This document shows positions 1 through 45,125 of a DNA stretch of 45,125 nucleotides, in pieces. Position 1 is the first letter of the stretch; every line of letters begins with the position of its first letter. Both the position numbers and the translations under genes were made by a program. This stretch comes from Ureibacillus manganicus DSM 26584 (GTDB taxonomy: Bacteria > Bacillota > Bacilli > Bacillales_A > Planococcaceae). Where the stretch lies: contig NZ_JPVN01000026.1 of the NCBI RefSeq assembly GCF_000772945.1, positions 1 to 45,125 of the forward strand, given 5' to 3'. Under the pieces are notes generated by a model. The model was not told the DNA's origin and ran no database searches. It was given only the letters and a program-made list of their open reading frames with translations.

Positions 1-124
1 CGCCAAAAGCCGGATCACATGCATCCAAAAAGCAAATAATCGCCAGAACGACTGAATTAATCGCCAAAATACCCGAGTTAATAGCCAAAATCTATGGAAT
101 AATCGCCAACAAACCAAACTCCTT
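1..124. repeat. Intergenic 21-nt periodic repeat array 1 (CGCCAAAA core)
   Basis: Copies of a core close to CGCCAAAAT start at 1, about 22, 41, 62, 83 and 104; the clear ones are spaced exactly 21 nt. Each core is followed by about 10 variable bases and ends in TTAAT or AATAAT. The array runs into the window edge. No reading frame of useful length covers it, and no gene is visible before 260. Confidence 0.8.
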
Positions 125-259
125 GAACGCAAGCCTAGCTAAGAAAGCACCACCAAATCCAATCAACAAAAAAACAAATTTCTCTCCCGAATCACGTATC
201 GATCTGTACATATTAAATCCAAATTTGTTCATACTAATTGTGCAAAGGAGGAGAGAAAA

Positions 260-517
260 ATGGGCTTATTAGAAAACTGGGACCGTTGGACATCGTTTTT
301 AGGTAACCAAGTTGATAATGCAGAAAATACAGGTATGTCTAAAAAAGTAATTGAAGAAACAGCAGTTCAAATTGGAGACTACCTAGCAAAAAACGTTGAT
401 CCTAAAAACGAACAAGAACGCGTACTTGCCGATCTATGGGGTGTTGCTTCTCACGATGAAAAACATGCCATGGCAAACTGTATCATTAAACTTGTAAATA
501 GCAAACGCGTACAATAA
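260..517 (+). CDS. ymfJ: DUF3243 family protein (YmfJ-like)
   Basis: An 85-residue acidic, soluble protein with no signal peptide or membrane segment. Its length and sequence (start MGLLENWDRW, a central LADLWGVAS segment) fit the DUF3243 family, whose Bacillus subtilis member YmfJ is the same size and also precedes ymfK and rodZ. The function of the family is not established. The ATG follows a strong GGAGGAGAG ribosome site. Gene order (ymfJ, ymfK, rodZ, pgsA, cinA, recA) matches Bacillus, which supports the call. A terminator at 664 separates it from ymfK. Confidence 0.85.
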   Translation: MGLLENWDRWTSFLGNQVDNAENTGMSKKVIEETAVQIGDYLAKNVDPKNEQERVLADLWGVASHDEKHAMANCIIKLVNSKRVQ

Positions 518-577
518 TTTCAACATGACTTCAATTCGTATTTACAACTAGGTGTGGGTTGAAGTTGATCGTTGAAA
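518..577 (+). other. Two-part inverted repeat after ymfJ
   Basis: TTTCAAC (518-524) pairs with GTTGAAA (571-577), and inside it ACTTCAA (528-534) pairs with TTGAAGT (559-565). There is no following T-run, so it is not a simple terminator. A second small hairpin, CTCACTA 625-631 with TAGTGAG 635-641, follows. Role unknown; it may stabilise the 3' end of the ymfJ transcript. Confidence 0.45.
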
Positions 578-663
578 CACCTTAAATTAGCGGCAATTGC
601 CACAAAAGTTTTATTCAAACCTTACTCACTATTTTAGTGAGGCCTCATATGTTTTAATCAATC

Positions 664-693
664 GAAAGGAGGCTCGTCCTCCTTTTCTTTTTC
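664..693 (+). terminator. Rho-independent terminator after ymfJ
   Basis: AAAGGAGG (665-672) pairs with CCTCCTTT (678-685) around the loop CTCGT, followed by TTCTTTTTC. Confidence 0.8.
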
Positions 694-774
694 AAATCTC
701 TAATTTATAACTATATCATTCTTTTTTTGAAAATTAGAATTTCTTAATTTGGAAGAATTATCTGGTTTTGTAAC

Positions 775-803
775 TTTTCAATACATAGAAAATCCGCTAT
801 GAT
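775..803 (+). promoter_or_regulatory. Possible SigA promoter for ymfK-rodZ
   Basis: TTTTCA (775-780), a 17-nt spacer and TATGAT (798-803), about 50 nt before the ymfK start. The -10 is good and the -35 weak. It lies after the ymfJ terminator, where a new promoter is needed. Confidence 0.35.
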
Positions 804-853
804 GAAACTATTAATATAATTATTCGTTTCAATAGTAAGGGGACGATTTCTTT

Positions 854-1642
854 ATGAGTGAATGGTATTTTGAATATGAGATTCAAGTGAATCGTCCAGG
901 ATTGTTAGGTGATATTGCATCACTGCTGGGAATGCTCAGAGTCAATATTGTGTCCATCAATGGTGTCGATGAAGGTCGTCGTGGAATGCTTTTAAATGCT
1001 GAAAATGATGATTCCATAGAACGATTTATTTCGATTGTATCCACGATGGAAAACATTGTTGTGACGAAATTCCGCCAACCTAAAATCCGTGATCGGCTAG
1101 CTGTAAGGCATGGGCACTACATTCCAAGAGATGTGGATGAAAAAAATACGTTCAGATTCTTGCGTACAGAACTTGGGATTTTAGTTGACTTTATGGCAGA
1201 GTTATTTAAAATGGAAGGTCACAAACTGATTGGAATCCGTGGAATGCCTAGGGTTGGTAAGACAGAGTCGGTCGTCGCAGCAAGTGTTTGTGCTAACAAA
1301 AAATGGATTTTCTTATCATCCACGATGATTAAGCAAACACTAAGAAATCGGTTGATTGGCGACGAATTTAGTGACAATAATATTTTTATTCTTGATGGGG
1401 CAGTCACAAGACGAACAAATGACGAAGGCCACTTACGACTTGTTCGTGAAATTATGAATTTGCCAGTCATCAAAGTAATCGAACATCCAGATGTATTTGT
1501 ACAATCATCAGAATATAAAATTGAGGATTTTGATTATATCATTGAGTTACGACATGACCCGAACGAAGTAATTTCTTATGACATCCTTGAAAAAAATCAA
1601 ATGATGTCGCAAAACGACCTTTTTGGAGGATTTAATTTTTAG
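854..1642 (+). CDS. ymfK: DUF3388 domain protein (YmfK-like)
   Basis: A 262-residue soluble protein. Residues 1-75 look like an ACT-type regulatory fold (repeated beta-alpha pattern, RPGLLGDIASLLG near the start). Residues 130-137 read GMPRVGKT, a match to the Walker A consensus GxxxxGK[ST], so nucleotide binding is plausible but not shown. Bacillus YmfK has the same size and the same place before rodZ; its function is not known to me. The ATG at 854 follows AAGGGGACG. The stop is 18 nt before the preferred rodZ start, so the two are probably co-transcribed. Confidence 0.8.
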   Translation: MSEWYFEYEIQVNRPGLLGDIASLLGMLRVNIVSINGVDEGRRGMLLNAENDDSIERFISIVSTMENIVVTKFRQPKIRDRLAVRHGHYIPRDVDEKNTFRFLRTELGILVDFMAELFKMEGHKLIGIRGMPRVGKTESVVAASVCANKKWIFLSSTMIKQTLRNRLIGDEFSDNNIFILDGAVTRRTNDEGHLRLVREIMNLPVIKVIEHPDVFVQSSEYKIEDFDYIIELRHDPNEVISYDILEKNQMMSQNDLFGGFNF

Positions 1643-1660
1643 AAAAAGTAGGTGTTAACA

Positions 1661-2566
1661 GTGACTGAACTCGGTACTCGACTGAAAGAAGCGAGGTTAT
1701 CTAAAGGGTACAGCTTAGATGATTTACAGGAGATAACAAAAATTCAGAAAAGATATTTGGTTGGAATTGAAGAAGGCAACTATTCAATAATGCCAGGTAC
1801 TTTTTACGTTCGTGCATTTATTAAACAGTATGCAGAAGCAGTAGGTTTAAAATCAGAAGAATTATTAGAACAATATAGGAATGAAGTTCCGACCACGCAA
1901 CCGAATGAAGTGACGCAATCCGTTCCCTATACTCCATCCCGTAGGACTTCAAGATCCACAGGACGAATGATGGAAACAGCACCAAAAATTATAGTGGCAT
2001 TATTTATTATCGTAATTGTTGCGGTGATCTGGTTCCTTTATTCTCAAAAGGTTCAAAACACACCAGAAGGCGGGCCAGACGAAGAAACACAATTTGAGTA
2101 CGATCAAAAACCGACTCCGCAAGAAAATTCGAATGGCGGAACAACTGGAACTGGGACAGATGAAGAAGCAACTGAAGATGAAGAACCTGTTGAGCCAGTT
2201 GAAGAAGAACCGGTTGTGACACAAACGATTTCTCCAGGTGCAGTTCAGGCTGATGGAGTTACAACAATTTACGATCTTACTGGTAGCGAGACAATGAACT
2301 TACGCATTGTAATTTCAGGTGATACGTGGGTAGGTATTCGTGATCGTGGTGGCAGTGAGCAAATACCGGATCGTGTTTACAAATCAGGTGAAGAAGTCCT
2401 ATTTGATGCAACGGCAAACACTTATGCCCGCATTCGCCTAGGTGATGCAAGAAATGCGAAAGTCTTTGTAAATGACGAAGAACTTGTCTATACTCAAAAC
2501 CCTCAAGACCGAGGAAAAAGCACTCAAAATATTATTATCCAGTTCGGTGAAGAACAGGCTGAGTAG
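1661..2566 (+). CDS. rodZ: Cytoskeleton protein RodZ (YmfM)
   Basis: A 301-residue bitopic membrane protein that links MreB filaments to the rod-elongation machinery. It has an N-terminal cytoplasmic Cro/Xre-type helix-turn-helix (about residues 1-65, LGTRLKEARLSKGYSLDDLQ), one membrane segment near 109-128, an acidic Pro/Thr/Glu linker and a C-terminal beta-rich DUF4115 domain (about 190-295). I take the start as the GTG at 1661: AGGTG at 1650-1654 gives a ribosome site at proper spacing and the product begins MTELGTRL as in relatives. The GTG at 1652 overlaps that site and has none of its own. RodZ-PgsA order is conserved in Bacillales. Confidence 0.88.
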   Translation: MTELGTRLKEARLSKGYSLDDLQEITKIQKRYLVGIEEGNYSIMPGTFYVRAFIKQYAEAVGLKSEELLEQYRNEVPTTQPNEVTQSVPYTPSRRTSRSTGRMMETAPKIIVALFIIVIVAVIWFLYSQKVQNTPEGGPDEETQFEYDQKPTPQENSNGGTTGTGTDEEATEDEEPVEPVEEEPVVTQTISPGAVQADGVTTIYDLTGSETMNLRIVISGDTWVGIRDRGGSEQIPDRVYKSGEEVLFDATANTYARIRLGDARNAKVFVNDEELVYTQNPQDRGKSTQNIIIQFGEEQAE

Positions 2567-2659
2567 ATATGGCGTAGAAAATAGTTCTGAACTGTCGATA
2601 AAAAGCTAAAAAATTTGATTTAATATCATACAGAATAATAAAATGAATTGAGATGAGCG

Positions 2660-2750
2660 GCGGCTGTCACAAGCTGTCACCATAACAATTCGAGGATAAA
2701 GAAGAAAGGCTGTGCAGAAAATTCTTTCTGGACAGCCGCTTTTCTTTCAA
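2660..2750 (+). promoter_or_regulatory. Possible attenuator in the rodZ-pgsA gap
   Basis: A strong terminator-like hairpin is formed by 2708-2720 with 2725-2737 (13-nt arms, one mismatch), followed by GCTTTTCTTT. Upstream GCGGCTGTC (2660-2668) is exactly complementary to GACAGCCGC (2731-2739), the descending arm of that hairpin, so the two structures exclude each other. A direct repeat of GCTGTCAC lies at 2663-2670 and 2673-2680. The layout is that of an attenuator before pgsA, but it may be a plain rodZ terminator; I recognise no known riboswitch. Confidence 0.45.
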
Positions 2751-2770
2751 AATGAAAGGTGTTTTTATGA

Positions 2771-3352
2771 ATGAATTTACCAAATAAAATAACGGTCTCA
2801 CGGATTATTTTAATCCCGATCTTTGTTATCGTTATGATTAACGACTTTGGATGGGGCAATATGACGCTATTTGGTGCAGAGATGCCGCTGGAGCATTTTG
2901 TTGGAGCATTAATTTTCATCATTGCTTCATGTACAGACTGGATCGACGGCCACTTCGCAAGAAAATACAACCTTGTGACAAACTTAGGGAAATTCCTAGA
3001 TCCTTTAGCGGATAAACTTCTAGTGTCTGCGGCTTTCATCGTTTTAGTTGAGCTTGGATACGCACCAAGTTGGATCATTATTGTGATTATCAGCCGTGAG
3101 TTTGCGGTTACTGGTTTACGTGCAATTCTCGCAGCTGAAGGTGGCGAAGTTGTCGCTGCAAGTAATTTGGGGAAAATCAAAACATGGGCGCAAATCGTCG
3201 CGATTTCATTATTGCTTTTACATAACGCAATCTTCGTGATGTTCGGCATCCCATTTGATATGATTATGCTTTATATTGCCTTAATCTTTACGGTTTGGTC
3301 TGGTTGGGATTACTTCTGGGCGAACCGCAAAATATTTGTGAATTCGAAATAA
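2771..3352 (+). CDS. pgsA: CDP-diacylglycerol-glycerol-3-phosphate 3-phosphatidyltransferase
   Basis: A 193-residue integral membrane enzyme that makes phosphatidylglycerol phosphate from CDP-diacylglycerol and glycerol 3-phosphate, the committed step to phosphatidylglycerol. The CDP-alcohol phosphotransferase signature DGx2ARx8Gx3Dx3D is complete (DGHFAR, then G, D and D of GKFLDPLAD, about residues 58-80). It starts MNLPNKITVSRI, typical of the family, at the ATG at 2771; the ATG four bases upstream is out of frame. AAAGGTG lies at good distance. Expression may be controlled by the hairpins at 2660-2750. A terminator follows directly. Confidence 0.95.
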   Translation: MNLPNKITVSRIILIPIFVIVMINDFGWGNMTLFGAEMPLEHFVGALIFIIASCTDWIDGHFARKYNLVTNLGKFLDPLADKLLVSAAFIVLVELGYAPSWIIIVIISREFAVTGLRAILAAEGGEVVAASNLGKIKTWAQIVAISLLLLHNAIFVMFGIPFDMIMLYIALIFTVWSGWDYFWANRKIFVNSK

Positions 3353-3359
3353 TGTTGCG

Positions 3360-3388
3360 CGGGATTTCAGTGGAAATCCCGTTTTTTT
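3360..3388 (+). terminator. Rho-independent terminator after pgsA
   Basis: CGGGATTTC (3360-3368) pairs with GAAATCCCG (3373-3381) around AGTG, followed by seven T. The arm sequence resembles the repeat core of the array just downstream. Confidence 0.9.
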
Positions 3389-3396
3389 AATAGATG

Positions 3397-3582
3397 TCGG
3401 ATTTCTCAAAGAAAAAGTCGGATTTCTCAGCTGAACTGTCGGAAATCTCGCCTGAAATGTCGGGATTATCAGTAAACTTCGGGATTCTGGATCAAAAAGT
3501 CGGGAATCCGCCAAAAACTTCGGGATTATCAATCAAAAAGTCGGGAATCCCACCAAAAACTTCGGGATTCCGACCCCAATTC
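3397..3582. repeat. Intergenic 21-nt periodic repeat array 2 (TCGGGATT core)
   Basis: Nine cores of the type TCGG(G)ATT(T/A)TC start at 3397, 3418, 3439, 3460, 3479, 3500, 3520, 3541 and 3562, spaced 21, 21, 21, 19, 21, 20, 21 and 21 nt. The other half of each unit varies, often ending in AAAAAG or AAAACT. A 66-codon open frame (3394-3594) is a by-product of the periodicity and has no ribosome site. Confidence 0.85.
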
Positions 3583-3652
3583 AAAACTGTATAACACCTA
3601 ACAATCAGTTATAATAAAAATAAATAATTCCAATAGAATCGAGGGACCAGAG

Positions 3653-4906
3653 ATGAATGCAGAAATTATAGCGGTGGGATCTGAGTTATTGTTAGGGCAA
3701 ATTGCCAATACGAACGCGAAATTTATTTCGAGTCAGCTTTCTGAATTAGGCATCAATGTTTATTTTCACACAGTGGTGGGGGATAATGGCGGCCGTCTAA
3801 AAGAGGCAATCAAAATCGCAGAAGAACGAGCGGACCTCATCATTTTCTCTGGTGGACTCGGCCCGACAAAAGATGATTTAACGAAAGAAACGATTGCAGC
3901 TCACCTAGAAGTGCCGTTAGTTTTCGACCAAATTGCCCTCACATATATAGAAGAATTCTTCTCGAAGCGCGGGCGTACGATGACAGAGAATAATAAAAAA
4001 CAAGCCCTCGTACTAGAAGGGTGTAAAGTCCTTGCCAATCATAACGGGATGGCACCAGGAATGCTGTTAGAGAAAAATGATCGCACCTACATTTTGCTAC
4101 CAGGCCCTCCAAAAGAAATTGAGCCAATGTTCCAGTTTGAAGCAAAGCCACTTCTCGCGAAAAAAGTGAGTGGTGAGATGATTGTTTCACATGTCCTGCG
4201 TTTTTACGGCATTGGCGAGGCGGAGCTTGAAGTGCAAATTCAAGACATTTTAGATAATCAAACCAATCCAACTGTCGCGCCGCTTGCTTCTGACGGTGAA
4301 GTGACGCTAAGAATTACAGCAAAAGCACAAACAGAACATGAGGCATGGAAACTAATCTATGCGAAAAAGGCAGAAATACAAGCTATCGTAGGAAAATATC
4401 AATATGGCGTGGATGATGATTCATTAACTTCAAAAACGGTGGAAATGCTCCTGCACAACAAACTAACAATATCTGCTGCTGAAAGTTTAACGGCGGGTCT
4501 TTTCCAATCGGAATTAGCGGAAGTGCCTAGGGTAAGTGCTGCACTAGTTGGAGGATTTGTAACGTACACTGAACAAGCGAAGGTGAATCAATTAGACATC
4601 TCCCAAGAATTGCTTGACCAACACGGAGTCGTTAGTAGCGAATGCGCGGGTGCAATGGCAGCCAATGCGCGCAAAATCATGGGCACGGATATCGGCATCG
4701 GGCTAACTGGAGCTGCAGGACCGGATCCACATGATGGTCAACCTGCAGGAACAATCTGGATCGGCTTTGCTATAGGTGACGATGAACCCGTTACTCGCAA
4801 ACTCGAACTTTCCGGCATGCGCAACACAAATCGTCTTCGCGCGGTGAAGTATGCGTGTAGTTATTTGATGAGGTTGCTTGCGGAGAAGGGGTATAAGAGG
4901 GTTTAA
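3653..4906 (+). CDS. cinA: CinA: competence/damage-inducible protein, NMN deamidase family
   Basis: A 417-residue two-domain protein. Residues 1-170 are a molybdopterin-binding-like domain (COG1058; FSGGLGPTKDD near 74 and LLPGPPKEIEPM); about 260-415 is the CinA C-terminal domain (AAESLTAGLFQSELAEVPRVS-like start, then GLTGAAGPDPHDG) that carries nicotinamide-nucleotide amidohydrolase activity in family members. Length fits full-length CinA. The ATG at 3653 follows GAGGGACC. In Bacillus it lies directly before recA; here a small gene pair separates them. A terminator follows at 4966. Confidence 0.95.
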   Translation: MNAEIIAVGSELLLGQIANTNAKFISSQLSELGINVYFHTVVGDNGGRLKEAIKIAEERADLIIFSGGLGPTKDDLTKETIAAHLEVPLVFDQIALTYIEEFFSKRGRTMTENNKKQALVLEGCKVLANHNGMAPGMLLEKNDRTYILLPGPPKEIEPMFQFEAKPLLAKKVSGEMIVSHVLRFYGIGEAELEVQIQDILDNQTNPTVAPLASDGEVTLRITAKAQTEHEAWKLIYAKKAEIQAIVGKYQYGVDDDSLTSKTVEMLLHNKLTISAAESLTAGLFQSELAEVPRVSAALVGGFVTYTEQAKVNQLDISQELLDQHGVVSSECAGAMAANARKIMGTDIGIGLTGAAGPDPHDGQPAGTIWIGFAIGDDEPVTRKLELSGMRNTNRLRAVKYACSYLMRLLAEKGYKRV

Positions 4907-4965
4907 TAACATTTGTCTCTTTCCAGGGTTAGGAGCTATATATAATAATTGAAATACTTATTTTC

Positions 4966-5007
4966 AAAACATTACATACTATAAATGTGTAATGTTTTTG
5001 TTTTTTA
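4966..5007 (+). terminator. Rho-independent terminator after cinA
   Basis: AAAACATTACA (4966-4976) pairs with TGTAATGTTTT (4988-4998), followed by TGTTTTTT. Confidence 0.85.
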
Positions 5008-5138
5008 ATCTATTTGCTGTTTAGGATTTTTCATACTTGGAAATGTTGTTTCATATAAACAATTATACAAATCTACCAATATATAGTGAAATGGGGGTGT
5101 TAGGAGTGGAAAGTAGCAATAACAGGGAGGAAAAAGAT

Positions 5139-5315
5139 ATGGCAACAGAAACACTTTTGAAGCATACTGACAAGGAAATTGAAGAAGTTTTTATTAAACG
5201 TGCTTTGGATTCAGATCGTAGACTTTTAGGTGGAAAAGAACTTGCAAATGAGGCTAAAAAAGACCTGGAAGAATATATGAAGTTATTTGGGCTGGAGGAA
5301 TTGGAAGACAAATGA
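5139..5315 (+). CDS. Small charged protein of unknown function, first of a pair
   Basis: 58 residues, rich in Glu, Lys and Leu, predicted mostly helical, no signal or membrane segment. I do not recognise a family. The start at ATG 5139 is chosen because CAGGGAGGAAAAAG gives a strong ribosome site; a longer frame back to 5037 has none. It overlaps the next gene by four bases (ATGA), a sign of translational coupling. The pair sits between the cinA terminator and the recA promoter, where Bacillus has no genes, so it is an accessory insertion. A toxin-antitoxin or regulator pair is possible on layout alone. Confidence 0.6.
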   Translation: MATETLLKHTDKEIEEVFIKRALDSDRRLLGGKELANEAKKDLEEYMKLFGLEELEDK

Positions 5316-5605
5316 CAGTGAAACAATTGGAAAATGCTATTGATAGAATTTCAGCAGTTGAAGGAGTTAGGATGGAACCAATGTACTTAAAATTGGACGT
5401 CTTAGCTCTTTATTATGTCTACAGAGATAGATTTGATATGGTAGTTCAGGAAATCATTAATGTGATGGAAAAAATAGTAGATAATCCTTCGCTAGGTGAA
5501 CAATTAGAATACAGTTTGAAAGAATACAAATCTTATCACTTTTCTAGCCCAGGCCAAACAGTTAAACCTCAAGAGGAAGATATGAGACTTGCTCATAGAT
5601 TTTAA
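5312..5605 (+). CDS. Small protein of unknown function, second of a pair
   Basis: 97 residues, coupled by ATGA overlap to the 58-residue gene before it. Sequence begins MTVKQLENAIDRIS and has a tyrosine-rich central stretch (LALYYVYRDRFD) and a charged tail; mostly helical, soluble. I recognise no family. About 40 codons in another frame directly downstream still read as plausible protein (see 5599-5721), so the original gene may have been longer or followed by another gene now decayed. Confidence 0.55.
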   Translation: MTVKQLENAIDRISAVEGVRMEPMYLKLDVLALYYVYRDRFDMVVQEIINVMEKIVDNPSLGEQLEYSLKEYKSYHFSSPGQTVKPQEEDMRLAHRF

Positions 5606-5721
5606 GGATAAACAGATTAGTAGAAGTTTTAGGTTTTGGTCATCGATATCTTCCAAAAATTTATGATGAAAACGGTAATGAATTACCAAATTGTATCTAT
5701 ACAACATTAAAAAACGCTTAG
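5599..5721 (+). pseudogene. Possible coding remnant after the small gene pair
   Basis: This 41-codon stretch overlaps the end of the preceding gene in a different frame. It lacks a start codon with a ribosome site and reads as normal protein (LVEVLGFGHRYLPKIYDENG, then a short tail ending ..TTLKNA before TAG at 5719). It may be the frameshifted end of the 97-residue protein or of a lost third gene. Not recognised. Confidence 0.3.
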
Positions 5722-5890
5722 GTAAATAGACTTTACATTCTTACCGATGTAAATTTAAGAACTATACATAAATGATGCTTATTGGTATTTCTAGCACTTC
5801 TAGTCGAACAAGTACTACTACTTTCTAAATGGTTCAATTGTTGAATTTCTTCAGGTTTTTGCTACTCAAAAAATTATTTTGCCCATAAAT

Positions 5891-5904
5891 CGAAAATATG
5901 TTCG
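5891..5904 (+). promoter_or_regulatory. LexA (SOS) operator of recA
   Basis: CGAAAATATGTTCG matches the Bacillus SOS-box consensus CGAACN4GTTCG with one mismatch (A for C at position 5). It lies just upstream of the recA -35 element, where LexA binding would block transcription. Confidence 0.85.
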
Positions 5905-5912
5905 GTTTTTTC

Positions 5913-5941
5913 TTGAAAGTTTCTCAAAAAAGAAGTATAGT
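5913..5941 (+). promoter_or_regulatory. SigA promoter of recA
   Basis: TTGAAA (5913-5918), 17-nt spacer, TATAGT (5936-5941). The predicted leader is about 40 nt to the TTG start. Confidence 0.8.
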
Positions 5942-5988
5942 AGAGACATAAGAAAAACAGACTGATTTACTATTAAGGAGGAAATTTT

Positions 5989-7056
5989 TTGAGCGATCGT
6001 AAAGCGGCCTTAGATATGGCGTTAAAACAAATTGAAAAGCAATTCGGTAAAGGTTCTGTCATGAAACTGGGAGAAAAAACAGACCTTCAAATCGAAACAA
6101 TCTCTAGTGGTTCATTAGCACTTGATGCTGCACTTGGTGTTGGCGGATATCCAAAAGGAAGAATTATTGAAGTTTACGGACCAGAATCTTCTGGTAAAAC
6201 AACAGTAGCTCTTCACGCAATTGCTGAAGCACAAAAAGCTGGTGGACAAGCAGCTTTCATCGATGCTGAGCACGCGCTAGATCCGTTATATGCACAAAAA
6301 TTAGGCGTAAATATTGATGAATTAATCCTATCTCAACCAGATACTGGTGAGCAAGCATTAGAAATCGCAGAAGCATTAGTACGTAGTGGTGCGATTGACG
6401 TAATCGTTGTTGACTCTGTTGCTGCATTAGTTCCAAAAGCTGAAATCGAAGGCGAAATGGGAGACTCTCACATGGGTCTACAAGCTCGTTTAATGTCTCA
6501 AGCTTTACGTAAACTTGGCGGTGTTATTAATAAGTCAAACACACTAGCGATCTTTATCAACCAAGTTCGTGAAAAAATTGGTGTAATGTTCGGTAACCCT
6601 GAAACAACTCCTGGTGGACGCGCGTTAAAATTCTATTCTTCTGTTCGTTTAGAAGTTCGTCGTGCTGAAACAATTAAACAAGGTAGTGACATGGTAGGGA
6701 ACAAAACAAAAATTAAAGTTGTAAAAAACAAAGTAGCTCCTCCATTCCGTACAGCAGAAGTTGACATCATGTACGGTGAAGGGATTTCTAAAGTTGGGGA
6801 AATCGTTGATATTGGTGCTGAATTTGATATCATTCAAAAAAGCGGTTCTTGGTATTCTTACGGGGACGAACGTATCGGCCAAGGTCGTGAAAACGCAAAA
6901 CAATTCCTAAAAGAAAACCCAGTAATCCAAAAAGAAGTCGAAGGCAAAATTCGTGAATCTCTTGGTATGGCAGCAGGCTCTTACACAATTGCTGCACATG
7001 ACGAAGAAGATGAAGCAATGCCAGAAGAATTAGCATTATTGTTAGAGGAAGAATAA
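5989..7056 (+). CDS. recA: Recombinase RecA
   Basis: 355 residues, the usual size. RecA forms filaments on single-stranded DNA, catalyses strand exchange and triggers LexA self-cleavage. The Walker A motif GPESSGKT is at residues 64-71, Walker B is the hydrophobic VIVVDS stretch, and the L2 region begins at the INQVREKIG segment. The C-terminus is acidic ([16 protein letters not shown]). The start is TTG at 5989, seven bases after AAGGAGG; the product then begins [12 protein letters not shown] as in other Bacillales. It is under its own LexA-controlled promoter and ends at a strong terminator. Confidence 0.98.
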
Positions 7057-7063
7057 TACTATC

Positions 7064-7096
7064 AAACCCATTCTCGCGTAGAGGATGGGTTTTCTT
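7064..7096 (+). terminator. Rho-independent terminator after recA
   Basis: AACCCATTCTC (7065-7075) pairs with GAGGATGGGTT (7081-7091) with one wobble pair, followed by TTCTTTT. Confidence 0.88.
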
Positions 7097-7251
7097 TTGC
7101 TCAAAAACACAATTTTACAGAAAATTAACATATGTAGAAGTCGTCCTAAACGTACAATGAGAACGATAAGATCAATATACAGATAACTAAAGCCATCAAT
7201 CTTGAAATAAATAGAATAGAAGATTTCAAGAAAACTAAAAGGAGTGGGAAA

Positions 7252-8073
7252 ATGAAATCATTCAAATTAGGTTTGAAGGGTTCATCCGATCCGAAGCAAA
7301 TTGAGAATCGTTTATCTCAAGAGGGTATTGAAATCTATGAATTTCATTTGGTAGAAGATGATTTGTTTGGGGCGCGATTAAAACATCTCGAATCCTCTAT
7401 TGCTAAATTAAAGGAACATGGGGTGCGCGTATATCTGCATCATCCCATGGCGATCCAGGGAAAGTGGCTACACATCAATGATGAAAATTCGATTGCTGCG
7501 GATTTTTTCAAATTGAGTACCCGCATTCTAGTAGATATATGCGAACGATTTGATTGCTATGTAGTTGTGCATTGGAATTATGGGATGTTGCAAAATAATC
7601 AATTGGTTGTTGAACAAGAAGTTCCAGATAAAAAAAGTCTGATTCAAACAATTGCACGAACGATTGCCTATGATGAGCGTTATGGAAAAGGTCGTATTCT
7701 CTGGGAGAACGGAATTAGGGGAGTGGGGGCGTTTCGAAATGATTTTGCTCTCGCAAATTTAATAGTAGATACTCCATTAAAACTTTGTTTTGATGTGAGT
7801 CACGGCTTTATTAGCATGAACGGAGATAATGAATCACTTTTCAAAACGATAGAATTATTGCAGAATCAAATCTGCTACTATCATGTGGTTGATAGTATGG
7901 GGAAAACACATGATTCATTGATGATCGGCCAGGGCGAGATCGATTTTCGCCGCATTCTTCCGTTCATCCTTGAAAAAGATTATATTTACGAGATTATGTT
8001 AGGGGATAACGAGGATTGTTGGGAGATGGTGGAGAGTCATCGTGTGTTTAGGGGATTGCTATGTGACAAGTGA
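7252..8073 (+). CDS. TIM-barrel protein of the xylose isomerase-like / AP endonuclease 2 family
   Basis: 273 residues with the alternating beta-alpha pattern of sugar phosphate isomerase/epimerase-type barrels. Likely metal ligands lie in the expected order: Glu in ILWENG, Asp and His in CFDVSHG, His in YYHVVDS and Glu in IYEIML. His residues in YLHHPM and VHWNYG add to the site. The substrate cannot be told; an endonuclease IV-like activity is less likely because the three-zinc pattern is not complete. The ATG follows AAAAGGAGTGGG. It stands alone between the recA terminator and a long repeat region. Confidence 0.7.
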   Translation: MKSFKLGLKGSSDPKQIENRLSQEGIEIYEFHLVEDDLFGARLKHLESSIAKLKEHGVRVYLHHPMAIQGKWLHINDENSIAADFFKLSTRILVDICERFDCYVVVHWNYGMLQNNQLVVEQEVPDKKSLIQTIARTIAYDERYGKGRILWENGIRGVGAFRNDFALANLIVDTPLKLCFDVSHGFISMNGDNESLFKTIELLQNQICYYHVVDSMGKTHDSLMIGQGEIDFRRILPFILEKDYIYEIMLGDNEDCWEMVESHRVFRGLLCDK

Positions 8074-8097
8074 GTGTTCGTGCAGTTCGATTCGAGC

Positions 8098-8209
8098 ACA
8101 TAGAGATCTCCTATATGCCCGAGTGGGATGGTTTTAATGGAGAAAAGTAACATAGAGGGTTTCTATGTGCCCAAACGGGATGGTTTTAATAGAAAAAAGT
8201 CACATAGAG
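8098..8209. repeat. Two 52-nt direct repeats with ACATAGAG boundaries
   Basis: ACATAGAG recurs at 8098, 8150 and 8202, exactly 52 nt apart. The two units share TATATGCCC/TATGTGCCC, then GGGATGGTTTTAAT and GA(A)AAAAGT. TCTATGTG (8162-8169) and CACATAGA (8201-8208) are inverted, so the second unit can fold into a hairpin. Confidence 0.75.
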
Positions 8210-8233
8210 CTGCAAAAGGATCTATATTACGGT

Positions 8234-8870
8234 ATGTTTTCTAATAACTCCCCGATTTTTTCTAATAACCCCCATGTTTTTTCTAATAACTAGTCAATTT
8301 TTTCTAATATCTACAGCGCAGGGATCAACTAAACGCATGTTTTCTAATAACTCCCTGATTTTTTCTAATAACCCCCATGTTTTTTCTAATAACTAGTCAA
8401 TTTTTTCTAATAACTAGTCAATTTTTTCTAATATCTACAGCGCAGGGAACAACTAAACGCATGTTTTCTAATAACTCCCCGATTTTTTCTAATAACCCCC
8501 ATGTTTTTTCTAATAACTAGTCAATTTTTTCTAATATCTACAGCGCAGGGATCAACTAAACGCATGTTTTCTAATAACTCCCTGATTTTTTCTAATAACC
8601 CCCATGTTTTTTCTAATAACTAGTCAATTTTTTCTAATAACTAGTCAATTTTTTCTAATATCTACAGCGCAGGGAACAACTAAACGCATGTTTTCTAATA
8701 ACTCCCCGATTTTTTCTAATAACCCCGTGTTTTTTCTAATGACTAGTCAATTTTTTCTAATATCTACAGCGCAGGGAACAACTAAACGCATGTTTTCTAA
8801 TAACTCCCTGATTTTTCTAATAACCCTCGTGTTATTTCTAATAACTTATCATTTTTTTCTAATACCCTAA
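8234..8870. repeat. Intergenic 21-nt periodic repeat array 3 with a perfect 227-bp tandem duplication
   Basis: The basic unit is TTTTCTAATAAC plus about nine variable bases, 21 nt in all. Three such units plus a 40-nt unit ending GGGATCAACTAAACGC make a 103-nt block; one extra unit makes 124 nt. Blocks start at 8234, 8337, 8461, 8564, 8688 and 8790, of lengths 103, 124, 103, 124, 102 and a decayed remainder. As far as I can read, 8234-8460 and 8461-8687 are identical, including the small variants (CCCCG/CCCTG, GGATC/GGAAC) that differ between blocks. Confidence 0.88.
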
Positions 8871-9115
8871 GCACGCACATCTTCAAGACTTCAAATCTCT
8901 TGAGTACTATCCCGTAGCGTACTAGTACGAGATAATAATTCACCCGTATCCCGTACCTACGAACACCACCCACCACCCCACAAATCCCTCCAAATCCAAC
9001 AATAATACTACTGAATAGGAATAATTTAGTGTATCCTCGTCAATAATTTTTTGCAAGGGGTGTTGCGAGCGTCCCAAATTACAAAAATAGTAGGAAACGC
9101 TAGCTGTAGCAATCC
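8871..9115. other. Intergenic, no gene seen
   Basis: Tail of the repeat region. It holds TATCCCGTA twice (near 8910 and 8948) and the palindrome GTACTAGTAC near 8920, but no open frame with a ribosome site. Confidence 0.5.
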
Positions 9116-9144
9116 TTGACAGACCAAAAGTGGAGCTTTACAAT
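9116..9144 (+). promoter_or_regulatory. SigA promoter of rny
   Basis: TTGACA (9116-9121), 17-nt spacer, TACAAT (9139-9144). It predicts a leader of about 275 nt before the rny start. The imperfect palindrome ACAATTAAAGTTGT overlaps the -10 region. Confidence 0.75.
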
Positions 9145-9284
9145 TAAAGTTGTATAATTTCTAAATTTTGAAATGAAATAGGCAGTATGTTGATTTGCAT
9201 TCGAGAGGATTGTCTCACTCCGATTGGCGATACACCAAGAGGAGATCTGATTCACAAAAATCAAATTCGATCCAAAACTAAATC

Positions 9285-9365
9285 GCTCCGGCCCAGCCCG
9301 TTTTGGCCACCCCGGCTCAACCAGCCGCAAGCCAAAACAGCACAATGACCGGAAAGATCCCAACG
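9285..9365 (+). promoter_or_regulatory. GC-rich structured leader upstream of rny
   Basis: GTTTTGGC (9299-9306) pairs with GCCAAAAC (9330-9337), and inside it CGGCT (9312-9316) pairs with AGCCG (9322-9326). The stretch is much richer in G and C than the DNA around it. No T-run follows, so it is not a simple terminator. A role in control of rny mRNA is an inference. Confidence 0.45.
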
Positions 9366-9427
9366 TATCGTAATATCACATATAGCCGACTGAAAATGAA
9401 ATGAAAATAGCAAATGGAGGTGTTCAA

Positions 9428-10984
9428 ATGGTTGAACAAATTATCTCCGCTTTGCTTGGATTCATCGTCGGTGCCGCTGTTATCTATTTGTATATGAAAA
9501 AAGTGAATGAATCAAAAGTGAATGGTGCGAAACACACAGCTAGCCTCATCGTGGATGAAGCTAAGCGAGATGCGGAAACGCTGAAAAAAGAAGCACTACT
9601 AGAAGCAAAAGATGAAACTCACAGACTTCGTACTGAAGCAGAAAAGGACATCCGTGAACGCCGGAACGAGCTTCAGAAACAAGAAAACCGGTTATTGCAA
9701 AGAGAAGAAAATCTTGATCGCAAGGATGATGCTCTGAATAAGAGAGAATCGAGCTTAGAGCGGAAAGAGGAAACTCTAGCCGAAAGACAACAGCATATTG
9801 AACAGATGGAAAGTAAAGTGGAGGAGCTCGTGAGCGCGCAGAAGACTGAGCTTGAGCGCATTGCAGCTTTAACACGTGATGAAGCAAAAGACCTCATCAT
9901 TAAAGAAGTTGAAAAAGAACTTTCAACAGATATCGCCGTGATGACAAAAGAAGCAGAAACACGTGCCAAAGAAGATTCTGACAAAAAAGCACGAGAAATT
10001 TTATCACTTGCCCTACAACGATTTGCAGCCGATCACGTTGCTGAAACAACGGTATCTGTTGTAAACCTACCGAATGACGAGATGAAAGGCCGTATCATTG
10101 GTCGTGAAGGTCGTAACATTCGTACACTTGAAACACTGACTGGTATCGACCTTATCATCGATGACACACCAGAAGCAGTAATACTTTCAGGATTTGACCC
10201 AATCCGCCGTGAAACAGCACGTCTTGCTCTTGAAAAACTAGTACAAGATGGTCGTATCCACCCAGCTCGTATCGAGGAAATGGTGGAAAAATCTCGTCGT
10301 GAAATGGATGAACAAATCCGTGAAACAGGTGAACAAACAACATTCGAAGTAGGCATTCACAACTTACATCCAGATTTAATGAAGATCTTAGGTCGTATGA
10401 AATATCGTACAAGCTATGGCCAAAACGTGTTAAAACACTCGATTGAAGTGGCACACTTGGCAGGACTTCTTGCAGCAGAATTAGGTGAAGATGTAACCTT
10501 AGCAAAACGCGCAGGATTACTACACGATATTGGGAAAGCGATTGACCACGAAGTAGAAGGAAGCCACGTAGAAATTGGTGTCGAACTTGCTACGAAGTAC
10601 AAAGAGCACCCAGTTGTCATTAACAGTATCGCATCTCACCATGGTGACACAGAACCAACATCTGTTATCTCTGTCATCGTTGCAGCAGCTGACGCATTAT
10701 CAGCCGCAAGACCAGGTGCACGTAGTGAAACACTTGAAAACTACATTCGCCGACTGCAAAAACTTGAAGAAATTTCAGAGTCCTATGAAGGCGTGGAAAA
10801 ATCTTACGCGATTCAAGCGGGCCGCGAAATACGAATTATCGTACAACCAGAAAAAATTGACGATCTCGCATCACATCGCCTAGCACGTGACATTCGTAAA
10901 CGTATTGAAGAAGAACTGGATTACCCAGGTCACATCAAAGTGACAGTCATTCGTGAAACACGTGCAGTTGAATATGCAAAATAG
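9428..10984 (+). CDS. rny: Ribonuclease Y
   Basis: 518 residues, close to the 520 of B. subtilis RNase Y, the membrane-bound endonuclease that starts much mRNA decay. The order is complete: N-terminal membrane anchor (about residues 4-24), long charged coiled coil (30-200), KH RNA-binding domain with IIGREGRN near 221-228, and HD phosphohydrolase domain with the catalytic HDIGK at about 366-370. The ATG at 9428 follows GGAGGTGTTCAA at good spacing; an in-frame ATG at 9401 lacks a ribosome site and would spoil the anchor. In B. subtilis ymdB follows rny; here a surface locus does. Confidence 0.97.
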
Positions 10985-10998
10985 AAAATAAATCCTAA

Positions 10999-11039
10999 CA
11001 CCCTTTTCAGTGTAAAAACTGGAAAGGGTTTTCCTTTTG
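10999..11039 (+). terminator. Rho-independent terminator after rny
   Basis: CCCTTTTCAGT (11001-11011) pairs with ACTGGAAAGGG (11018-11028) with one wobble pair, followed by TTTTCCTTTT. Confidence 0.88.
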
Positions 11040-11275
11040 TAGAAGATTAGACACAAATCGAAGTAAATCTTAACAAACTAGTAGTTTCACAAAATGATAA
11101 AAAATGAGATAATCGATGAAGTAAAACATTGCAGATGTTGTTTTTTTAGCATTTTTAGCAAAATTCTTTGAAATTAATAAAAAGATAGTTTTCCAAGAGC
11201 TATTATGCTAAGATAAAGTACGTTAGGGATAATTTTACAATTATGCAATTATGATACTAGGAGGAATTGTAAATT

Positions 11276-12961
11276 ATGAAAAAGCAAACAAAGAAGAATT
11301 TATTCAACGTTGCTATTGCAGGCGCAGTAGTAGCAAGTTCTGTTGTAGCTTTAGCTCCAGCTGAAGCACAAGCAGCAACTCCAGCTTTCAAAGATTTAAA
11401 AACTGACTACGTTCACTATAACGATATTATGAGTTTAGTAGACCGTGGTGTACTTAATGGATTCCCAGATGGCACATTTAAAGCAGAAAACTCTGTAACT
11501 CGTGCTGATGCTGCGATCTTCATCGCTAACGTTTTAGGTTTAGATACTAAAAATGTAACTGATCCTGGATTCAAAGACGTTGAAAAAAGTGACTACTACT
11601 ATGGTGCTGTAGCTGCTCTAGCTAACAACAAAATTATCTCTGGTTATGGCAATGGTACATACGGCGTAAAAGACACTTTAAAAAGAGGTGAAATGGCCGT
11701 AATCCTTCAAAAAGCTTTCGAATTAGAAGGACAAGCTGAAAACTTACCATTTACAGATACAAAAGGTAATTTCTATGAGAAATTCATCTCAACACTTTAT
11801 AAAAACGGAGTAACTGTTGGTGTTTCTGCTACGAAATACGGTGTAAATGATCCAGTTAAACGTGGTCAACTTGCTACATTCACTGTTAAAGGTGGAGCTG
11901 TAACTGGTGAAATCGTAGTTGACATTAAAGACGGTAAATTAGTAACAACTAAAGGCACTTACGATATCGATGCAGACTTAGCAAAAGTATTTAACGCTGA
12001 CAACGCTGCAGCATTAAAAGGTGCGAAAGTTAAATTAGAAGCTGTTGGAACTGCATTTGCTTCTGCAAACACAGTTGCTGCTACTGAAAAAGTAAAAGTT
12101 GCTGCTTTAACAATCGTTGCTAGTGGTGCTGCATTTGATGCCAAAGGCTATGCAATTCCAAACGTAAAAGTTAACGGTTCAAACGTAGTAGTGAAAAACG
12201 TAGTAGCTGACAAAATTTCAGTTGCTGCAGGTTTAACTGTTGAATTAACAGGCGTAACTGCGAAAGAAATCGCTTTAGTTGGCAAAACTAATTTAAAATT
12301 AGACGCAACTACTAAAATTGACAAAATCGTAATTCCTGCAGGTCAAAAAGTAGAAGACGTTATTTCTAACTATGAAGAAGTAAAAGAAGCTATTAAAAAC
12401 ATTCCTGTAGAAAATGATAAAGGTGAAGAAGTAAAACCAGAAAATCCAACACCAACTCCTGGACCATCTACACCACCACCAGCTTCAATTAAATCAACTG
12501 TTGATCAACTTATTTCAGTTGGTTTAGATGAATATAAAACACATCTTGAAGGAGTTGTTGAAACAACATACACTCCTGGAGATGACACTATTAAATTTGA
12601 AGTAATTACTGATATTGCTATTAGTGATGTAAGAACTAAATTAGAAGCAATTGATGATCAATCAAATAAATTAACTACTATTCTTACAAATGACAAACTT
12701 ACTGGTATTGGTGCAGTATATGATAATTTAAAATCTATTTCTTTTGACGGCGTAGAGTATACTGTTGCTGAAATCATAGAAGCTGAATCAGATCCAACTA
12801 AAAAAGCTGTTATGGTAGAAGCATTAGAAGATTTCGTAGCTGATAATAGAGATGGTGCTACTACTATCCTTCAGTTAGTTGGTAAAGAAACACAAATTAC
12901 ATTTAACTTCAAATCATATTCATCACTTACTTACAAATTCAAAATTGTTAATGAAAAATAA
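11276..12961 (+). CDS. SLH-domain cell-surface (S-layer-like) protein
   Basis: 561 residues. A signal peptide (KKQTKK, hydrophobic core, AEAQA-A) should be cut near residue 34. Three S-layer homology domains follow (about 36-80, 97-140, 155-200), marked by FPDGTFKAENSVTRADAA, YGNGTYGVKDTLKRGEMA and the weaker KYGVNDPVKRGQLATF. SLH domains hold proteins to pyruvylated secondary wall polymers. The middle is Ala/Val/Lys-rich beta-type sequence; a Pro-rich linker (PTPTPGPSTPPP, about 396-407) leads to a C-terminal domain I do not recognise. AGGAGG lies 11 nt before the ATG. The long upstream gap (11040-11275) suggests its own promoter, but I find no convincing one. Confidence 0.88.
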   Translation: MKKQTKKNLFNVAIAGAVVASSVVALAPAEAQAATPAFKDLKTDYVHYNDIMSLVDRGVLNGFPDGTFKAENSVTRADAAIFIANVLGLDTKNVTDPGFKDVEKSDYYYGAVAALANNKIISGYGNGTYGVKDTLKRGEMAVILQKAFELEGQAENLPFTDTKGNFYEKFISTLYKNGVTVGVSATKYGVNDPVKRGQLATFTVKGGAVTGEIVVDIKDGKLVTTKGTYDIDADLAKVFNADNAAALKGAKVKLEAVGTAFASANTVAATEKVKVAALTIVASGAAFDAKGYAIPNVKVNGSNVVVKNVVADKISVAAGLTVELTGVTAKEIALVGKTNLKLDATTKIDKIVIPAGQKVEDVISNYEEVKEAIKNIPVENDKGEEVKPENPTPTPGPSTPPPASIKSTVDQLISVGLDEYKTHLEGVVETTYTPGDDTIKFEVITDIAISDVRTKLEAIDDQSNKLTTILTNDKLTGIGAVYDNLKSISFDGVEYTVAEIIEAESDPTKKAVMVEALEDFVADNRDGATTILQLVGKETQITFNFKSYSSLTYKFKIVNEK

Positions 12962-12991
12962 TTGATGTATATTAATAGTTAGCTCAATCCT

Positions 12992-13019
12992 TTCCCCAGA
13001 ACACGGGTGTTCTGGGGAA
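12992..13019. terminator. Perfect hairpin after the SLH gene
   Basis: TTCCCCAGAACA (12992-13003) pairs with TGTTCTGGGGAA (13008-13019) around CGGG. A 12-bp stem without a real T-run on either side: a leaky terminator or an mRNA-stabilising end. Confidence 0.55.
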
Positions 13020-13077
13020 TTTGAGTGTTAAGGGGAATTTGGTAAGTTCTAGTAATGCAGGAAAAGGAGCTTCATAT

Positions 13078-13818
13078 ATGGACCAACAAACGAAACCAAA
13101 AAAGAAGAAAAAGAGAATATGGCTATACATACTAAGCGGGTTATTGGTAATTATTTTAGGGTTTGCTGGTTACGTCTTGTACGAATTTAAAATTAAACAA
13201 TATGATGTTGCCGACCCAGTAGTAGACGAAATCATTGAAGAAAACTATGTAATTGATCTTCCTGATGGGAACAAAATGATCATTGACAAGGAAGGTAATA
13301 TTGTTGAAGAAAAAGGTACTACTGAAACAGTAGCAGAAGAATCTGATACAGAAACAAGTACTCAAACAGAAACAGATACTGAATCTTCAACTGGCCGTGA
13401 CCAAGCAACAAACAACAATAACAACTCTGGTACCCCAGCAACAAGCAAACCAAAACCAGAAAAACCAACTGTTGCATCCATTAAACAAAAGTACATGCCT
13501 GCAATCCAAGCATTAGAATCACAAGCAAATACAAAAATTAATGGGCTAGTTCAACAGGCGAAAAACGAATACGTAGCAAAGAAATCGAACGGTGAAAGCA
13601 TCAGTTTCGGTTATTTTTACAATAAATACTTAGGAGCAGCAGATGCATTAGAACAAAGTACTGATGCTGCATTTAATAGTATTATTAGTGTTGTTGAAAA
13701 CGAACTAGTGAATAATGGTTTTAGTAAAGACCACGTAAATAGTTTAAGAACTGAATACGAAGCTACAAAAGAAGCTCGTAGAAGTAATTTATATAACAAA
13801 GCCCTTGAAATGCTATAA
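13078..13818 (+). CDS. Membrane-anchored extracellular protein of unknown function
   Basis: 246 residues. A lysine-rich start (KPKKKKKR) precedes one membrane segment (about 14-34), so the rest should lie outside the cell. There follow a short beta-rich stretch, a Thr/Glu/Asn low-complexity linker (about 90-145) and a helical C-terminal domain (150-246) with no family I recognise. ATG 13078 is preferred over the in-frame TTG at 13021 because AAAAGGAGC precedes it and the longer form puts non-typical sequence before the membrane anchor. Its place between an SLH gene and capA suggests a wall or capsule role, by position only. Confidence 0.7.
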   Translation: MDQQTKPKKKKKRIWLYILSGLLVIILGFAGYVLYEFKIKQYDVADPVVDEIIEENYVIDLPDGNKMIIDKEGNIVEEKGTTETVAEESDTETSTQTETDTESSTGRDQATNNNNNSGTPATSKPKPEKPTVASIKQKYMPAIQALESQANTKINGLVQQAKNEYVAKKSNGESISFGYFYNKYLGAADALEQSTDAAFNSIISVVENELVNNGFSKDHVNSLRTEYEATKEARRSNLYNKALEML

Positions 13819-13912
13819 AATCGACATCATGATACATCTCTGTTAACTTGTCGATAATTATCATAAACTCTATTAAAATTGTATGTAAAATTTATGAAAT
13901 TCATATAAAGCG

Positions 13913-13941
13913 AAGACAAACCTATTACTATCAGTTATAAT
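13913..13941 (+). promoter_or_regulatory. Likely promoter of the polysaccharide operon
   Basis: AAGACA (13913-13918), 17-nt spacer, consensus TATAAT (13936-13941), about 30 nt before the capA start. Confidence 0.55.
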
Positions 13942-13973
13942 TGTTACAGCTATATAGGGGGAGATGAACACCT

Positions 13974-14738
13974 GTGCACGAAGAAACAATTAGCTTACAA
14001 GATATATTTAAAGTCCTTAAGAAAAGAATTTTACTAATTTTAAGCATTATAGTAGGTGCTATGCTAATTGCAGGAATTATTAGTTTCTTTTTCTTAACAC
14101 CGATTTACCAAGGTTCGACACAAATTCTTGTAAACCAACAAAAACAAGATCAGCAAACGATTCAACAGTCAGATATTCAAACAAACTTACAGCTGATTAA
14201 TACTTATAACGTTATTATTAAAAGTCCAGCCATTTTGGCGAAAGTTATTGAAAACCTTGATTTAGATACAACACCAACAGCATTAACTAATAAAATTTCA
14301 GTTACAAATGCAAATAATTCACAAGTTGTCAACATTACTGTACAAGATGAAAACCCAGCATTCGCTGTTGACATTGCAAACACTGTAGCGACAGTATTTA
14401 AAGAAGAAATTCCGGTACTAATGAATGCTGATAATGTAAATATATTATCTCCAGCAGTCTTAAGCGAAAATCCTAGCCCAGTAAAACCAAACAAAATGAT
14501 GAACATTGCCATTGCTATGGTAATTGGTTTAATGATTGGTGTAGGACTAGCATTCTTACTTGAATACTTAGACACTACAATGAAAACAGAGCAAGACGTT
14601 GAAGACATTTTAGGTTTACCAATCTTAGGATTAGTCAGTCCGATTCCTGAGGATTATACAACTACCGATCCCTCAAGTAAAAACCGAAAAAGTAAGGTGA
14701 CAGAGGGGCAAGAGGAAGGTAAGGGTATACATGTTTAA
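13974..14738 (+). CDS. capA: Polysaccharide chain-length/tyrosine-kinase modulator (Wzz family)
   Basis: 254 residues, family of YwqC (TkmA), YveK and CapA. It has membrane segments at about 20-43 and 173-195 with a Wzz domain outside the cell between them (QGSTQILVNQQ, then repeated NTV-type strands), and the Pro-rich motif before the second segment (NPSPVKPNKMM). It activates the partner kinase CapB and influences polymer length. The start is GTG at 13974 after GGGGGAGATG; the nearby ATG at 13965 is in another frame. It overlaps capB by eight bases. First gene of the operon. Confidence 0.9.
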   Translation: MHEETISLQDIFKVLKKRILLILSIIVGAMLIAGIISFFFLTPIYQGSTQILVNQQKQDQQTIQQSDIQTNLQLINTYNVIIKSPAILAKVIENLDLDTTPTALTNKISVTNANNSQVVNITVQDENPAFAVDIANTVATVFKEEIPVLMNADNVNILSPAVLSENPSPVKPNKMMNIAIAMVIGLMIGVGLAFLLEYLDTTMKTEQDVEDILGLPILGLVSPIPEDYTTTDPSSKNRKSKVTEGQEEGKGIHV

Positions 14739-15435
14739 AAAGAAAAATAAAATTGGAAATGCTATGGCTAGAAAGCTAATTGTTCAAGCAGCTCCAAAAT
14801 CATATATATCAGAACAATATCGTTCCATCCGAACAAATATTAAGTTTTCCATGCCAGATCAAGATTTAAAAACATTACTAGTTACATCATCTGGCCCAAG
14901 TGAAGGGAAATCAACAACTTCAGCTAACATTGCAGGAGTTTTCTCACAAGAAGGCAAACGTGTACTATTGATAGACGCGGATATGCGTAAACCAACGGCG
15001 CATTATACTTTTAAACTTAGAAATTCACACGGACTATCAAACTTACTTACGAAGCAATGTGAAATTCATGAAGCGATACAACAAACAAACGTTGAAGGAT
15101 TGTGGGTATTGCCAAGTGGTGTGATTCCACCAAATCCTGCAGAACTATTGGCATCAAATCAGATGGAGTTCGTTTTAGAACAGTTGAAACAAGACTTTGA
15201 TTTAATCATCCTCGATGCACCACCTATACTATCAGTGACGGATGCTCAAATTATCTCTCACAAAAGTGATGCTACAATCTTAGTTGTTAACTCTGGGGCA
15301 ACAGGAAAAGAAGAAGTAGCAAAAGCTAAAGATATTCTTGATAAATCAAAAGCAAATGTTATTGGAGTAGTGATGAATAATTTTGCGCTACAAAAGGATC
15401 ATTACTATTATCAATATTATGGAAATGAGGGGTAA
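14731..15435 (+). CDS. capB: BY-kinase: capsule biosynthesis tyrosine-protein kinase
   Basis: 234 residues, cytoplasmic ATPase part of a bacterial tyrosine kinase (YwqD/CapB family). Walker A SSGPSEGKST is at about 53-62, Walker A' is LLIDADMRKP (about 80-89), and Walker B is LIILDAPP. The C-terminal tyrosine cluster (DHYYYQYYG) is the autophosphorylation site that controls assembly of the polymerising complex. It works with CapA, whose cytoplasmic tail activates it, and is dephosphorylated by CapC. It overlaps capA by eight bases. Confidence 0.93.
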   Translation: MFKKKNKIGNAMARKLIVQAAPKSYISEQYRSIRTNIKFSMPDQDLKTLLVTSSGPSEGKSTTSANIAGVFSQEGKRVLLIDADMRKPTAHYTFKLRNSHGLSNLLTKQCEIHEAIQQTNVEGLWVLPSGVIPPNPAELLASNQMEFVLEQLKQDFDLIILDAPPILSVTDAQIISHKSDATILVVNSGATGKEEVAKAKDILDKSKANVIGVVMNNFALQKDHYYYQYYGNEG

Positions 15436-15487
15436 TAGGTGCATTGTGCCTATTACTTTTTTTTCCGAAGAAGGGAGAAAGAGAAGA

Positions 15488-16255
15488 ATGATAGATATAC
15501 ATAGCCATATTTTATATAACGTTGACGATGGACCCAGCTCACTAGAGCAGTCAATCGAGATGTTACAAAAAGCAGCCGATGAAGGTATTACAGAAATAAT
15601 TTCAACATCCCATTCTTATCATCCGCAATACGATGTTCCTTATCATGTTGTCATTGAACAAGTGAAACAATTACAAGACGAACTTGAACGTCGTCAAATT
15701 CCACTAAAACTTCATACTGGACATGAAGTGCGATTAAACGATAAATTAGTCGATTTATATCTCAATAAATATGTTCATACATTAGCAAACTCCAACTATT
15801 TACTATTAGAATTACCATCTAATAGTGTTCCACATTACACAAAAAATATAGTTCGTGCACTTGTAGCAGAAGGGATCACACCAGTAATCGCACATCCAGA
15901 AAGAAATAAAGGGATTGCAGAAAAACCTGAACGTTTAGAACGACTCATTCGAGATGGTGCTGTGGCGCAAATTACTTCTGGAAGTCTTTCAGGGCACTTT
16001 GGCCGATCCATCCAAAAACTTTCATTGGATTTAGTGCGAGCAAATCTAGTTCATTTGTACGGGTCAGATGCACATAACATTAGCACTAGACCGTTCCTGT
16101 TTGATAAAGGATTATCCTATTTAGCAAAGCAGAAATTGTCAGATTATGTAGATATATTTTTAAATAATAATATATACCTACTTGAAAATAAGCCTTTGGA
16201 TATATTAGAACCTACTACGGTTATTAATAAAAGATGGTGGAATCCTTTTAAATAG
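15488..16255 (+). CDS. capC: PHP-family tyrosine-protein phosphatase
   Basis: 255 residues, YwqE/CpsB/CapC family, a metal-dependent phosphatase that removes phosphate from CapB. Metal-binding motifs are in order: DIHSHI (His5, His7), DDG, TSHSYHP, TGHEVRL, IAHPERN and YGSDAHN. ATG 15488 is chosen since GAAGGGAG precedes it and the product then begins MIDIHSHI as in relatives; an upstream frame extends into capB. Closes the capABC regulatory module. 252 nt without a gene follow. Confidence 0.93.
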   Translation: MIDIHSHILYNVDDGPSSLEQSIEMLQKAADEGITEIISTSHSYHPQYDVPYHVVIEQVKQLQDELERRQIPLKLHTGHEVRLNDKLVDLYLNKYVHTLANSNYLLLELPSNSVPHYTKNIVRALVAEGITPVIAHPERNKGIAEKPERLERLIRDGAVAQITSGSLSGHFGRSIQKLSLDLVRANLVHLYGSDAHNISTRPFLFDKGLSYLAKQKLSDYVDIFLNNNIYLLENKPLDILEPTTVINKRWWNPFK

Positions 16256-16507
16256 TACTCTTTTGCTCATAAATTTACTATGAAAATGACAAGGTTATAG
16301 ACATTAAGTTTATTTTTCTCTAAGATGACTACTATAGTACTAAATAAAAAGTCTATTCTTTTAGCAACATATTGATATTTCCCTTTTATTGGTATAAACT
16401 TACTAATGGACAATAGAACTATTGTATTGGGGTAAAAAATACATATAAAAACGGATGGATATCCCAACGGTTCCATAAAAAGCCAATTATTGAAAGAGGT
16501 ATAATTC

Positions 16508-18352
16508 ATGAATTATAAGTTTCGTTATCTTGTGTTTTTCTTATTAGACTCATTGATTGTGATCTATTCGATTTATTTCGGCTATTGGATAATCCACCCA
16601 GATCTTACCTTATTCTCAAACCCACTGATTGCACTGAGCTCTGCAACGATATTAATTAGTCATCATATCGTCGCATATTTTTACCATTTATATAATCGAT
16701 TGTGGAGTGTAGCCTCTGTAAAGGAGCTTGTCATCATTATTTACGCGGTAACAATTTCCATTGGGGTAGCAAGCTTATTCCAGTTAATAATGATTGGTGA
16801 TGTTTACTTCAGAGTGATGATGGTCGCATGGTTCCTGCACATAATCCTTATAGGCGGTTCTAGATTTTTACTACGAATCTATCACGATCGTAGCTTAATC
16901 TCACCTAAGGGGAATTTAAAGCGAGTATTAATCGTTGGGGCTGGACGAGCTGGGACGATGTTAGTACGTAACATTAAACGTAACCAAAACCCAGAATACA
17001 ATCCTGTTGGATTTATAGATGATGACCCATCAAAACATAAACTAAGTATTAATGACGTGAGAGTTTTGGGAAAAGTGAAAGATATACCGAAAATCGTAAG
17101 TGAAAAGAACATTGAAGAAATGATTATTGCCATCCCATCTCTTGGGAAAATGGGTATGAAAGAAATCTATGAAGTATGTAAACAGTCAAATGTTCCAGTA
17201 AAAATCATGCCAAAGATTGAAGACGTCATGACTGGAAAAGTATCTGTCAAAGATATGCAGGATGTAAAAATTGAAGATTTACTTGGACGCGATGAAGTGA
17301 AACTTGATATGAACGCCATTTCTAAAAAGCTTTCTGGAAAAGTTATTCTTGTAACTGGTGCTGGTGGATCCATTGGATCGGAAATTTGCCGTCAAGTAAT
17401 GAAATTTAAACCAAGAATGCTTCTACTATTAGGACATGGTGAAAACTCTATTTACACTATACTAATGGAGTTAAATGAAAAATACAGAAATGAAAAAATA
17501 GAAATAGTTCCAATTATAGCGGATGTACAAGACCGTGAACGTATATTTGATGTCGTTGCTCAGTATCGTCCAGATGTAATTTACCATGCAGCAGCACATA
17601 AACACGTACCGCTAATGGAGTACAATCCAAAAGAAGCTGTAAAAAATAACGTTTTTGGAACGAAAAATGTTGCAGACGCTGCAAATGAATTTGGTGTATC
17701 AAACTTTGTACTTATATCTACGGATAAAGCAGTTAACCCACCGAACGTAATGGGATCAACTAAGCGTATTGCAGAAATGATTGTTCAAAATTTAGCGACA
17801 AGAAGCAAGACAAACTATGCAGCAGTTCGATTTGGAAATGTACTTGGATCGCGGGGAAGTGTTGTTCCGCGTTTTAAACAACAAATCTCGGCTGGTGGTC
17901 CAGTTACTGTTACACATCCTGATATGACTCGATACTTCATGACAATTCCAGAAGCATCACGACTTGTACTACAAGCAGGATCGCTTGCTAAAGGTGGAGA
18001 AGTATTTGTACTTGATATGGGTGAGCCAGTGAAGATTGTAGATTTAGCGCGTAACTTAATACGTCTATCAGGATTCTCTGAAAATGATATCAAAATCGAA
18101 TTCTCAGGCATTCGTCCTGGTGAAAAAATGTATGAAGAACTGTTAAATGCGGAAGAAATTCAGGAAGAACATATTTATCCAAAAATCCACGTGGGTAAAG
18201 CAAACCCATTAAATTATAATGCGCTTAATGAACTACTTATTAAATTGCAGACTCTAGAAATAGACGAGATTAAGGATGAAGTGGTTGCGGTGGCGAATGG
18301 GAAATGGGAAGTAATTATGGACAAGGAACAGTTAAAAGTTTCTGTGGTTTAA
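16508..18352 (+). CDS. capD: Membrane UDP-GlcNAc 4,6-dehydratase (CapD/EpsC/PglF family)
   Basis: 614 residues, close to S. aureus CapD. Four N-terminal membrane segments (about 7-130), a first Rossmann domain (about 140-245, VGAGRAGT), and a C-terminal short-chain dehydrogenase domain with GAGGSIGSEI at about 284-293. The catalytic stretch is STDKAVNPPNVMGSTK: MxxxK replaces the usual YxxxK, normal for this family. It converts UDP-GlcNAc to UDP-4-keto-6-deoxy-GlcNAc, first step to UDP-D-FucNAc (with CapN) or UDP-QuiNAc. ATG follows AAAGAGG. The gap before it may hold an extra promoter, but I find no good match. Confidence 0.92.
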   Translation: MNYKFRYLVFFLLDSLIVIYSIYFGYWIIHPDLTLFSNPLIALSSATILISHHIVAYFYHLYNRLWSVASVKELVIIIYAVTISIGVASLFQLIMIGDVYFRVMMVAWFLHIILIGGSRFLLRIYHDRSLISPKGNLKRVLIVGAGRAGTMLVRNIKRNQNPEYNPVGFIDDDPSKHKLSINDVRVLGKVKDIPKIVSEKNIEEMIIAIPSLGKMGMKEIYEVCKQSNVPVKIMPKIEDVMTGKVSVKDMQDVKIEDLLGRDEVKLDMNAISKKLSGKVILVTGAGGSIGSEICRQVMKFKPRMLLLLGHGENSIYTILMELNEKYRNEKIEIVPIIADVQDRERIFDVVAQYRPDVIYHAAAHKHVPLMEYNPKEAVKNNVFGTKNVADAANEFGVSNFVLISTDKAVNPPNVMGSTKRIAEMIVQNLATRSKTNYAAVRFGNVLGSRGSVVPRFKQQISAGGPVTVTHPDMTRYFMTIPEASRLVLQAGSLAKGGEVFVLDMGEPVKIVDLARNLIRLSGFSENDIKIEFSGIRPGEKMYEELLNAEEIQEEHIYPKIHVGKANPLNYNALNELLIKLQTLEIDEIKDEVVAVANGKWEVIMDKEQLKVSVV

Positions 18353-18398
18353 GAATACCTACCATTCCGATAACGATAAATTGAAAAGAGGGAGATAG

Positions 18399-19703
18399 GT
18401 GTCAAAGCAATATCTTCATACAAAAATATTAAATGAAGAATTACTAAACGTTGATATATCAAAATACTCTTCAAAAGTGGCAGAAATCCACCAACATCTA
18501 CACACGACAAAAGATGAGCCAACTGGTTGGGTCCATGCACCTTTAGAAGACAACACCCAAATAGTTCAATCCATCTTAGAAGTTGCGAGTGAAATTAAGT
18601 TAAAGGCTGACGTGTTGGTAGTAGTTGGTATTGGTGGTTCCTATCTTGGTGCCAAAGCTATTCAAGATGCTTTAACACCATACTTCGGATCACATGAAAA
18701 TGGTATAGAAGTCGTTTATGCTGGTCAAAACTTAAGTGGGGCATATATAAACCAATTGATTAAAAGTTTAGCTAACAAAGAAATATATGTGAATGTAATC
18801 TCAAAGTCTGGTTCTACGATGGAACCAGCTCTTGCTTTTCGCGTGTTTCGTCAATATTTGGAAGAACGATATGGAGATGAAGCTGTTCAACGGATTATCG
18901 TGACTACTGATCCTGAAAAGGGACTATTAAATGACATGGCAGAGAAACATAATTATCGTACGTTTAATATTCCGCAAAATATAGGAGGGCGTTATTCTGT
19001 TTTAACTCCTGTAGGATTGCTACCTATAGCCGTTGCAGGTGTTGATATTGAAGAATTACTTACTGGGGCTAAACAGGCTGCTATTGAACTTAATGAAGAA
19101 TCGCTTGAAATGAATGAAGCGTATCGTTATGCAACAATTCGTCATGAGTTATATAACCAAGGTTACAAAGTGGAAATGCTTGCATCATTTGAACCAGGAC
19201 TTGCGAAATTCCATGAGTGGTGGAAGCAGTTGTTTGGTGAAAGTGAGGGGAAAGATAAAAAAGGTATCTTACCTGTAACTTCAAATTTTTCGACAGATTT
19301 GCATTCGATTGGGCAGTTTATACAAGAGGGAAGTCCGATGCTTTTTGAAACCTTACTACATTTTAGAGAAGTAACTGACGATTACAATGTGCCTTATCAT
19401 TTGCGAGATGAAGATCAATTAAACTACTTAGATAATCGTAGTTTTAATGAGATTAATGCAATTTCGAAACAGGGTACGGCAATTGCGCATGCTGAGGGTG
19501 GAATTCAGGTAATTCAATTAGAATTAAAAAAACTTAATGCATATCATATTGGTTATTTGATTCAATTTTTTATGATATCTTGTGCTATGAGTGCTTATTT
19601 AATGAAAGTGAATCCGTTTGATCAGCCTGGGGTGGAAGCTTATAAATGTCATATTGGACAGTTGTTGAATGAATCGAAAAAATTAGCGTTAAGACCAATG
19701 TAG
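18399..19703 (+). CDS. pgi: Glucose-6-phosphate isomerase
   Basis: 434 residues, somewhat shorter than the about 450 of the Bacillus enzyme. It interconverts glucose 6-phosphate and fructose 6-phosphate. Signatures present: VGIGGSYLGAKA (about 72-83), SKSGSTMEPALAFRV (sugar phosphate loop), GGRYSVLTPVGLLP and the C-terminal GVEAYKCHIG with the catalytic Lys. The start is GTG after AGAGGGAGATAG. A glycolytic gene inside a polysaccharide operon could steer carbon to fructose 6-phosphate and so to UDP-GlcNAc, the precursor of all the amino sugars made here. It may be a second copy. Confidence 0.93.
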   Translation: MSKQYLHTKILNEELLNVDISKYSSKVAEIHQHLHTTKDEPTGWVHAPLEDNTQIVQSILEVASEIKLKADVLVVVGIGGSYLGAKAIQDALTPYFGSHENGIEVVYAGQNLSGAYINQLIKSLANKEIYVNVISKSGSTMEPALAFRVFRQYLEERYGDEAVQRIIVTTDPEKGLLNDMAEKHNYRTFNIPQNIGGRYSVLTPVGLLPIAVAGVDIEELLTGAKQAAIELNEESLEMNEAYRYATIRHELYNQGYKVEMLASFEPGLAKFHEWWKQLFGESEGKDKKGILPVTSNFSTDLHSIGQFIQEGSPMLFETLLHFREVTDDYNVPYHLRDEDQLNYLDNRSFNEINAISKQGTAIAHAEGGIQVIQLELKKLNAYHIGYLIQFFMISCAMSAYLMKVNPFDQPGVEAYKCHIGQLLNESKKLALRPM

Positions 19704-19732
19704 GAATAATTGAAACATGGAGTGTGGCATAG

Positions 19733-20353
19733 GTGTTATATTTAAAAATCAAAAGATTACTAGACATAATTTTATCTGTAATTGGATTAATTGTATTATC
19801 ACCAATATTTTTAATACTTATAATTTCTATAAAGTTAGACTCAAAAGGTCCAGTTTTATTTAAACAAAAACGAGTTGGGATTAATAAAGAACATTTTTAT
19901 ATATTAAAGTTCCGAACGATGAAAATTGACACACCTAAAGATACACCTACCCACCTACTTCAAAATCCAGAACAATATATAACTAGAATGGGTAAATTTC
20001 TAAGAAAAACATCTCTCGACGAGTTACCTCAAATCTGGAATATCTTTGTTGGTCAAATGAGTATTATTGGACCACGCCCTGCCCTATGGAATCAGTATGA
20101 TTTACTAAGTGAACGTGATAAATATGGAGCAAATGATATTAGACCCGGATTAACAGGATGGGCTCAAATTAACGGTCGAGACGAGCTACCTATAGAGGTT
20201 AAAGCTAAATTAGATGGGGAATATATTGAAAAAATTGGTTTTTGGATAGATTTTAAGTGTTTTTTCGGAACGATTGTTAGCGTTACTAAACGTGATGGGG
20301 TAGTCGAAGGTGCCACTGGTATAAAAACTTCTAAGGAGAAAATCCCAAAATGA
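19733..20353 (+). CDS. capM: Initiating sugar-phosphate transferase (CapM/WcaJ family)
   Basis: 206 residues. One N-terminal membrane segment (about 8-30) and the bacterial sugar transferase domain: KFRTM near 63, KTSLDELPQIWN near 100, GPRPAL, and RPGLTGWAQINGR. It moves a sugar phosphate from UDP-sugar to undecaprenyl phosphate; by comparison with S. aureus CapM the sugar is probably D-FucNAc. GTG start after GGAGTG; overlaps the next gene by four bases, as capM and capN would be expected to be coupled. Confidence 0.88.
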   Translation: MLYLKIKRLLDIILSVIGLIVLSPIFLILIISIKLDSKGPVLFKQKRVGINKEHFYILKFRTMKIDTPKDTPTHLLQNPEQYITRMGKFLRKTSLDELPQIWNIFVGQMSIIGPRPALWNQYDLLSERDKYGANDIRPGLTGWAQINGRDELPIEVKAKLDGEYIEKIGFWIDFKCFFGTIVSVTKRDGVVEGATGIKTSKEKIPK

Positions 20354-21195
20354 AGAAAGTACTGATAACAGGTAGTACTAGTTTTGTAGGTACTAGTTTA
20401 AAAAACCTTTTAAGTAATTATCCTGATCAATATTCAATAGAGACATTAGGTTTGAGAGATGAATTGTGGAAAGAGAAGGACTTTTCTAAATATGATGTTG
20501 TCTATCATGCAGTAGGAATTGCACATATTAAGGAAACTAAGGAAAATCAAGATTTATATTATAAAGTAAATCGTGATCTAGCTTATGAGGTAGCTAAGAA
20601 AGCAAAATCTAATGGTGTTAAGCAATTTATATTTATTAGTTCAATGAGTGTTTATGGTATTGATAACGGAGTTATTGATAATTACTCCCCTCTTAAGCCA
20701 AAAAATAGCTATGGAAAGTCGAAACTTCAAGCTGAAAATTTAATATCAACTCTAGAGAATGAGTCTTTTAAAGTTGTAATATTACGCCCACCCATGATTT
20801 ACGGTAAAGGTTGTAAAGGAAACTACCTAAGATTGGCTAACCTTGCTCTAAAGGTACCTTTCTTCCCAGATATTGAAAATAAACGAAGTATGATATATAT
20901 TGAAAATTTATCTTTTTTTGTAAAAGATATTATTGATAATCTAAAGAGTGGCTTATTTTACCCACAAAATGTTGAGTATGTAAAAACCTCAGAAATGGTA
21001 GTATTAATTGCAAAAGTTAATGGAAATAAGGTTAGGCTTACTAAATTGTTTAACCCTTTAATTTTATTTTTCAAGAAAAACGATACTATAAATAAAGTCT
21101 TTGGTGACTTAGTTTACGAAAAGAATCTATCGGATTCTAGAAAAATTGAACAAGTTTCTTTTGAAGATTCTATTAAGTTCACTGAAATTAAATAA
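20350..21195 (+). CDS. capN: NAD-dependent epimerase/dehydratase, probable 4-ketoreductase (CapN-like)
   Basis: 281 residues, extended short-chain dehydrogenase. Cofactor motif GSTSFVG at about 8-14; catalytic Ser in FISSMSVYG and YGKSK (YxxxK). It resembles reductases next to initiating transferases that reduce UDP-4-keto-6-deoxy-GlcNAc to UDP-D-FucNAc (CapN) or UDP-D-QuiNAc (WbpV type). Coupled to capM by ATGA overlap. Which sugar it makes cannot be decided from sequence alone; the CapD/CapM/CapE-G context favours D-FucNAc. Confidence 0.72.
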   Translation: MKKVLITGSTSFVGTSLKNLLSNYPDQYSIETLGLRDELWKEKDFSKYDVVYHAVGIAHIKETKENQDLYYKVNRDLAYEVAKKAKSNGVKQFIFISSMSVYGIDNGVIDNYSPLKPKNSYGKSKLQAENLISTLENESFKVVILRPPMIYGKGCKGNYLRLANLALKVPFFPDIENKRSMIYIENLSFFVKDIIDNLKSGLFYPQNVEYVKTSEMVVLIAKVNGNKVRLTKLFNPLILFFKKNDTINKVFGDLVYEKNLSDSRKIEQVSFEDSIKFTEIK

Positions 21196-21211
21196 AGAAA
21201 GAAGATATCTG

Positions 21212-22447
21212 ATGAAAAAAAAGAAAGATGTTCTATTCTTGTGTCAGTATTTTTATCCGGAATATGTATCATCTGCAACTCTTCCATTTGATACTGCTCT
21301 CTCACTTAAAGAAGCGGGATTTTCCGTTGATGCTATTTGCGGATACCCGAGAGAATACAACCTAAAAGAAATAGTACCATTAAAAGAAACACATAAAGGT
21401 ATTAATATAAAAAGATTAAAGTATATTCAGTTAAAGCGAAGTAATTTTATAGGAAGATTAATAAATTACTTTTCTTTTACAATTTCTGTTGCTTTTCGAT
21501 TTATTAATTTAAAAAATTACAGAACAATTATTGTTTATTCAAACCCACCTGTATTACCTTTTATAGCAACGGTTGCAAATAAAATATTTGGAACAAAAGT
21601 AATATTTGTTAGCTATGATATATATCCGGAAATTGCATATATGACAAATACTATTACAAAGCATAGTATATTGAGCAAAATTATGAATTTTATTAACAAG
21701 AGTGTATTTAAAAGAATAAATACTGTTGTTGCTTTATCAAATGAAATGAAATCATATCTACTTGAACATAGAGCTTCTTTGGCACCTGAGCAAATTGAAG
21801 TTATTCCAAATTGGTATAAGGATACAGGAATAGCTGATAATGAATCTGAGATAAATAATTCACTCTTACGTTCAATTAAATCTAATTCTAATTTAGTAGT
21901 ATCCTATTTTGGAAACATGGGTATTGCACAAGACATTGAAACTATAATAGAAGCTATTAGAATTTTAAGAAATGATTCTAACGTTCATTTTCTATTTGCT
22001 GGACATGGAAATAAAATGGGAATATTAAAAACCACCATAGAACAAGAGAATCTCAAAAATGTTACTGTTTTCGATTTCCTTCACGGACAAGATTTTCAAG
22101 ATGCACTTAGTATTAGCGACTGTTTTATAGTAAGTTTGGCAGAAGGTTTAACTGGCCTAGCTGTTCCTAGTAAGACTTATAGTTACATGATGGCAGGTAA
22201 ACCCATTATCGCAATTATGGGTGAGGAATCTGATATAGCTAAAGACTTGATAGAAAATGAGGCAGGGTACTCTGTGCAAGGAAGAGAGAGTTTAAAAATG
22301 GTAAGTGCTATAGAAGAACTAAGAAGTGATAGCGAAAAACTTAAAAATATGGGTAAAAATTGTAGGGAGATTTTCTTAAATAAATATACTGAAGAAAAAT
22401 GCACTCATCAATATGTTAGAATGATGCAGAGAATATTGGGGGATTAA
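21212..22447 (+). CDS. GT4 family glycosyltransferase (CapL/WbuB-like), probable FucNAc transferase
   Basis: 411 residues, GT-B fold. N-terminal acceptor domain begins DVLFLCQYFYPEY; C-terminal donor domain has YFGNMGIAQDIE and the EGLTGLAVPSKTYSYMMAG segment. It resembles WbuB, the transferase that goes with fnlABC, and sits where CapL would be, so addition of L-FucNAc to the lipid-linked first sugar is likely. ATG 21212 is preferred to an upstream in-frame ATG at 21146, which overlaps capN and lacks a ribosome site. capE follows after three bases. Confidence 0.78.
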   Translation: MKKKKDVLFLCQYFYPEYVSSATLPFDTALSLKEAGFSVDAICGYPREYNLKEIVPLKETHKGINIKRLKYIQLKRSNFIGRLINYFSFTISVAFRFINLKNYRTIIVYSNPPVLPFIATVANKIFGTKVIFVSYDIYPEIAYMTNTITKHSILSKIMNFINKSVFKRINTVVALSNEMKSYLLEHRASLAPEQIEVIPNWYKDTGIADNESEINNSLLRSIKSNSNLVVSYFGNMGIAQDIETIIEAIRILRNDSNVHFLFAGHGNKMGILKTTIEQENLKNVTVFDFLHGQDFQDALSISDCFIVSLAEGLTGLAVPSKTYSYMMAGKPIIAIMGEESDIAKDLIENEAGYSVQGRESLKMVSAIEELRSDSEKLKNMGKNCREIFLNKYTEEKCTHQYVRMMQRILGD

Positions 22448-22450
22448 TAA

Positions 22451-23488
22451 ATGTTTAATGGAAAAACCTTACTGATAACTGGTGGAACTGGTTCTTTTGG
22501 AAATGCTGTAATGGAAAGATTTCTAAATAGCGATATTAAAGAAGTCCGTATTTTTTCTCGAGATGAAAAAAAACAAGATGATATGAGAAAACAGTATAAA
22601 AATGATAAATTAAAATTTTATTTAGGTGATGTTAGAGATCTTGCTAGTGTAAAAAATGCAATGCATGGAGTAGATTATATTTTCCACGCTGCAGCTTTAA
22701 AGCAAGTACCATCGTGTGAATTTTTCCCATTAGAAGCGGTAAAAACAAATATTTTAGGTACTGACAATGTATTAACAGCCGCTATTGAATATGGTGTTAA
22801 AAAGGTAATCTGTCTTTCAACAGACAAAGCAGCTTACCCAATAAACGCAATGGGAATTTCTAAAGCAATGATGGAAAAAGTGTATGTTGCTAAGTCAAAA
22901 ACAGTAGATCCAGAAAGAACACTTATTTGCGGTACTAGATATGGTAATGTAATGGCTTCTCGTGGATCAGTTATCCCTTTATTTATAGATCAAATTAAAA
23001 ATGGACAACCTCTAACTGTTACTGATCCAAATATGACTAGGTTCTTAATGAGTTTAGAGGAGGCTGTTGAGTTAGTTGTATTTGCATTTCAAAATGCTGA
23101 AGCTGGGGATATCATGGTTCAAAAATCCCCTGCAAGTACTATTGGTGACTTAGCTCAAGCCGTAAAAGAATTATTTGCTGTTGATAATGAAATTAAAATA
23201 ATTGGTACTCGACATGGTGAAAAACGCTATGAAACATTACTAACAAAAGAGGAATATGTTGTTGCGGAAGATTTAGGTGGGTTCTTCAGAGTACCAGCAG
23301 ATAATAGGGATCTTAATTATGATAAGTATTTTGATGAAGGTAATGAAAAACTAACTTCAATTGCAGAATACAACTCTGACAATACACACATTTTATCAGT
23401 AGAAGAAATTAAAGAAAAATTACTTGAATTAGATTATGTAAGAAATGAACTTGAGGAATGGCATAAAAAAGCTTACGTATTTAATTAA
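22451..23488 (+). CDS. capE: UDP-GlcNAc 4,6-dehydratase/5-epimerase (CapE/FnlA/WbjB)
   Basis: 345 residues, nearly the size of S. aureus CapE. Short-chain dehydrogenase with GGTGSFGNAV at 11-20 and the STDKAAYPINAMGISK stretch; as in CapE the catalytic YxxxK is MxxxK. It converts UDP-GlcNAc to UDP-2-acetamido-2,6-dideoxy-L-arabino-hexos-4-ulose, first step to UDP-L-FucNAc. Unlike CapD it is soluble and lacks membrane segments. Followed in order by capF and capG, the complete pathway. Confidence 0.93.
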   Translation: MFNGKTLLITGGTGSFGNAVMERFLNSDIKEVRIFSRDEKKQDDMRKQYKNDKLKFYLGDVRDLASVKNAMHGVDYIFHAAALKQVPSCEFFPLEAVKTNILGTDNVLTAAIEYGVKKVICLSTDKAAYPINAMGISKAMMEKVYVAKSKTVDPERTLICGTRYGNVMASRGSVIPLFIDQIKNGQPLTVTDPNMTRFLMSLEEAVELVVFAFQNAEAGDIMVQKSPASTIGDLAQAVKELFAVDNEIKIIGTRHGEKRYETLLTKEEYVVAEDLGGFFRVPADNRDLNYDKYFDEGNEKLTSIAEYNSDNTHILSVEEIKEKLLELDYVRNELEEWHKKAYVFN

Positions 23489-23502
23489 GGGAGAGTTGAA
23501 TT

Positions 23503-24612
23503 ATGAATATTCTTGTAACTGGTGCTAAAGGATTTGTTGGAAAAAACCTTGTAGCAGAACTTCATAATAAAGGCTATGAAAATATATTTGAATTTACAAG
23601 AGAAACTGATGAATCATTACTTGATAAATATACACTGGAATGTGATTTCGTTTTCAACTTGGCTGGGGTAAACAGACCCCAACATAAAAACGAATTTATG
23701 GAAGGTAATTATGAATTTACTTCTCAGTTACTAAGCTTATTGAAAAAACATGGAAATAATGCACCTGTACTGATTACATCTTCTATTCAAGCAGAAAATG
23801 ATAATCCTTATGGTAAAAGTAAGAAAGCAGGAGAAGATTTATTATTCAACTATGGAAAAGAAAATAATATCCCTGTATATGTATACAGATTACCTAACTT
23901 ATTCGGAAAATGGAGTAAACCAAATTACAATACAGTAGTGGCAACTTTTTGCCATAACATATCTAGAGGTTTAGGTATACAAATAAATGATCCCGAAGTG
24001 GATCTCAATTTAGCTTATATCGATGATGTTCTTATTGAATTCTTAAGAGCATTAGAAGGAAAGCCTACAATACAGGGTGAACATTGTGTAATTCCAATTA
24101 CACATAATATTAAACTTGGTGTATTGGCAAATCTTATCAGAAGTTTTAAGGATAGTAGACTTAACTTAAGTATACCAGACATGGATGATTCTCTTACTAA
24201 AAAGCTGTATAGCACATATTTAAGCTTTTTGCCTAAGGACGAATTTTCCTATAATCTCAAAATGAATGTAGATTATAGAGGATCATTCACAGAATTTATT
24301 CGAACTCCTGAGCGTGGACAAGTCTCAATAAATGTCTCAAAACCAGGAATAACAAAGGGGAACCATTGGCATCATACAAAGAATGAAAAGTTTTTAGTTG
24401 TTAGTGGAGAAGGTCTAATTCGATTTAGAAAAATAGATACTGATGAGATAATTGAATATAAAGTAAGTGGAGAAATACTAGAGGTAGTAGATATTCCGAC
24501 AGGTTATACGCATTCAATTGTCAACATAGGAAAAAATGATTTAGTAACAGTAATGTGGGCAAACGAATGTTTTGATCCAGAAAAACCAGATACTTACTTT
24601 GTGGAGGTTTAA
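23503..24612 (+). CDS. capF: Bifunctional epimerase/reductase CapF (FnlB/WbjC)
   Basis: 369 residues, the same length as S. aureus CapF. N-terminal short-chain dehydrogenase domain (VTGAKGFVGKN at 5-15, YGKSK near 105) for NADPH-dependent 4-keto reduction; C-terminal cupin domain (about 255-369) with the zinc-site segment HWHHTKNEKF for the epimerisation step. The product is UDP-2-acetamido-2,6-dideoxy-L-talose. The fusion of these two domains is specific to this family. AGGGAGAG precedes ATG. Confidence 0.94.
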   Translation: MNILVTGAKGFVGKNLVAELHNKGYENIFEFTRETDESLLDKYTLECDFVFNLAGVNRPQHKNEFMEGNYEFTSQLLSLLKKHGNNAPVLITSSIQAENDNPYGKSKKAGEDLLFNYGKENNIPVYVYRLPNLFGKWSKPNYNTVVATFCHNISRGLGIQINDPEVDLNLAYIDDVLIEFLRALEGKPTIQGEHCVIPITHNIKLGVLANLIRSFKDSRLNLSIPDMDDSLTKKLYSTYLSFLPKDEFSYNLKMNVDYRGSFTEFIRTPERGQVSINVSKPGITKGNHWHHTKNEKFLVVSGEGLIRFRKIDTDEIIEYKVSGEILEVVDIPTGYTHSIVNIGKNDLVTVMWANECFDPEKPDTYFVEV

Positions 24613-24615
24613 TAA

Positions 24616-25743
24616 GTGAAAAAATTAAAAGTAATGACCGTAGTAGGGACAAGACCTGAAATTATTCGATTATCAGCAGTAATAAATAAATTAGAAGAAT
24701 CAGAAGCAATTGACCATACATTAGTTCATACTGGTCAAAACTATGATTATGAATTAAATGAGGTATTCTTTAAAGATTTTAAGTTGAAGAAACCAGATTA
24801 TTTTTTAAATGCAGCTACAGGAACTGCAATTGAGACTATAGGTAATATTCTGATTAAAATAGATCCAATTTTAGAAGAAGTAAAACCTGATGCATTTTTA
24901 GTTTTAGGCGATACAAATAGTTGTTTATGTGCAATTGCAGCAAAAAAAAGACACATTCCAATTTTTCATATGGAGGCTGGTAATAGATGTTTTGATCAAA
25001 GAGTACCAGAAGAAACAAATAGAAAAATTGTTGACCATATTTCTGATATTAATTTAACGTATAGCGATATTGCTAGAGATTATCTACTAAGAGAAGGATT
25101 ACCAGCTGATCGTGTTATTAAGACAGGTAGCCCAATGTTCGAGGTGTTACACTCTAAAAAAGCAGATATCGATAAATCAAATATTTTAGAACAACTTAAC
25201 TTGGAGGAAGGTAAATACTTCGTTGTCTCTGCCCATCGAGAAGAAAATATCAATTCAGAAACTAATTTTTTTAGTTTGGTAAATAGTTTAAATGCTATTG
25301 CTGAAAAATATAATATGCCTGTAATTATAAGTACACATCCAAGAACTAAAAATATGATTGAAGCAAAGGGTATAGTATTTAACTCTCTTGTAAAAACAAT
25401 GAAACCACTTGGATTTAGCGATTATAATAAGCTCCAAATCAAAGCAAAAGCGGTGCTTAGTGATAGTGGAACAATCAGTGAAGAATCTTCAATACTTGGA
25501 TTTAGAGCACTTAATTTAAGACAGGCTCATGAAAGACCAGAAGCAATGGAAGAAGCCACTGTAATGTTGGTAGGATTAAAATTAGAAAGAATACTGCAAG
25601 GGTTGGAAATATTGGAAACACAAAATAAGAGTACATTAAGAACTGTTGAAGATTATACAATGCCCAATGTTTCTGACAAAGTTCTTAGAATAATATTAGC
25701 TTACATTGATTATGTTAATAGAGTTAATTGGGGTAAAAATTAA
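24616..25743 (+). CDS. capG: UDP-L-FucNAc synthase, 2-epimerase (CapG/FnlC/WbjD)
   Basis: 375 residues, non-hydrolysing UDP-GlcNAc 2-epimerase fold. Motifs: VGTRPEIIRLSAV, HTGQNYD, FHMEAGNRCFDQRVPEE (catalytic Glu/Asp region), AHREENIN and SGTISEESS. It epimerises C2 to give UDP-L-FucNAc, completing the CapE-F-G pathway. GTG start at 24616 with GTGGAGG ahead. Its TAA stop shares one base with the next start codon. Confidence 0.93.
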   Translation: MKKLKVMTVVGTRPEIIRLSAVINKLEESEAIDHTLVHTGQNYDYELNEVFFKDFKLKKPDYFLNAATGTAIETIGNILIKIDPILEEVKPDAFLVLGDTNSCLCAIAAKKRHIPIFHMEAGNRCFDQRVPEETNRKIVDHISDINLTYSDIARDYLLREGLPADRVIKTGSPMFEVLHSKKADIDKSNILEQLNLEEGKYFVVSAHREENINSETNFFSLVNSLNAIAEKYNMPVIISTHPRTKNMIEAKGIVFNSLVKTMKPLGFSDYNKLQIKAKAVLSDSGTISEESSILGFRALNLRQAHERPEAMEEATVMLVGLKLERILQGLEILETQNKSTLRTVEDYTMPNVSDKVLRIILAYIDYVNRVNWGKN

Positions 25744-26951
25744 TGAAAGTATTACAAATAAACTCAGTTTGTGGAGTTGGTAGTACTGGGAGAATTGTAA
25801 CGGATATTCACAATTTACTACTTGAACAAGGACACGATAGTATTATTGCTTACGGAAGGGGTTTACCTAAAAATTCTAATGGGGCTATCCGAATTGGTAC
25901 AAATTTGGATAATTATTCTCACCTTGCTTTAACTAGGATATTTGATAAACATGGATTTGGATCAAATAAAGCAACTAGGGAATTTATTAATAAAATTGAA
26001 GATATTAATCCTGATATAATTCATCTTCATAATATTCATGGATATTATTTAAATGTTGAATTGTTATTTAACTATCTAAAAAAAGTAGAAAAGCCAGTAG
26101 TATGGACCTTACATGACTGTTGGGCGTTTACTGGTCATTGTGCATATTTTGATTATATAGGGTGTGAAAAATGGCAAACTCTATGCAGTAATTGTCCGGA
26201 AAAGAGTACATACCCAGGAAGCTTATTGATAGATAATTCTAAAAATAACTTCATGAGAAAAAATGATATTTTTACGGGTGTAAAGGATTTAACGATTGTA
26301 ACACCATCAAGATGGTTGGCGAATTTAGTTAAAAAATCCTACTTAAACGAATATCCCGTAAAAGTAATTAATAATGGAATTGATTTACGTATTTTTAAAC
26401 CAACTGAAAGCAATTTTAGAGAGAGGTACGGACTGGAGAATAAATTTGTTATATTAGGAGTTGCGAATATTTGGGATAGAAGAAAAGGATTAAAATACTT
26501 TATAGATCTTTCCGAAAGAATTAATACAAATGAAATTATCGTTTTAGTAGGCTTAACTGAAAAACAAAAAAGTCTACTACCTAAGAATATAGTAGGTATT
26601 ACTAAAACTAATAACGTCAATGAGTTGGTAGAAATTTACTCTACAGCAAATATTTTCATAAACCCAACTTTAGAAGATAATTTCCCAACTACAAATTTAG
26701 AAGCACTAGCTTGTGGAACACCAGTAGTAACTTTTGAAACTGGTGGAAGCATAGAAAGCGTGGATGATAGCTGTGGTTTTGTAGTGAAGAAAGGTGATAT
26801 TGATGATGTATTATCTAGTATTAGAAAATTAAGTATAGGTAATAGAATCTTAGATTATTCAAAAAATTCTATTTTACGAGCTGAAAAGCTTTATTATGAT
26901 AAAGATAGATATAATGAATATATTGATATTTATAATAAATTATACTACTAA
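25743..26951 (+). CDS. GT4 family glycosyltransferase
   Basis: 402 residues, GT-B fold. N-terminal domain begins VLQINSVCGVGSTGRIV, with a Cys-containing insert (CEKWQTLCSNCPEK, about 141-154) found in some relatives. Donor domain has GVANIWDRRKGL and the retaining-GT motif EDNFPTTNLEALACGTPVV. Donor and acceptor are unknown. The one-base overlap with capG (TAATG) suggests coupling. From here on the genes are the variable, repeat-unit-specific part and are noticeably more AT-rich than capA-D. Confidence 0.85.
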   Translation: MKVLQINSVCGVGSTGRIVTDIHNLLLEQGHDSIIAYGRGLPKNSNGAIRIGTNLDNYSHLALTRIFDKHGFGSNKATREFINKIEDINPDIIHLHNIHGYYLNVELLFNYLKKVEKPVVWTLHDCWAFTGHCAYFDYIGCEKWQTLCSNCPEKSTYPGSLLIDNSKNNFMRKNDIFTGVKDLTIVTPSRWLANLVKKSYLNEYPVKVINNGIDLRIFKPTESNFRERYGLENKFVILGVANIWDRRKGLKYFIDLSERINTNEIIVLVGLTEKQKSLLPKNIVGITKTNNVNELVEIYSTANIFINPTLEDNFPTTNLEALACGTPVVTFETGGSIESVDDSCGFVVKKGDIDDVLSSIRKLSIGNRILDYSKNSILRAEKLYYDKDRYNEYIDIYNKLYY

Positions 26952-26981
26952 CTGGTTTTCATCATAGGAGTTAAGTTAAAA

Positions 26982-28271
26982 ATGAAAATACAAACCTTCA
27001 CCATAATTAAGTTATCTATTATATCGATAATATTTACATATGTAAGTTTGATCCCAATAAGCTCTTACACAAATATTATAGATGCTTTAGTTGTATTAAT
27101 ATTATCTTTGTTACTAGTCTATAGAAGCAGAAATAATCTTGCATTTTTTTTAATGTTCATTTTTATTTGCTATGTAAATTATAGTATTGTTATAGGTGAA
27201 TATTTAATTATTGGAGATTTAAGTGTGCCGTTTTTTGAAGTAAAAACACAAGAAATCTATGGTATTACGATTAGGGTCATCTTACTTTTTATGTTTATTG
27301 TAAACTTGTTTTATGATGGTAAAAATAATGAGCTAGAAACTATAAAATTAAAACCCAAAGATAATTTCATTGCATTCTATGTCACTATTTTTATGTTATT
27401 AGTTTCTCTTGTAATAGGTGTAGATAGAGGTGATTATAATTACTACGAGGTTAGGATTTCACCCATATTTGAATACTCAAAAATACTTTTTCTTTTCGCA
27501 TATTACTTTTCAGGAAATTCTCGTACGAGAAAAATCATTTTTACTTTATTAATAGGACTATTTATTTTCCAAGATGTTTATTATGGTGGAAGGATAACAT
27601 CAGTACAATTAATAATATTATTTTTTATCACAATGTTGATAAGAAAATTAACAATAAAGAATATTATTACAATAACAATAATTGGAGTTTTTTTAAATAG
27701 TTTTGTAGCAGCATATAGAATAAATTATTCTTTTGCAAACGTTAACCTAATAGGATTATATAATAATTTAAAAGAAAGTTATTTTGTATTTGATACCGCA
27801 ACATTTGCTTACTATGCCTCAGCCACACATGTTGCAGCCACAGATGTGGCTAATATTAGTCAAAGAATTAATTCGTTCTTAGAGTTTTTTAAATCTATTT
27901 TTTTTCTTTCAGACTCAATAGAATCAGATGTAACAACGTTTGTTGCTACAGAATTCTTTTATAATATGGGAGGTGGTTTATTACCTACTCATTTTTATTT
28001 TTGGTTTGGTTGGTTAGGTGTAATATTAATATCCTTTATTGTAGTGATGTTACTTAATAAACTTAAATTTAATGGTAGTGATTATCAAAAAATATTGATA
28101 CTTTCTGTAGTATTTACAGTACCTAGATGGTATTTATACTCCCCAAATCAACTCATTAAAGGTGCAATATTTATAATTACATTAATATGGTTTCTGTTTT
28201 GGATTATTAGGCAAATTACATCAAAGCCACAGCTTACAAATGCTGAGCTAACCGATAACAAAAATCATTAA
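26982..28271 (+). CDS. Wzy-type repeat-unit polymerase
   Basis: 429 residues, hydrophobic, about 11-12 membrane segments, with a longer loop in the second half, as in O-antigen polymerases (Wzy). No single motif proves it; the topology, the AT-rich divergent sequence and the presence of a Wzx-type gene in the same operon support the call. It would join lipid-linked repeat units on the outer face of the membrane. Start ATG with ATAGGAG ahead. Confidence 0.72.
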   Translation: MKIQTFTIIKLSIISIIFTYVSLIPISSYTNIIDALVVLILSLLLVYRSRNNLAFFLMFIFICYVNYSIVIGEYLIIGDLSVPFFEVKTQEIYGITIRVILLFMFIVNLFYDGKNNELETIKLKPKDNFIAFYVTIFMLLVSLVIGVDRGDYNYYEVRISPIFEYSKILFLFAYYFSGNSRTRKIIFTLLIGLFIFQDVYYGGRITSVQLIILFFITMLIRKLTIKNIITITIIGVFLNSFVAAYRINYSFANVNLIGLYNNLKESYFVFDTATFAYYASATHVAATDVANISQRINSFLEFFKSIFFLSDSIESDVTTFVATEFFYNMGGGLLPTHFYFWFGWLGVILISFIVVMLLNKLKFNGSDYQKILILSVVFTVPRWYLYSPNQLIKGAIFIITLIWFLFWIIRQITSKPQLTNAELTDNKNH

Positions 28272-28300
28272 ATTAAACTAAATTTGCTAGTGAGGTTAAT

Positions 28301-29353
28301 ATGAAAATAAGTATAATAATTCCAATTTATAACTCTGAAAGGTTTCTAAAAAAATGCCTGGATAGTGTTATTAATCAATCCTATAAAAATTTGGAAATTA
28401 TTCTAATTAATGATGGTTCAATTGATAAAAGTGGAGATATTTGTAATCAATATGCATTAAAAGACAATAGAATTAAGTTAATTAACAAAAAAAGAAATGA
28501 AGGCGTCTCCGAAGCAAGAAATACAGGTATAGATTTAGCGACTGGTGATTACTTTTATTTGTTAGACTCGGATGATTATATCCCTATTGATTCAATTCAA
28601 ATATTTCACCAACGAGCAAAAGAAACACAAGCAGATATTATTATTGGTAAATTAAATTATGTTGATGAGAATGGTTTTATTTCTTCGATAATTTCATTTG
28701 ATAACTTAAAGATTGAACCAGAAGAATTGATGAAAACTAAGCAGAAGTTTAGAGTGTTTTTTGGAAAAAGTTTTGGTGCAAGTGCAGGTAATAAATTTTA
28801 TAGACTAGATTTTGTAAAATCGAAAGGAATAAAGTTTGAAAGTGAAATTTACTATGGGGAAGATTTACTATTTAATATTAAGTTATATTTAAATTATCCT
28901 ACGGTAGAGTTAATAAATGAAACCACTTATTATTATTTTCAAAATCTTAATTCTGTAACTAGTAACCCCAAAAAAGATTTAGTAATTAATTATATTAAAC
29001 TAGTAACCAGTTTATATAAATATGCAAAATCTATAAACAAGCTTGAGGAAAATTATGATTTAATTTCTTTTAATTCTTTCACTGCAATTGATAATTGTTG
29101 TCTTAATTGTTTTCACCATTCGAATAAAAAATTTAGCGAAATGAAAAGAGAAATATCTTTATTTAAAAAGTCTAAAATAATAAATACAGGCTTAAAAAAA
29201 TTAGCAGTAGGAAAATATTTTACAGAAATTCCACGAAAAGATTGGAAATACTTTTCATTATTATTTGCTATTTTATATAATCTTAATCTATTAGGATTAG
29301 CTACATTTTTGCAAATTTGTAGATTTAAATTTTTAAATTCTAGAAAGAATTAA
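28301..29353 (+). CDS. GT2 family glycosyltransferase
   Basis: 350 residues. GT-A fold at the N-terminus: IIIPIYNSERFLKKCLDSV, NDGSIDKS and the metal-binding LLDSDDY. The C-terminal third is Lys/Phe/Tyr-rich. Inverting transferase that adds one sugar of the repeat unit; sugar unknown. It is related to the next gene, and the two may have arisen by duplication or joint acquisition. Confidence 0.85.
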   Translation: MKISIIIPIYNSERFLKKCLDSVINQSYKNLEIILINDGSIDKSGDICNQYALKDNRIKLINKKRNEGVSEARNTGIDLATGDYFYLLDSDDYIPIDSIQIFHQRAKETQADIIIGKLNYVDENGFISSIISFDNLKIEPEELMKTKQKFRVFFGKSFGASAGNKFYRLDFVKSKGIKFESEIYYGEDLLFNIKLYLNYPTVELINETTYYYFQNLNSVTSNPKKDLVINYIKLVTSLYKYAKSINKLEENYDLISFNSFTAIDNCCLNCFHHSNKKFSEMKREISLFKKSKIINTGLKKLAVGKYFTEIPRKDWKYFSLLFAILYNLNLLGLATFLQICRFKFLNSRKN

Positions 29354-29421
29354 AGCAATATGAATGATTAATTTTTTATTTTGGTTATTATAAAATATAA
29401 AAAATTGGGAGATGATGGAAA

Positions 29422-30474
29422 TTGCCGAAAATTAGTATAATCATTCCCGTTTATAATTCAGAGTTGTATATAAGAAAATGTGTTGACTCAATATTAAGTC
29501 AAACTTTTAAGGATTTTGAAGCCATTTTTATTAATGATGGATCAATTGATTCAACATCTTGTATTTTAGATAAGTATAAACAAATTGATAATAGAGTAAG
29601 AGTTTTACATCAAGAAAATAAGGGACCAAGTGCTGCGAGAAATTTAGGTGTGAATTCTGCTACTGGTGATTTTTTACTTTTTATAGACAGTGATGATTGG
29701 ATTGAATCTTATATGTTAGATGAAATGTACAAAGTGATGATGGAAAAGAATCCGGATCTTGTTTTCTGTGGAATATCTAATGATTACATTGATACAGGAA
29801 TAACCATTCTGACATCTTATAACTTACCTTCGGGTGTCTTATTAGATAATAGCTATATAAAGAATGTTGTTTATCCCAATTTATTGAAAAATGGTCTTTA
29901 TAGTAGTCCATGTAATAAATTGCTTAAACGTCATGTGGTTGAAAAAGTAGGGTTAATGGACGAAAAGTTAGACTATGGAGAAGATTGGAAATATATGTTA
30001 GATCTATTTGATACTATAGATTCAATGCTTTATATTGATAAAAACTTATATCATTATAATCATAGAGATAATGATAGTCTAACAAAAAAATTTAGAGCTA
30101 ATTCTTTCGATATGATTGCATTATGGATGTATGAAATGTCGAAAAAATATGCTGAAAAGTGGGGAGTTTCACTAGAGGGTTCATCTGAAAGATTGTGCTT
30201 ACAGACTATTAATTGCATAATAATGGAGTTTTCAACAGAAAACAAATTGTCAAATTCAGAAAAAATGGGAAATATAGTACGTTATATAAATCACCCGTTT
30301 CTACTGGAAGCATTAAAAAATATCGATAAAAATCAATTCCGACTAAATCATAAATTTTTTATATTTCTAATAACAAAAAAATGTAAGAGACTACTTTTTA
30401 TTTATGGTTTTATCTATTTGCAAATGAAGACTCTAGTTAAAATAATTAAATCTCATAAAAGAAATTATACATGA
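29422..30474 (+). CDS. GT2 family glycosyltransferase
   Basis: 350 residues, same architecture as the preceding transferase: IIIPVYNSELYIRKC, NDGSIDST, LFIDSDDW. It also has GEDWKYMLDLF typical of CpsJ/WbbD-like GT2 enzymes. The start is TTG at 29422 after GGGAGATGATGG; the ATG at 29415 is in another frame and runs into a stop after six codons. Donor unknown. Confidence 0.84.
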   Translation: MPKISIIIPVYNSELYIRKCVDSILSQTFKDFEAIFINDGSIDSTSCILDKYKQIDNRVRVLHQENKGPSAARNLGVNSATGDFLLFIDSDDWIESYMLDEMYKVMMEKNPDLVFCGISNDYIDTGITILTSYNLPSGVLLDNSYIKNVVYPNLLKNGLYSSPCNKLLKRHVVEKVGLMDEKLDYGEDWKYMLDLFDTIDSMLYIDKNLYHYNHRDNDSLTKKFRANSFDMIALWMYEMSKKYAEKWGVSLEGSSERLCLQTINCIIMEFSTENKLSNSEKMGNIVRYINHPFLLEALKNIDKNQFRLNHKFFIFLITKKCKRLLFIYGFIYLQMKTLVKIIKSHKRNYT

Positions 30475-30910
30475 ATAGAATTTTGAAGTGTTCCTATTTA
30501 TTACTAAATAAATACCATTGATAGTTATTTATCAATTAGAAATTCTTATTTTAGGTGCTCTTTTTCTTACTCAGAAGTTTAGGATAAGTACACTGAACTG
30601 CATTTTCAAAAGAATTAGTAGTAAAGTGGTATCTGTTCCATTTTCTGGGTTTATCAAAGTTCTTTTTAAATGGTACCTAAAATGTATAAAAACTGTAACA
30701 CAGTAACATTTTATCAATCTCTAATTATTTTATATGTAATTATTAATAGATATATTTAACATTTTAGCCCTAACCTTGCCTTAAGAATATGAAAGTTTGG
30801 ATTGACTTATGACTGTTGATTAAGTAGGTTAAATATATTTTTTCCTATTATTTTTTTCAGATGAAATTTGATTTAATAAATAATGATTATATAGTTAGGG
30901 GAATTTAAAA
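30475..30910. other. AT-rich gap inside the polysaccharide operon
   Basis: 436 nt without a supported gene. A 62-codon frame at 30518-30706 has no ribosome site. Stretches of open frame exist on both strands near 30560-30710, which could be a decayed gene, but I recognise nothing. The end holds AGGGGA, the ribosome site of the next gene. Confidence 0.5.
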
Positions 30911-32050
30911 TTGAAAAACGTTGCAATAATAACTCTAAATGGCTATTTTAATTATGGAAATAGATTACAAAATTACGCTTTGCAAGAAGTTATAAAGAAA
31001 CTTGATTATGATGTAGAAACAATACTTCATCATGAATTACATTTAAGCTCTAACGAAAATAAAATGACTAGAATTGTAAAACGAATTGTTAGAAATATTA
31101 ATCCAACAAATTTTAAAAAGATGATTTCGATTAAATTAACAGCATCAAAAAGAAAGAATGCCAATAATAATCGTATCATGGCGTTCAAGCAATTCACAGA
31201 AAAGTATATAAATGAAACTTCATATTCCATAACTAGTGATACTAGCCTTGATTTTTTAGATAGTCAGTATGATTTTTTTGTAGTTGGTAGTGATCAAATT
31301 TGGAATCCTTTTTATCATCAGCATGAAAAAATAGTACCTGCGATTGAATATTTAACATTTGCGCCAAAAGAAAAACGTCTATCATATGCAGCTAGTTTTG
31401 GAATTAATGAGATTCCTGAAAACTATATAGATAGAGTGAAGAATGGATTAAGTGGAATGAAAAGTATTTTAGTTAGAGAACAGGCTGGTGTAGAGATTGT
31501 AAAAAAATTAACTGGAAAAGATGCACAATTGGTTTTAGACCCAACAATGCTATTAACAAAAGAAAAATGGCTTTCAATAGCTGAAGAAAATAAAAATAAG
31601 CCCAAAAAGAAGTTTTTACTGACATATTTTTTAGGAGAAATGTCACCTGAAACGGTCAATTTTATAGAAAAGATTTCTATTGAAAATAATTTAGAGATTA
31701 TTCAACTAGAAAATTATAAATATACAGAGCTTTATAATGCGAGTCCTAGTCATTTTGTAGATTTTATTAACTCTGCATCTATATTCCTTACAGATTCATT
31801 TCATGGTGTTGTATTTTCAATCCTTTTAGAAACACCTTTTATTGTTTTTAAAAGACACGAAAATGGACCTTCAATGTATTCGAGAATAGAAACACTTCTG
31901 CAAACCTTTAAATTGGAAAATAGACAAATTAATTATTTGATAAAAAAACCAACAGAATGGATGTATTTGGATTTTAGTGAAACTAGAGAAGTTTTATTAG
32001 AAGAAAGAGAAAAATCTTTGTCAATATTCAAGAATTCTTTCTTTTATTAA
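30911..32050 (+). CDS. Polysaccharide pyruvyltransferase family protein
   Basis: 379 residues, GT-B-like PS_pyruv_trans fold. Family marks: NYGNRLQNYALQ near the start, VGSDQIWNP, RLSYAASFG, SILVREQAG, LDPTML and LTDSFHGVVFSIL. Such enzymes (CsaB, EpsO types) add ketal-linked pyruvate from phosphoenolpyruvate to a sugar. Not all members are proven pyruvyltransferases. TTG start at 30911 after AGGGGA. Its product may carry the charge that SLH domains recognise. Confidence 0.85.
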   Translation: MKNVAIITLNGYFNYGNRLQNYALQEVIKKLDYDVETILHHELHLSSNENKMTRIVKRIVRNINPTNFKKMISIKLTASKRKNANNNRIMAFKQFTEKYINETSYSITSDTSLDFLDSQYDFFVVGSDQIWNPFYHQHEKIVPAIEYLTFAPKEKRLSYAASFGINEIPENYIDRVKNGLSGMKSILVREQAGVEIVKKLTGKDAQLVLDPTMLLTKEKWLSIAEENKNKPKKKFLLTYFLGEMSPETVNFIEKISIENNLEIIQLENYKYTELYNASPSHFVDFINSASIFLTDSFHGVVFSILLETPFIVFKRHENGPSMYSRIETLLQTFKLENRQINYLIKKPTEWMYLDFSETREVLLEEREKSLSIFKNSFFY

Positions 32051-32509
32051 ATAGATAATATTAATTACTCCAGTTAATCAATAGTAAATATAGAAATATT
32101 GGCACACTTATAAATGAAATAAATAGATTTAAGATGAAAAATAAGTGAAAGAATTTTTTATCATTATATATTTTTTCCATTTATACTCAAGTAAAATTGA
32201 AGAATCTATTAAATAAGGATTTAATTTTTTATGGAATGATTAATATAAGCTAAAAGCTATGTTCTAAATTTGACAATAGAAAATACTTGTTCTATTCATC
32301 TTTTGGGGTGTTTAAACAATGTATAATATAGTTCAGATATAAATTAACAATATATTCTTTGGTTCATAAAAAAATGGAATTTTTTTGAAATTTAGATTAC
32401 ATAGTATAGTTGGGGATATGTGGATATTAATTTTTAATAATACTAAATTTACTTTCTAATAGATTGTCAATCTTAAATCTATCATAGCTTTTTTTGGGAG
32501 ATTATTTAA
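32051..32509. other. AT-rich gap upstream of the flippase gene
   Basis: 459 nt without a supported gene, very AT-rich, stops in all frames. It may hold an internal promoter, but the base composition makes matches meaningless. GGGAG before 32510 is the ribosome site of wzx. Confidence 0.5.
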
Positions 32510-34054
32510 ATGAGAATTAAGAATTCATTATTGAATTACTCAACTGGAATTGCAATTCAATTAATTACGTTAATATTAAGTTTTGTATCAAGAACAATAT
32601 TTATTAATACCTTAGGAGTCTCTTATTTAGGTGTTAATGGTTTAATGATTAATGTAATGTCAATGCTCTCTATTGCAGAGCTAGGGATTGGAACTGCCAT
32701 AACTTTTAGTTTATATAAACCATTGGCAACAAAAGATACTTATAAAATTTCATTATTAATGAATTTCTATAAAAAGGCTTATACAATTATAGGTATTGCA
32801 ATTTTTCTAGCAGGTATGATTCTTTTAATATTTATTGATATTATCGTAAAAGATCCTGGAGATATTGGGGATTTATGGTTTATTATGTTTTTATATGTTA
32901 TTCAAACTAGCTTTCCCTATTTTATAAATTATAAAGTCACCTTATTAAAAGCCGATCAAAAAGAGTATCAACTCGGAGTAATCAATTTATTTTTCACAAT
33001 TTTAACATCAGTGTCTCAAATATTGGTATTAATAATAACTCATAATTTTATTTTATATTTAATCTCTAATATCATCATTTTATTTATTCAAACAGTTTAT
33101 ATAAATTTCATAGTAACTCGTATGTACCCGATCTTGAACGTCAGAGTAACTGAAAAGCTACCAATAGATGAGCTAAAGAAAATAAATAAAAATATAAAAG
33201 CAATGGTTTTACATAAAATAGGTAGCTTTAGTATTCATAGTACGGATAATATTCTTATTTCGGCTTTTATTAGTGTAAAAGTTGTTGGGTTTTATTCAAA
33301 TTATACTATGATCATAAATGCAATTAATTCATTTATCACACTTTTTTTTAATAGTATTGCTGCAAGTATGGGTAATTTAATAGCTACCGAATCTAACCAT
33401 AGGAAATTAGAAGTTTTTAAAGTTACAAATTTTATAGCTTTTTGGATTTATAGCTTTGCATCAATATCATTTTTAAATTTATTAAATCCTACAATAGAAT
33501 TATGGTTAGGGAAAGAGTATTTGTTATCGATAGAAATTATTTTGTTAGTTCTAATCAATTTCTATTTAACAGGAATGAGAATGTCTATTGAAACTGTAAA
33601 ATCAGCGGCTGGTCTATATGATGTAGATAAGTTTTCACCCTTAATCCAATCAGCTGTCAATTTAGTCTTTTCAATCATTTTAGTTCAAGAAGTGGGTCTT
33701 ATAGGTGTTTTTATTGGAACAATCATTTCAAGTCTAGTATTGCCTACTTGGCAAAAACCATATCTCGTATACAAATATGTATTTAAAACTAGTTCAATAC
33801 TATATTTTAAATCCTATCTGAAATACTTAGTAATATTAACAATCATCGGAAATTTAACATTTTGGTTATTAGAGTCGTATTTTGCAGATTTTACAATAGA
33901 GAACTATATTATTAGATTAGTTGTTTGTGCAATTATTCCAAATGCACTAATAATGTTATTTTTTTATAGAACTGAAGAGTTTAGAGGATTAATTGGTATT
34001 TTACAATCAATTTTTATGAAGGGAGGTAGTAAAAATAATGGAGACAAAAGTTAG
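32510..34054 (+). CDS. Wzx-type lipid-linked oligosaccharide flippase
   Basis: 514 residues, about 12-14 membrane segments across the whole length, MATE/MOP superfamily. The N-terminus (LLNYSTGIAIQLITLIL, then SRTIFINTLGVSYLGVNGL) is typical of Gram-positive polysaccharide flippases. It moves the undecaprenyl-linked repeat unit across the membrane for Wzy. Its end overlaps the next transferase gene by 17 bases. Confidence 0.9.
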   Translation: MRIKNSLLNYSTGIAIQLITLILSFVSRTIFINTLGVSYLGVNGLMINVMSMLSIAELGIGTAITFSLYKPLATKDTYKISLLMNFYKKAYTIIGIAIFLAGMILLIFIDIIVKDPGDIGDLWFIMFLYVIQTSFPYFINYKVTLLKADQKEYQLGVINLFFTILTSVSQILVLIITHNFILYLISNIIILFIQTVYINFIVTRMYPILNVRVTEKLPIDELKKINKNIKAMVLHKIGSFSIHSTDNILISAFISVKVVGFYSNYTMIINAINSFITLFFNSIAASMGNLIATESNHRKLEVFKVTNFIAFWIYSFASISFLNLLNPTIELWLGKEYLLSIEIILLVLINFYLTGMRMSIETVKSAAGLYDVDKFSPLIQSAVNLVFSIILVQEVGLIGVFIGTIISSLVLPTWQKPYLVYKYVFKTSSILYFKSYLKYLVILTIIGNLTFWLLESYFADFTIENYIIRLVVCAIIPNALIMLFFYRTEEFRGLIGILQSIFMKGGSKNNGDKS

Positions 34055-35033
34055 CATCATCACACCATGTTATAATGGTGAAAAATATGTAAGTAGATAT
34101 CTTGATTCAGTCATTAATCAAACCTATACAAATTTAGAATTTATTTTTGTAAATGATGGATCAATTGATAAAACAGAAGATATTGTTCTGTCCTATAAAC
34201 CAAAGTTTGAAGAAAAGGGAATAGATTTTATTTATATCTATCAGGAAAATGCAGGGCAAGCAGCTGCTTTGAATCAAGGGTTGAAAAGGTTCACTGGTGA
34301 ATATATAACTTGGCCAGATTCAGATGACTTTTTATCTATTGATAGTATTGAAAAAAAAGTGACATATCTAGAAAATAACAAAAAATACGGTATTGTAAGA
34401 AGTGATGCCTTTAAGGTGAGTGAACATGACTTATCAAAGGTTGTGGGTTATTTTGCAAAAGATAATCCGAATAAATATAAAGAAGAATTGTTTTATGATT
34501 ATTTAATTGAAGATAAAGTTTGGTTTGCTCCTGGTTGTTTTATGATAAGAAAAAGTGCATTCTTGGAAGTGAATCCAAAGAGAACAATATACCCGACTAG
34601 GGCTGGACAAAATTGGCAGATTTTATTACCGATAATGTTCAAGTATAAATGTGGATTTATTGATGAACCACTTTATACCTATGTTATCAGAGATGATAGT
34701 CATTCGCACAGCATAAAGAAGTTAAGAGACCAATTGAAACGTTGTAATGATCATGAAGATATTTTAATTAATACAATTAATACAATTCAAATGGATAAAA
34801 TTGAGAAACAAAAATATAAAAATATAATCGCAGAAAAATATACAAGAAATAGATTTTATTTAGCAATTCAATTAGAAGATCAATTAATAATTAAAACAGA
34901 ATATAAAATTTTATCACATAAATATGCTATTAGTAATTTGGACAAAGTTACGTATTTTTTGGCAAAGTTTAAACTGTATAATAGATTTAATAAGATTAGA
35001 AAGAGCTTATTAAAGAACAAGAAAAAAACATAA
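34038..35033 (+). CDS. GT2 family glycosyltransferase
   Basis: 331 residues. IITPCYNGEKYVSRYLDSV, NDGSIDKT, ENAGQAAALNQGL and TWPDSDDF mark the GT-A donor site. It is of the longer-insert type with an APGCFMIRK motif mid-protein. AGGGAGG lies within the end of wzx, so translation is probably coupled. Sugar unknown. Confidence 0.86.
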   Translation: METKVSIITPCYNGEKYVSRYLDSVINQTYTNLEFIFVNDGSIDKTEDIVLSYKPKFEEKGIDFIYIYQENAGQAAALNQGLKRFTGEYITWPDSDDFLSIDSIEKKVTYLENNKKYGIVRSDAFKVSEHDLSKVVGYFAKDNPNKYKEELFYDYLIEDKVWFAPGCFMIRKSAFLEVNPKRTIYPTRAGQNWQILLPIMFKYKCGFIDEPLYTYVIRDDSHSHSIKKLRDQLKRCNDHEDILINTINTIQMDKIEKQKYKNIIAEKYTRNRFYLAIQLEDQLIIKTEYKILSHKYAISNLDKVTYFLAKFKLYNRFNKIRKSLLKNKKKT

Positions 35034-35088
35034 TATTAAATCTAGACGTATGCATTGCCAAATGAATATGAAATTGAAGGGTGAAATA

Positions 35089-36099
35089 ATGATAAATTTT
35101 ATAAAAAAAATTATCCCAAAACCAATAAAAAAGAAACTACTTAAACAATTACAAATTATAAATTTAGAAAAAAATTATAAACTTGATATGGAAAAATTTA
35201 AAAAATACTCTTTTGAATTTGGTTTTACAAAAGAGAAAAGACATCATGAAGCGGATTTGATATTTTTCTATCATAAAATTGAGAAGGGTTTATCACTACC
35301 AAATCCAAGAGTTGGATTTGGTGAGGAAAATGTAGAATACTTATTGTCTAAATTAGAGAATTATGTAGATAAATATCATTGGGATGATACTTCAATCATA
35401 ACTTTGAATACATTATATGCATATTATGATTTTAATAAAGATAATAATTTGATTTTAGATGACTTATTTAATCGTATTGAAAAATTAAGTAGGACATTAC
35501 CTAAAGAAAACACCTTGAGTACTGGTGGAATTATTGAACTAAAAAAAGAACAGATCGATAAAAGTGGTATAAACTTTAAAGATTTTGCTTACTCCAGATA
35601 TAGTATTCGTGATTTTGCTCCAGGTGATGTAAATTTAGAGTTAATAAAAGAATCAGTTCAAATTGCGCAAAAAACACCATCCGTATGCAATAGACAATCA
35701 TCAAAGGTTTATGTATATAGTGACGAAGTGATAAAAAAGGAAGTTTTGAAGTATCAAAATGGTAATGCTGGTTTTGGAGATAGAGCTAGTAAAATATTAA
35801 TTGTTACATGCGAATTAAAGGATTTCAGAGGAGTTATTGAAAGAAATCAGAGTTATATTGATGGTGGTATGTATTCCATGTCATTAATCTACGCATTGCA
35901 TTCATTAGGAGTAGGAACATGTGCATTAAATTTATCAGTCACAAATGAAACTGAACAAGCTCTTAAAAGGGTTGCAAGGATTGGTGAATCTGAAGTGTTA
36001 TTGATGATGATTGCTGTAGGAAATTTACCGGAAAGACTTAAGGTAGCTGCCTCACCAAGACGTGAAGCAGAAGAAGTGATGACGGTTATTTATAATTAA
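35089..36099 (+). CDS. Nitroreductase-family protein with a long N-terminal extension
   Basis: 336 residues. The C-terminal part (about 170-336) is an FMN-binding nitroreductase domain: YSIRDFAPGDV, TPSVCNRQSSKVYV, and a GVGTCALNLS segment. The first 165 residues are basic and helical and belong to no family I know. ATG 35089 is chosen for AAGGGTGA; an upstream ATG at 35050 has no site. Nitroreductase-like genes occur in polysaccharide loci, often near pyruvyltransferase-family genes, but their reaction there is not known to me. Confidence 0.75.
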   Translation: MINFIKKIIPKPIKKKLLKQLQIINLEKNYKLDMEKFKKYSFEFGFTKEKRHHEADLIFFYHKIEKGLSLPNPRVGFGEENVEYLLSKLENYVDKYHWDDTSIITLNTLYAYYDFNKDNNLILDDLFNRIEKLSRTLPKENTLSTGGIIELKKEQIDKSGINFKDFAYSRYSIRDFAPGDVNLELIKESVQIAQKTPSVCNRQSSKVYVYSDEVIKKEVLKYQNGNAGFGDRASKILIVTCELKDFRGVIERNQSYIDGGMYSMSLIYALHSLGVGTCALNLSVTNETEQALKRVARIGESEVLLMMIAVGNLPERLKVAASPRREAEEVMTVIYN

Positions 36100-36137
36100 T
36101 AAAAAATCCAATTATATTAGCATTGGAGGGATAATAA

Positions 36138-37139
36138 ATGAATATTTTAGTAACAGGAGGGGCAGGCTTTATTGGCTCGCATACATGTGTTGCTTTATTA
36201 GAAGCAGGTCATGAGGTAATCGTTGCGGATAATCTAAGTAATAGTAAAGTAGAATCCCTAGATAATGTAAAGCTAATAACAAATAAAGATTTAATATTCT
36301 ACCAGATTGATGTTACAGATGAAAAAGCAATAGATAATATATTTTCTAATCATGATATTTATGGTGTGATTCATTTCGCAGGTCTTAAAGCAGTAGGTGA
36401 GTCCGTTGAAAAGCCTCTAAAGTATTATTACAATAATCTGGTTAGCACGATGGTACTAGCTAAAGCTTGTTTACAATATGGTGTCAATCGATTTGTTTTT
36501 AGTTCCTCAGCAACTGTATACGGAGACAACCAGGTACCTTTTGTTGAAACAATGGATCTCTTGCCAACAACTAGTCCATATGGAGAAACAAAAACCATGA
36601 GTGAACGGATTTTAATGGATATCACGAATGCAAATCCTACTTTTTCAGTTTCTATTTTACGTTATTTTAATCCCGTTGGAGCACATGAAAGCGGCTTAAT
36701 TGGTGAAGCACCGACTGGGGTACCAAATAACCTCATGCCATTTGTGACACAAGTTGCTAAAGGAAAACGTGAGAAACTACATGTATTTGGTAATGACTAT
36801 CCAACAGTAGATGGTACAGGAGTACGTGATTATATTCATGTCGTTGATCTTGCTGAGGGCCATGTTGCCGCATTGGAAAAATTAACTGAGGGTGTACATA
36901 TTTATAATTTAGGAACCGGTAGAGGTACAAGTGTATTAGAGTTAGTGAAGGCTTTTGAAGAAGCTAATGATATTCAAGTACCATATGAAATAGTTGCTAG
37001 ACGATCTGGTGATATAGCTTCGTTCTATGCTGATGCTTTAAAAGCGGAACGTGAACTGGGCTGGAAAGCGAAACGTGATTTAATCACTATGTGCCGTGAT
37101 GCATGGAGGTTTGAAAAGAATTATATAGAATATAGTTAA
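36138..37139 (+). CDS. galE: UDP-glucose 4-epimerase
   Basis: 333 residues, the usual length. NAD-binding GGAGFIGSHTC at 7-17, catalytic Ser/Tyr in SSSATVYG and YGETK, ending with the GDIASFYAD segment typical of GalE. It interconverts UDP-glucose and UDP-galactose (or the N-acetyl forms) and so supplies a galactose-type donor. Base use is less AT-biased than the genes before it. Last gene of the operon; a terminator follows. Confidence 0.94.
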   Translation: MNILVTGGAGFIGSHTCVALLEAGHEVIVADNLSNSKVESLDNVKLITNKDLIFYQIDVTDEKAIDNIFSNHDIYGVIHFAGLKAVGESVEKPLKYYYNNLVSTMVLAKACLQYGVNRFVFSSSATVYGDNQVPFVETMDLLPTTSPYGETKTMSERILMDITNANPTFSVSILRYFNPVGAHESGLIGEAPTGVPNNLMPFVTQVAKGKREKLHVFGNDYPTVDGTGVRDYIHVVDLAEGHVAALEKLTEGVHIYNLGTGRGTSVLELVKAFEEANDIQVPYEIVARRSGDIASFYADALKAERELGWKAKRDLITMCRDAWRFEKNYIEYS

Positions 37140-37171
37140 TTATAACGTTTATATTAATTTTTGATAGAATT

Positions 37172-37204
37172 GCCCGCTATTTTTGTTTTTAAGCGGGCTT
37201 TTAA
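37172..37204 (+). terminator. Terminator of the polysaccharide operon
   Basis: GCCCGCT (37172-37178) pairs with AGCGGGC (37192-37198), then TTTTAAATTT. Loop of 13 nt. The next 230 nt are AT-rich and hold nothing I can name. Confidence 0.8.
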
Positions 37205-37436
37205 ATTTGATCAATTTTGATAATTAACTTTGAACTCTATGTATTTAAAATTCAGTAAAGTTAAATATTGATTTTTAAAAAACTTTCAATAATTGAAAAT
37301 CTCCATAATTCAAAAATCAACATATAAGAACTCTTTGTAATTTCATATTTCTACATTTAGTATTAGAGTATATCTGCTATTTTGTGTTTAACTTGAAATA
37401 TAAATGTATGTTTGAATAAATTTTTTTGATTAAACT

Positions 37437-37565
37437 CTATCTAACTTGTAATTGTTTTTTTATCGCCGTTATTAACCCCTTCAACCACGCATAAAAATCC
37501 TCCAGCTTATCCACTAAACAATACAAAACCTCAACTTCCTGTTTTTCTTCATATGTTGAAGTGCC
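37437..37565 (-). pseudogene. Alternate-frame tail of the 37514-38128 gene (probable frameshift)
   Basis: Minus-strand frame overlapping the 3' end of the next gene. It reads 42 well-formed residues (YEEKQEVEVLYCLVDKLEDF, then YAWLKGLITAIKKQL) before TAG, with no start codon or ribosome site. It looks like the true C-terminus of the neighbouring protein, lost by a frameshift near 37550-37565, where a run of A occurs. Confidence 0.45.
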
Positions 37566-38128
37566 CTATGTAATGTTTGAAAACTTTCTTTTAGTTGTAA
37601 TTGTAGTTTTTCTGAGGTGGTGTTTTTCACAAATTTAAAGGGAGTGATTTTATGTTGGATGAGTTCATAGAGTTCTTGTACTGAGCTTGTGTTGACGGCA
37701 AGGTAGTGCAACTGTTTTTTTGAAATAATATTTTTTACGAAGGCGGAGTCGTCTAGTTGGTTAATGAGTTCCGCCCGAGATTTGGCGTCCATCCAAAGTT
37801 CTAATCGTGGGGTGTGCACATCTTTCATCAGTTCCTCTAATTGCTCCACTACGTTATACGAATTGTTTGTTGTCATTTGTAATCGTAGTGCAAGATAATC
37901 ATTAAACAAAGATAGCTGCTCGTAAATTGGTTTCCAGACTTGGATCAATTGTTGCAGTTGTTCAGGTGTTGTTATGTATTTGTTAAATTCTACATAATAG
38001 AGTTCATGAACTCTGCCTTGGAGCTTTTCATTCCATTCTATTTTAATTGTTAGGCCAAGGCGTTCATTGAGATAGTTTGATAATAGATTTATTAAACTTA
38101 CATTTGCTAATTCGCTTAAGTTTCCCAT
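37514..38128 (-). CDS. Protein of unknown function, possibly frameshifted at its end
   Basis: 204 residues, soluble, Leu/Gln/Glu-rich and helical, with no family I recognise. ATG at 38128 has a strong ribosome site (TGGAGGAAATAG on the minus strand). The last residues (KKNRKLRFCIV) are unlike the rest, and a better tail lies in another frame (37437-37565). It is transcribed in the same direction as the winged-helix genes and sigma factor upstream, so it may belong to the same accessory unit. Confidence 0.65.
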   Translation of the reverse strand: MGNLSELANVSLINLLSNYLNERLGLTIKIEWNEKLQGRVHELYYVEFNKYITTPEQLQQLIQVWKPIYEQLSLFNDYLALRLQMTTNNSYNVVEQLEELMKDVHTPRLELWMDAKSRAELINQLDDSAFVKNIISKKQLHYLAVNTSSVQELYELIQHKITPFKFVKNTTSEKLQLQLKESFQTLHRALQHMKKNRKLRFCIV

Positions 38129-38261
38129 CTACTATTTCCTCCATTAAATAAAATATGAGAAATATTGTATTGCCTATATTGTAATAGATTTGGAGGAGAA
38201 TTTGGATTTTGATTTTTGAAATATTTGTTAAATGATCTGAAAAGGAATGGACACTTTTTTT

Positions 38262-38300
38262 AGGAGTGGCGGGATTTTAGTCTCGGCACTCCTTTTTATT
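38262..38300 (+). terminator. Terminator-like hairpin, plus orientation
   Basis: AGGAGTG (38262-38268) pairs with CACTCCT (38287-38293), followed by TTTTTATTTT on the plus strand. The genes on both sides are on the minus strand, where the hairpin is followed by A, so as a terminator it fits only antisense transcription. Confidence 0.4.
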
Positions 38301-38312
38301 TTCAGTTAGTAG

Positions 38313-38708
38313 TTACTCCTTGTGCTTCAGGTAACGGTTTAGCATTTCATAGTTGATGCGATAGTACTTCGTTTTGTCGTAAGGATGAAGTCTTCGAAGT
38401 TCTGCTATGACGATTTCTTCTTGTTCTAATTTTAAAAAGATCCTTGAAACAGTCTTTTTGGACCAGAAAGGAAAATATTGTTCTTGCCATTCATCGTATG
38501 TTTTGTGAACCCAGTAGTGGCCATCTAGAAGAATTGAACTTTCTTCAATGAGTGTGAGTAGTTTAAGAATGACGATGGATTCATTCAATCCTAGTTTAAA
38601 AGCTAATTCAATAGAGAGTTGTAAGAATGTGTGCTGGTATAATAGATCATTAGTATCATTAACTTCGTGGCCATCTAGTAATTCAGGGTTTGTTGTAGCA
38701 GTGTTCAT
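38313..38708 (-). CDS. Winged-helix protein of phage/plasmid replication type
   Basis: 131 residues. After about 25 variable residues it has the winged-helix pattern common in N-terminal parts of phage and plasmid replication proteins: LAFKLGLNESIVILKLLTLI, HYWVHKTYDEWQ, FPFWSKKTVSRIFLKLE, then a wing ending in TKYYRINY. No C-terminal partner domain is present, so it is a DNA-binding module alone. AGGAGG precedes ATG. It is a diverged relative of the 39026-39352 gene. Whether it acts in replication or as a regulator is open. Confidence 0.7.
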   Translation of the reverse strand: MNTATTNPELLDGHEVNDTNDLLYQHTFLQLSIELAFKLGLNESIVILKLLTLIEESSILLDGHYWVHKTYDEWQEQYFPFWSKKTVSRIFLKLEQEEIVIAELRRLHPYDKTKYYRINYEMLNRYLKHKE

Positions 38709-39025
38709 TAGGTATCCTCCTATTGTTCTTGTTTAGTGATGAATCAGACCTTCCTGTCTATTAGATAGTGAGTTTTGCAGTTAAATGAGACATTTTTTAT
38801 AAATCTTTTTGAAAATAAGCTGCAACGTCAACGGAAGTTGACAATATATATATTTTTATATTTCTTTTTTTAAGTAATTTCTGAGAAGTCTCTGGTAATG
38901 GTTACCGCAATCTGGTGAATTGAATTTCAGTAGGTTGATGAAATAGTTCACGACAGTAGTACAGTAGATGCACGACATTTTGCCGACGTTTTGTACCTAC
39001 CACCATGCCAAAATGCATGTGGATT
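38709..39025. other. Intergenic, no gene seen
   Basis: 317 nt between the two winged-helix genes. No open frame with a ribosome site; contains the inverted pair AACGTCAACGGAAGTTGAC near 38823 and TGGTTACCGCAATCTGGTG near 38898. Role unknown. Confidence 0.4.
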
Positions 39026-39352
39026 TCATACAATTTCAGCAATTGTTTTATATTGAATGCTGTACCATTTCGTCCGGTCGTATTTTCGTTTATTGTAATT
39101 CCCGACGAAGATGAGTTGTTGTTTTTCCAGTTTTTTTAGTGTTCGGTCGATGGTGTTTTTGGACCAGAAGGGGAATTCTTTTTGCCAATCGTTAACGGAT
39201 TTGTATACCCATACTCGTCCATCTCGAACGTTTTTTGATTTTGTTAGCCAGTAATGGATTTGTTGAAGAACTATCGCTTCGTTTAATCCGATTTTTGTTG
39301 CAAGTGTCGGTAGTAGTTGAAGTGGCGATTCTGGTATTAGTAGTGCGGTCAT
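39026..39352 (-). CDS. Winged-helix protein of phage/plasmid replication type
   Basis: 108 residues, nearly all one winged-helix domain: LATKIGLNEAIVLQQIHYWL, RVWVYKSVNDWQKEFPFWSK, NTIDRTLKKLEKQQLI, then RTKWYSIQY. It shares the FPFWSK(K/N)T motif and spacing with the 38313-38708 product, so the two are paralogues. AAAGGAG precedes ATG. The sigma factor gene lies 65 nt upstream on the same strand, separated by a palindromic element. Confidence 0.72.
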   Translation of the reverse strand: MTALLIPESPLQLLPTLATKIGLNEAIVLQQIHYWLTKSKNVRDGRVWVYKSVNDWQKEFPFWSKNTIDRTLKKLEKQQLIFVGNYNKRKYDRTKWYSIQYKTIAEIV

Positions 39353-39374
39353 TGGTTTGTCTCCTTTTTAGGTT

Positions 39375-39410
39375 GGGGACAAGGGGGAGAACCCTCGTCC
39401 CACTAATTTT
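39375..39410. repeat. Palindromic intergenic element, copy 1
   Basis: GGGACAAGGG pairs with CCCTCGTCCC (9 of 10) and is followed by CACTAATTTT. The same design recurs at 42965-42998, with a relative at 42127-42200. It lies between the sigma gene and the winged-helix gene. Confidence 0.7.
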
Positions 39411-39417
39411 GATAGTT

Positions 39418-39945
39418 TTATTTTTTTGGTGTGGACAGTGAATCTGTCTCGACTGAATTCATGAGTTTTTCGCGAACTTTTTTTAAGGCCCTATCTTTTC
39501 GTTTTCTCAAAGCAGCAGCTGAGGTACCGTATTTTTTGGTTAATTCTTTACAGTTGTAGCCGTTAAAGTAGATGTCGATGATGAGCTGGTATTCTTTTTC
39601 AGTGAGCAAATCTTGTAGAATGAATAGAATGTCTGAATGTTCGTGATGGTTGTTTTTTTGTTCGATGATTTGTGCAATGGCTGTTAACGTTTCTTTTTCA
39701 TAGGCAATCTGGCGTTCAGAAAAGCGGTTATCATTTGTCATTTCTGAAAAAATGCTTGTTTTTATGCTCCGGTATGCAAAAGGAGCAAAAGGGCCACGAG
39801 CAGGATCGTATTTTTGCCATGCATTCCAAAGGGCGATTCTCGCACTTTGTCTGAACTGATCATGATTTTTGTAGATGTTTGCTCGTTTTAAAAGGCTGGT
39901 AATCATTGGGTCATATTGTTCTACTACTTCTTCAAATTCTTCCAC
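39418..39945 (-). CDS. Sigma-70 family RNA polymerase sigma factor (small, regions 2 and 4)
   Basis: 175 residues. Region 2 occupies about 1-85 (FRQSARIALWNAWQKYDPAR, then FAPFAYRSIKTSIFSEM) and region 4 about 110-160 (LTEKEYQLIIDIYFNGYNCK followed by an ELTKKYGTS..ALRKRKDRALKK helix-turn-helix). The size and the WNAWQKYDP segment recall SigH/ComX-like and phage-type sigma factors rather than classical ECF factors with an anti-sigma partner; no anti-sigma gene is adjacent. It is divergent from the comK-family gene, with a 450-nt gap. Confidence 0.82.
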   Translation of the reverse strand: MEEFEEVVEQYDPMITSLLKRANIYKNHDQFRQSARIALWNAWQKYDPARGPFAPFAYRSIKTSIFSEMTNDNRFSERQIAYEKETLTAIAQIIEQKNNHHEHSDILFILQDLLTEKEYQLIIDIYFNGYNCKELTKKYGTSAAALRKRKDRALKKVREKLMNSVETDSLSTPKK

Positions 39946-40216
39946 GTTTCTTTTCCTAACGATCGAAGCGCTTGATCTGTATTCCTAGGTGCTTTTATCG
40001 TAAGGGACATTTTGGATAGAATCTAATGGGGTATTCGTTAGATTTCTCTAGGAAATTTGACAAATTCTTTAGAGCAATTTGGGTGATTTGTATGGGGAAT
40101 TTGGTAAATAGTAAGTATTTTTGGGGAAGGAGTATGAACATAGTTGTATGTTCTAAGAAATTGTTAGAAATACATCTATAATGTTAGGTGAATATTCATA
40201 ATTTTTTAACAATTAG

Positions 40217-40247
40217 TTGGGAAATAGTGATAATTTCATATTATAAT
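40217..40247 (+). promoter_or_regulatory. Possible comK promoter
   Basis: Consensus TATAAT at 40242-40247 with only a weak -35 (TTGGGA 40217-40222, spacer 19). A poor -35 would suit a gene that needs an activator or another sigma factor. The rest of the 39946-40395 gap shows no gene apart from the micro-ORF at 40305. Confidence 0.3.
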
Positions 40248-40304
40248 ATAGTTACATAAAAACACATATTTGCATTATATTTATAAAGTTTTGGGGAGGT
40301 GGAA

Positions 40305-40331
40305 ATGGAGTCTATGAACAGCTGTAGATAA
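40305..40331 (+). CDS. Eight-codon micro-ORF in the comK leader
   Basis: ATG at 40305 follows GGGGAGG at 40293-40299 with ideal spacing, and reads MESMNSCR then TAA. It is out of frame with comK, 64 nt upstream. The ribosome site is stronger than needed by chance; a leader peptide or upstream ORF that tunes comK translation is possible. Confidence 0.35.
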   Translation: MESMNSCR

Positions 40332-40395
40332 TGTGGTTTTATGTGCTAAATCGTTTTTGTTAACCATATGAAAATATTACTTTGGAGGTTTAGTT

Positions 40396-40971
40396 ATGGA
40401 TATTTGTTTATTGAAGTTGTTACATGAATATGGCATCTCATGTGTAGCGCCTCACTATAACGGTGTTCATTCATCCATTGTCAATACACACCAGGGAAGC
40501 CTAAATTTAGTGAAGACGGTTAGTGAAGCCATGAATCAGATTTGTTTATATTTTGGGTCAGATTTAGAGGGGCGTAAGAAAGCTTCGAGGTTGCAATATA
40601 AATTGCGAAAGAACCCACCTATTATCATTTCAGATGCATTATATATGGTCGCATTTCAGCTTCCAAGTATGCTGAAAAATGAGTATGTTTGGATCTTTGA
40701 CTTAAATTACAAAATTGAAGAAAATAGAGAAAAAAAGAATTGTAAATTGATTTTTGACAACGGTTTCGAAATCGAGATCCCACTTTCTCGCGAATCCATC
40801 AATACCTATCGTAACCGTGCTATTCATCTTTTGTATGAAGTGACAAGTAATGTGAACTATGCAGAGAGGCGAATTGGTTTTCTTGGAGGATGGAGACAGA
40901 TGCAGATACAAACACCTCAGAACCAGATCGTTCATGAACAGGGGATAGGTTATTCAATCTCTAATACATAG
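40396..40971 (+). CDS. comK: ComK family competence transcription factor
   Basis: 191 residues, same size class as B. subtilis ComK (192). Conserved blocks: YFGSDLEGRK (FGSSYAGRK in B. subtilis), NPPIIISDALYMVAFQLPS (KPPI...FPT), a W in VWIFDLNY, then FDNGFEIEIPLSRESINTYR (FSNGKTMELPISYNSFENQV). The N-terminus is divergent. ComK activates DNA-uptake genes. ATG follows TTGGAGG. Staphylococcus and Planococcaceae may hold more than one comK-like gene, so this may not be the only one. A terminator follows. Confidence 0.82.
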   Translation: MDICLLKLLHEYGISCVAPHYNGVHSSIVNTHQGSLNLVKTVSEAMNQICLYFGSDLEGRKKASRLQYKLRKNPPIIISDALYMVAFQLPSMLKNEYVWIFDLNYKIEENREKKNCKLIFDNGFEIEIPLSRESINTYRNRAIHLLYEVTSNVNYAERRIGFLGGWRQMQIQTPQNQIVHEQGIGYSISNT

Positions 40972-41069
40972 AAAAAAAGTGAAATAAAATCTTACAATCG
41001 TGGCTGAGATAGGTTAAACAGAAGGGAGTATCCATGCAACTTTGAGATTACATAGTAGAAGTATAGAAA

Positions 41070-41127
41070 CAGGCACTTTGTCCGAATGTTTAGTGGATTT
41101 CGGAGCAAAGTGTCTGTTGTTGTTTTT
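41070..41127 (+). terminator. Terminator after comK
   Basis: CAGGCACTTTGTCCGAA (41070-41086) pairs with TTTCGGAGCAAAGTGTCTG (41098-41116) with small bulges, then TTGTTGTTTTT. Confidence 0.8.
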
Positions 41128-41466
41128 ATGCAGTTTGTAAGCATCAAATAACTCACACCATCTAACATCACAGATGCTCTGCGACAATCTCAATAACATC
41201 AGATGTTTATAGGTTTTATTTTTAACGTCCCAGAAAAACGAATGGCAACAATTGAATTAATTGATGACTACAAAGCAAGTGGTGAATCTAATATAAAAAC
41301 ATGAAGTGCGAATCAAATAGATCATCAAGTATGTATTAAATGTTGAAACGACTCCACCATTTCACCCAACGAGGGAGAGGGTTTTTTAATGAGGGTAAAG
41401 TTAAAATAACCCAACAATTTTTAGAGGATAATACTAATGAGTAGTTTTTTTGAACAGGTCAATAAA
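41128..41466. other. Intergenic, one doubtful small frame
   Basis: 339 nt. A 33-codon frame at 41203-41304 (MFIGFIFNVPEKRMATIELI, then DDYKASGESNIKT) reads as plausible protein but has no ribosome site; it may be a remnant. Otherwise nothing seen. Confidence 0.35.
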
Positions 41467-42033
41467 TTACAGTTCCATATAAAAATATGTTTCTTCTTTA
41501 TTTACATTAAAGCCCATTTTTTTGTAAAAATCCGGCAATCCTGGCGTTTTTAATTTATCATTTTCTGTTAATTCTCCATCAATCATTTTGAAACCATGTT
41601 CTTTAGCAAAGGAAATAATTTCATTTATTAATATTCTTCCGTTGCCAGCTCTTTTATGAATTGCATGTATATCCTCAATAAATATACTTTTATTGTAATA
41701 CCAAATGATTCCCTGATCTTCCAACTTTGTTTCTCTATGCAATGTGACATAAACATTCGGAAAATTATTAAAAGAGGTAAATTGGTTTTTAAGACTTATT
41801 AGCATTGAATTTCCATAAAATTTTTTTAATACTAGAAATTTTTCCTGTTGTTTATTAGAAACTATATTTATAATAACTTCATCTTTAATTGTGTATAAAA
41901 AAGATAATAGTTCAACCGAATCCTCCAAATTTAATAATTCTTTTTGTAACTTATAGATAGTAGATTCATTAGCATTATATAATTCATTTATCAAATTTAT
42001 TTCACTTTTTTTGTAAATTCCATATCCAAACAA
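41467..42033 (-). CDS. GNAT-family N-acetyltransferase
   Basis: 188 residues from TTG at 42033. The C-terminal half has the GNAT pattern: WYYNKSIFIEDIHAIHKRAG, then GNGRILINEIISFAKEHGF (acetyl-CoA loop region), and the closing LPDFYKKMGFNVNKEETYFY typical of the family's last strands. The substrate is unknown. Start: GAGGGGGAA on the minus strand lies seven bases before TTG 42033; a further TTG at 42066 in frame has no such site. Stands alone. Confidence 0.75.
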   Translation of the reverse strand: MFGYGIYKKSEINLINELYNANESTIYKLQKELLNLEDSVELLSFLYTIKDEVIINIVSNKQQEKFLVLKKFYGNSMLISLKNQFTSFNNFPNVYVTLHRETKLEDQGIIWYYNKSIFIEDIHAIHKRAGNGRILINEIISFAKEHGFKMIDGELTENDKLKTPGLPDFYKKMGFNVNKEETYFYMEL

Positions 42034-42126
42034 GATATTCCCCCTCATCCTATGCAATACAATCAATACAAATTTTCTATTATTTTATTATAAATTAAAC
42101 TTTTATTACGAAAGCGTCAATAAATA

Positions 42127-42200
42127 GACAGGGGGTCACATCCACACCCCGTCTCACATCTTAAAGATCATAGGACAGTGTCCCTGTCCCTGTGTCCCTA
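42127..42200. repeat. Palindromic intergenic element, related copy
   Basis: GACAGGGGGT (42127-42136) pairs with ACCCCGTCT (42146-42154), and TAGGACAGTGTCCC..TGTGTCCCTA forms a second inverted group at 42171-42200. Same G/C-rich, GGGACA-type words as the copies at 39375 and 42965. Confidence 0.5.
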
Positions 42201-42294
42201 TGCATCTAAAGTTGAACCACCCTTTTGCGGCTCATTTTGAAAAATTCTAAATTCAAATATGTTGTTTTCTATTTTCATAGTTATTGTAAACCTT

Positions 42295-42579
42295 TTATCT
42301 CTTTAAACCTTCTGCAATCAGTGTTTTAAAAGGTCCAATGCCCGCTATGGCTAAGCTGACATGATCGTTTTTAAATTGCAAAATCTTTTGAACATAGATG
42401 AATAATCCATCCTGTTCGACTAAATGATATTGAGTCTTATCTTTTGGTTCTTTGTATGTAACTTCAATTTCTTCTAAAACAGCACATCCCCTTAAAATTA
42501 AGCTTGCTAACGTAATAGTATGACCTTTTTTCTTCATAAATTCTATCACACTATCTTCTATTTCAATTGTTAACTTCAA
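42295..42579 (-). CDS. Small HesB-like (CC/Se-motif family) protein
   Basis: 94 residues. Begins LTIEIEDSVIEFMKKKG, has a single Cys in LRGCAVLEE, and ends with a FKNDHVSLAIAGIGPFKTLI strand pair. The order of strands and the position of the Cys resemble small HesB/IscA-like proteins of Firmicutes with a CC or C-Sec motif; here only one Cys of the motif remains. Function unknown; iron-sulphur or redox role is by family only. TTG start with AGGGGC ahead on the minus strand. Confidence 0.45.
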   Translation of the reverse strand: MKLTIEIEDSVIEFMKKKGHTITLASLILRGCAVLEEIEVTYKEPKDKTQYHLVEQDGLFIYVQKILQFKNDHVSLAIAGIGPFKTLIAEGLKR

Positions 42580-42745
42580 TATTATCAGCCCCTAGTTTAA
42601 CACTTCCATCATACCTCTTAGAACTCTATATTTATCTTCAGTACCGCAACTACTAATCCTTTTAAATCTTCTACCTCGATAATTAACTTAATTGAGCAAG
42701 TGTATAAAAGAAAACCTCGATATAAAAGAGGTAGGCACTCTCTAC

Positions 42746-42910
42746 TCAATGGATAATGGAGACTACAACAGCAGCTAGAAATACTAATACATATGACACC
42801 CACAAATAAAACGATACTTCAGCCTTTTTAAAAGCTATATTCAAATTTTCAATGAGTTTTGATTCGGCGCAAATATCTCGATACCACACATTTATTCCAC
42901 ATTGTACCAT
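42746..42910 (-). CDS. Small membrane protein
   Basis: 54 residues from ATG 42910 (CAGGAATAAT ahead). A charged N-terminal half (YRDICAESKLIENL) is followed by one membrane segment (FYLWVSYVLVFLAAVVVSII). The frame stays open farther upstream to 42991 through the palindromic element, which argues the true start is downstream of it. Not recognised. Confidence 0.35.
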   Translation of the reverse strand: MVQCGINVWYRDICAESKLIENLNIAFKKAEVSFYLWVSYVLVFLAAVVVSIIH

Positions 42911-42964
42911 ATTATTCCTGAAAGGTCCGATTTCATATGGTTTATATTTGTTTTTTATAGGTTT

Positions 42965-42998
42965 GTGGACAAGGGGACAAAATCGTCCCACTAATTTT
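42965..42998. repeat. Palindromic intergenic element, copy 2
   Basis: GGACAAGGGGACAAAATCGT then CCCACTAATTTTTTT, nearly the same as 39375-39410. GGGAC and GTCCC form the stem. Confidence 0.65.
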
Positions 42999-43007
42999 TT
43001 TCAAATA

Positions 43008-43175
43008 TTGAATTACGAGAATGATGTCCAGAGTGAATCAACTCGATTAGCCAAAGTATGGACTAATCATACTCAATGTGGTATTGCGGGGAAGATGGAA
43101 AGGGAAATGAAAAAGCGTGGTTTGCTTACTTTTCCAGATACACGACCTTGGAAGGAAAGCAAAATTAAGAAATAA
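43008..43175 (+). pseudogene. Coding remnant of unknown origin
   Basis: 55 residues readable from a TTG, ending in a basic tail (FPDTRPWKESKIKK). It reads as the C-terminal end of a larger soluble protein (RLAKVWTNHTQCGIAGKM), but lacks a ribosome site and its upstream part is replaced by the palindromic element at 42965. Not recognised. Confidence 0.35.
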
Positions 43176-43235
43176 TAATAGAAATTTATACATTTCTGAC
43201 GACTTACCATTGCCTGTAGACGTCAATTTAGAAAA

Positions 43236-43278
43236 AGATCCTGTGATAGCGGTTAAGCTCTCCAGGATCTATTTTTTA
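43236..43278 (+). terminator. Rho-independent terminator
   Basis: AGATCCTG (43236-43243) pairs with CAGGATCT (43263-43270), followed by ATTTTTT. It isolates the next SLH gene from the accessory region. Confidence 0.75.
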
Positions 43279-43428
43279 TTAAAGTAGATTATCATAATAT
43301 AATATTTATTAATTAAGAAAAGACTAGAATAATATGTTTACAGGCATAAAAAAATAATAATGATTATATAAATAATAAGTACTAGTTTTATATTCTTGTT
43401 TTGTTAATTTATATTAGGGGGTATGCAT

Positions 43429-45125
43429 TTGAAGAAAAAACGTAAAAAGATCCATTTTAATCGAACCTTTGCGACAACCGTACTCGTATCATCGGCATTA
43501 CTGTTACCAACAATCGTAGCTGCGAGTGGTTTTAGTGATGTGAAAAGCACAGATTATTTTAGTGAATATGTAACGGAGTTAGTTGCGCGGGACATTATTC
43601 ACGGGTTTCCTGATGGTACATTCCGTCCGCATCAACCAATTACACGTGGTGAGGCAGTAAGAATTATTACGAAACTATTAGACTTAGATACGTCTACGGT
43701 TCATCACTCAATTTTTAAAGATGTTTCTGAAAACCACATTTTTTATAAAGAAATTACCGCACTTGCTGAGGCCAAGCTCATATCTGGATATGGTGATGGC
43801 ACATTTCTACCAGAAAAACCTATAACGAGATATGAAATGGCAATTCTTCTTTCAAACGTTTTTCAATTAACTTCCAAAAATACCGAAACCCTCCCATTTA
43901 AAGATATTGATCCAAAATTTCAACAGGTTGTAGCAGTATTATACGAGAATCACATCACATCTGGAACTTCCGAAACGACTTTTGGGGGTAGTCAATTTGT
44001 GACAAGAGGTCAATTTGCTAAATTTATTATTCTAGCAGAGAAAGCCTCCAATATAAAGGAACCTAATACAGAAGGTAGTAAGGATACGCCTTATGAACCA
44101 CCAATCGCGTTGGTTATCTCAGGAATTAAAGATGGTGAGTACTATAATCATGATATAAAAATTTTAGTTAATGTAGGAGTCTCTTACTTAAAGAAAGATA
44201 ATGATCCTGAAATTCGAATTTCAAATGGAAATACCATCACAGAAGATGGGGAGTATGTTTTTACAAATAACTATTTAGGTAACAAAACGATCATACGATT
44301 TGTCATAGACAAAATAGCGCCTATTATTTCTGGTGTTTCTGAAGGTGAGTTCTACAAACAACCAGTAAGTCCTGAGTTCAATGAAGGAGAGGCAACATTA
44401 TCAAAAGATGGTGGACCATTTGATTCGTTTACCTCAGGTACAGAAATTCGTGAGGATGGCCATTATGAGTTAAAAGTAGTTGATAAAGCAGGGAATGCTA
44501 CAGTTGTCGAATTTACTATTGACCAAGTTGCGCCTGTGATTAGTGGGGTAGGAGATGGTGAAGTCCGAAATTCTCAATTTACTCCGACGTTTAATGAAGG
44601 AACAGGTCGGATTTCTAAAAACGGCGGTGAATTCGTTTCATTTGCATCAGGAGCAGTTGTTGATGAAGAAGGTCAATATACATTAGAAGTGACAGACGAA
44701 GCAGGAAATGTCACAATAGTCCAATTTACAATCGACAAAACTGAGCCAATCATCACAAATGTAGAAGAAGGTAAACATTATCAAAGCGTTGCCCCGGAAT
44801 TTAATGAAGGAACAGCTATCTTAACGAAAGATGGTGGAACAGGTACTGATTTTATATCAGGTACCGAGATAACAGAAAACGGTCAATATACGCTAGAAGT
44901 AACTGATGCAGCAGGCAACAAAACGAGCGTGCAGTTTACTGTCGATAATCAAGCGCCGGAGATTAGTGGTGTAATAGATGGAGAAATCCGAAATAGCCAA
45001 TTTACTCCGACGTTTAATGAAGGAACAGGACGAATTTCAAAAGATGATGGTGAATTCAAAGAGTGTATCTCAGGGACCACTGTAAGTGATGAAGGTCATT
45101 ATAAGTTAGAAGTAGAAGACCTAGC
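43429..45125 (+). CDS. SLH-domain surface protein with tandem Ig-like repeats (3' end outside window)
   Basis: At least 565 residues, open to the window edge. A signal peptide (KKKRKK, hydrophobic core ATTVLVSSALLLPTIVAA) precedes three SLH domains: HGFPDGTFRPHQPITRGEA, SGYGDGTFLPEKPITRYEMA and SGTSETTFGGSQFVTRGQFA. A short linker follows, then a degenerate and three full Ig-like repeats plus part of a fourth, starting at 44317, 44530, 44743 and 44953 (71, 71 and 70 residues), each with a PxFNEG, SGT, Y(T/E)LEV and D.AGN frame. The start is TTG 43429: AGGGGG is seven bases ahead of it but only one from ATG 43423. Likely an adhesin or wall protein held by pyruvylated polymer. Confidence 0.88.
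   Translation, partial: MKKKRKKIHFNRTFATTVLVSSALLLPTIVAASGFSDVKSTDYFSEYVTELVARDIIHGFPDGTFRPHQPITRGEAVRIITKLLDLDTSTVHHSIFKDVSENHIFYKEITALAEAKLISGYGDGTFLPEKPITRYEMAILLSNVFQLTSKNTETLPFKDIDPKFQQVVAVLYENHITSGTSETTFGGSQFVTRGQFAKFIILAEKASNIKEPNTEGSKDTPYEPPIALVISGIKDGEYYNHDIKILVNVGVSYLKKDNDPEIRISNGNTITEDGEYVFTNNYLGNKTIIRFVIDKIAPIISGVSEGEFYKQPVSPEFNEGEATLSKDGGPFDSFTSGTEIREDGHYELKVVDKAGNATVVEFTIDQVAPVISGVGDGEVRNSQFTPTFNEGTGRISKNGGEFVSFASGAVVDEEGQYTLEVTDEAGNVTIVQFTIDKTEPIITNVEEGKHYQSVAPEFNEGTAILTKDGGTGTDFISGTEITENGQYTLEVTDAAGNKTSVQFTVDNQAPEISGVIDGEIRNSQFTPTFNEGTGRISKDDGEFKECISGTTVSDEGHYKLEVEDL

Follow-up and report, generated by a model that had tools for sequence, protein, structure and literature searches.

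Three intergenic arrays in a 45,125-nt stretch of Ureibacillus manganicus DSM 26584 (the window, that is, the whole stretch of DNA that was analysed) differ in their letters yet share a period of about 21 nt, and the question raised by this locus is whether that period reflects a common mechanism of growth or a common phased-binding role, as an earlier note on this DNA had proposed. The arrays are real and present at the positions which that note had given, with best lag scores of 18.6, 30.2 and 214.9 for arrays 1, 2 and 3, where the 99th percentile of shuffled sequence is 14.4. Two classes are distinguished in what follows, class I having direct cores at 21 nt and class II inverted arms at 52 nt, and the window holds the following features:

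1..124, forward strand: array 1, class I, of the TTAATCGCCAAAAT type, with 21-nt steps apart from a single one of 40 nt; truncated at the contig start.
3360..3388, forward strand: terminator-like hairpin of pgsA, adjoining array 2; identified by direct reading of the sequence.
3394..3582, reverse strand: array 2, class I, TCGGGATT on the forward and AATCCCGA on the reverse strand; repeats from 3397 to 3582 in steps of 19-21 nt.
8098..8209, no strand assigned: class II remnant, two degenerate units of the CTATGTGCCC / AACATAGA type, directly before array 3.
8234..8870, reverse strand: array 3, class I, TTTTCTAATAAC on the forward and TTATTAGAAAA on the reverse strand; 21-nt units in super-units of 103/124 nt.

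The cores of array 1 (cgcc/agcc) stand at 41, 62, 83 and 104, with an extra copy at 1 that makes the 40-nt step, and the remainder of the array very probably lies at the end of contig C25, after the gene that comes before DUF3243 in L020. Separately, 7 of 21 sampled contig starts were seen to lie in or near an array. A hairpin similar to that of pgsA occurs in L020 without an array, and the pgsA-cinA gap of U. acetophenoni is free of array 2. The class II remnant spans 2.2 units of 52 nt with a hairpin score of 6.4 (the cut in the arm tests described below was 7), and array 3 has 15 more matches elsewhere in its own genome.

The three arrays are part of a genome-wide system. Autocorrelation of the other intergenic gaps, on which the earlier proposal was to stand or fall, found the 21-nt excess well beyond the window: in an 845-kb sample of the genome, the lag threshold of 15.4 was passed by 45 of 458 intergenic regions vs 2 of 458 shuffles. 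In a 1.245-Mb sample (31% of the genome), at least three identical 8-mers spaced 21 nt apart occurred in 22 of 698 intergenic regions, with 15 at 42 nt and 12 at 63 nt, and larger or comparable peaks in the same regions fell at 52 nt (23) and 104 nt (20), such that intergenic repeats cluster at 21 and 52 nt, their multiples and composites. In contrast, the hits in 1098 called ORFs (16 at 21 nt, 23 at 42 nt) were scattered across many multiples of three. Some of these ORFs are in fact arrays whose frame happens to stay open. When all intergenic DNA was pooled, the 21-nt peak was modest (z 2.9), with 52 and 104 nt at z 5.4 and 5.3; for 21 nt the region-level tests are clearer than the pooled autocorrelation. 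The 52-nt unit, likewise close to an integral number of turns, is no less common than the 21-nt one, and unit lengths, a wide scatter of which would have counted against the proposal, are dominated by these two. No 31-nt (3-turn) unit was seen, and the exceptions to whole turns are gaps of 29 and 40 nt (2.8 and 3.8 turns), 37/38-nt arrays and one 85-nt array. By eye the super-units (92, 103, 113, 124 nt and others) seemed quantised in whole turns, but a Rayleigh test applied to 8 lengths did not reach significance (R 0.42-0.43, p about 0.24), and the idea was rejected.

The class I cores had been described as unrelated, a description that seems too simple: they align on one strand (TTATTAGAAAAAAT / TTAATCGCCAAAAT / AATCCCGA...) and look like diverged, remote variants of one motif. 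Bridging cores are present in G006, another genome of the genus, and 18 distinct unit consensuses share 5.88 bits vs 4.46 ± 0.13 in column-shuffled sets (maximum 4.74 of 40). Class I counts used only those arrays that had three 21-nt steps or more (43 of 55), and near-identical consensuses of either class were collapsed before counting.

In class II, one geometry is kept while the arm letters change in a compensatory manner. In intergenic DNA, GACA lies 23 nt after TGTC on 52 occasions, compared with a mean of 2.6 per distance, and TGTC lies 29 nt after GACA on 47 (mean 3.1); steps are 52 nt in 166 of 181 cases and 51 nt in 12. Arms pair at 8.27 of 11 positions in 11 sets vs 5.15 after swapping, and the inner pairs at 4.93 of 7 in 28 sets vs 2.88 (maximum 3.93 of 3000), these tests having dropped 5 of 34 class II arrays with a hairpin score below 7, the window remnant among them. 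Of 29 modules, 15 begin with TGTC, 12 with GGTAAC or (A)GGTC/AAGTC forms and 2 with others.

Such arms indicate that growth by slippage alone is insufficient as an explanation, and thus bear upon the possibility that the arrays are neutral tandem repeats, produced by slippage and unequal recombination, with 21 and 52 nt as accidents of a few founders. The tandem super-units of array 3 (103, 124 and 227 nt by TRF) and the internal homogeneity of loci (identity of adjacent modules 0.90, of linkers 0.84) are consistent with this reading; however, it is improbable given arms that differ among arrays yet remain complementary, unit lengths that do not scatter, and linkers of equal length in all but 6 of 150 adjacent pairs, compared with 23 gaps beside 91 substitutions in two ordinary orthologous gaps. 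The argument from linker length rests on 44 pairs, as 106 of the 150 are still at least 80% similar; 4 of these 44 differ in length, and the lag-based array finder itself favours constant spacing. The TGTC/GACA letters of class II and of one class I form might alternatively mark the arrays as end sites of a TnsB/TniA-type transposase, since transposon ends of that type have TGTC termini and tandem sites of about 21 bp. This is highly improbable: the stretches read contained no transposon bearing such ends, and the genome gave no Mu-transpos_C (PF09299) match, in a search whose control was silent.

Beyond spacing, A/T content is modulated on average at 10.4-10.5 bp in both classes. With fixed letters masked, the 10.4-bp harmonic of 28 distinct class II consensuses reaches z 8.6, all others being at most 1.6, and exceeds that of 2317 ordinary intergenic windows (p 2.4e-9); the 10.5-bp harmonic of class I reaches z 7.7 (43 arrays) and z 4.5 in 17 arrays from other genomes, although these z values overstate independence because arrays may share descent. 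Without masking of the fixed letters, further harmonics rise as well: AA/TT gives 7.7 at 5.8 bp and 3.5 at 7.4 bp, purines give 8.8 at 13 bp, and GC-pair steps rise at a number of periods. Class I has an additional AA/TT harmonic at 7 bp (4.6). Individually, arrays 1 and 2 have weak AA/TT peaks at 10-11 bp and array 3 has none. The suggestion that the period places every core on the same face of the helix is partly supported by the 21- and 52-nt units and by the mean modulation; as a strict helical rule it fails, for the 29/40-nt gaps, the 37/38-nt arrays and the AA/TT profile of array 3 do not fit.

Arrays lie near gene ends, at a median of 75 nt from the stop codon, and among gaps of at least 200 nt with both flanks called they are enriched in convergent gaps (13 of 31 vs 33 of 308, p 3.4e-5) and depleted in divergent ones (2 of 31 vs 73 of 308, p 0.024; in a first, smaller sample contained in the larger, 1 of 22 vs 50 of 215, p 0.053, not significant). 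This bias could reflect mere freedom from promoters. A position past the stop codon, together with class II units foldable as hairpins, would suit RNA elements co-transcribed with the upstream gene, class I supplying single-stranded repeats, in stability, termination or protein sequestration. However, class I strands run 7 with and 8 against the flanking genes, class II arm mismatches on the gene-sense strand divide equally into 120 G-T and 123 A-C, and Rfam 15, run on five sources (125125 bases), gave no above-gathering match on the arrays and only a riboswitch elsewhere. An orientation preference combined with absent strand and wobble bias suggests a function in DNA rather than RNA, and the RNA reading is decidedly improbable. 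A link to terminators was set aside as weak: 16 of 47 cases had a terminator-like hairpin separating the gene from the array, vs 95 of 359 control draws.

Among related genomes the arrays turn over quickly. A geometry-only query (TGTC-N19-GACA-N25, then TGTC-N19-GACA) matched 12 of 261 family genomes, namely 12 of 25 in Ureibacillus and 0 of 236 others; the order-level search drew on the same 261 genomes, leaving the breadth unchanged. Within the genus, the class II pattern occurs at 0 to 383 places per genome, and in related species the same gaps have arrays present, absent or replaced. Gaps over the lag threshold numbered 2 of 38 (G002), 2 of 43 (G005), 1 of 41 (G013), 3 of 53 (G009), 0 of 34 (G021), 1 of 39 (G025) and 5 of 49 (G026) in stretches of other genomes, and 12 of 51 in G006, from stretches chosen for array matches. 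These counts, the replacements at the same gaps and the recurrence of array families across numerous loci under differing linkers would be expected of selfish satellites, non-autonomous repeats spread and amplified by a recombinase or replication process whose machinery, rather than any cell function, sets the unit length, with the 27-nt palindrome or half-site as active unit; the spread of REP/BIME arrays has been attributed to RAYT transposases (PMC2817692). However, the RAYT profile (PF01797, Y1_Tnp) had no match in the genome, its control being positive in 5 of 14 genomes, the Mu-type search was likewise empty with a silent control, and such satellites do not require helical A/T phasing in both classes. 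This reading is accordingly unlikely, if not markedly so.

Mycobacterial MIRU and cyanobacterial STRR are also intergenic tandem arrays, sequence-defined, the MIRU unit being near 52 nt. CRISPR arrays have long identical repeats, unique spacers and cas genes; the present arrays have short cores, and within super-units the spacers are repeated. Borg elements carry intergenic tandem repeats, some with 20-21-nt units, that are gained and lost between relatives, but these are described as perfect copies (PMC9879509), whereas the present arrays keep cores, vary spacers and include a second, inverted class. The best reading is that the arrays resemble BIME-2 without being REP/BIME. Like the BIME-2/REP elements of E. 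coli and others, they are intergenic, lie behind genes, turn over fast and might be wrapped by gyrase, which cuts BIME-2 arrays, described as gyrase sites (PMC6379681); the palindromic unit is found in class II only, class I units being direct. REPs, however, are sequence-defined, with a GTAG-type head (PMC2817692), and linked to RAYT, whereas here the letters vary under a fixed geometry, many arm sets with different letters occur in one genome, and class I has no palindrome; REP identity was rejected, the genome being without a Y1 transposase match. The E. coli gyrase motif, described as periodic in GC content at 10.75 bp where DNA is wrapped (PMC6379681), resembles the arrays in alternating between A/T and G/C with the turn of the helix along a considerable length, as seen here on average at 10.4-10.5 bp and not in array 3 alone, but it is about 130 bp long, degenerate and non-tandem, whereas the arrays hold that period in fixed 21/52-nt units. 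Gyrase is perhaps the wrapping protein. No description of such arrays was found in the PMC papers searched, most subscription journals falling outside that scope.

Taken as a whole, letters that vary while the 21/52-nt spacing stays make the arrays look like scaffolds for bending or wrapping by a putative protein. Our favoured explanation, held at somewhat short of even confidence, is that they are helically phased DNA elements, bound and bent or wrapped by such a protein, gyrase or a nucleoid protein being the likeliest kind. Loosely specified binding units would be held about two turns apart in class I (21 nt, direct) or five in class II (52 nt, inverted), an arrangement in which contacts and stretches rich in AA/TT would return in step with the helix, and the bound protein would then bend or wrap the DNA. 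Behind genes, often in convergent gaps where positive supercoiling should collect, the arrays may act as topological or packaging sites; they would expand and contract by entire units and super-units through duplication, and be gained and lost quickly, the sequence drifting and the geometry staying. We infer binding, wrapping, topological role and mode of growth alike, such that, of the common mechanism or phased-binding role first proposed, the spacing stands (the 21-nt excess, the 52-nt unit, length held as letters change) and the binding protein stays putative.

More tentatively still, the arrays may represent a class of bacterial chromosomal element defined by geometry, not sequence, with units of two or five turns, arms that change in a compensatory way and AA/TT in phase with the helix. 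Such elements, numerous in one genus and in their 21-nt form reaching beyond it, would act as platforms for wrapping by a protein that recognises spacing and shape, much as nucleosome-positioning DNA does. For assemblers and gene callers the arrays call for caution, given the contig starts noted above and the capacity of 21- and 51-nt units to pass for genes where no stop codon interrupts them. If the wider reading is true, this would be chromosomal DNA that keeps its spacing and bendability while its letters change, array numbers from none to hundreds within a genus would constitute a natural experiment on the reading of DNA shape by proteins, and the system would open a window on gyrase or nucleoid-protein placement and on the evolution of bacterial satellites.

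All three of the intergenic arrays described in the earlier note (arrays 1, 2 and 3, at window positions 1-124, 3397-3582 and 8234-8870) were found in the sequence as claimed, and further matches in the organism's own genome (15 for array 3, 7 for array 1 and 2 for array 2) make them members of dispersed families. This genome comprises 4.05 Mb in 81 contigs, the window being one entire contig (C19, 45,125 bases), and the closest named match to the CinA of the window is that of Ureibacillus acetophenoni JC23 (L020; 91% identity), records very near the window possibly having been excluded. Sixty stretches of the own genome, about 20 kb each and picked in part for arrays already known there, gave together with the window a sample of 1.245 Mb, or 31% of the genome; region counts are approximate, since gene calling relied on a simple ORF rule made for this analysis, by which arrays of 21- and 51-nt units were sometimes absorbed into false ORFs. 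Over the initial 845 kb the repeat threshold was exceeded by 45 of 458 intergenic regions, compared with 2 of 458 when shuffled. The excess at 21 nt expected from the earlier note extends to other gaps, at least three identical 8-mers at this distance occurring in 22 of the 698 intergenic regions of the full sample, and a second distance, 52 nt, was found in 23; 104 nt followed with 20 regions, then 42 (15), 63 (12) and 103 nt (11). At the cut-offs used, 28 arrays of the 52-nt kind (class II, inverted arms) and 15 of the 21-nt kind (class I, direct cores) make up 5.6% of the intergenic bases sampled. Of 21 contig starts sampled, 7 fall within or close to an array (window:1 and C1, C13, C14, C18, C20 and C42), so that the assembly seems to break at arrays. 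Array 3 contains an 88-codon open frame (window:8604-8870); units of 21 and 51 nt keep frames open, and arrays may be annotated as hypothetical proteins. Two small neighbouring open frames, the first without a Pfam match, lie between cinA and recA (window:5037-5605).

Among 150 steps of at most 135 nt between exact TTCTAATA cores, with a few loci overlapping, 100 measured 21 nt, 12 measured 20, one 22 and 26 measured 40; a super-unit of 103 nt (3x21+40) is common to different loci and core families, and replacement of 40 by 29 yields super-units of 92 and 113 nt. The class I set was limited to arrays with three or more 21-nt steps, 43 in all (19 from the own genome, 7 from G006, another genome of the genus, and 17 from other genomes). 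The cores, previously taken to be unrelated, look like diverged variants of one another: 18 distinct consensuses align to one shared motif (5.88 bits, against 4.46 +/- 0.13 with shuffled columns), a signal of which shared A/T phasing may be a partial source, and G006 cores such as TTATTAGACAAAAT and TATTCGCCAAAATG bridge array 3 and array 1. One form, a double TGTC-NN-GATT with a spacing of 21 nt, is present in 11 of the 261 family genomes, which fall in 3 of 19 genera, and has no match in the own genome. In 80 named orthologous loci the repeat threshold was passed by 46 of 561 regions, the best lag being 21, 41-43, 51-52, 62, 103-104 or 112-113 in 25 and elsewhere (9, 11, 30, 37, 55, 123-124 and others) in the remaining 21. 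Arrays of 20- or 21-nt step in these loci belong to species named Lysinibacillus, Ureibacillus, Solibacillus, Viridibacillus, Psychrobacillus and Peribacillus, and Sporosarcina loci carry a 20-nt step. A 21-nt-step array with a TTCACCCAAGT core at L173:17344-17568 (G026, from another family of the class) indicates that the build may extend further. Repeats of 123-124 nt in Planococcus loci L054, L057, L060 and L061 are of a different kind, and a 30-nt direct repeat of the ATTCTCAATTAAAAT type lies directly behind cinA in three Sporosarcina loci and one Filibacter locus:

L073:9253, L088:9251, L092:9262 and L093:9263, 30-nt cinA-adjacent repeat

A clear inverted repeat is present in 29 of the 34 listed 52-nt arrays, one (L057) being doubtful. 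The unit consists of a 27-nt module followed by a linker of about 25 nt; 15 of the 29 modules start with TGTC, most of these ending in GACA, and 12 keep this geometry with GGTAAC or (A)GGTC/AAGTC forms. The arms differ across arrays with complementarity kept, at 8.27 of 11 pairs against 5.15 with swapped arms (11 distinct arm sets, one of which pairs only 2), and the inner arms of 28 geometry-selected sets form 4.93 of 7 pairs against 2.88. The step is 52 nt in 166 of 181 cases and 51 nt in 12, and linker length is unequal in 6 of 150 adjacent pairs, although the argument from constant linker length is moderate because most adjacent linkers are still similar. Searched by geometry only (16 fixed bases), the own genome gave 190 places, G006 307 and G002 (another genome) 383; matches occurred in 12 of 261 genomes, comprising 12 of 25 in the window's genus and 0 of 236 others, the reversed control gave zero, and the order-level search drew on the same 261 genomes as the family search.

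Both classes show helical phasing of A/T, for which shared descent among arrays is a possible caveat on the z values. In 28 distinct class II consensuses with fixed letters masked, a single strong harmonic stands out in A/T content, at 52/5 = 10.4 bp (z 8.6; others at most 1.6), with A/T maxima near positions 9, 19, 29, 40 and 51 and a share exceeding that of 2317 ordinary intergenic windows (p 2.4e-9); a 26-consensus set analysed earlier gave z 13.7 at 10.4 bp and 4.5 at 5.8 bp. Unmasked, AA/TT peaks at 10.4 (z 13.4), 5.8 (7.7) and 7.4 bp (3.5), TA steps reach z 3.5 and purines peak at 13 bp (8.8). The second harmonic of class I, 10.5 bp, has z 7.7 in 43 arrays and 4.5 in the 17 from other genomes, AA/TT being additionally raised at 7 bp (4.6). 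Arrays 1 and 2 show weak 10-11 bp AA/TT peaks, array 3 taken alone shows none, and phasing of super-unit lengths was not significant. Arrays of 37/38 nt and one of 85 nt do not correspond to whole helical turns; these include one palindromic kind with units of 38 nt (L138:17932-18046, L109:644-718, L144:19534-19610) or 37 nt (L027:9716-9823), and an 85-nt array with two different inverted repeats per unit (L138:7304-7659). In E. coli intergenic DNA, ApA/TpT is known to give a period of about 11 bp (PMC516772).

Relative to flanking genes, 7 class I arrays lie on the same strand, 8 on the opposite strand and 4 in convergent or divergent gaps, and class II arm mismatches on the gene-sense strand comprise 120 G-T, 123 A-C and 256 others beside 1613 standard pairs; this strand balance and the equal G-T and A-C mismatches favour a double-strand function. 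Among gaps of at least 200 nt, 13 of 31 with arrays are convergent versus 33 of 308 others (p 3.4e-5), and 2 of 31 are divergent versus 73 of 308 (p 0.024); the median distance from array to stop codon is 75 nt. A c-di-GMP-I-GGC riboswitch (Rfam) lies at L108:5921-6001. Turnover is seen against L020: the gap between the SDR-like gene and DUF3243 holds one array of each class in the window's species (817 nt at the C25 end and 259 nt in the window, gene order implying that the two adjoin), but is about 125 nt without an array in L020; the rodZ-pgsA gap has a 52-nt array in L020 and none in the window's species; array 2 follows a terminator-like hairpin in the pgsA-cinA gap, where L020 has a similar hairpin and no array; and the TIM-rny gap carries array 3 and a 52-nt remnant in the window's species and a 52-nt array in L020.

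Taken as a whole, a geometry that stays fixed while letters vary, arms that change in a compensatory way and A/T phased with the helix fit DNA that is bent or wrapped by a protein. Membership in the REP/BIME family was considered and rejected, the arrays departing from it in two defining features. By analogy, gyrase would be the natural candidate for the binding protein, as the wrapped flanks of its E. coli motif have a GC content with a period of 10.75 bp, and BIME-2 arrays are sites of gyrase (PMC6379681). The leading alternative is a selfish satellite whose unit length is fixed by an enzyme; this reading and that of wrapping by a protein are compatible with each other.
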